A DNA stretch of 32,641 bases from Pseudomonadota bacterium (lineage in GTDB: Bacteria > Desulfobacterota > Syntrophorhabdia > Syntrophorhabdales > Syntrophorhabdaceae): assembly GCA_026388275.1 (NCBI GenBank), contig JAPLKB010000062.1, forward strand, positions 1 through 32,641, in the 5' to 3' direction. Position numbers and translations under genes: made by a program. Positions 1-32,641 of this stretch are shown piece after piece. The stretch's first letter is position 1, and every line of letters starts with the position of its first letter. The notes under the pieces were generated by a model, which made no database searches, had not been told where the DNA came from, and was given only the letters and a program-made list of their open reading frames with translations.

Positions 1-287
1 ACCCCCCCCCTAAAGAAGGGGGAGGGGAAGCGGGAGACCAAAAGTGGAGGCTCATTCAGCTACCTGATGAAACGTCAAAAACCATAAAAAATGATTGTAA
101 AGATGGAAAAACCGGGAAGCCGGGATTATGCAAAGGTCTTAAATTGTAATTCGCTCAGGAAAGAAATCTTGAATATTGAACAGATTTTTGTCCGTGCCGG
201 TGTTTTGCCTTCAGCTAAAGAAAACAAGCTTCATTAAATAATTATGCTTCTCCTGCATAGCCCGGAAGGGAACACGATCCGGTGCAG
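1..287. other. Left-edge region without a confident gene
   Basis: No recognisable gene. A short frame at 91-237 on the plus strand could encode 48 residues from ATG, directly after an in-frame stop, but it has no good ribosome binding site and I do not recognise the product. It may be the remnant of a longer gene. The first 60 bases are purine-rich with runs of C and G. The stretch lies downstream of the minus-strand higBA pair and could hold its terminator, though I see no clear hairpin followed by a T tract. Confidence 0.3.
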
Positions 288-590
288 TTATTTGTTAACT
301 GCGTATGTTTTTACTTCCTGTTCCAACCTTTCTCCTAAGGCCTCGGCAGTAACATCGAGATCATACTGGGCCTGCAAACCCAACCAAAATTCAGCAGATA
401 TCCCGAAGAACCGTGCCAGCCTTAGAGCGGTATCAGCGGAAATTCTTCTTTTTCCAAGAACAATTTCATTTATTCTTCGGGCAGGCACACCTATACCTAG
501 CGCAAGTCTATTCTGGCTTAGGTTCATGGGCTTAAGGAATTCCTCAGAGAGGACTTCACCGGGATGCACGGGATGGAGTATTTTTTTCAT
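288..590 (-). CDS. higA: HigA-family antitoxin (HTH)
   Basis: Antitoxin of a type II toxin-antitoxin pair. It should bind and neutralise the HigB toxin encoded immediately upstream and repress their shared promoter. The 100-residue protein opens with the family signature HPVHPGEVLSEEF, followed by an XRE-type helix-turn-helix (about residues 20-75) including LALGIGVPARRINEI and ISADTALRLARFFG. Length and motif match HigA/VapI-like antitoxins. The start has a good AAGGAG ribosome binding site. Only 11 bases separate it from the toxin stop, so the two are almost certainly co-transcribed. The order toxin first, antitoxin second is typical of higBA. Family assignment is firm; activity is inferred. 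Confidence 0.92.
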   Translation of the reverse strand: MKKILHPVHPGEVLSEEFLKPMNLSQNRLALGIGVPARRINEIVLGKRRISADTALRLARFFGISAEFWLGLQAQYDLDVTAEALGERLEQEVKTYAVNK

Positions 591-601
591 AATGTTTCTC
601 C

Positions 602-883
602 TTAATGGTAATCGGTTATTTCGACCTCGTGGGCATCACCATTTTGCCACTTAAAACAGACACGCCACTGGTCATTAATTCTTATACTTAACTGACCTTC
701 CCGGTCGCCTTTCATTTTCTCCATCCTATTTGCAGGTGGAACTTTCAAATCCTTGAGAGTTTTAACGTTATTCAGTATCCGTAACTTTCTCAGCGCTACC
801 TGTTGTATATCCTGCGGAAGTTTGTGAGACCCTTCACGGTTATATACTTTTTCGGTTTCTTTATCCTTAAATGATTTTATCAT
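602..883 (-). CDS. higB: HigB/RelE-family toxin
   Basis: A ribosome-dependent mRNA interferase-type toxin of the RelE/HigB fold, 93 residues, first gene of the higBA pair. Family features visible are an N-terminal segment with DKETEKVYNRE, a central ALRKLRILNNVKTLKDLKVPPANR stretch (written here as one short block), and the C-terminal core SIRINDQWRVCFKW with the conserved Arg and aromatic residues. It ends EITDYH, typical of HigB. The ORF is intact, so the pair may be functional. A plausible promoter lies just upstream at 892-920. The ribosome binding site is weak, which would keep toxin below antitoxin. The HigB call is firm; target and activity are inferred. Confidence 0.92.
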   Translation of the reverse strand: MIKSFKDKETEKVYNREGSHKLPQDIQQVALRKLRILNNVKTLKDLKVPPANRMEKMKGDREGQLSIRINDQWRVCFKWQNGDAHEVEITDYH

Positions 884-891
884 CTTAGAAT

Positions 892-920
892 ATGGTATAC
901 CTACCAGCGTTTAACGTCAA
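892..920 (-). promoter_or_regulatory. Putative higBA promoter/operator
   Basis: On the minus strand a TTGACG box (915-920) is followed by TACCAT (892-897, 17-base spacing) or TATACC (894-899, 15-base spacing). The 8-base palindrome GGTATACC at 894-901 overlaps the -10 area and is a candidate HigA operator half. The start codon of higB follows 8 bases downstream. Prediction by eye only. Confidence 0.45.
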
Positions 921-1040
921 GCGTTATATTTACGGTCAGATCAAAGTATTTCTGTATTACTCATTATTGCAGTTAACTTATAAGCTTTTTTCTGACGCTG
1001 CATTTCAGTTTCAGAAAAAAGCTGTTGAACTATAACGCTT
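919..1040. repeat. MITE-like inverted-repeat element with internal hairpin
   Basis: A 10-base terminal inverted repeat, AAGCGTTATA at 919-928 and TATAACGCTT at 1031-1040, bounds a 122-base non-coding segment. Inside it is a perfect 13-base hairpin: AGCTTTTTTCTGA at 983-995 pairs with TCAGAAAAAAGCT at 1011-1023 across a 15-base loop. No ORF is present. The left terminus overlaps the higBA -35 box. No target-site duplication is obvious. It could be a small non-autonomous element or an ordinary structured intergenic region. Confidence 0.4.
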
Positions 1041-1187
1041 ATACTTACTATGGGCTTTCAATGGTTCAGCTTTTTGTATTATTATTGTCGTATCAGGGAT
1101 AGACCCGGTGCATTTATACAGAGCAAGAGATATTTGTATTCCGGGAAGACCTGATTGAATGATTGAACCCCCCATAGTTTTTTACAA

Positions 1188-1292
1188 CTATAGAGCAAAG
1201 CCGGTGAGGTGGGAAATATACATCTGTTGGGTTTTAGGGCTCAATCCCCGTAACTCCAAATCATCCTTCATCCTCTGTTTAAATGTTTTCAT
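1188..1292 (-). pseudogene. Truncated tyrosine recombinase, N-terminal fragment
   Basis: The 34-residue product begins MKTFKQRMKDDLELRG and continues LSPKTQQMYISHLTGFA. This matches the start of the SAM-like N-terminal DNA-binding domain of phage-type integrases, particularly those found beside IS91-type elements. It has a strong ribosome binding site (AAAGGAGG, 7 bases before the ATG) but stops after one helix pair. The next bases in all frames show no continuation and no catalytic domain. It is therefore the broken 5' end of a recombinase gene, consistent with the decayed mobile DNA around the toxin-antitoxin pair. The fragment could still be translated into a short peptide. Confidence 0.6.
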
Positions 1293-1509
1293 GGTACAAC
1301 CTCCTTTGAATGGGTTGGCTGCCGTTAAAACGGCACATATGGAGATTGTACGCCTGAAGCAGGCTGTTTGTAACAAGGAAGAGTTCTGAGATTATGAGAA
1401 GATATGAGGGAAAGAACCTGAAAGAACTGTCTTGGAGGCAGCCACCGCGCAGCGGTTTAGTTCAACAAGTTGTCGAAAAATATCTGGCGTAAAGGCCCAG
1501 CGGTTCCTG
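1293..1509. other. Intergenic remnant region
   Basis: No gene recognised. A small perfect hairpin GCCGTTAAAACGGC lies at 1321-1334, upstream of the integrase fragment. Short inverted repeats sit around 1447-1475 (CCGCGCAGCGG and CAACAAGTTG). These may be mobile-element debris, but I cannot assign them. Confidence 0.25.
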
Positions 1510-1887
1510 CTACTTCGAAGAAAATCGTTTTTTCATTAGTAGAAATTTCGTATAATCGTCCCATAGATAAGGATTGGTGAGAGTTTCCCTGTTTATTTGA
1601 GCTCCGTATTTCCTGAACTCCTTCCTTTTTGCATTTTTAAAATAGTCTGAAGCCCAACGTATTTTTACTGCAAATGTAGAGACCTCTTCACCTGTCTGAA
1701 ACATGAATATGGCAACGTCACCAACTTCCATAGTATTATTTCCGTTTTTTGGAAATTCATATAAAAGACCGGTTTTGCTGATATTTAATACTTTTACTTT
1801 TTCCTTAAAATCCGATTTTTTAATAAAAAACCGGCTGAAATTTTCTTTTTGTACATCACAACGTGCGTCAATCCTGTTTTCCTCCAT
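1510..1887 (-). CDS. PilZ-domain protein
   Basis: A 125-residue single-domain protein of the PilZ family, which commonly binds cyclic-di-GMP to control motility, surface attachment or exopolysaccharide. The two-part ligand signature is present: RxxxR as R5-I-D-A-R9 and the downstream N35-x-S37-x-x-G40 motif (family consensus D/NxSxxG). The remainder fits the beta-barrel: a GDVAIFMF strand, FAVKIRW and YGAQI. A good AAGGAG ribosome binding site precedes the ATG. It stands alone, with no adjacent GGDEF or EAL gene, so its partner is unknown. The presence of both motifs suggests real c-di-GMP binding, but this is inference. Confidence 0.82.
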   Translation of the reverse strand: MEENRIDARCDVQKENFSRFFIKKSDFKEKVKVLNISKTGLLYEFPKNGNNTMEVGDVAIFMFQTGEEVSTFAVKIRWASDYFKNAKRKEFRKYGAQINRETLTNPYLWDDYTKFLLMKKRFSSK

Positions 1888-2050
1888 ATTCCGGTCTCCT
1901 TTTCAGAATTCATGTTATTTATTGAATGAATACATTTATTTTATCGCATATTCGATAAGAATATTAACGGCAAGAACTATGTCTTCAGGCACTGGCTTGG
2001 GCCTTTCAGGGCATGTTTTCCCGCTCGTTACAGCCAATACCTAAATAACA

Positions 2051-2077
2051 TTGTGATTTAAAAAAACAATATATAAT
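2051..2077 (+). promoter_or_regulatory. Putative promoter of the PfkB kinase gene
   Basis: A perfect TATAAT at 2072-2077 lies about 50 bases before the kinase ATG, in AT-rich DNA. The best -35 is TTGTGA at 2051-2056, with a short 15-base spacer. The -10 is convincing; the -35 is weak. Confidence 0.35.
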
Positions 2078-2129
2078 ATTTTTGTAGCCATTTAGAAAAA
2101 TATTTAATAAAATAATCCTTGAGGTTTTA

Positions 2130-3053
2130 ATGATATATATAATTGCTCTTAATCCATATCTCGACAAAACAATAGATATTGAAGAACTTGTATATGATGA
2201 TGTAAACGAAATTGTCGAGGAGAAAAACCATGCCTGCGGGAAAGGCATAGATGTCTCACGGGTCATCAAAGAACTTGGCGGTCAGAGCATTGTCCTTGGT
2301 TTAATCGGCGGTTACAGCGGTCTGGAGCTTGAAAGTATGCTCATAAACGAAGGAATAATCTGTGATTTTACACACATTAACAGCGAGACGAAAACAAATA
2401 TCACAGTTTATCAAAAGCGAAAAAAAATACAAACATTGTTGAGCACCACGGACCCGGTTGTAAGTCCTATCGAACTCACAACTTTTTTAAATAAAATAAA
2501 GGAAATTCCAAGGAATAGTTTTGCAGTTATTACCGGAAATGCACCGGGTTTTATTAGTGATAATTTTTATGCACAACTCATATTAATTCTAAAAGAAAAA
2601 AATATAAAAGTAATTCTTGATACTGACGGCACAGCACTAAAAAATGGTATAAGTGCAAGCCCTTATTTGATAAAACCGAACATTCATGAGTTTGGCAGGC
2701 TTGTCGAAAAAAATATATCGGGTATTGATGAAATAATTGAGTATGCAAAACCTTATAAAAATGTTGTAGAATATATAGTCGTCTCGATGGGCGTCATGGG
2801 AGCGCTTGCTATTTCAAATAATATTGTATATCATGTAATTCCTCCTAAAATTAAGGTAGGAAGCTCCATTGGCGCAGGCGACTCGCTTGTTGCAGGCATT
2901 GTTTTTTCGCTCAGCACAGGCAATAGTTTTGAAGAAGCTCTTACTTTGGGCGTTGCAAGCGGTACGGCTGCAACACTTAATCAAGGAAGAGAGTTGTGTA
3001 AAAAAGAAGATATTGATAAAATAAAAAAAGAGGTAAATATTAAAATTATTTAA
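2130..3053 (+). CDS. PfkB-family sugar-phosphate kinase (1-phosphofructokinase-like)
   Basis: A 307-residue ribokinase-family enzyme closest in layout to 1-phosphofructokinase/tagatose-6-phosphate kinase (FruK/LacC), which phosphorylates a sugar phosphate with ATP. It begins IALNPYLDKTID, as this subfamily does. It has the substrate motif GKGIDVSR (37-44), the KPN segment, a glycine-rich VSMGVMGAL strand, and the catalytic anion-hole motif GAGD at 248-251. The usual Asn in GKGxN is Asp41 here, which is unusual. A good GAGG ribosome binding site precedes the ATG. There is no phosphotransferase system gene beside it, so a fructose-PTS role is not supported by context. Family is certain; substrate is open. 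Confidence 0.85.
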   Translation: MIYIIALNPYLDKTIDIEELVYDDVNEIVEEKNHACGKGIDVSRVIKELGGQSIVLGLIGGYSGLELESMLINEGIICDFTHINSETKTNITVYQKRKKIQTLLSTTDPVVSPIELTTFLNKIKEIPRNSFAVITGNAPGFISDNFYAQLILILKEKNIKVILDTDGTALKNGISASPYLIKPNIHEFGRLVEKNISGIDEIIEYAKPYKNVVEYIVVSMGVMGALAISNNIVYHVIPPKIKVGSSIGAGDSLVAGIVFSLSTGNSFEEALTLGVASGTAATLNQGRELCKKEDIDKIKKEVNIKII

Positions 3054-3111
3054 TTTACTTATTTTTAATGATGTGTATTATATATTACATAATGAAAGGA
3101 GGTGAAAGTAC

Positions 3112-3324
3112 ATGAAGAAGCTTGTGATGTTATTCATAGCTATTGCCTTTTTTACCAGTTTTACTTTGGTAAGCTGTGGTCCATCAGCGGAGCCACCAAA
3201 GCCAGCGCCTAAAGAAGAAGCAAAACCGGCAGCACCAGCACCAGCGCCGGAGAAAGCTCCTGCTCCAGCACCAGCACCAGAGAAAGCTCCAGAGAAACCA
3301 GCACCAGCACCAGAGAAAAAGTAG
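3112..3324 (+). CDS. Small Pro/Ala-rich lipoprotein
   Basis: A 70-residue predicted lipoprotein. A signal peptide (residues 1-21) ends in the lipobox LVSC with Cys22 as the lipidated residue. The mature part is low complexity, built from repeats of the type APAPEKAP and ending PAPEKK. The coding DNA at about 3229-3319 is correspondingly repetitive (CCAGCACCAG units). The Pro/Ala/Glu/Lys tail resembles extended periplasmic spacers that reach toward peptidoglycan. It lies 68 bases upstream of pal, another envelope lipoprotein, suggesting a shared envelope role. The ribosome binding site AAAGGAGG is very strong, so expression is probably high. No specific function is recognisable. Confidence 0.75.
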   Translation: MKKLVMLFIAIAFFTSFTLVSCGPSAEPPKPAPKEEAKPAAPAPAPEKAPAPAPAPEKAPEKPAPAPEKK

Positions 3325-3339
3325 TTTTTCACTTTTATC

Positions 3340-3367
3340 AGGGTATATCCATACGTGGATATACCCT
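3340..3367 (+). promoter_or_regulatory. Perfect 12-base hairpin between lipoprotein and pal
   Basis: AGGGTATATCCA (3340-3351) pairs perfectly with TGGATATACCCT (3356-3367) around a TACG tetraloop. No T tract follows on either strand, so it is not a canonical intrinsic terminator. It may protect or process the upstream highly translated mRNA, or partly attenuate pal. Confidence 0.6.
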
Positions 3368-3392
3368 AAACCAATGAAAAAAGAGGTGAACC

Positions 3393-3908
3393 ATGAAAGT
3401 AAAATCATTTGGACTCATATTATTCGTTATTTTAATCTCACTGTCATTAAGTGGGTGCGGATGCTTTCAACAGCAGATGAAGGGAGAAACTCCTGCTCCT
3501 GGAGCTCCGCAGGCACAACTTGTTGAACCTGGAGCAAAAGCTGCAATTCCTGTTGAAACTCCTGCGTCTGTGGTTGCAGCGATGAAAGACGTGAACTTCG
3601 ATTTTGATAAATATAATATAAGGCCAGGAGATGCCGAGATTTTAAAACAGAATGCGGACTGGTTCAGGGCTAACCCCGGCAAGAAAGTCCGGATCGAAGG
3701 TTATTGCGATGAAAGAGGTACAACAGAATATAACCTTGTACTCGGACAGAAGAGAGCTGATTCTGCAAAATCATATGTCGGCAATCTTGGGGTTGATACT
3801 AAACTCATGGAAACAGTAAGCTATGGGAAAGAAAAACCGCTTGATCCGGGACATAACGAAGCAGCATGGGCAAAAAACAGAAGGGCTCAGTTTTTACCGG
3901 TTCAGTAA
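3393..3908 (+). CDS. pal: Peptidoglycan-associated lipoprotein Pal (OmpA family)
   Basis: An outer-membrane lipoprotein that binds peptidoglycan and works with the Tol system in envelope constriction and integrity. The signal peptide ends in the lipobox LSGC (Cys22). A Pro/Ala-rich linker runs to about residue 60. The OmpA-like peptidoglycan-binding domain then starts VNFDFDKYNI, continues through IEGYCDERGTTEYN and LGQKRADS, and ends at KNRRAQF. Length (171 residues) is normal for Pal. The AAGAGGTGA ribosome binding site is good. tolB, tolA and tolQR are not next to it, unlike the classical operon. A terminator-like hairpin follows at 3919-3951, inside the next gene. Confidence 0.93.
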   Translation: MKVKSFGLILFVILISLSLSGCGCFQQQMKGETPAPGAPQAQLVEPGAKAAIPVETPASVVAAMKDVNFDFDKYNIRPGDAEILKQNADWFRANPGKKVRIEGYCDERGTTEYNLVLGQKRADSAKSYVGNLGVDTKLMETVSYGKEKPLDPGHNEAAWAKNRRAQFLPVQ

Positions 3909-3909
3909 A

Positions 3910-5016
3910 ATGGTGCAAAAAAGGGAGGGAACTTCAACTGCCCTCCCTTTTATCCATACTTCTGAAGAATTATCAAACCATCTACATTTAGATAATAAAA
4001 CAAAAGAAGAAATAAAAAAGGTTTCCAAACTCTATTCCTTTAGAATACCAAAATTTTATTTAGACCTTATGGAAAAAGACAATCCTCTTTGCGCCATAAG
4101 AAAACAGTCTGTACCTTCAATTGAAGAGCTCGCAGGCAACGGCAATCTCGATCCTTTAAACGAAAAAAATATATCCCTGACGCCATCGTTTTTTAAAAGG
4201 TACCATCATAGAGGTGTTTTTTTAGCAAGCTCGGACTGTGCTATGTATTGCAGATTTTGCAACAGAAGAAGGCTCATCGGTAAAAAATGGGATGCCAGAT
4301 TGTATTGGGAAGATACATTCCAATATTTAGAAAAGGATAGAGAAACGCATGAGGTCATCATTTCCGGAGGAGACCCCTTGATGCTCTCACCCGATGAGCT
4401 TGATTATATTCTAACAAGATTAAGATCAATTCAAAGCATAAAAAGCATAAGGATAAGCACAAGAATGCCTGTTGTGTATCCTGAAGGTTTGAAACAGGGT
4501 CACTTTGATGCTTTAAAAAAGAGTTCGCCTTTATGGATTGTAATTCACATAAATCATCCTCGCGAAGTTTCCAGAGATTTTATTGAAACCACGAGTCGAT
4601 TAAGGGATGCCGGCGGTATCGTTATTAGTCAAACTGTTCTTTTAAGAGGTGTAAACGACTGTCCAAACGTTCTTGCCAGATTATTTGAAAACCTTATCTA
4701 CTGTGGCGTTAAACCTTATTACCTTTTTCAGCTTGATGAGGTAAGGGGTGCAGGACATTTTAAAGTAAAACTAAAAAAGGGTATTGAGATAATGAGATAT
4801 TTAAGAGCTAATATCTCTGGTCTGGCAATACCGCAATATGCATTGGATATTACCGGAGGTCTCGGCAAGGTTCCTGTAGATTACAAATATATAAAGAAGA
4901 GATACGGCAATAAAGTTCTTGTTGAAGGCCTATCAGGCAAAACAGGCATTTACAATGATGACGCAAAACAGAGTAATTGCTCAGGGTGTAATATCTGCAA
5001 ACAGAACCTTCTCTGA
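3910..5016 (+). CDS. KamA-family radical SAM aminomutase (lysine 2,3-aminomutase-like)
   Basis: A 368-residue PLP-dependent radical SAM enzyme that would move an alpha-amino group to the beta position, most likely of lysine. The [4Fe-4S]/SAM motif CxxxCxxC is Cys110, Cys114, Cys117. The SAM-contacting ISGGDPL segment follows. The PLP-lysine region is TGGLGKVPV. A C-terminal Cys357-x2-Cys360-x2-Cys363 cluster resembles the metal site of clostridial lysine 2,3-aminomutases. The chosen ATG follows the pal stop by one base and keeps the conserved N-terminal part; GTG at 3913 is an alternative, and the next ATG (4069) would remove conserved sequence. No ribosome binding site is evident. Beta-lysine for osmoadaptation, lysine fermentation or EF-P modification cannot be told apart here. 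Confidence 0.85.
   Translation: MVQKREGTSTALPFIHTSEELSNHLHLDNKTKEEIKKVSKLYSFRIPKFYLDLMEKDNPLCAIRKQSVPSIEELAGNGNLDPLNEKNISLTPSFFKRYHHRGVFLASSDCAMYCRFCNRRRLIGKKWDARLYWEDTFQYLEKDRETHEVIISGGDPLMLSPDELDYILTRLRSIQSIKSIRISTRMPVVYPEGLKQGHFDALKKSSPLWIVIHINHPREVSRDFIETTSRLRDAGGIVISQTVLLRGVNDCPNVLARLFENLIYCGVKPYYLFQLDEVRGAGHFKVKLKKGIEIMRYLRANISGLAIPQYALDITGGLGKVPVDYKYIKKRYGNKVLVEGLSGKTGIYNDDAKQSNCSGCNICKQNLL
3919..3951 (+). terminator. Intrinsic terminator-like hairpin after pal, inside the kamA-like start
   Basis: AAAAGGGAGGG (3919-3929) pairs with CCCTCCCTTTT (3941-3951) across an 11-base loop. This is a typical rho-independent terminator shape with A and T flanks. It starts 11 bases past the pal stop and lies within codons 4-14 of the aminomutase frame, so it may act as an attenuator for that gene. 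Confidence 0.7.
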
Positions 5017-5057
5017 TATGAGATCTTTTACCTGTAAATGCATTACCGTTAAGACAT

Positions 5058-5636
5058 TTACAGTTGTTTGTTAGGCATTCTGAATATTGCAATCATGTAA
5101 TGTACGGCAGAATATATGCTGAAAAAAAGTGAAGCATATAAAATTATCAATCCAAGGCTGTGCATTATCCGGTCAAATTTGTGTATAGAACTGTAAAAAA
5201 GTATACAGGTAATCCCGACGATTTGCAGAGCAGTTTTTAGTTTGCCTGAAAAAGATGGATAGATATCAATACCTTCTGTTGCATAAAAAGACCTGAGGCC
5301 GTTTATCAGAAATTCTCTTCCGACGAGGATTAATGTAATCCAAAGAGGCACAAGCCTGTAATATGAAAGTGCAATAAGGACCGAAGTAACAAGCAGCTTA
5401 TCTGCAATAGGATCGAGATAGAGCCCAAGTTTAGTTTTCATGGACATTTTTCTTGCAATGTAACCATCAAGACCATCTGTTATGCCTGCAATAATAAACA
5501 AAAGGCACGCTGCAAAGATCAATTCTTCTTCTTCTGTAGATATAAAAATAATTATAAGCGGTACGAAAAGTATTCTTATTATGCTAAGTCTGTTGGGAAG
5601 CGTCCAGAGGGATGCTTTTTCATCTTTAACCTTCAT
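5058..5636 (-). CDS. pgsA: CDP-diacylglycerol-glycerol-3-phosphate 3-phosphatidyltransferase
   Basis: An inner-membrane enzyme that makes phosphatidylglycerol phosphate, the committed step to phosphatidylglycerol and cardiolipin. The CDP-alcohol phosphotransferase signature DGx2ARx8Gx3Dx3D is complete in DGYIARKM...GLYLDPIAD. An N-terminal TLPNRLSIIRI motif and several hydrophobic helices (about residues 20-50, 85-105, 130-185) fit PgsA. Length of 192 residues is normal. Its start overlaps the 3' end of the lytic transglycosylase gene by 11 bases, so the two are translationally coupled. No anomaly seen. Confidence 0.93.
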   Translation of the reverse strand: MKVKDEKASLWTLPNRLSIIRILFVPLIIIFISTEEEELIFAACLLFIIAGITDGLDGYIARKMSMKTKLGLYLDPIADKLLVTSVLIALSYYRLVPLWITLILVGREFLINGLRSFYATEGIDIYPSFSGKLKTALQIVGITCILFYSSIHKFDRIMHSLGLIILYASLFFSIYSAVHYMIAIFRMPNKQL

Positions 5637-6210
5637 TTGGCTTCTTTAATTTACCATAGTAATATTTCACTCTTTTTATGAATGTTCTGGTTTCCTCAAT
5701 GGGTGGAACTTTCATATTATGCTCTATAACTTTATTCGGTCCTGCATTATATGCTGCAAGCATTAATTCAATATCTCCATCAAAAATACCATCTAACAAT
5801 TTCAGGTATTTTGTTCCTCCCATAATATTGTCGTCAGGATCAAAGGGATCGTCCACCTTCATGAGTCTTGCCGTATCGGGCATGAGCTGCATAAGCCCTT
5901 GTGCACCTTTGTTGGATATTGCATTCGGGTTAAAATTGGATTCAGCCTTCATAACAGCTTTTATAAGTGAAGGATCCATTCCATGAAGCTTTGAATGATG
6001 CATAATTATCTTATCATAATTACCGTTTTCAATATTTTTTGACAGAATGGTCGTATTTTTTTCGGATATTACAACATGGTATTTCTTGCCGGCAGGGAGA
6101 ATATTTGTAAAATGATATACCCCACGCTCATCAACGTAACCGTAAATACCTGCATATCCATATATCGGTATGAGGCATATAATGACCAACATTATTACTT
6201 TTAAATTCAT
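5626..6210 (-). CDS. Lytic transglycosylase (SLT domain, DUF4124 N-terminus)
   Basis: A periplasmic enzyme that cleaves peptidoglycan between MurNAc and GlcNAc. The start at 6210 gives a clean signal peptide (MNLKVIMLVIICLIPIYGYA). Next comes a short DUF4124-like segment, IYGYVDERGVYHFTN. The catalytic SLT fold spans about residues 75-185: IKAVMKAESNFNP with the catalytic Glu, GAQGLMQLMP, GGTKYL, and AAYNAGP. In-frame starts at 6249 (ATG) and 6261 (TTG) exist but would place 13-17 polar residues before the signal peptide. Operon with pgsA downstream. Family is firm; the start is less certain. Confidence 0.9.
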   Translation of the reverse strand: MNLKVIMLVIICLIPIYGYAGIYGYVDERGVYHFTNILPAGKKYHVVISEKNTTILSKNIENGNYDKIIMHHSKLHGMDPSLIKAVMKAESNFNPNAISNKGAQGLMQLMPDTARLMKVDDPFDPDDNIMGGTKYLKLLDGIFDGDIELMLAAYNAGPNKVIEHNMKVPPIEETRTFIKRVKYYYGKLKKPNEG

Positions 6211-6384
6211 TGGCTTATTTTCGTAAACTTTTGCAAGCTTGTCAAGCATTTTGAACTGCAATACAAAGCCTTACCATTGAAAACAGTGATTAATGCTAAT
6301 ACATAAATCACTCCTGGTGTTTTGTGCATGTTGTCCACGCCTTTATTAATGGGGTTCTATATGCTACCGGCATATTGAACAGCT

Positions 6385-8361
6385 TTATTGATGGCAAGGG
6401 AAAATGAACGTAAAGGTAGTTCCTGTTGATTGACTGCTTTCTACTTCTATTGATCCTTCATGGTCTTTTATAATTTCATATACAATAAATAAACCCAGAC
6501 CTATACCTTTGCCTTGCTGCTTGGTCGTGAAGAAGGGTTTGAAAATATCCTTCAATACATGCTTTTCTATACCTGCCCCGCTATCCGTTACTTTACATAC
6601 AAGCTGCTTTTCATCTTTGTTTAATGTTTCAATGGTAATAACACCGTTTTCATCACCAATGGCATCGATTGCATTCTTTATTATATTAATAAATACCTGA
6701 CACAGCCTGGCAGAATTCCCTTTAATAATGCTGTTGGCAGCATTGAATTTTTTATTAATGGAAATCTTTTTTGTTTTATACTGATTATGAAGTATTCTTA
6801 AAGTATCTTCAATGGGGGCATGTATTTCTACAAGCTCCTTTACTTCCTCTTTCTGTCTTGAAGCTTCAAGCAGGCTTTTAATAATCTCTTTTGTCCTTTT
6901 TAATTCATTCAGAGAAAAAGTCAGGTCATCGAGAAGTTCACTTTGACCTTCAATGTGTTCGATGTAGTATTCAAGGGTACTCATAACTCCTGCAATGGGA
7001 TTGTTAAGCTCGTGGGCAATACCTGCAGCAAGCCGTCCAACAGCAGCAAGGCTTTCACTCTGAATGAGGGCTTTTGTCCTTTCATCGACAAGTTTTTCAA
7101 GGGAATTTGAAAAATCCTGTATCTTTTTATATGAACCGGCATTGTCAAGGGCAAGGGCTATATGATTTGCAAGGATTGATAATATCTCGGTTTCCTCGCC
7201 TGTATAAAGACTCATATCGCCTTTTTCACCTAATAACAGATATGCAGGATACAATTTGGAGGGTACGGGCAGGGACAATCTGTAACCCTGTTTCCAAAAT
7301 TCATCATTTTCACGAATAAATCTGAAAGCCTCGTTTTCTTCTATTCTCGGAACCATCTTAATATTACATTTTTCGAGATTGAACGTTTTTAATAATCTTT
7401 CAACAATTGTTTTTTTAATTTTTCCTACATTATAGAGTGTTAATATTTCAAAACTGAGGTCTTTTATAGCCTTTCTATTTTTTATGAATTCCTGCTGTAG
7501 AAACTGTACGAGAAAATTTTGTATTCTTTCCTTGGAAAAATAAATTAAAAGGAATGTAAATAACATTGCCATCAACGATATCAGGTCAGTGTTTAATGAC
7601 TTTCGAAAAAGGGTTTTTAACAGCACCTGAAGGCCGACAAAAAAGCCTGTGGATATAAGAAGCAGAGTAACGAACACAATGCCTTTATTCAGGAAGATTT
7701 TCCATTCCATCACATCATGCCGGTAAATTGCATATCCGAGGAGACACATAGGAACAAAGATAAAATTGCCGATGGGATATGCCTCGTATCCCCACATGAT
7801 AACAACATCAAAATGGTTTACAAGTGCGGCAAGACCAAAGCTTAAAATGATATATTTTATTCTTGTTTTCTTGATTGAAACCTTTTCCTCCTTCAGATTT
7901 TTGAAAAGAAGGAAAAGAGAGAGCACAACGCTTAACGTGCAGAATGTGCCAAATATATAAAATAACGGGCCTGAAACAGCAAAATAACCGAAATAATACG
8001 GCATGACACCGGTCAGGTAAAGGGGGTGCTGCGTAAGAGGTACAAGAAGAAACGCAATGATATAAAACACTTTCACAAGCGGCATCCAACCCTTATGTTC
8101 CGTTGCCAAAATTGTAAAGTGAAGATACAGGGGAATAATAAAAACAAGAAAAGCATGGTCTATTCTGCTTATCCTGATTGCCAAGGCTTCATCCTGAATA
8201 ATTGTAAGCAAAGTTTTATCGATGTTAAGCATGCAGCCAATTAAACATATCAAAGAAAACAGAAGATTTACACGCGCATTCTTTGATTTAAATATTCCCA
8301 TCAAGAATAGTATGAAAAGGATTATCGAGCTTAGCAGAGGCGGTATGCTGTATGTATTCAT
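6385..8361 (-). CDS. Multi-pass membrane sensor histidine kinase
   Basis: A 658-residue two-component sensor. The N-terminal third has about seven or eight transmembrane helices (residues ~5-290) resembling the 7TM-type input module of histidine kinases. A GAF-like region follows (~300-435, ending LANHIALALDNA), then a coiled-coil linker. The HisKA phosphoacceptor helix has GIAHELNNP. The HATPase has its N box (NIIKNAIDAI), DSGAGI and GKGIGLGLFIV. All catalytic motifs are intact. The start at 8361 puts a hydrophobic helix near the N-terminus; an upstream TTG at 8442 would add 27 residues. No response regulator lies nearby, so it is an orphan kinase with unknown signal. Confidence 0.88.
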   Translation of the reverse strand: MNTYSIPPLLSSIILFILFLMGIFKSKNARVNLLFSLICLIGCMLNIDKTLLTIIQDEALAIRISRIDHAFLVFIIPLYLHFTILATEHKGWMPLVKVFYIIAFLLVPLTQHPLYLTGVMPYYFGYFAVSGPLFYIFGTFCTLSVVLSLFLLFKNLKEEKVSIKKTRIKYIILSFGLAALVNHFDVVIMWGYEAYPIGNFIFVPMCLLGYAIYRHDVMEWKIFLNKGIVFVTLLLISTGFFVGLQVLLKTLFRKSLNTDLISLMAMLFTFLLIYFSKERIQNFLVQFLQQEFIKNRKAIKDLSFEILTLYNVGKIKKTIVERLLKTFNLEKCNIKMVPRIEENEAFRFIRENDEFWKQGYRLSLPVPSKLYPAYLLLGEKGDMSLYTGEETEILSILANHIALALDNAGSYKKIQDFSNSLEKLVDERTKALIQSESLAAVGRLAAGIAHELNNPIAGVMSTLEYYIEHIEGQSELLDDLTFSLNELKRTKEIIKSLLEASRQKEEVKELVEIHAPIEDTLRILHNQYKTKKISINKKFNAANSIIKGNSARLCQVFINIIKNAIDAIGDENGVITIETLNKDEKQLVCKVTDSGAGIEKHVLKDIFKPFFTTKQQGKGIGLGLFIVYEIIKDHEGSIEVESSQSTGTTFTFIFPCHQ

Positions 8362-8791
8362 CGTGTTATTTCTGAAATTACTATAAGTCGGGAATTGGTG
8401 CAAGAAAATTATTTTAAATGGTGAACTAAACTTTAAAGGCAAATACCAGGGTCAGCCCTTGGCATTTGAATTATCAACATAAATATCCTTGTGAGAAGCC
8501 AACGGACGAGATGTGGCAGTCAAAGGAAAAGCATACTGGCCGCGACTTGTCTCACGATGACAAATCAAGGATAGAGAACGCATGCGGTGCATTTGTCTTT
8601 TGTATTTCAGTTGACATGCGTTCCTGGTATTTGTTAAGTACACTCAAAGCAGATATCTGGTGGCATTAACTGCACCGCCATAAGCATTGTGAGATGATCA
8701 ACTGTCATTTTCCTGCGTTGTCCCAGGCTTGAATCGGCGTATTTACTTGCAAAGGAACATACAATGACAGACTACAGAAGGACGGTATGTA
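8362..8791. other. Intergenic region between histidine kinase and membrane protein genes
   Basis: No gene recognised in this 430-base divergent region. It contains an imperfect hairpin at 8441-8467, just upstream of the kinase, and a dispersed-repeat-like segment at 8485-8572. Short frames here look like translated repeat. The promoters of the two divergent genes should be inside, but I could not place convincing boxes. Confidence 0.4.
8485..8572. repeat. REP/MITE-like dispersed repeat candidate
   Basis: The ends are inverted: ATCCTTG at 8485-8491 matches CAAGGAT at 8566-8572, with a further GTGAG/CTCAC match inside (8491-8495 and 8551-8555). The wording (GTGAGAAGC ... GACTTGTCTCACGATGACAA) is reminiscent of the abundant intergenic repeats found near genes in many proteobacteria. 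Only one copy is in this window, so its repeat nature is inferred. Confidence 0.4.
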
Positions 8792-9136
8792 ATGGATAAA
8801 AAAAAGATAAAAGTCCTAATTCGTGACCTGGGCATTTTCTGGTTTTTGGTGATTATTTTTGTTCTTATCTGGAGGCACAATATTGCTGTTACCGGTTTTA
8901 TAATAACTGTTTATCTCATACGATATTTCATATGGCCTGATAATGAAGACCATGTTGTGTTCATTGCCGGTGCAGTTCTCGGTTCAATTGCTGAGATCAT
9001 TGCCACAAAAGCCGGTACCTGGAGTTATGCGCTGCCCACCTTTCTTAATATACCTATCTGGCTTCCTTTTGCATGGGGTTTTGTTTCAGTCCTGATTATT
9101 CGAATAGCCCAGGTTTTCCTGAGAAACAGATACTGA
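8792..9136 (+). CDS. Small integral membrane protein, function unknown
   Basis: A 114-residue protein with about four hydrophobic segments (roughly 14-28, 31-47, 55-70, 88-108). Between the third and fourth lies a distinctive loop, GTWSYALPTFLNIPIWLPF, ending AWG. Conserved Trp/Pro patterns of this kind occur in uncharacterised membrane-protein families, some near carotenoid or lipid genes, but I cannot name the family with confidence. There is a weak ribosome binding site (AGAAGGACGG is well upstream of the ATG). It stands alone between divergent and convergent neighbours. Confidence 0.6.
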   Translation: MDKKKIKVLIRDLGIFWFLVIIFVLIWRHNIAVTGFIITVYLIRYFIWPDNEDHVVFIAGAVLGSIAEIIATKAGTWSYALPTFLNIPIWLPFAWGFVSVLIIRIAQVFLRNRY

Positions 9137-9295
9137 AAATGAACTATCCTGCCGCAAGTACACGGTTCAGCTCTGTATACATTCAGCGAAGCAGCATTAT
9201 GGGGGATGCAGGTTATTGTGGAGGAAGCGTTTTCCTCCGAAAAAACCGGCTAAGCAAGTAGAGACGCAAAATTTTGCGTCTCTACAATTGTCTTT
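9137..9295. other. Convergent intergenic region
   Basis: This lies between the plus-strand membrane protein and minus-strand dctM. It contains a GGAGGAA/TTCCTCC hairpin at 9220-9238 and the long palindrome annotated separately. A 40-codon frame from ATG at 9139 has no ribosome binding site and no recognisable product. Confidence 0.4.
9258..9285. terminator. 28-base perfect palindrome, likely bidirectional terminator
   Basis: Each half is GTAGAGACGCAAAA, followed directly by its exact reverse complement (9258-9271 and 9272-9285). It sits between two convergent genes. The plus-strand side is followed by TTGTCTTTTT, which gives a modest T tract. The same type of GTAGAGACGC palindrome recurs as a dispersed element in various bacteria, so it may also be a mobile repeat. 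Confidence 0.6.
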
Positions 9296-10600
9296 TTAGC
9301 CCGGCATTAAAAGTCCCGGAAGCCATGTAGCAAGTCCGGGCCAGATAAAAAGAATAATTGCCCCGACTACAAGGCTTATCAGAAAAGGATATACACCGGC
9401 ATAGATTACGCTGAAAGGTGTTTTGGTAATATTCTTTACAACAAAGACATTGATTGCTACAGGTGGTATGACAACGCCAACCATAACAGTAATACCAATC
9501 ATGATACCAAACCATAATGGATTATAACCGAGCTTGATAATTGCAGGGTAGAAGATAGGGGTTGCCAATATCATGAATGCAAGATCATCAATAAAAGAAC
9601 CGCCGATAAGATAGATAAAAGTTATAAAGATCATTATAAGCCATGACGGAAGGGAAAGGCCTACGATCCAGTCAGCGGCAATCATAGGTATCCTGGTTAC
9701 GGCAATAAAATGTCCAAGCACGGTTGAACCGGCTATGAGCATAAGCACCATACATGCAGTTCTTATTGATTCTGAAACTGATTTCATATAACCCTTGAAG
9801 TTCAAGTCTCTCTTGGCAAAGGTCAGAACAAGCACGAAAAAGGTTCCCACACTTCCTGCCTCGGTCGGTGTGAAGAATCCCTTGAGAATGCCGGCTATCA
9901 TCAGGATAAAAATTGCAATAACCCATATAACTTCGGGGAGCGCCTTGAATCTTTCCGTCCAGGTAAATTTTGGACCCCTGGGGCCAAGAGCAGGATTAAT
10001 TTTGCACCATCCGTAGATTATCACAATAAAAAAGAAAGCAATAAGAAGGCCTGGGCATATGCCCGCAAGGAAGAGTCTTCCAATCGACTGGTCGGAAATA
10101 ATACCGAATATAATCAGCGTAACACTTGGCGGCAATAAAATACCCAGAGTTCCGACAGTTGCAACAATGCCCGTGGAAAGCCTTTTGTCATAGTTGTAAC
10201 GGTCCATTTCAGGAACAGCGACGCTTGCAAAGGTTGCAGCAGTTGCCGGGGAAGACCCGCAGATAGATTTAAAGGCAGTTGCCCCTACAACGGTTGCCAT
10301 AGCAAGACCGCCGGGGATATGCCCTATGAATTTATATGAACAGTCAAAAAGCCTTTTTGCAATGCCTGAGTTAAAGGCAACCTGTCCCATCAAAATAAAG
10401 AGAGGAATAACGGTAAAACCATATGAATCAAAAACATCGAAAAAATCTTTTGCGAGAAGGTTTAATGAAGCACTCCAGGAGATGAGATAGCCAAATCCGA
10501 TGAAACCGATGAGAATCATGGCAAAGGCCAATTCAATACCTGTGAGAAACATAATCAGTATAACTGCTAATCCTATCAGTCCGACAGTTACCTCATTCAT
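9296..10600 (-). CDS. dctM: TRAP transporter large permease (DctM)
   Basis: The 12-helix ion-coupled permease subunit of a tripartite ATP-independent periplasmic transporter, which imports carboxylates or related acids using a sodium or proton gradient. The 434-residue product from ATG 10600 has a strong GGAGGA ribosome binding site. Family features include an early FLTGIELAFAM helix, the GGLAMATVVGATAFKSICG segment (listed here as 19 residues), and GILLPPSVTLI with its twin in VVIPPVAINVF. These match the IT-superfamily substrate-site repeats. Its start overlaps the end of dctQ by 8 bases. The substrate cannot be read from the sequence. Confidence 0.93.
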   Translation of the reverse strand: MNEVTVGLIGLAVILIMFLTGIELAFAMILIGFIGFGYLISWSASLNLLAKDFFDVFDSYGFTVIPLFILMGQVAFNSGIAKRLFDCSYKFIGHIPGGLAMATVVGATAFKSICGSSPATAATFASVAVPEMDRYNYDKRLSTGIVATVGTLGILLPPSVTLIIFGIISDQSIGRLFLAGICPGLLIAFFFIVIIYGWCKINPALGPRGPKFTWTERFKALPEVIWVIAIFILMIAGILKGFFTPTEAGSVGTFFVLVLTFAKRDLNFKGYMKSVSESIRTACMVLMLIAGSTVLGHFIAVTRIPMIAADWIVGLSLPSWLIMIFITFIYLIGGSFIDDLAFMILATPIFYPAIIKLGYNPLWFGIMIGITVMVGVVIPPVAINVFVVKNITKTPFSVIYAGVYPFLISLVVGAIILFIWPGLATWLPGLLMPG

Positions 10601-11075
10601 ATTGTCCTCCGGCAATCTTAACGATATCAGATATAAGTACAAGGCACTGTATAAAGCAGCATACACCCAATCCGTATGCGATAGGATAAAAAGGCATCTG
10701 GCGTGTAGTACTTACTTCTCCTGATTGGTAAAGACCAAATCCGTAAACAAAGAGTTGCCAGCCTATAAGAATAAATAAAATGATGCCGGTGATTCGTGTA
10801 GAAATATTGAACACATTTTGAATTGTTTTTGAAAAACTATTAATAGCAAAATCTACAAAGATATGAGCCCTTATCCATGATGTAATGGGAACGGCAAATC
10901 CTATAACGATCGCTCCGCCAAAACCTACTATTTCGTATGTACCTACAATAGGGCGATTGAAAAGGCGCAAAAACACATCTGACACTGTGACAAGCATAAT
11001 AATTGTCAGCGCACAGCCGGAAATAAAACCCATCCATTTACTAAGTTTCTCAACAATTTTTAGAAACCCACTCAT
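10593..11075 (-). CDS. dctQ: TRAP transporter small permease (DctQ)
   Basis: The four-helix small membrane subunit that partners DctM. It has 160 residues from ATG 11075, chosen for the strong AGGAGG ribosome binding site. The product carries the DctQ pattern: VSDVFLRLFNRPIVGTYEI after helix 1, then HIFVDF after helix 2, and two later helices. The gene overlaps dctM by 8 bases, so the two subunits are coupled. The periplasmic binding protein gene (dctP) that usually accompanies them is absent on both sides in this window. It may be encoded elsewhere or be shared with another TRAP system. Confidence 0.9.
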   Translation of the reverse strand: MSGFLKIVEKLSKWMGFISGCALTIIMLVTVSDVFLRLFNRPIVGTYEIVGFGGAIVIGFAVPITSWIRAHIFVDFAINSFSKTIQNVFNISTRITGIILFILIGWQLFVYGFGLYQSGEVSTTRQMPFYPIAYGLGVCCFIQCLVLISDIVKIAGGQYE

Positions 11076-11679
11076 AAGACCTCCTGAGGTTGAAACTTTT
11101 TCCAATGCTTGTTTTCCTGCAAAAATATCAGATAAATATTTCCATTTTTGTATACACTTTGTCAAGCTAAAACATTGGCGACAATTCACCTATTGCAGGG
11201 ATCAGGCTTTTACCGTGCAAGACTTTGTAGTCTATTACCCTGATCTCGGCATTGCCATTGTTCATATTTGTTCTACGTAATCAGCATGATATCAGGTATA
11301 TGGGACATATTGTTTCATTGAATAACTTTTTTGATTCGCCTATGTGCATAGCCTTTAAACTGTATTATATGTTCTGTATAAAGAATTATGTTCTGTATCT
11401 AAATTATATTAACGAATGCAAGGATATTTTGTCAACAGGAATTGCATGGAAATATTGATCTGTTATTTTTGTGACATACTATTTCGAAGAAGTATTAATT
11501 TTTATTATGTATAACTTATTGCACAATATAGGTAAAATATTTATGTTTTTTCAATAAGCTGCCATCTTTCGTTTCAAAAACCATAATATAGTATATACAC
11601 ATCGGGATATCCACAGAAGCGTTTTATGAACTGGAAGTTGTGCCTTTACACGTTCGCCAAAAGATGGTAAAAGCTATAC
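11076..11679. other. Long AT-rich intergenic region between dctQ and mobA
   Basis: About 600 bases with no confident gene; no dctP is here on either strand. On the minus strand TTGACA at 11160-11165 is a candidate -35 for dctQM, but no well-spaced -10 follows. The right end holds a short frame resembling a PCP reductase-type domain (annotated separately). The central part is very AT-rich, with 60-70-codon frames lacking ribosome binding sites, which I regard as chance. Confidence 0.45.
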
Positions 11680-11714
11680 ATGAATATATCCTGCGCTATT
11701 CTTGCCGGAGGTAA
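11604..11714 (+). pseudogene. Possible fragment of a PCP-reductase-like small domain
   Basis: Read in frame, this stretch encodes ISTEAFYELEVVPLHVR followed by QKMVKAIHEYILRY, then a stop inside mobA. The spacing T-EA-(3)-L-(2)-VP-(2)-VR-(2)-M-(1)-KAI-(2)-Y resembles the short C-terminal domain of light-independent protochlorophyllide reductase B, also found in small stand-alone proteins of anaerobes. A stop lies 12 bases upstream and no ATG, GTG or TTG precedes the domain. The usual C-terminal extension is absent. I read it as a remnant. It overlaps the first codons of mobA in another frame. Confidence 0.3.
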
Positions 11715-12360
11715 AAGTTTAAGAATGGGGCGCGACAAGGCAACCCTTCCTGTCGGAACTAAACTGCTGATAAACATGGTGCATGATGAAGCAAAAAAGG
11801 TTTTTAAAGAAATCATTGTCATCTCAAATCACCATGAAAGAATTACGGGTATAGATGCCCCTATTTTTAAAGATATCCTGCCGTTACAAAGCCCTATTGT
11901 TGGTATTGCATCGGCGCTGCTATATGCTGATACGCCTTACGTCTTTGTTCTTCCCTGTGATGCGCCTTTTGTCTCGGAAGAATCAATAGAATACATGATA
12001 GATAAAGCACACGGCGAGGATTTGATAATCCCCAGATCAAAAGGGGGATATGAACCGCTTTATGCGATATATAGCAGATCCTGTATTCCTCATCTATTTA
12101 AATTGATAGCACAGAACAATTTAAAGGTCAGAGGCTTATTCCCTTTCATTTCTGTTAAAGTGTTAGAGGAGCACCCATATTTTATAAATAATGGTTATTC
12201 TGTGTTTACAAATATCAATGCAATCAATGATCTGGCAATAATTCAGAACCAGGAGGGTACAGGAAACAAAATATTCCCCCAGACTAATGGAAAAAAGTCT
12301 ACCGGAACCGGCAATGGAACACAAGAGGAGAAGCCCTCTATGACAAGTCATGGGCATTGA
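11680..12360 (+). CDS. mobA: Molybdenum cofactor guanylyltransferase
   Basis: Transfers GMP from GTP to molybdopterin to make the guanine dinucleotide form of the cofactor used by molybdenum/tungsten enzymes such as formate dehydrogenases. The nucleotide-binding signature LAGGKSLRMGRDK is at residues 8-20. Further family features are ISNHHE, the PIVGIASAL loop, the metal-binding VLPCDAPFV, and GGYEPLYAIY. The core ends near residue 195. A polar tail of about 30 residues (rich in Gly, Thr, Asn, Lys) follows that is not typical. No clear ribosome binding site. The stop is followed immediately by the ATG of rimI. Assignment is firm for the family. Confidence 0.9.
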   Translation: MNISCAILAGGKSLRMGRDKATLPVGTKLLINMVHDEAKKVFKEIIVISNHHERITGIDAPIFKDILPLQSPIVGIASALLYADTPYVFVLPCDAPFVSEESIEYMIDKAHGEDLIIPRSKGGYEPLYAIYSRSCIPHLFKLIAQNNLKVRGLFPFISVKVLEEHPYFINNGYSVFTNINAINDLAIIQNQEGTGNKIFPQTNGKKSTGTGNGTQEEKPSMTSHGH

Positions 12361-12873
12361 ATGATAAACGAGGGACGACAAATTCTAAAAGACGAAGAAC
12401 AAGATAAATATTCCTACGATTCTTGCAGTAGAGAATTGATGATCGGCAAAATGAAGGATAGTGATATCAAAAATGTCCTCGATATAGAAAAACGTTCTTT
12501 TATTACACCCTGGACAAAGAAAATGCTCTATGAAACATTGTCTTCACCTATATCTGCCAGTTTTGTCATTGAAACAAACGATCTTTTGCTCGGTTACATT
12601 ATGTTGTATTATGTGCTTGATGAAGCTCACATATTGAATCTTGCAATAAATCCCGATTACAGGGGAAGAGGATACGCCTCACAGCTTATCCGTCATATAA
12701 TTGAATACTGTGCTAAAAAAGGTATATCGGATTTTTTTCTTGAAGTAAGAGATGGTAATATTAAGGCTATCAATTTATATAAAATGTTTGGTTTTAAAGT
12801 TATCGGAAAAAGAAAGAAATATTACACGGACACGCATGAAGATGCTCTTGTAATGCAGCTCTCATTATGTTGA
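12361..12873 (+). CDS. rimI: Ribosomal-protein-alanine N-acetyltransferase (RimI-like GNAT)
   Basis: A GNAT acetyltransferase that acetylates protein N-terminal alanine, classically ribosomal protein S18. The acetyl-CoA pyrophosphate loop is RGRGYASQLI. RimI-type segments include RSFITPWTKKML, ILNLAINPDYRG, LEVRDGNIKAINLY and GFKVIGKRKKYY. The ATG at 12361 abuts the mobA stop. Most RimI proteins begin nearer Met27 (12439, MIGKMKDSD), which has a modest AGAGAA site, so the true start may be there (144 residues). Position between mobA and pyrK gives no functional clue beyond operon membership. Confidence 0.85.
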   Translation: MINEGRQILKDEEQDKYSYDSCSRELMIGKMKDSDIKNVLDIEKRSFITPWTKKMLYETLSSPISASFVIETNDLLLGYIMLYYVLDEAHILNLAINPDYRGRGYASQLIRHIIEYCAKKGISDFFLEVRDGNIKAINLYKMFGFKVIGKRKKYYTDTHEDALVMQLSLC

Positions 12874-12957
12874 ATAACACATTGAATAACATAGAGTATT
12901 CAACTTTGAGCATAGACAGTATTTTTAGCTGCCTGCCAAAAGTTCATACGAGGAATT

Positions 12958-13716
12958 ATGGTTGATACGGAAGCACAAATTATTGAAAACAAAAACATTG
13001 TTCTGGACTACTTTTTGCTCAAATTAAAGTTGGCTAAGACTATGGGTAAGATAATGCCCGGTCAGTTCATTATGCTGAAGATACCGGGTAATGAGGTATT
13101 TTTAAGAAGGCCCTTCAGTATCTATGACTATGATAAGGACATCCTCACAGTTATGTACAAAGTGGTAGGCAAGGGAACGGAGATCTTAAGCAAGACAAGC
13201 AAGGATAACTCGGCTTTTGTGCTCGGTCCTCTGGGTAACGGTTTTCGTGTCAATAAAAGGGATGTATATTTGACAGTAGCCGGGGGGATAGGGATTGCAG
13301 GCATACATTTTTTAATCAAAACACTGAAAGAGAAGGCATCAGTGTTTTTCGGATGCTCTTCTAATATTGAGACAACCCTTCTTAAAGACATAACACATTT
13401 AAATCCCATGATCTCTACACTTGACGGCTCATACGGATATAAAGGCAACGTTGTGGAGATGCTGACAAACTACCTTGAAACCGTTGAAAACGTTGACCAG
13501 GAACTTTTTATATGTGGTCCTGAAGGGATGTTGAAAAGTCTCAAAGCGTCAATTAATAAAAGTAAAATATCCTGTCAGGCACTTGTGGAAGAAAGAATGG
13601 CATGCGGACTCGGACTTTGTTTCGGTTGCGTTAAAAAGACAATCGACGAAAATGAACCTTATAAGAGGGTATGCAAGGAGGGTCCTGTATTCGACTTATG
13701 GGAAATATCCCTTTAG
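12958..13716 (+). CDS. pyrK: Dihydroorotate dehydrogenase electron-transfer subunit
   Basis: The FAD and [2Fe-2S] subunit of class 1B dihydroorotate dehydrogenase, passing electrons from dihydroorotate to NAD+. It has the ferredoxin-reductase fold: PGQFIMLK, the FAD-binding FLRRPFSIYD, the NAD-binding AGGIGIAGIHFL, and FICGPEGML. The iron-sulfur cysteines are Cys216, Cys221, Cys224 and Cys239. At 252 residues it is normal length. A GAGGAA ribosome binding site precedes the ATG. Its 3' end overlaps pyrD by 19 bases, matching the expected PyrK-PyrD complex. All cofactor motifs are intact. Confidence 0.94.
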   Translation: MVDTEAQIIENKNIVLDYFLLKLKLAKTMGKIMPGQFIMLKIPGNEVFLRRPFSIYDYDKDILTVMYKVVGKGTEILSKTSKDNSAFVLGPLGNGFRVNKRDVYLTVAGGIGIAGIHFLIKTLKEKASVFFGCSSNIETTLLKDITHLNPMISTLDGSYGYKGNVVEMLTNYLETVENVDQELFICGPEGMLKSLKASINKSKISCQALVEERMACGLGLCFGCVKKTIDENEPYKRVCKEGPVFDLWEISL

Positions 13717-14603
13717 AATTATTCGGCAAGACACTGAAAAACCCTGTTATGAATGCCTCGGGTACACTCGGTTACGGCAAAGAGATAGAACCGCTCTGGG
13801 GTGTTGAAACACTTGGATGTTACGTAACAAAGGGTCTGTCAATGAAACCGCATCATGGGAATCCTCTTCCGAGGATATGGGAAGAGAAATGTGGTATGAT
13901 AAACAGCATAGGGCTTCAAAATATAGGCATTGAACGTTTCTTTAGAGAATACTTTCCCTTTTTTAAACGTAAGAAAACACCTGTAATCGTAAACTTTTTC
14001 GGTTTTACCGAAGATGAGTACATCGGTTGTGCAGAAATGATCAAACCGGATAAACAGATCGTTGCTCTTGAGATGAATCTTTCCTGCCCGAATATCAAAA
14101 AAGGGGGCATAGGCTTCGGGAAAGAGGCGGAAACAGTTTATGAGATTGTAAAAAATGTAAAAACAGTTACAAAAATACCGCTTTTGGCCAAGCTCACCCC
14201 GGAGGTTAAAAATATTGTCGAGATTGCCGTTGCAGCTTTTGAGGCAGGCGTAGACGGGCTAACTCTTATAAACACAATTCCGGCTGCCGTTGTAGATGTA
14301 AATAAAAGAACAGTTCCGATAAAAGGCGGACTATCCGGTCCGATTGCAAGGTCAGTTGCTCTGCGGGCAGTCTATGAGTGCTCGAAGGCAGTTCCTATAC
14401 CAATCATCGGTGTAGGAGGAATTATGGACGTACGTGATGCCCTGGCATTTCTTATGGCTGGAGCACAGGCAGTACAGGTCGGCACTGCCACATTTTTAGA
14501 CCCTTATACAATCCCTAAGATTATCATGGAACTAAGGGAGTACTTAGACGTTAATAATTATGCAGACGTTAAAAATATCATTGGAATCACTCATGACCAA
14601 TAA
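13698..14603 (+). CDS. pyrD: Dihydroorotate dehydrogenase, class 1B catalytic subunit
   Basis: Oxidises dihydroorotate to orotate in pyrimidine synthesis. The FMN-binding barrel starts LFGKTLKNPVMNASGTLGYG (20 residues). The class 1 active-site loop NLSCPNIKKGG carries the catalytic Cys, as in class 1B. The phosphate-binding IIGVGGIMD and AQAVQVGTA follow. The start ATG at 13698 gives the usual family N-terminus (301 residues) and sits 15 bases after an AAGGAGGG; an in-frame ATG at 13671 is possible. Together with pyrK it should use NAD+ as acceptor, a good fit for an anaerobe. It overlaps recJ by 11 bases. Confidence 0.93.
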   Translation: MGNIPLELFGKTLKNPVMNASGTLGYGKEIEPLWGVETLGCYVTKGLSMKPHHGNPLPRIWEEKCGMINSIGLQNIGIERFFREYFPFFKRKKTPVIVNFFGFTEDEYIGCAEMIKPDKQIVALEMNLSCPNIKKGGIGFGKEAETVYEIVKNVKTVTKIPLLAKLTPEVKNIVEIAVAAFEAGVDGLTLINTIPAAVVDVNKRTVPIKGGLSGPIARSVALRAVYECSKAVPIPIIGVGGIMDVRDALAFLMAGAQAVQVGTATFLDPYTIPKIIMELREYLDVNNYADVKNIIGITHDQ

Positions 14604-16293
14604 CATACAAAAACCGGCTGCATACATTGCAGATGCTGCGAAATCCATCGAGGAGGGACTTGGGGTCCCGAATATCCTTGCAAGGATACTTGTCTCAAGG
14701 GGAATAATAGATGTTGACGGGGCAGATGCATTCCTGCATCCCCGACTCGATGATCTTTCAGACCCCTTTATGCTCCCTGATATGGAAAAAGGCGTGGAAA
14801 GAGTCATCAAGGCAATAACGGAAAGGCAGAAGATATGCATTTACGGTGATTATGACGCAGACGGGATTACATCCACAGCCCTCATGATAAACTTTTTTAC
14901 ACATTTAGGGCAGTCACCGGAAGTCTATTTACCCAAAAGGCAGGAAGGCTACGGACTGAATATTGAGGCAATAAACAGAATGAAGTCATTTAGCCCTGAT
15001 CTCCTGATTTGTCTTGACTGCGGTTCATCAAACCATAATGAGATTGCATTTGCAAAGGAATCAGGTATTGAAACACTTGTTATAGACCATCATGAATTAC
15101 CTGATAAAATGCCGGAAACATGTGCATTGATTAATCCGAAACGCAAAGATTCACGGTTCCCGACAAGAGAACTGGCTGCATGCGGCGTGACCTTCTTCTT
15201 CTTGTGGGCTCTCAGAAGGGTTATGCATAGCAGGGGTCTTCTGGAGAAAAATATAAATCTCAAAAAAGAACTTGACCTTGTGGCAATAGGTACTGTTGGC
15301 GACATGGTGCCGCTCATAAAAGATAATAGAATACTTGTCAAATTTGGTATTGAAAATATGAGACGGCAGCCCAGGTTATGGTTAAAAACGTTTCTTAATA
15401 AAAACCTTATAACACGCGGACATAGCATTGATGAATATGCGTTGAATTTTATTATTATACCAAGGATAAATGCAACAGGCAGGATATCCAAGCCGGAAAT
15501 AGCATTGGATTTTCTGGTTTGTAATGAAGAAAATAAGTCTGAGGCTATGCTGCTTGACCTCCAAAAAGCAAATAAAGAAAGGCAAGACAAAGAAAAATCA
15601 ATTTTAAACGAAATCGAAGGCATTGTAAACAAAGATAGTTTCTCAGAAAAAAATTCAATAGTTTTGTTTAAGAAGGATTGGCATTTAGGGGTAATTGGCA
15701 TTGTTGCACAAAAACTCGTCGAAAAATTTGGCAAACCATCTATTGTAATAACTGAAGTAAATGGCATATGGAAGGGTTCGGGCAGAGGGGGCAACGGGAT
15801 GAACCTGCTTGAAACAATAACATCCCTCTCACATTTGCTTTTAAAACATGGTGGACATAAATATGCCTGTGGCTTATCTATTTCGGAGGAGAATCTCATC
15901 CCCTTCAGGGACGCCTTCGAAGAATGTGTAACCCTCATGCCAAATAAGACAAGCAAACAATATCATGTAGATACCCATGCTGAATTTGATGAAATAACAA
16001 CCGAATTCATGGAATTTATTGAGAAGTTAGCGCCTTATGGTGTTGGTAATCCAAAACCGGATATTCTTCTGACGCCTTCTGATGTTTCAGTAATTAATCA
16101 ACGGCGTGTCAGGATCACTGATAAACATAAGAAGACATGGGATGGAATCATCCAAAACAAATATCACACTGTTCCGCAACCTAAAGTCTCTGCAATTATC
16201 GGATATCCTTTTATTAAAAAAGAAAGAGATGAAAAATTCATAAATTTCTACATAAAAGAATTCGTATTAAATGGGGATGAGGAGACTTTGTAA
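14593..16293 (+). CDS. recJ: Single-strand-specific 5'-3' exonuclease RecJ
   Basis: A DHH-family exonuclease used in recombinational and mismatch repair. The 566-residue product has motif I YGDYDADG at residues 84-91, the CLDCGSS motif, and the DHH triplet Asp165-His166-His167. It also has VGDMVPL, the RINATGRI segment, and the DHHA1 motif GSGRGGNGMN with KHGGHKYACG. A C-terminal OB-like region begins near YGVGNPKPD. Length is normal. The ATG at 14593 overlaps the pyrD stop by 11 bases; a farther-upstream in-frame start at 14560 lies deep in pyrD. No anomaly seen. Confidence 0.93.
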   Translation: MTNNIQKPAAYIADAAKSIEEGLGVPNILARILVSRGIIDVDGADAFLHPRLDDLSDPFMLPDMEKGVERVIKAITERQKICIYGDYDADGITSTALMINFFTHLGQSPEVYLPKRQEGYGLNIEAINRMKSFSPDLLICLDCGSSNHNEIAFAKESGIETLVIDHHELPDKMPETCALINPKRKDSRFPTRELAACGVTFFFLWALRRVMHSRGLLEKNINLKKELDLVAIGTVGDMVPLIKDNRILVKFGIENMRRQPRLWLKTFLNKNLITRGHSIDEYALNFIIIPRINATGRISKPEIALDFLVCNEENKSEAMLLDLQKANKERQDKEKSILNEIEGIVNKDSFSEKNSIVLFKKDWHLGVIGIVAQKLVEKFGKPSIVITEVNGIWKGSGRGGNGMNLLETITSLSHLLLKHGGHKYACGLSISEENLIPFRDAFEECVTLMPNKTSKQYHVDTHAEFDEITTEFMEFIEKLAPYGVGNPKPDILLTPSDVSVINQRRVRITDKHKKTWDGIIQNKYHTVPQPKVSAIIGYPFIKKERDEKFINFYIKEFVLNGDEETL

Positions 16294-16348
16294 AATCATG
16301 TTTTGTGAAAAAACAGTGGAATCTGATTAAATCAATAAAATTATATAA

Positions 16349-16430
16349 TGCCGAAGGCGGGACTCGAACCCGCACGAGTCTCCCCGCCACCCCCTCAAGA
16401 TGGTGTGTCTACCAATTCCACCACTTCGGC
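16349..16430 (-). tRNA. tRNA-Leu (anticodon GAG)
   Basis: On the minus strand the acceptor arms GCCGAAG (16424-16430) and CTTCGGC (16350-16356) pair, with discriminator A at 16349. The D-arm has GTGGAATTGGTAGACAC. The anticodon stem CCATC/GGTGG flanks the loop TTGAGGG with GAG at 16394-16396. A long variable arm (class II) and the T-arm GCGGGTTCGAGTCCCGC follow. The 82-base form without an encoded CCA requires CCA-adding enzyme. It lies 11 bases after secG, the usual gap-pgk-tpiA-secG-tRNA-Leu arrangement in many bacteria. Confidence 0.96.
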
Positions 16431-16441
16431 ACTTAACTTTA

Positions 16442-16729
16442 TCATTTTGTCGGTAGCCTTTCCTCAGCCTTTATAGGGGGGGGTTTCACCACATATTCCC
16501 TGTGACTGTAAAAATATGCAAGCAAAAGGCTTGTGACCATAAATATTATAACGGTAGCTGTTGTTAATTTTGTCATAAAACCGCTTGAGCCGGAACTGCC
16601 GAATAACGTTTGACTTGAACCGCCGCCAAAAGCCGCTCCTATCTCAGAACCCCTCCCTGTCTGCAAAAGCACAATAAGGATCAAGGCTATTGTTACAATC
16701 ACATGAATAACTGCTATTGCTATCAGCAT
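16442..16729 (-). CDS. secG: Protein translocase subunit SecG
   Basis: A small inner-membrane subunit of the SecYEG translocon that assists preprotein export. The 95 residues hold two transmembrane helices (about 2-22 and 52-72) around the conserved cytoplasmic loop VLLQTGRGSEIGAAFGGG (18 residues) and SQTLFGSSGS. Its start codon overlaps the tpiA stop by one base (TAATG), so it is translationally coupled to the glycolytic operon. Confidence 0.95.
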   Translation of the reverse strand: MLIAIAVIHVIVTIALILIVLLQTGRGSEIGAAFGGGSSQTLFGSSGSSGFMTKLTTATVIIFMVTSLLLAYFYSHREYVVKPPPIKAEERLPTK

Positions 16730-17484
16730 TATTTTTTCTCCGATACTTTCTTTATTATACCAACAAATTCTTCACTTTTCAAGGATGCTCCACCAACAAG
16801 AGCCCCGTCTATGTCTTTCATTTCTATCAAATCGCTGACATTTTGCTGTGTTACGCTGCCTCCATATAATATTTTTACATTTTTACATGTATCACCGTAC
16901 ATGTCTCCAAGAATATTTCGTATAAACTCATGAACTTCTTCCGCTTCTGCCGGAGTAGCATTTTTTCCGGTACCTATTGCCCATACAGGTTCATAGGCTA
17001 TCACAATATTATCCATACTGTCTATACCATTAAGCGCTTTCTTAACCTGAATTCCCACTACAAACTCAGTAACACCTTTTTCTCTCTCAGCATCAGTTTC
17101 ACCAACACATATAATTGGCTTAAGACCGACAGCAAGACTTTTCTTTGTCTTTAAATTTACCCATTCGTCTGTTTCATTAAAATATTTTCTTCTCTCGGAA
17201 TGCCCTATGATAACATAGGAACAGCCAACATCTTTAATCATGGCTTCTGACACTTCGCCGGTATATGCACCCTTCTCCTCATAAAACATATTTTGTGCAG
17301 CAAGTTTTACATGAGAACCTTTTATTGTTTCGTAAACAGCATGCAATGCGGTAAACGGCGGAGACAGTACAACCTCTCCCCCCTTAACTCCATCAGTACC
17401 TTGCATTATGGCCTTTGACAGATTTACAGCCTCGCTGATTATATTATTCATCTTCCAGTTGCCTGCTACCATCCACCCTCTCAT
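16729..17484 (-). CDS. tpiA: Triosephosphate isomerase
   Basis: Interconverts dihydroxyacetone phosphate and glyceraldehyde 3-phosphate. The TIM barrel shows AGNWKMN with the catalytic Lys, IIGHSERR with the catalytic His, [11 protein letters not shown] with the catalytic Glu, and the phosphate-binding ILYGGSV. The start at 17484 gives 251 residues and overlaps the pgk stop as ATGA. The in-frame ATG at 17496 would add four residues inside pgk. Second-to-last protein of the gap-pgk-tpiA-secG operon. Confidence 0.95.
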
Positions 17485-18674
17485 GAGGCACCGCATGATT
17501 TTTCAAGAGCCTCAACTGCAGGCATGGTTTTTCCTTCAAGAAGTTCTAAAAATGCCCCTCCCCCGGTAGATATGTAAGACATCTTCATACTCTCACCTGC
17601 ACGGTGGACTGCCACATCAGTGTCACCGCCGCCGACAATAGTAAGTGCATGGGCATTTGCTACATAAGTCACCATGGCAAAGGTTCCTCTGCTGAAGGGG
17701 TCGAGTTCAAACATACCCATAGGACCGTTCCATACTATGGTTTTTGCATCCTGAAGCGCTTCAGAAAAAAGCGATGTTGTGGCAGGTCCGATGTCGAGAC
17801 CCATCCAATCCTTTGGTATCTCCTGTACTGTACAAATCTTTACCTCAGCATCAGCTGCCGCTCTTTCTGCTATTACGCAATCAACGGGCAGATAAAACTT
17901 AACCTTTTTGTTTTGAGCTTTATTAATAATATCTCTTGCCATATCAAGCATGTTTTCTTCGCATATGGACTTGCCGATTTCATTTCCCAAAGCCTTTAAG
18001 AAAGTAAAGGCCATACCGCCGCCGACAATCAGTTTGTCCACTTTTTCTATAAGTTTTTCAAGAACACCTATTTTGTCCGAAACTTTTGCACCTCCGATAA
18101 TTGCCACAAGGGGTCTTATCGGGTTCCCCATCGCCTTATCGAAATAATCCAGTTCGTTTCGCATGAGAAAGCCTGCAGCACACACTTTAACAAATTCTGT
18201 AATTGCAGCATTTGATGCTGCTTTCCTGTGCGATACTGCAAAAGCATCATCAACATATACATCACATAGCCTGGCAAGTTGAGATGCAAATTCACTGTCA
18301 TTTTTTTCTTCACCAACATAGAACCTGAGATTTTCGAGGAGGATTACGTTTCCTTCCTTCATCTCCGATACCGCCTTCTCAACCTCACTGCCTATACAGT
18401 CATCAAGAAACAAAACATCTTTCTGGAGCAGCCTTGAAAGTCTTTTTGCAGCGGCCTTTAAAGAAAATTCTTCGCTTTTCTTGCCTTTTGGTCTGCCCAG
18501 GTGGGATCCTATAATTACCTTTGCATTCTCATCAAGCGCATAATTTATTGTCGGCAGATGTGCGCGTATTCGTGCATCGTCGGTAATATTCCCGTACTCA
18601 TCCATGGGCACATTAAAATCTACCCGGATGAAAACTCTTTTGCCTTTTATATCAATCTGATCTATGTATTTCAT
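17481..18674 (-). CDS. pgk: Phosphoglycerate kinase
   Basis: Transfers phosphate between 1,3-bisphosphoglycerate and ADP. The N-terminal substrate domain has [12 protein letters not shown] and GSHLGRPKG. The C-terminal nucleotide domain has [38 protein letters not shown] and [12 protein letters not shown]. At 397 residues it is full length. It is separated from gap by 81 bases that hold a strong hairpin, and overlaps tpiA by 4 bases. Confidence 0.96.
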
Positions 18675-18702
18675 GTGTCACCCTGTCCTTTTTAAGGTGA
18701 AC

Positions 18703-18748
18703 GGATAAAGAAACAAGGATAAATATTTAACGCTTTGTTTCTTTATCC
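18703..18748 (-). promoter_or_regulatory. Hairpin in the gap-pgk intercistronic region
   Basis: GGATAAAGAAACAA (18703-18716) pairs perfectly with TTGTTTCTTTATCC (18735-18748), giving a 14-base stem with an 18-base loop. No T tract follows in the direction of transcription. It is therefore more likely an mRNA stabiliser or processing site setting relative gap and pgk levels than a full terminator. Confidence 0.6.
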
Positions 18749-18755
18749 TGTTTTG

Positions 18756-19754
18756 CTATTTCATGATATAAGAAAGAAGCTCAAGCATTCTGTTCGAAAA
18801 ACCCCATTCGTTATCGTACCATGACAGCACTTTTATCATATTGCCGCCAATAACGGTCGTGTTCGCAGTATCGACTATTGAAGAATGCGGGTTGCCGTTG
18901 AAATCGCATGAAACAAGAGGTTCGTCGGAACAGAGGAGTATCCCTTTCATAGAGCCTTCTGCGTATTCCCTAAATTTGTTATTCAATTCTTCCTTCGTTG
19001 TGCTCTTCGATAACATAGCTACAAAATCAACAATAGAAACGTTTGGCGTCGGGACTCTGATTGCCAGACCATCAAGCTTCCCCTTCAATTCAGGTATAAC
19101 CTCGGATATTGCCTTTGCAGCACCGGTTGTCGTCGGTATCATTGAAAGGGCTGCTGCACGTGCTCTGCGCAAATCCTTATGGGGCTCATCAAGCACAACC
19201 TGGTCGTTTGTATAAGAATGAATGGTGGTCATGAGTCCCCTTTCAATACCGTACTCTTTCTGCAGTATTTTTGTAATAGGCGCCAGACAGTTTGTAGTAC
19301 ATGATCCCATGGATATTACATGATGTTTTGACTTATCGTAAACTTCCTGGTTTACTCCCAGAACAAACGTCACATCAGGGTTTTTCGCAGGCGCAGATAT
19401 TACAACCTTTTTTGCGCCTGCTTTTAAATGCTTCTCGGCCCCTTCCCTATCTGTAAATTTCCCTGTACTCTCAAGAACTGCATCAACACCAAGTTCTTTC
19501 CATGGGAGTGTTTCAGGCTCCCGTATGGCATATGTTTTTATTTCCTTTCCATTCACCACAATTGCACCGTCTTTTGCTTTTACCTCAGCATCCATAGTAC
19601 CGTGTACAGAATCATATTTCAGAAGGTGTGCAAGAGTTTTTGCATCCGTAATATCGTTTATTGCCACAAACTCAACATCTTTATTTTTATAGCCTGCCCT
19701 GAAAACAAGTCTTCCAATCCTTCCGAAACCGTTTATCGCTATCTTTACGGACAT
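18756..19754 (-). CDS. gap: Type I glyceraldehyde-3-phosphate dehydrogenase
   Basis: Oxidises and phosphorylates glyceraldehyde 3-phosphate with NAD+. It has GFGRIGRLVFRA for NAD binding and NDITDAKTLAHLLKYDSVHG. The catalytic Cys lies in SMGSCTTNCLAP and the His follows in TTIHSYTNDQ. The C-terminus is SWYDNEWGFSNRM. The 332-residue length is standard. First gene of the glycolytic operon, with an AGAGGAGG ribosome binding site and a plausible sigma-70 promoter at 19789-19818. The Asp in the early loop suggests NAD rather than NADP preference. Confidence 0.97.
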   Translation of the reverse strand: MSVKIAINGFGRIGRLVFRAGYKNKDVEFVAINDITDAKTLAHLLKYDSVHGTMDAEVKAKDGAIVVNGKEIKTYAIREPETLPWKELGVDAVLESTGKFTDREGAEKHLKAGAKKVVISAPAKNPDVTFVLGVNQEVYDKSKHHVISMGSCTTNCLAPITKILQKEYGIERGLMTTIHSYTNDQVVLDEPHKDLRRARAAALSMIPTTTGAAKAISEVIPELKGKLDGLAIRVPTPNVSIVDFVAMLSKSTTKEELNNKFREYAEGSMKGILLCSDEPLVSCDFNGNPHSSIVDTANTTVIGGNMIKVLSWYDNEWGFSNRMLELLSYIMK

Positions 19755-19788
19755 ATAAACCTCCTCTTGTTTGTTTAAATCGCATTAA

Positions 19789-19818
19789 ATACTAATCATA
19801 AGGCAGTAACCTTGTCAA
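19789..19818 (-). promoter_or_regulatory. Putative promoter of the gap operon
   Basis: Minus-strand TTGACA at 19813-19818 and TAGTAT at 19789-19794 with an 18-base spacer, 34 bases before the gap start codon. Confidence 0.6.
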
Positions 19819-20014
19819 TCAATTTTTAGTTATCTGAAAAGCCGGCAAAATTCAGATTAACCTAATAATGCATTTGCAGCAAATATCCTAATTAAGGCTT
19901 TCTTGTTAGTTCTTATTCTCCTCTGTAAAAGTAATTTTTTCTTTGTTCATCCGGCTTGGCATGGTAAACTTTCTCCGTATTTTTTGTTTCTCCTTATTGT
20001 ATGGGAACACGGGG

Positions 20015-20043
20015 TTGACTATTTGGAACATTTTTATTTTATT
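20015..20043 (+). promoter_or_regulatory. Putative promoter of the SDR gene
   Basis: TTGACT at 20015-20020 and TTTATT at 20038-20043 with a 17-base spacer, about 80 bases before the chosen ATG. Read by eye. Confidence 0.5.
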
Positions 20044-20123
20044 GAAATATATGTTTTTCTTAGGAAACGATTAGTGATAAATGAATTATTCAGAATATGA
20101 TAGAAAACCAAAGAGGTGAATTG

Positions 20124-20879
20124 ATGAGTTCAAAAGATTCTATGCATTTAAGCGGACATACGGCATTGATCACAGGAGCTGGTCAGGGGATCGGCGAGGC
20201 CTGCGCAGAAGTATTTGCAGAAAGAGGCGCCAACCTTATCCTGCTCGACAAAAACAGGAAAACACTTCCTCGCGTAGCCGACAGGATAGCCTCAAAAGGG
20301 GGAAAAGTGCTTGCGCATATCATAGATCTTACCCGTACTGCTTCGCTTCAAAAATTAATAGAAGAGCTGAAGGTAGAAAAAACGATAGATATACTGGTAA
20401 ATAATGCCGGGTTTGATAGGCCCGGCATAACAGCAAAAATAGACAAAAAGGACCTCAATACTGTTATGGGGATACATATAGACGTACCCTTTCTCCTGAC
20501 AAAATGGCTCCTTCCGCAAATGCGCGCCAGCAGATGGGGACGAATCATCAACATAAGTTCTGTCTACGGCGTCTCCGGAGCAAAGGGGGAAGCTGCTTAT
20601 TGTACTGCAAAGGCAGGCATTATCGGACTGACAAAAACTACGGCGAGAGAGGCAGGAGCAGACGGCGTAACGGTAAATGCTATTGTGCCGGGGCTCATCC
20701 GTACACCGCCGATGATCAAATTACCGGACAAGTATAAACAGCCTATACTTGATCAAACCCTGCTGGGACGCATGGGGGAACCCGAAGAGGTAGCCAGGGT
20801 AATTGCTTTCCTTGCATCTGATGACTCATCGTACATAACAGGAACAACCATTACAGTCTCAGGAGGTTGGGGGATATAA
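20124..20879 (+). CDS. Short-chain dehydrogenase/reductase (FabG-like)
   Basis: A classical SDR oxidoreductase of 251 residues using NAD(P)H. The cofactor motif TGAGQGIGEA is at residues 17-26, with NNAG in the central strand. The catalytic set is Ser146, Tyr159 and Lys163 (YCTAK), with Asn further upstream. NAIVPGLIRT and a C-terminal GTTITVSGGWGI follow. This layout suits a 3-oxoacyl-ACP or 3-hydroxyacyl-CoA type reductase, but the substrate is not determined. The start at 20124 has an AGAGGTGA ribosome binding site; ATG at 20097 is in frame but lacks one. Its 3' end overlaps the convergent DUF523 gene by 21 bases. Confidence 0.9.
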   Translation: MSSKDSMHLSGHTALITGAGQGIGEACAEVFAERGANLILLDKNRKTLPRVADRIASKGGKVLAHIIDLTRTASLQKLIEELKVEKTIDILVNNAGFDRPGITAKIDKKDLNTVMGIHIDVPFLLTKWLLPQMRASRWGRIINISSVYGVSGAKGEAAYCTAKAGIIGLTKTTAREAGADGVTVNAIVPGLIRTPPMIKLPDKYKQPILDQTLLGRMGEPEEVARVIAFLASDDSSYITGTTITVSGGWGI

Positions 20880-21431
20880 AAACCGGGAGCTGCCTTTTTG
20901 AAGAAATTCCTGCCATCCGCTTAATACAAATACTCGTTCAATAAAGCTTTCCCGGAGGGACTTATCTTTGAGACTATCATCGTCAACAACAGGAACAAGG
21001 GGGAACTTTTTTATAAAAGCAGCAGCGAAAATACCGACGCCCTTTCCGTCTACATTCCCTTTTTCGGTAAAAACTTTAACACCCTGCAAACCGGAACTTG
21101 GAGACCTGCTCTTGAAGATAAAACCGCAGATTCCTTCCTGTGCAAGCTTGTTCAGCCTTTCTTCAGCCCACTTTTTCATCCCCTCAGTATGATCTATGCC
21201 TGTGCGAACCGTTACAAGGCGTGGGGATAACGGATCACCTACAAGGTTCATGGCCTCCCTGGGAACAGGAAGACCGTATCCGACCTCCGGACATATTGAA
21301 ACCCATTGGAAAAACCGGCCCAGGATATCTGTGATATAATGATCGTGTCTGTGCCCGCCGTCATATCTGACATTCTCTCCAAGAAGACAGGGGCTGATAC
21401 CGATCTTTATCTTATCCACATTCAGGTTCAT
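20859..21431 (-). CDS. DUF523 family protein
   Basis: A 190-residue protein of uncharacterised family DUF523. Seen here are the hallmark start GISPCLLGENVRYDGG and CPEVGYGLPVPREAM. Next come RLVTVRTGIDHTEGM, FKSRSPSSGLQGVKVF and a C-terminal SFIERVF. The conserved Cys residues of SPCLLG and CPEVG could bind a metal or cluster, but no function is established from sequence. It overlaps the end of the nitroreductase gene by 20 bases, so the two are coupled. The 3' end runs 21 bases into the convergent SDR gene. Confidence 0.85.
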   Translation of the reverse strand: MNLNVDKIKIGISPCLLGENVRYDGGHRHDHYITDILGRFFQWVSICPEVGYGLPVPREAMNLVGDPLSPRLVTVRTGIDHTEGMKKWAEERLNKLAQEGICGFIFKSRSPSSGLQGVKVFTEKGNVDGKGVGIFAAAFIKKFPLVPVVDDDSLKDKSLRESFIERVFVLSGWQEFLQKGSSRFLYPPTS

Positions 21432-21948
21432 TATAATTATTGTACCTGATTTTCCGATAATTCAGGCTGCTTTTTGGAACAGTTTTTCTTGTTTCATCAG
21501 GCCAGCCAATACTGATTATCGATTCCACATTGATATTTTCGGGTATGCCCAATATCTCCTGTATGTATTTCTCAGACGTTTTATCTATACTATAGTTTCG
21601 TTTCCTTATCTGTATCCAGCAGTTGCCCAATCCCAAAGATTCTGCCGTCAGTTGAACCAGTATTGACGCAATAGAACAATCTTCAACCCATACATCGGAT
21701 TTTGAGCTGTCTGCACATACCACTATCCCCAGTGGTGCTTTTTCCAGGAAACCGGCTCCGTATTCCTTGGCCTTTGACAGTTTTGACAACAGCTCGGGCT
21801 TGTCTACAAAAATAAATTCCCAGGGCCTGTTGTTCAGCGAGGATGGAGATCTGAGCAATGTCTCGATAAGTAAATCAAGAGATGCTTTATCAATGGTTTT
21901 ATTTGTGTATTTACGGATACTCCTACGCTTGCGTAAAAGGTCTATCAT
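21412..21948 (-). CDS. Nitroreductase-family flavoprotein
   Basis: An FMN-dependent nitroreductase-fold oxidoreductase, 178 residues. Motifs seen are RRSIRKYTNKTID at the start (FMN phosphate contacts) and SPSSLNNRPWEFIFV. The ASILVQLTAESLGLGNCWI helix (19 residues) and the C-terminal IISIGWPDE complete the fold. Members reduce nitroaromatics, quinones or other acceptors; the native substrate here is unknown. Strong CAGGAGG ribosome binding site, with a TATAAT-type -10 box upstream at 21977-21982. First gene of a two-gene operon with DUF523. Confidence 0.9.
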   Translation of the reverse strand: MIDLLRKRRSIRKYTNKTIDKASLDLLIETLLRSPSSLNNRPWEFIFVDKPELLSKLSKAKEYGAGFLEKAPLGIVVCADSSKSDVWVEDCSIASILVQLTAESLGLGNCWIQIRKRNYSIDKTSEKYIQEILGIPENINVESIISIGWPDETRKTVPKSSLNYRKIRYNNYNEPECG

Positions 21949-21976
21949 AAAAACCTCCTGTATATCTTCTGCGTAA

Positions 21977-21982
21977 ATTATA
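21977..21982 (-). promoter_or_regulatory. -10 box for nitroreductase-DUF523
   Basis: A consensus TATAAT on the minus strand, about 30 bases before the nitroreductase start. No good -35 hexamer is seen at normal spacing. Confidence 0.4.
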
Positions 21983-22076
21983 CTAATTTAATCCTATAAA
22001 AAGTAAAATATAAATTACTGATATCGCAAATAACCGGGGTGATGTATTTTGCAATGAAAAGGCAGCTGCTTACATG

Positions 22077-22105
22077 TTGACATCAATGTATCTGTGTATT
22101 ACCTT
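22077..22105 (+). promoter_or_regulatory. Putative promoter of desulfoferrodoxin
   Basis: TTGACA at 22077-22082 with TACCTT at 22100-22105 (17-base spacer). The -35 is perfect and the -10 is weak. I see no obvious PerR-type operator. Confidence 0.4.
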
Positions 22106-22161
22106 CATAGAATCAGTTGCAGTTTAATGAATGTTCATATTAAAAATAAGGAGGTTTTATC

Positions 22162-22533
22162 ATGGCAGAGAAGTTAGAGATATATAAATGTGAAATGTGC
22201 GGGAATATTGTTGAAGTTATCCATGCCGGTAAGGGCGAGCTTGTTTGCTGCAACAAGCCGATGATGCTCATGAAGGAAAATACTGTCGATGCCTCCCGCG
22301 AGAAACATGTCCCGGTTATTGAAAAAACACAGGATGGTATCATGGTGAAAGTAGGAAGTGTAGCTCATCCTATGGAAGAAAAGCACTATATAGAGTGGAT
22401 TGAAATTATTGTAGACGGAAAGGCTTACCGTCAATTCCTGTCCCCTGGAGGCGCCCCTGAAGCTTTCTTTGCCGTAAAGGGCGGAGATGTAACAGCAAGG
22501 GAATATTGCAATATGCACGGCCTTTGGAAATAA
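22162..22533 (+). CDS. dfx: Desulfoferrodoxin (superoxide reductase)
   Basis: Reduces superoxide to hydrogen peroxide without making oxygen, protecting anaerobes. This is the two-iron form, 123 residues. The N-terminal desulforedoxin site has Cys10, Cys13, Cys29 and Cys30. The superoxide-reductase site has His49, His69 and His75, then Cys116 and His119 in the C-terminal YCNMHGLW. Glu47 precedes the first His as in active enzymes. Strong AAGGAGG ribosome binding site. Rubrerythrin follows 158 bases downstream and would remove the peroxide produced, so the two form a functional pathway. Confidence 0.96.
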
Positions 22534-22550
22534 ACCACCTCGCGGCAAGC

Positions 22551-22598
22551 CACGGGATATCAAAGGTGAGATAACAATATGAGATAAATTATCCCGTG
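22551..22598 (+). promoter_or_regulatory. Hairpin between desulfoferrodoxin and rubrerythrin
   Basis: CACGGGATA (22551-22559) pairs with TATCCCGTG (22590-22598) across a 30-base loop. No T tract follows; it may moderate read-through between the two genes. Confidence 0.4.
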
Positions 22599-22691
22599 AT
22601 AAATTGCGGGCCAATCATCTCTAAGCACACTTCGTGGTATGGACCCAAGGGGCAATCATAGTGTTCAATTAATTTAAGGGAGGACAGCTAC

Positions 22692-23267
22692 ATGAAAAGC
22701 TTAAAAGGAACAGAAACCGAGAAAAACCTGCTTAAGGCTTTTTCCGGTGAATCGCAGGCAAGAAACAGATATACCTATTTCTCTTCCCAGGCAAAAAAAG
22801 AAGGATATGAACAGATATCCTGGATTTTTTCAGATACAGCCGACAATGAAAAGGAACACGCAAAACGATTTTTCAGTTTCCTTCAAGGCGGCGATGTAGA
22901 GATTACTGCAACATTTCCTGCAGGCGTCATTGGAAGCACAATAGAGAATCTTAAAGAAGCTGCCGCAGGTGAAAATCTTGAATATACAACATTGTATCCT
23001 GAGTTTGCCAATGTTGCCGAAAAAGAAGGATTCGACGAAATAGCGGCTGTAATCAGGGCAATAACAACCGTTGAACAGGGACATGAAAAGAGATATCTTG
23101 CTCTTCTTAATAATATTGATAAAAACCAGGTATTTAAGAGAGATAAGGTTGTTAAGTGGAGATGCAGAAATTGCGGATATATTCATGAGGGGATGGAGGC
23201 ACCGAAAGAGTGTCCTGCCTGTGCCCATCCGATGGCACATTATGAACTAATGGCTGAAAACTATTAG
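22692..23267 (+). CDS. rbr: Rubrerythrin
   Basis: A peroxidase that reduces hydrogen peroxide to water in anaerobes. The 191-residue protein has the ferritin-like diiron helices: GESQARNRYTYF, DNEKEHAKRFF, FANVAEKEGFDEIAAVIRAI (20 residues) and VEQGHEKRY. A C-terminal rubredoxin-like domain has CRNCGYIHEG and CPACAHP with its four Cys iron ligands. Order and length are classical. An AGGGAGGA ribosome binding site is present. Placement after desulfoferrodoxin indicates a shared oxidative-stress role. Confidence 0.96.
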   Translation: MKSLKGTETEKNLLKAFSGESQARNRYTYFSSQAKKEGYEQISWIFSDTADNEKEHAKRFFSFLQGGDVEITATFPAGVIGSTIENLKEAAAGENLEYTTLYPEFANVAEKEGFDEIAAVIRAITTVEQGHEKRYLALLNNIDKNQVFKRDKVVKWRCRNCGYIHEGMEAPKECPACAHPMAHYELMAENY

Positions 23268-23292
23268 ATAAAATAAGGAATCTATAATTCGG

Positions 23293-23335
23293 GGGTCAGA
23301 AAATTTGTTTGAGATTTCATTCAAATTCTGACTCC
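23293..23335. terminator. Stem-loop after rubrerythrin, terminator-like
   Basis: GTCAGAAAATTTG near 23296 pairs with CAAATTCTGAC near 23321-23332 (two-base bulge), extended by flanking G and C runs. No strong T tract follows. The stem GTCAGAATTTG is like intergenic repeats known from deltaproteobacteria, so it may be a repeat copy. Confidence 0.45.
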
Positions 23336-23525
23336 TGAAATCTATGCTGCCGCAGTTTTTGCCTTTTACATAGAATTCCTCCTGTCATTGATAATAATAA
23401 TCCCATATTTTTGATTAAGACAAGTAACGGTGTCGGGTTATTCCCGGCAAACACGCTCATTACGCTTAAGGCGGCAATTATCCTGTTTATTATTACCGGT
23501 CGAATGCATTACAATATAGAGCACT

Positions 23526-25514
23526 ATGAATAAATTCAAACTAATCAGTGAATACGAGCCTAAAGGCGACCAGCCGGAGGCAATTGAGAAACTTGTAAAA
23601 AATATAAAAAAAGGTGTTCAACATCAGGTACTGCTTGGTGTTACCGGTTCAGGCAAGACCTTTACAATGGCAAATGTGATTGAACGCATGCAGAGACCGA
23701 CACTGATCATTTCCCACAACAAGACCCTTGCAGCACAGCTTTATACGGAATTCAAAACCCTCTTTCCTGAAAATGAAGTCCATTTTTTTGTAAGCTACTA
23801 TGATTATTATCAGCCGGAAGCATATATGCCTTCCACAGATACTTACATCGAAAAAGATTCTTCCATCAACGAGGAGATTGACAAGCTTCGACTCCTTGCT
23901 ACTAATTCCCTTTTTGAGAGGGATGACGTAATTATTGTGGCAAGCGTTTCCTGTATATACGGCCTGGGTTCGCCGGAGGCATATTACGGGATGCTTGTAT
24001 ACCTTGAAAAGGGACAGCAGATAGAAAGAAAGGCCCTCCTTGATAAACTTATCCAATGCCAGTACGAGAGGAATGATCTCGATTTTTACCGGGGCAGATT
24101 CCGCATCAGGGGGCCGAATATTGATATATTTCCTGCCTATGAGGAGGAAAGGGCATTCAGGGTGGTTCTTGATGATGACCTTGTGAACGCCATATATATT
24201 ATTGACCCCCTTACCGGGCAGATCATTGAAAAGCTGAAGAAATGTACCATATTCCCGACCAGGCATTTTGTTACGCCCAAGGAGACCCTTGATCGTGCCT
24301 TGCTTACGATAGAGGAAGAATTGAAGGAACGTCTTGAATTCCTCAAAACACAGAACAAACTCCTTGAGATGCAGAGAATCGAGATGAGGACAAAATATGA
24401 CCTGGAAATGATCAAAGAGATCGGCTATTGTCAGGGGATAGAAAATTATTCGAGGCACCTTACGGGCAGGAAGCCCGGTGAACCCCCGCCGACTCTTATT
24501 GATTATCTCCCGAAGGATACCCTCATAATGATCGATGAGAGCCATGTTACTGTACCGCAACTTACCGGTATGTACCGCGGCGACAGGTCGCGGAAGCAAA
24601 CCCTTGTGGAATTCGGCTTCAGGCTGCCCTCTGCCCTTGATAACAGACCCCTTACATTCGAAGAATTCGAGGAGCGGACAGGGCAGGTAATGTATGTTTC
24701 TGCAACACCGGCCAAATATGAGCTTGGAAAAGCAGGGAGCCATGTAATTGAGCAGATAATAAGGCCCACGGGTCTCATGGACCCCCGCATTGAACTGAAG
24801 CCGGCAAAAGGTCAGGTAGAAGCACTCCTCGTAGAGATCAAAATAATAACAGAGGCAAAAGAAAGAGTACTGGTTACAACCCTGACGAAACGTTTTGCAG
24901 AAGACCTGACCGATTATCTACTCGATGCAGGTGTCAAGGCAAAGTATCTCCATTCCGATGTTGATACACTTGAGCGTGTTGCCATTGTGAGGGATTTAAG
25001 GATGGGCAGGTTCGATGTCCTTGTAGGAGTGAACCTCCTGAGAGAGGGTCTTGATCTGCCTGAGGTTTCCCTTGTTGCTATACTTGATGCGGATAAGGAA
25101 GGATTTTTGCGCTCCGAGACATCCCTTATCCAGACCTGCGGCAGGGCTGCGAGAAACATAAACGGCAGAGTCATCATGTTTGCAGATAATACGACCGAAT
25201 CAATGAAACGTGCCCTAAGCGAAACAGAGAGAAGGAGAAAGGTTCAGGGTGAATATAATATGGAAAACGGCATTACTCCGGAAGGTATCAAAAAATCGGT
25301 CGTGGATATTCTCTCCTCGATTTATGAAAAAGATTACTACTCAATACCTCTCGACGAGCTTGAGGCAAGTGGCGTTGAGCCGAAGAAATTGTCCCGTATG
25401 ATGAAGAAATTGAAGAAAGAGATCGGTGAAGCATCGAAGAGGTGGGATTTCGAGAAGGCAGCCGAGCTTCGGGACAGGCTGCTGAAGCTGGAAAAGATGG
25501 AGATAACGCTTTGA
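23526..25514 (+). CDS. uvrB: Excinuclease ABC subunit B
   Basis: The damage-verifying helicase-like subunit of nucleotide excision repair. Walker A is GVTGSGKT at residues 38-45. Further features are the beta-hairpin region [20 protein letters not shown] (20 residues), DESHVT (Walker B), SATPAKYE, and the helicase motifs [12 protein letters not shown] and [11 protein letters not shown]-terminal UVR domain ends [16 protein letters not shown]. The 662-residue length is standard. TACAAT at 23510-23515 lies only 10 bases before the ATG and no ribosome binding site is visible, so a very short leader is possible. It overlaps uvrC by 4 bases. Confidence 0.97.
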
Positions 25515-27112
25515 TAGATGAATCAATTATAAACTCCCTGCCTGAATCGTCGGGCGTATATATCTTCAGGGACAAAGAAGGGAATATTATTTATATCGGG
25601 AAGGCGAAGAACCTCAAAGACAGGGTGAAAAGCTACATCGGCGAAAGCGAGAAAGATCCCAAGACAGAACGCCTTGTAAACAGAATCAGGAGTGTTGAAA
25701 CTATCCTGACCGGGAACGAGAAAGAGGCTTTTCTGCTGGAAAGCAACCTTATTAAGGAAAACACTCCTAAATACAATATTGACCTGAAAGACGATAAAAC
25801 CTATATCTCATTGAAACTTACCATGAATGAAACATTTCCGGCTCTCTATACAACACGGAAAATTGAGAATGACGGAGCACTGTATTTTGGCCCCTACCCA
25901 CATGCCAAGGATGTAAAGGATGTGCTCAAGCTCATACAGAGCATATATCCGGTCAGAAGGTGTAAAGATACTGTTTTCAAAAAGAGAAAAAGACCATGCA
26001 TACTTTCAGACCTCGGTAAATGTCTTGCGCCCTGTGCGGAAAAATTCAATGAAGATGCATACAGGGCTGTTGCAGAAGAATTGGCGGACTTTCTTTCCGG
26101 TAAGGATGAAAAGTTGTTGAAAGACCTTGAGAAACGCATTACCGAAGCTTCTGAAAAATGGAATTTTGAAGAAGCTAAACTCTTAAAGGAGCGGTATTTT
26201 GCCATAAAAGGCATGGTTGAAAAGCAGAATGTTCATGAGCATTTCGGCAAGAACCGGGATGTCTGGGCATTTCTTGAAGGGGAAGAGGGCATAAGGATGG
26301 TGCTGCTTACATTCAGGAGAGGGGTTCTACTTTCGAAGAAGCTTTTCAAAGAATCTTTAATGAAGGTTGGCTATGATGAGGCCATATCGTCATTTATTTT
26401 CCGATATTATTCGTCGAGACCTGTTCCCGATGAGGTGATTATCTCTGAGGTTATCGAAGACGCGCAGTTTCTGGAAAAATATTTGAAAGAGAGAAAAAGG
26501 GGTGATGTGAAGATACTCGGTCCGGGCAGCAGGGCGGCAAAAGAAATGATAGGTCTTGCTGTAGAAAACTTGCATGAACCGGAACAAGTCGCCCTGGAAA
26601 CAGCGTTCAAAAAGGCACTCCATTTGAAGAAGGAGCCTGAAAGGATTGAGATATACGATATTTCCCATACACATGGCGTAAACCCCACGGGTGTAATGGT
26701 TGTTTTTGATGCTTTTAAACCGGATAAAAAGGGCTACAGAGTTTTTCATATACGGTCGGCGCCGTCAATGGACGATGTAGCTGCAATGACCGAAGTCATA
26801 GAGAGAAGAACCGTCAATGAAAAACTTGGACCTATACCGGATTTGTTCATCATAGACGGCGGCAAGGGACAACTCTCCGCCGTAACAAAGGCACTGAAGA
26901 CACTGAGCATTGACCGGGACGCTATCAGTGTTGCAAAGGGGCAGCGCAGAGGCGGTATGGAAGACCTGATCTACCTGCCTAACCGGAAAAATCCCCTTTT
27001 ACTTCCGAAGGCATCTCCGGTATTCAAAGAAATTGTGAAAATGCGCGATGAAACCCACCGCTTTGCCGTAACATCCCATAGAAGATGGAAAAGGAAGACT
27101 GACCTGGAATAG
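25511..27112 (+). CDS. uvrC: Excinuclease ABC subunit C, lacking the C-terminal HhH domain
   Basis: The dual-incision nuclease of excision repair. The TTG start overlaps the uvrB stop (TTGA) and has a GGAG 10 bases upstream. The product is 533 residues. The GIY-YIG 3'-nuclease domain spans about 10-95 ([19 protein letters not shown]). A UVR domain follows (~195-230). The RNase H-like 5'-nuclease domain has [19 protein letters not shown] and [10 protein letters not shown]. The protein stops shortly after this point. The paired helix-hairpin-helix domain of about 60-70 residues found in most UvrC proteins is missing, and a terminator follows at once. No frameshifted remnant of that domain is visible. 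Confidence 0.93.
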
Positions 27113-27120
27113 TACACACA

Positions 27121-27149
27121 GCGGGTTCAACAAGACCCGGCCTTTTTTT
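27121..27149 (+). terminator. Intrinsic terminator after uvrC
   Basis: CGGGT (27122-27126) pairs with ACCCG (27135-27139) around an 8-base loop, followed by a seven-T tract at 27143-27149. Nine bases separate it from the uvrC stop. Confidence 0.8.
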
Positions 27150-27196
27150 AAACAACCTCATCATTTAAACTACATTTGCAACAACCACGGGAACTT

Positions 27197-27320
27197 ATAC
27201 CAATCCGGTTTCATGCATAGAACGAGGCGTCGACGACGAGCCGACGCAGGCGTACTACCAGTACGTCGAGGAGCGCGAAGAGGAGGCAACGAAGTTATAT
27301 GATTGAAGGCGAATTGGTAT
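27197..27320. repeat. GC-rich MITE-like element with ATACCAAT terminal repeats
   Basis: ATACCAAT at 27197-27204 and its reverse complement ATTGGTAT at 27313-27320 bound a 124-base segment that is much more GC-rich than its surroundings. The interior is full of CGTCG/CGACG words. A small central hairpin, CGTACTACCAGTACG, is centred near 27257. No ORF of note. It has the structure of a non-autonomous transposon-derived repeat of a type recurrent in many genomes. It lies between the uvrC terminator and the next promoter. Confidence 0.65.
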
Positions 27321-27336
27321 TACTTTTATTTTGCTG

Positions 27337-27364
27337 TTGACAACTCATTGCAATCTAATAGAAT
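27337..27364 (+). promoter_or_regulatory. Putative promoter of the DUF294 gene
   Basis: TTGACA at 27337-27342 and TAGAAT at 27359-27364 with a 16-base spacer, 55 bases before the ATG. Confidence 0.6.
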
Positions 27365-27419
27365 TAACATAACCTCATCAAAAGACTAAACATAAAAAAA
27401 TAATCGTGGAGGGGTCATC

Positions 27420-29327
27420 ATGAAGACGGAAGAAACGGTTGTTTTTCTGAAAAATATCGCACCATTTCATACGCTTGACGAAACAGACCTGAATGAAATA
27501 GCTAAAAACATGGCAGAAGAGAGTTTTTTACTGAAAGATTTCATTATTAAACAGGGAATGCACGGATTAAATTTCTATATTATAAAAAGCGGCCTCGTTA
27601 AAGTCTTTACCAATGACAATTCAGGCAACGAAAATATTTTAGCTTTTCTTGGCGAAGGGGATTGTTTCGGTGAAATGTCCCTCCTCAGAAACAAACCGAC
27701 AAATGCAAATGTTCAATCAATGGAAAATACCGTATGTCTTATATATACAAAGGAGTATTTTCTCGATATGGTCGAACACTATCCCGAGTTTATGGATTTT
27801 TTCGATCAGCTCCTAATGCACAGGACCAAAAGCACATATAAGGAATTCCTGTCAAAGGAATCTCATGTAACTCAGGTGGAACCCTATCTTTATAACAAAC
27901 AGGTTAAGGATATGATGTCGTTTAAGCGTGGATTTATCAGTGAAAAAAACAGCATAAGAAATGTGGCAAAGGAAATCCTGGACAACAGAATAGGTCCGCG
28001 CATTGCAATAGATGACCAGGGAAATCCCAAAGGATTAGTAGGAATTTACACAATAACTAATGCGTTGCTATTCGAGGATGTTAATCCTGGTGATCCTGTG
28101 ATGAATATTTTGGAAAAAGAATTTTATTCGATAGATTCCAATAGTTATTTTTTTGATGCACTTCACTGCATGATAAAGAATAATACAAACACCCTTGTAG
28201 TAACTGAAGGAGACAGATCAAAAGGTGTATTAACAGGTTTTGACCTGCTGAGATTCAGAGGCAGAGAAACTTTGTCTCTTCTCCGGAATATCGAAAATGC
28301 CACTGATCTTTCTCAACTGGACATTATGCGGGGTGAGGTTGAAAAAGTCCTGAGAGAACTAATGGCAGACGGTGCACTTGCCTCCCATGCCTGTAAGATT
28401 GTGAGTGAATTCAATGACAAAGTCGTAAAGAAGGTAATTGATTTCGCCGGGGAAGTATGTGGTTCGCCTCCTTGCGCATATGCATGGTTAGGGTTGGGAA
28501 GTGAAGGAAGAGAGGAACAGACATTATTTACAGACCAGGATAATGCAATCATTTTTGATAATCGTCAATCAAATGGATCAGCAGAATATTTCAAAAAATT
28601 TTCCGATGTTGTGGTAAACGGGCTCAATCAATGCGGTATCCCGCTTTGCAAGGGAAACATCATGGCTACAAATCCTAAATTTTTTGGAGACTTGAAAGAG
28701 TGGAAAGCAAAAACATCAAAATGGATTAAGTCTCTGGACCTTAGCGAAGATGAATTAATGGATACCTATGTTTTTCTGGATTTCAGATCATTGCATGGAG
28801 AACAGACTCTGGAAAAAGAACTAAGGATACATGTACTGAAACAGGTCAAAGAAAATCCTTCATTTCTAAAATCTTTAGCCCAAGCCATTGTTTCAATTCC
28901 TATGCCAATCGGATTTTTTAAAAATTTCATTGTGGAAAAAAGCGGAGAGCACAAGGACCGTTTGAATCTAAAGCTCTACGGCCTCGTTCCTCTGATTACC
29001 TGTATAAAGATTATGGCGCTCCAATATGGTGTTCCTGAAACAAATACCCTTGAAAGGATAAAGGCCTTGGGTTATTTGCAGGCCATCAATATTGACCAGC
29101 AGGAGGCGCTTGTACAAGCCTTCGAAACCTTTCTTACACTTAAGATAAGGAACAATCTTGCAGATATTGATGAGGGCAAATCTTTTGGAAACTTTGTAAA
29201 ACCTGCCGAACTTTCTACCAGGCAAAAACAGATACTAAAAGAAGCTTTCTGGGCGGTATCGGAACTGCAAAAAACAACACAGAATACACTCAAAGTAGCG
29301 CCTCAGGGATTGGGATTCATGGGATAA
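27420..29327 (+). CDS. cNMP-binding / CBS pair / DUF294 nucleotidyltransferase-like protein
   Basis: A 635-residue cytoplasmic signalling protein. Domains in order: a cyclic-nucleotide-binding domain (about 10-125, with IIKSGLVKVF and GEGDCFGEMSLL); a CBS pair (about 150-290, including VGIYTITNALL and GVLTGFDLLRF); the DUF294 nucleotidyltransferase-like domain with GLGSEGREEQTLFTDQDNA (19 residues, starting near 358); and a DUF294 C-terminal domain (~480-620). The GSEGR...TDQD core is like PII-uridylyltransferase-type transferases. Such proteins are often paired with a DnaQ exonuclease or transporter gene; neither is adjacent. Ribosome binding site GGAGGGG. Domain calls are firm; ligands and target are unknown. 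Confidence 0.9.
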   Translation: MKTEETVVFLKNIAPFHTLDETDLNEIAKNMAEESFLLKDFIIKQGMHGLNFYIIKSGLVKVFTNDNSGNENILAFLGEGDCFGEMSLLRNKPTNANVQSMENTVCLIYTKEYFLDMVEHYPEFMDFFDQLLMHRTKSTYKEFLSKESHVTQVEPYLYNKQVKDMMSFKRGFISEKNSIRNVAKEILDNRIGPRIAIDDQGNPKGLVGIYTITNALLFEDVNPGDPVMNILEKEFYSIDSNSYFFDALHCMIKNNTNTLVVTEGDRSKGVLTGFDLLRFRGRETLSLLRNIENATDLSQLDIMRGEVEKVLRELMADGALASHACKIVSEFNDKVVKKVIDFAGEVCGSPPCAYAWLGLGSEGREEQTLFTDQDNAIIFDNRQSNGSAEYFKKFSDVVVNGLNQCGIPLCKGNIMATNPKFFGDLKEWKAKTSKWIKSLDLSEDELMDTYVFLDFRSLHGEQTLEKELRIHVLKQVKENPSFLKSLAQAIVSIPMPIGFFKNFIVEKSGEHKDRLNLKLYGLVPLITCIKIMALQYGVPETNTLERIKALGYLQAINIDQQEALVQAFETFLTLKIRNNLADIDEGKSFGNFVKPAELSTRQKQILKEAFWAVSELQKTTQNTLKVAPQGLGFMG

Positions 29328-29359
29328 ACAAAAGAAGAGGGAAAATTAATATTTTTTTC

Positions 29360-29395
29360 TTGACATACTATTGGTTTGTTGGTTAAAATACCAAC
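29360..29395 (+). promoter_or_regulatory. Promoter with overlapping ArsR-type operator
   Basis: TTGACA at 29360-29365 is followed after 17 bases by TTAAAA (29383-29388). A perfect 6+6 inverted repeat, GTTGGT (29378-29383) and ACCAAC (29390-29395) with a 6-base TAAAAT spacer, covers the -10 box. This is the expected position for autorepression by the ArsR regulator that starts 20 bases downstream. Confidence 0.7.
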
Positions 29396-29415
29396 AGGCA
29401 AACGAGAGGTGAATC

Positions 29416-29736
29416 TTGATAAGTTTTGAAGAAGCAGAAATCAGAAGCAGAATCATTAAAGCGCTTGCACATCCGGTAAGGTTGATGATAGTTGAGGTGC
29501 TTAAAGATGGAGAAACCCCTTTTTCAAAACTCAACGACCTTTTTGAATCTGATAAATCAACCGTATCGAAACACCTTCTTGTATTGAAGGAGGCAGGAAT
29601 CGTCTCTTCACGGAAAAGTGGTTTGGAAATGTTCTATAAGCTTGAGGTGCCATGTATTACCGATTTTTTTAGCTGTGTTACGGCAGTTATCGAAAATACC
29701 GTAAAAAAGCAAAAGGCATGCCTATGTAGCAAGTAA
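29416..29736 (+). CDS. ArsR/SmtB-family transcriptional repressor
   Basis: A 106-residue winged-helix repressor that would release DNA on binding a metalloid or thiol-reactive ligand. The core has KALAHPVRLMIVEVL, then FSKLNDLFESDKSTVSKHL (19 residues, recognition helix) and LVLKEAGIVSSRKSG. C-terminal cysteines Cys80, Cys87, Cys102 and Cys104 are candidate sensor ligands; the classical ELCVCDL motif is absent. The TTG start is supported by AGAGGTGA 4 bases upstream. It lies directly after a promoter with an inverted-repeat operator and heads the redox/lipoyl cassette. Confidence 0.9.
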   Translation: MISFEEAEIRSRIIKALAHPVRLMIVEVLKDGETPFSKLNDLFESDKSTVSKHLLVLKEAGIVSSRKSGLEMFYKLEVPCITDFFSCVTAVIENTVKKQKACLCSK

Positions 29737-29794
29737 TTTTTTGTTACTGCGTTGATATATTTGTGAATACAATATTACATAATGATGAGTCATT

Positions 29795-30049
29795 TTGAGA
29801 AAACGTTATAAATTTCCTATTGTTGTATGCGTCTTTGTATTTGCATATTTTGTTCCCTTTGAAAAGCTAAGGGCGCAAAAGGCAATTCCTGAATCTTTTT
29901 ATATATGCCTGCTTTCTTTGCTGCCAGCGCTATCATTGCTGACTATGATAGCGATAACAAGTCTTCTTATGACTTATGACAAAGAAGTTTTTTACAATCT
30001 TAAACTGGTAACCGGGGTTTCAACTATAGCAGGAATGGCGTTCGGGTGA
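29795..30049 (+). pseudogene. Internally deleted DUF318 (ArsP-like) permease remnant
   Basis: The 84-residue frame (TTG start) begins RKRYKFPIVVCVFVFAYFVP and FEKLRAQKAIPESF, which is how DUF318 permeases of arsR-linked operons begin. It then jumps to LPALSLLTMIAITSLL and TGVSTIAGMAFG, which matches their extreme C-terminus. The roughly 200 residues between, with the transport core and cysteine-rich motif, are missing. The reading frame is kept across the junction. It is probably a non-functional remnant of an organoarsenical or metalloid exporter, or less likely a two-helix membrane peptide with a new use. Identification rests on remembered family sequence. Confidence 0.55.
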
Positions 30050-30123
30050 ATAGTTGATTAAAATTACCGTTGGGTGATGAGCTTAAATATTAAATGTATA
30101 ACTTAAAACAGGAGATAGGGGGC

Positions 30124-30351
30124 ATGAAGATACAGATTCTTGGAGCTGGCTGTGCAAAATGTACAGAGCTTGCTGCTCACGCAGAAGAGGCGGCTAAGCA
30201 GGCAGGGATTGAGTTTGAGATTGAAAAGGTAACAGATATCAAAAAAATCATGGATTTTGGTATAATGATGACCCCGGCTATTGCCATCGATGGGCAGGTA
30301 AAGAGCGCAGGCAAGGTTCTCTCTGCAGATGAGATAAAGAAACTGCTGTAA
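30124..30351 (+). CDS. Small redox-active disulfide protein (thioredoxin fold)
   Basis: A 75-residue thioredoxin-fold protein of the 'redox-active disulfide protein 2' type. The active-site CAKC is at residues 10-13, following MKIQILGAG. The cis-Pro loop is MMTPAIAIDG, and it ends LSADEIKKLL. The start at 30124 is set by AGGAGATAGGGGG just upstream; ATG at 30094 would add ten residues. Proteins of this family commonly follow DUF318 permeases. Probably a cytosolic thiol-disulfide carrier; partner unknown. Confidence 0.88.
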   Translation: MKIQILGAGCAKCTELAAHAEEAAKQAGIEFEIEKVTDIKKIMDFGIMMTPAIAIDGQVKSAGKVLSADEIKKLL

Positions 30352-30421
30352 AGATGGTTGGCGCAAACGCTTTGTACTATTTTATTGTTTATAATTAATT
30401 TTAAAAGTGGGGGTATTTATA

Positions 30422-31096
30422 GTGTCTGAAAACAACTTGTTCAAACGGCCAATGCAGAAAAAGTATATTTTGAATATTCACAAGGTTCAAACTAAGTGGA
30501 CTACTATCTGTAAGGCTCTCGGCCTTGTTCTCTTTATCCTATTATCCAAGGGTTCCATTACTCCTATATATGCGATAGACACTCTTGTTCCTTCATTCGG
30601 GATGGGGAAGATAAACGTAAGGCTCTATACGGACTATTTCTGCTCACCATGCAGGTCCATGGAACCCAAGATCGAGCCAATAATAACCGAACTGGTAAGG
30701 AAAAATAGTATTAATATTACCTTTGTTGATGCTCCTTTTTCCAGATCTTCCATACTGTATGCCCGGCACTTTCTATACATAATGAATGAGAAAAAGGATT
30801 TTGATCTTACCCTTATTGCACGGTCTGCCCTTATTAACGCATCCCTTGAAAAGATAACTGAAGAGATAAAGCTGGAAGAATATCTCATGAATAAAGGGAT
30901 TAAATTCAAAACTTTCGATGTAAAACCAACGTTTGAAATCCTGAATAAATACCTGAAGGATGACAAGATAAATACTACACCTACCTGCATCATAGATCAG
31001 AATGGAAAAATAGAACGGTATAGTGGTGAACCGGAGATTATCAATGCACTTGAACATTTGAAGCAGGAGATACTGAATAAAACCGTAATAAAATAA
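30422..31096 (+). CDS. Membrane-anchored thioredoxin/DsbA-like protein (CSPC)
   Basis: A 224-residue protein starting at GTG 30422, after a GTGGGGG site. A single hydrophobic segment at about residues 27-51 should act as a signal anchor, placing the rest in the periplasm. The thioredoxin fold then has RLYTDYFCSPCRSM with CSPC at 74-77 and a cis-Pro loop in NTTPTCII. The middle (DAPFSRSSILYARHFLYI) looks like the helical insertion of DsbA/DsbG-type proteins. It would oxidise or isomerise periplasmic thiols. An in-frame GTG at 30407 is an alternative start. Part of the ArsR cassette. Confidence 0.8.
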   Translation: MSENNLFKRPMQKKYILNIHKVQTKWTTICKALGLVLFILLSKGSITPIYAIDTLVPSFGMGKINVRLYTDYFCSPCRSMEPKIEPIITELVRKNSINITFVDAPFSRSSILYARHFLYIMNEKKDFDLTLIARSALINASLEKITEEIKLEEYLMNKGIKFKTFDVKPTFEILNKYLKDDKINTTPTCIIDQNGKIERYSGEPEIINALEHLKQEILNKTVIK

Positions 31097-31115
31097 ATTG
31101 TTAAGGAGATTCTTA

Positions 31116-31256
31116 ATGAAAAAACTGATTACTTTTTCCCTTTTGCTTTTCACAGGACTTTTTTTATATTCCTGTTCAACAGCCTGCAAATGCAGCACAC
31201 CTCCGATAAATGTTGATGATAACTTACCGCTTATCCAGTTTGAAGAGAAAAAGTAG
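31116..31256 (+). CDS. Tiny Cys-rich lipoprotein
   Basis: A 46-residue product, too short for usual gene callers, with a strong TTAAGGAGA ribosome binding site. The signal peptide MKKLITFSLLLFTGLFLYSC ends in a lipobox-like LYSC (Cys20). The mature part begins CSTACKCSTPP, giving two further cysteines (Cys24, Cys26) close to the membrane, and ends in acidic and basic residues. It lies between the periplasmic thioredoxin-like gene and the lipoyl protein gene, so it may be a substrate or metal ligand for them. Not recognised as a known family. Confidence 0.65.
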   Translation: MKKLITFSLLLFTGLFLYSCSTACKCSTPPINVDDNLPLIQFEEKK

Positions 31257-31285
31257 GATATTTCCTATAAAAGAAGGAGGTTTCA

Positions 31286-31738
31286 ATGGGTGACAATTTT
31301 ACTGAAGTAACTTATGACAAATTTATCTTCAAGGTGGACAAAGGTTGTCTCTATCACGCAAACGAGTGTTGGGCAAGGCAGGAAGGAGACATGGCAGTGG
31401 TGGGTATAACGGACTTTCTGCAAAAAACAGCCGGTGATGTGGCATTCGTAGAACTTCCGGAGACAGGCGCCAATCTGTCACAGGGGGGTGAAGCCGGTGT
31501 TATGGAGACGATCAAAACTACCGTAACTCTCATTTCTCCCCTCTCCGGTGAAGTGTTGGAAATTAATTCCTCTCTTGAAGAGGAACCCCAATTACTCAAC
31601 ACCGATCCCTTCGGTGCAGGCTGGCTTTTCAAACTCAAGTTGAACAAATGGGAAGAAGAAAAAGGACAATTGATTGACGCTGAGACGTATCTTCCTCTTA
31701 TGAAGAAAAAGATTGAGCAGGAGCTATCAAAAAAGTAA
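31286..31738 (+). CDS. GcvH-like lipoyl-domain protein
   Basis: A 150-residue protein with the lipoyl-domain fold of glycine cleavage H protein. The region GITDFLQKTAGDVAFVELPE (20 residues, 40-59) matches GcvH. The lipoylation site is Lys77 in METIKTT, followed by LISPLSGEVLEIN and FGAGWLFKL. An N-terminal extension carries Cys21 and Cys28. The ribosome binding site AAGGAGG is strong. No glycine-cleavage genes (gcvT, gcvP) are near, so a role as a carrier in another pathway is more likely. Relatives called LbpA serve sulfur oxidation via Hdr-like complexes, but no such genes are seen here. Confidence 0.85.
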   Translation: MGDNFTEVTYDKFIFKVDKGCLYHANECWARQEGDMAVVGITDFLQKTAGDVAFVELPETGANLSQGGEAGVMETIKTTVTLISPLSGEVLEINSSLEEEPQLLNTDPFGAGWLFKLKLNKWEEEKGQLIDAETYLPLMKKKIEQELSKK

Positions 31739-31753
31739 TGCCTGGAGGAAAGA

Positions 31754-32164
31754 ATGAAAAATAAAGTCATTATTATCCCATGCAGTGGTGTGGGTAAAGC
31801 CTATGGCGAGATTGGACGGCAGGCAACATATGAGGCAATAGATAGTCGACCGGAAAGTGCTTCGACAGTCTGCCTTGCCAGACTCATGATTGATGATGCG
31901 GAAACAAAGGCCGCATTAAAGGGAAATTCAATTATTACCGTTGACGGGTGCGCAAAGGACTGTGCCAAAAAGAATGTGGAATCAGCCGGTATGCAACCTG
32001 ACTGCTCATTGCGGGTAATCGAGACATTTAAGGGACACCGGGATCTTAAACCTACCGGTATTCTGGAATTAGGGGATGCGGGTTTCACCCTCGTGCATAT
32101 CCTGGCCGAACGGATCCAGGCTGAGGCAGACCGTCTTTTAGAAAAGGAGGCACAACAATGCTAA
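31754..32164 (+). CDS. DGC-domain putative zinc-binding protein, copy 1
   Basis: A 136-residue protein of the DGC-motif family of putative metal-binding proteins. The pattern is IIPCSGVGKAYGEIGRQATY (20 residues) with Cys10, Cys40 after a variable loop, and VDGCAKDC with Cys66 and Cys70, giving the name-giving DGC triplet. A C-terminal helix ends the protein. GGAGG ribosome binding site. The stop overlaps the start of the second DGC gene by 7 bases. Family members are uncharacterised; a Cys4 zinc site is inferred from the spacing. Confidence 0.82.
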   Translation: MKNKVIIIPCSGVGKAYGEIGRQATYEAIDSRPESASTVCLARLMIDDAETKAALKGNSIITVDGCAKDCAKKNVESAGMQPDCSLRVIETFKGHRDLKPTGILELGDAGFTLVHILAERIQAEADRLLEKEAQQC

Positions 32165-32577
32165 TGGATCTTATGCCAAAGAAGGTGGGCATCATACCGT
32201 GTAACGGCGAGGAGATATGCGAAGGAACCATTACGCGTTTCGCAAGCCGAAAAGTGCTCGATAAACTCAGACCCGGAAGCACGGTTACTATCTGTCTACC
32301 TCTATTTATAGCAGGAGGCGAAGAAGAGAAAAACTTCGCGAAGACATTTCCTACCATAACAGTTGACGGCTGCGACAAGCGATGCAGTCAGAAAAGCACG
32401 GAGCGCCTGAGCGCAAAACCATATGATTCCATAGTTGTGAGCGAGGTGCTGCAAAAATGCGGGATTAAGACACCTCTATCACGGGCAAGTCTTACCGGGG
32501 AAGACCAGGCGGCTGTCGATGCAGTAGCTGATGAGATTGCAAAAAAGGTTGATGAAATACAACAGGGCAAAAAATAG
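32158..32577 (+). CDS. DGC-domain putative zinc-binding protein, copy 2
   Basis: A 139-residue homologue of the upstream protein with the same cysteine plan: Cys15 (GIIPCNGEE), Cys46, then VDGCDKRC with Cys72 and Cys76, plus an extra Cys21. Strong AAAGGAGG ribosome binding site; it overlaps copy 1 by 7 bases. Sequence outside the motifs differs clearly, so it is an old duplication rather than a recent one. The two may form a heterodimer. Function unknown. Confidence 0.8.
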   Translation: MLMDLMPKKVGIIPCNGEEICEGTITRFASRKVLDKLRPGSTVTICLPLFIAGGEEEKNFAKTFPTITVDGCDKRCSQKSTERLSAKPYDSIVVSEVLQKCGIKTPLSRASLTGEDQAAVDAVADEIAKKVDEIQQGKK

Positions 32578-32585
32578 GAGGCATT

Positions 32586-32641
32586 ATGCCGAAATATACA
32601 AATAAAGTTGTCTGGAAAGGTAAACGTGAGGGGTACACGTA
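32586..32641 (+). CDS. 5' end of a gene, possibly OsmC-like
   Basis: ATG with a strong AGGAGG ribosome binding site opens a frame that runs off the window. The visible 18 residues, MPKYTNKVVWKGKREGYT, resemble the first strand of OsmC/Ohr-type peroxidases (TNxVxWKG), which use two cysteines against organic peroxides. This is too short for a firm call. It follows copy 2 of the DGC pair by 8 bases and is surely the next gene of the cassette. Confidence 0.4.
   Translation, partial: MPKYTNKVVWKGKREGYT

Follow-up and report, generated by a model that had tools for sequence, protein, structure and literature searches.

A probable deletion pseudogene of an ArsP_1 permease in a mosaic metal-resistance operon of a Syntrophorhabdaceae bacterium

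Description

An 84-codon open reading frame from a Syntrophorhabdaceae genome (GenBank assembly GCA_026388275.1, contig JAPLKB010000062.1; "the window" is the whole 32,641-nucleotide stretch of this contig that was analysed) is very probably a deletion pseudogene of an ArsP_1 permease within a mosaic metal-resistance operon. As an earlier note had proposed, the frame, here called the stub, brings the N- and C-terminal ends of a DUF318/ArsP_1 permease together across an internal deletion, and both halves align to full-length permeases. Coordinates of the stub and its neighbours are given in Table 1.

Table 1. Features of the stub locus (positions in the window)
Feature	Position	Strand	Basis and remarks
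Operator-like inverted repeat GTTGGT-N6-ACCAAC, upstream of arsR	29378..29395		Read by eye
ArsR/SmtB-family regulator, mosaic	29416..29736	+	Profile search; 3' part from ~29549 near-identical to G001:C89, 5' part not close
Permease stub	29795..30049	+	84-codon frame, TTG start at 29795, stop ends at 30049 (window ORF check); homology to permease ends
N-part, ~ residues 1-37 of intact permeases	29795..29905	+	Homology search, alignment
Deletion junction, approximate	29905..29906	+	~345 codons gone
C-part, ~ last ~47-49 residues of intact permeases	29906..30049	+	Decayed; homology, alignment
7-base gain relative to sister copy, reads as tandem copy	29965..29971	+	Alignment
MTH895/ArsE-family thioredoxin-like protein (Thioredoxin_3)	30124..30351	+	Profile search
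DsbA/thioredoxin-like protein	30407..31096	+	Same direction, downstream
GcvH-like protein and two DGC-domain proteins	31286..32577	+	Same direction, downstream

Results

Homology searches of the stub were made first against 40 relatives and then against 39 genomes of the family. Stub residues 1-38 match residues 1-38 of permeases 430-463 aa long and stub residues ~36-84 match their C-terminal end, with best E-values against the family genomes of 1.2e-8 (N-half) and 8.7e-5 (C-half); in the reverse search, a full-length relative queried against the window genome gave residues 2-37 and 383-431 adjacent to one another at the stub locus. On the scale of locus L061 (Syntrophorhabdaceae MAG SKW74), where an ArsR gene, an intact 431-residue permease gene and a thioredoxin gene lie together, the missing middle is ~345 codons or ~1,035 nt (residues ~38 to ~382) and includes the invariant CSC (residues 96-98) and TLTE (361-364). 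Deletion endpoints were judged by eye, the junction codons being too diverged from intact genes for base-level endpoints or microhomology.

Two intact orthologues that were scanned score 251 and 257 bits against PF03773, for which the cut-off is 32.3; in intact orthologues this match starts at residue 33, and the N-part lies almost wholly outside it. On its own the stub gives no match of note to Pfam or NCBIfam, with no match to PF03773 at E<=10 for the window copy and none at E<=1 for the sister copy described below. What the stub shares with ArsP_1 permeases is the homology of its ends and its gene neighbourhood, and it lacks both the PF03773 score above the gathering threshold and the CSC/TLTE core expected of a functional member.

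The same junction is present in G001, the other genome of the same genus examined (G001:C89:240937-241197), so that the short form that the earlier note proposed to seek in related strains does exist. The G001 stub, which is carried by a contig of 244 kb and has other genes around it, encodes 86 residues and differs from the window copy by 12 substitutions in 248 aligned sites. Because the junction recurs on another contig and in another context, an assembly deletion as the origin of the stub is ruled out, and from comparison of the two known copies the deletion is shown to predate their split. Within the order, matches came from 24 of 46 genomes, with the short form in two of them (the window genome, G000, and G001); the other 22 have frames of 378-463 aa, except G005, G042 and G043, whose frames are 115-190 aa and whose matches sit close to the start of a contig or on contigs that are short.

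Contigs of public named genomes yielded no relative when searched with the stub as query, and 14 loci when searched with ArsR. The stub matches seven of these at E<=0.01, six with full-length permeases (432-463 aa) and a seventh (L071) cut off by the end of its contig; at an eighth (L062) a different permease was read from the DNA at the equivalent place, and the remaining six gave no stub or permease match. In a separate tblastn examination of 14 loci, a full-length permease matches at 10. The thioredoxin gene adjoins it downstream in all 10, and an ArsR gene lies just upstream in five (close, 68-73%, in four of the 10; 40% in one).

The inverted repeat in front of arsR was also found, by eye, upstream of arsR in G001:C89, G001:C7 and L061. 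In L061 a further repeat of similar form (GTTGG-N8-CCAAC) separates arsR from the permease gene; in front of the stub there is no repeat as clear. Putative lipoyl-type genes follow on G000:C18, after the window's GcvH-like and DGC genes. A described regulatory RNA over the conserved block was considered and rejected, as an Rfam search of window positions 29300-30500 returned no match to known RNA families at E<=1, though such a search could miss an undescribed RNA.

Decay is clearest in the C-part. The sister's C-part aligns without gaps to intact permeases. Read in the sister frame, the C-part keeps 14 of the 23 residues that are invariant in 19 intact orthologues, with nine lost, against 23/23 or 23/24 kept by each of the 19 in a leave-one-out control; the N-part keeps eight of nine invariant positions. 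Identity of stub to intact proteins is 41-51% over the C-part (intact to intact, 59-98%) and 46-59% over the N-part (46-97%). Besides its 7-base gain, the window copy misses 1 base at ~30001, which puts ~10 codons (roughly 29972-30001) out of frame, and its frame stops four codons before the native end. The statement that the stub keeps frame therefore stands for the junction and fails further on, where +7/-1 changes shift the C-half codons and the window copy ends four residues early.

Initiation signals are also degraded. Both stubs start with TTG, whereas the 20 intact starts listed comprise 18 ATG, one GTG and L007, which has an ATG two codons upstream of the listed position. The anti-Shine-Dalgarno sequence pairs with the two stubs at -2.3 and -2.0 kcal/mol and with the 20 intact starts at -5.1 to -8.9 kcal/mol. 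In the same genome uvrB has an equally weak Shine-Dalgarno site (-2.1 kcal/mol), so a weak site alone is no proof against initiation, which may yet take place at the stub.

We considered whether the stub could be a retained mini-protein, a membrane protein of two to three helices fixed after the deletion and working, for example, alongside a redox protein or a different exporter. The short form occurs in two species with the frame open in both, the +7/-1 changes restore frame (a 1-in-3 chance if neutral), and AlphaFold run on the single stub sequence draws three helices (mean pLDDT 64); for the intact L061 permease (six sequences) mean pLDDT is 38, and no structural argument is drawn. Between the stubs the N-half is near-unchanged, with 1 difference in 111 sites. 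Over stub codons 1-60 dN/dS is 0.31, from four nonsynonymous and four synonymous changes, which are too few to decide (ArsR dN/dS is 0.03, from 17 changes).

Set against such retention, the N-half is equally frozen at synonymous sites (0 changes in 24), the two copies encode different residues at ~10 C-half codons, and a TTG start with almost no Shine-Dalgarno site precedes a frame that in the window copy is four codons short. We consider a mini-protein of this kind improbable, and likewise its fuller form, a membrane protein of 84-86 residues translated from TTG and retained by both species, which would be a small partner to the redox proteins of the operon or to a different exporter.

An open frame does not call for selection. 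One random deletion in three leaves an in-frame junction. In neutral simulations begun from the sister copy (open meaning both frames at 80-110 codons), both frames stayed open in 42%, 26% and 17% of runs with 7 substitutions per lineage and 0.5, 1 and 1.5 indels, respectively, and in 7.5% with 14 substitutions and 2 indels. Open frames are thus common under neutrality at the observed divergence and no selection is needed, and the earlier note's view that frame preservation is unusual for decay is not borne out. The mini-protein that it raised as a question loses ground likewise, given the degraded start and ribosome-binding site, lost invariant residues, two frame shifts, early stop and neutral survival that is not rare.

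Selection on the N-half was rejected as the leading explanation of its low divergence. In the segment that resembles G001:C89, identical runs of 141, 132, 124 and 112 bases occur, of which the stub's is the 124-base run, and dS against G001 in six other window genes is 0.55-1.11. Frozen synonymous sites together with identical runs elsewhere in the segment point to recent exchange and not to protein selection. Upstream of arsR (the preceding gene and the arsR promoter) the window aligns with G001:C7, and from mid-arsR to the contig end it is close to G001:C89, with divergence of 0 to 18% by gene. ArsR codons 1-18 have a dS of 0.72 against G001:C89 and 0.47 against G001:C7, and codons 46-106 have 0.14 and 0.84, respectively. 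These comparisons make the window look like two arsR operons brought together by recombination within arsR, or else like a chimeric contig, and the segment that holds the stub apparently moved between the two lineages once they had split. The mosaic arsR, whose promoter and first codons resemble those of G001:C7, was compared across window positions 29341-29736, L089 2507-2976 and L021 14490-14879.

The chimeric reading, taken to its end, would make the locus an assembly artefact, a metagenomic chimera joined inside arsR whose true genome has an intact permease here, as in G001:C7. It would account for the window following G001:C7 over the promoter and the gene that precedes arsR, and G001:C89 from mid-arsR. 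The last 141 bases of the window (32501-32641), moreover, recur without a mismatch at the start of G000:C18 and at the end of G001:C89, which suggests a single (co)assembly behind both genomes, with breaks at a k-mer that the contigs share. Given this shared end, a chimeric window contig is possible, though not for the stub itself, which in G001:C89 lies on a 244-kb contig with other gene context and independent substitutions. The C7-type permease was, in addition, not found in G000. An artefact is in our judgement improbable.

At the place of the stub operon, G001:C7 has ArsR, a permease of 315 residues that is intact and belongs to a different subgroup, and thioredoxin; putative DGC, DsbA-like and ACR3-like transporter proteins (names from sequence) follow in this order. 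This operon lies after a cNMP-binding/DUF294 gene (L089, G001:C7, 596-6579), and the part of G001:C7 after DsbA has its close G000 match solely at C18:14446-15852. G001 has two ArsP_1-like genes (C7, C15), and in G000 a single ArsP_1 gene exceeds the family cut-off (C18:7635-8699, 203.6 bits); it adjoins a gene for a putative PadR-like regulator. In the middle of this intact G000 permease (L033, C18 7620-8819) a stretch is rich in Cys and includes CCSS and CCC runs.

Discussion

Bacterial pseudogenes that arise by internal deletion show a large deletion, after which indels and an early stop appear and invariant residues are lost. The stub resembles them in each of these respects and differs in that its junction is in frame and still open over 84-86 codons. 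In L061 an intact homologue occupies the equivalent operon position; the stub has lost its core and carries secondary disabling changes (7-base gain, 1-base loss, early stop, lost Shine-Dalgarno site and ATG). The likeness to the L061 ArsP_1 permease (PF03773, formerly DUF318) extends to the first 37 and last ~47 residues, the gene order and the upstream regulator, whereas the ~345 central codons with CSC and TLTE are absent and the start and Shine-Dalgarno site are degraded.

Orthologue comparison shows that the permease gene of an arsR-permease-thioredoxin operon lost ~1,035 nt, its ends being fused in frame by chance, after which the canonical start, the Shine-Dalgarno site and several invariant residues went as well, and the window copy took on two frame shifts and an early stop. 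With the core lost, no working exporter would be made, and other exporters of the genome presumably take over. The stub may persist with the flanking arsR and thioredoxin genes that are kept and, judging by dS, through recent segment exchange between co-occurring species; the near-unchanged N-half is the one feature that requires this added step.

We take Campylobacter jejuni ArsP and the lost permease to belong to the same broad family (DUF318). C. jejuni ArsP is a trivalent organoarsenical exporter (PMC6205960). The intact orthologues here match best the NCBIfam SO_0444 Cu/Zn exporter (109 and 116 bits for the two scanned, below the cut-off of 300) and SaoE (100 and 112 bits, below the cut-off of 325). 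As these scores fall under the equivalog cut-offs, no substrate is assigned to the lost permease, and the organoarsenical export to which the earlier note linked it is not established for the orthologues.

A dead permease gene is an ordinary finding. Should the stub prove to be translated and retained, it would exemplify a membrane micro-protein born by deletion. As a caution, an in-frame stub that is common to two species and has ~110 near-unchanged bases need not be a selected mini-protein where the segment that carries it has recently been exchanged.
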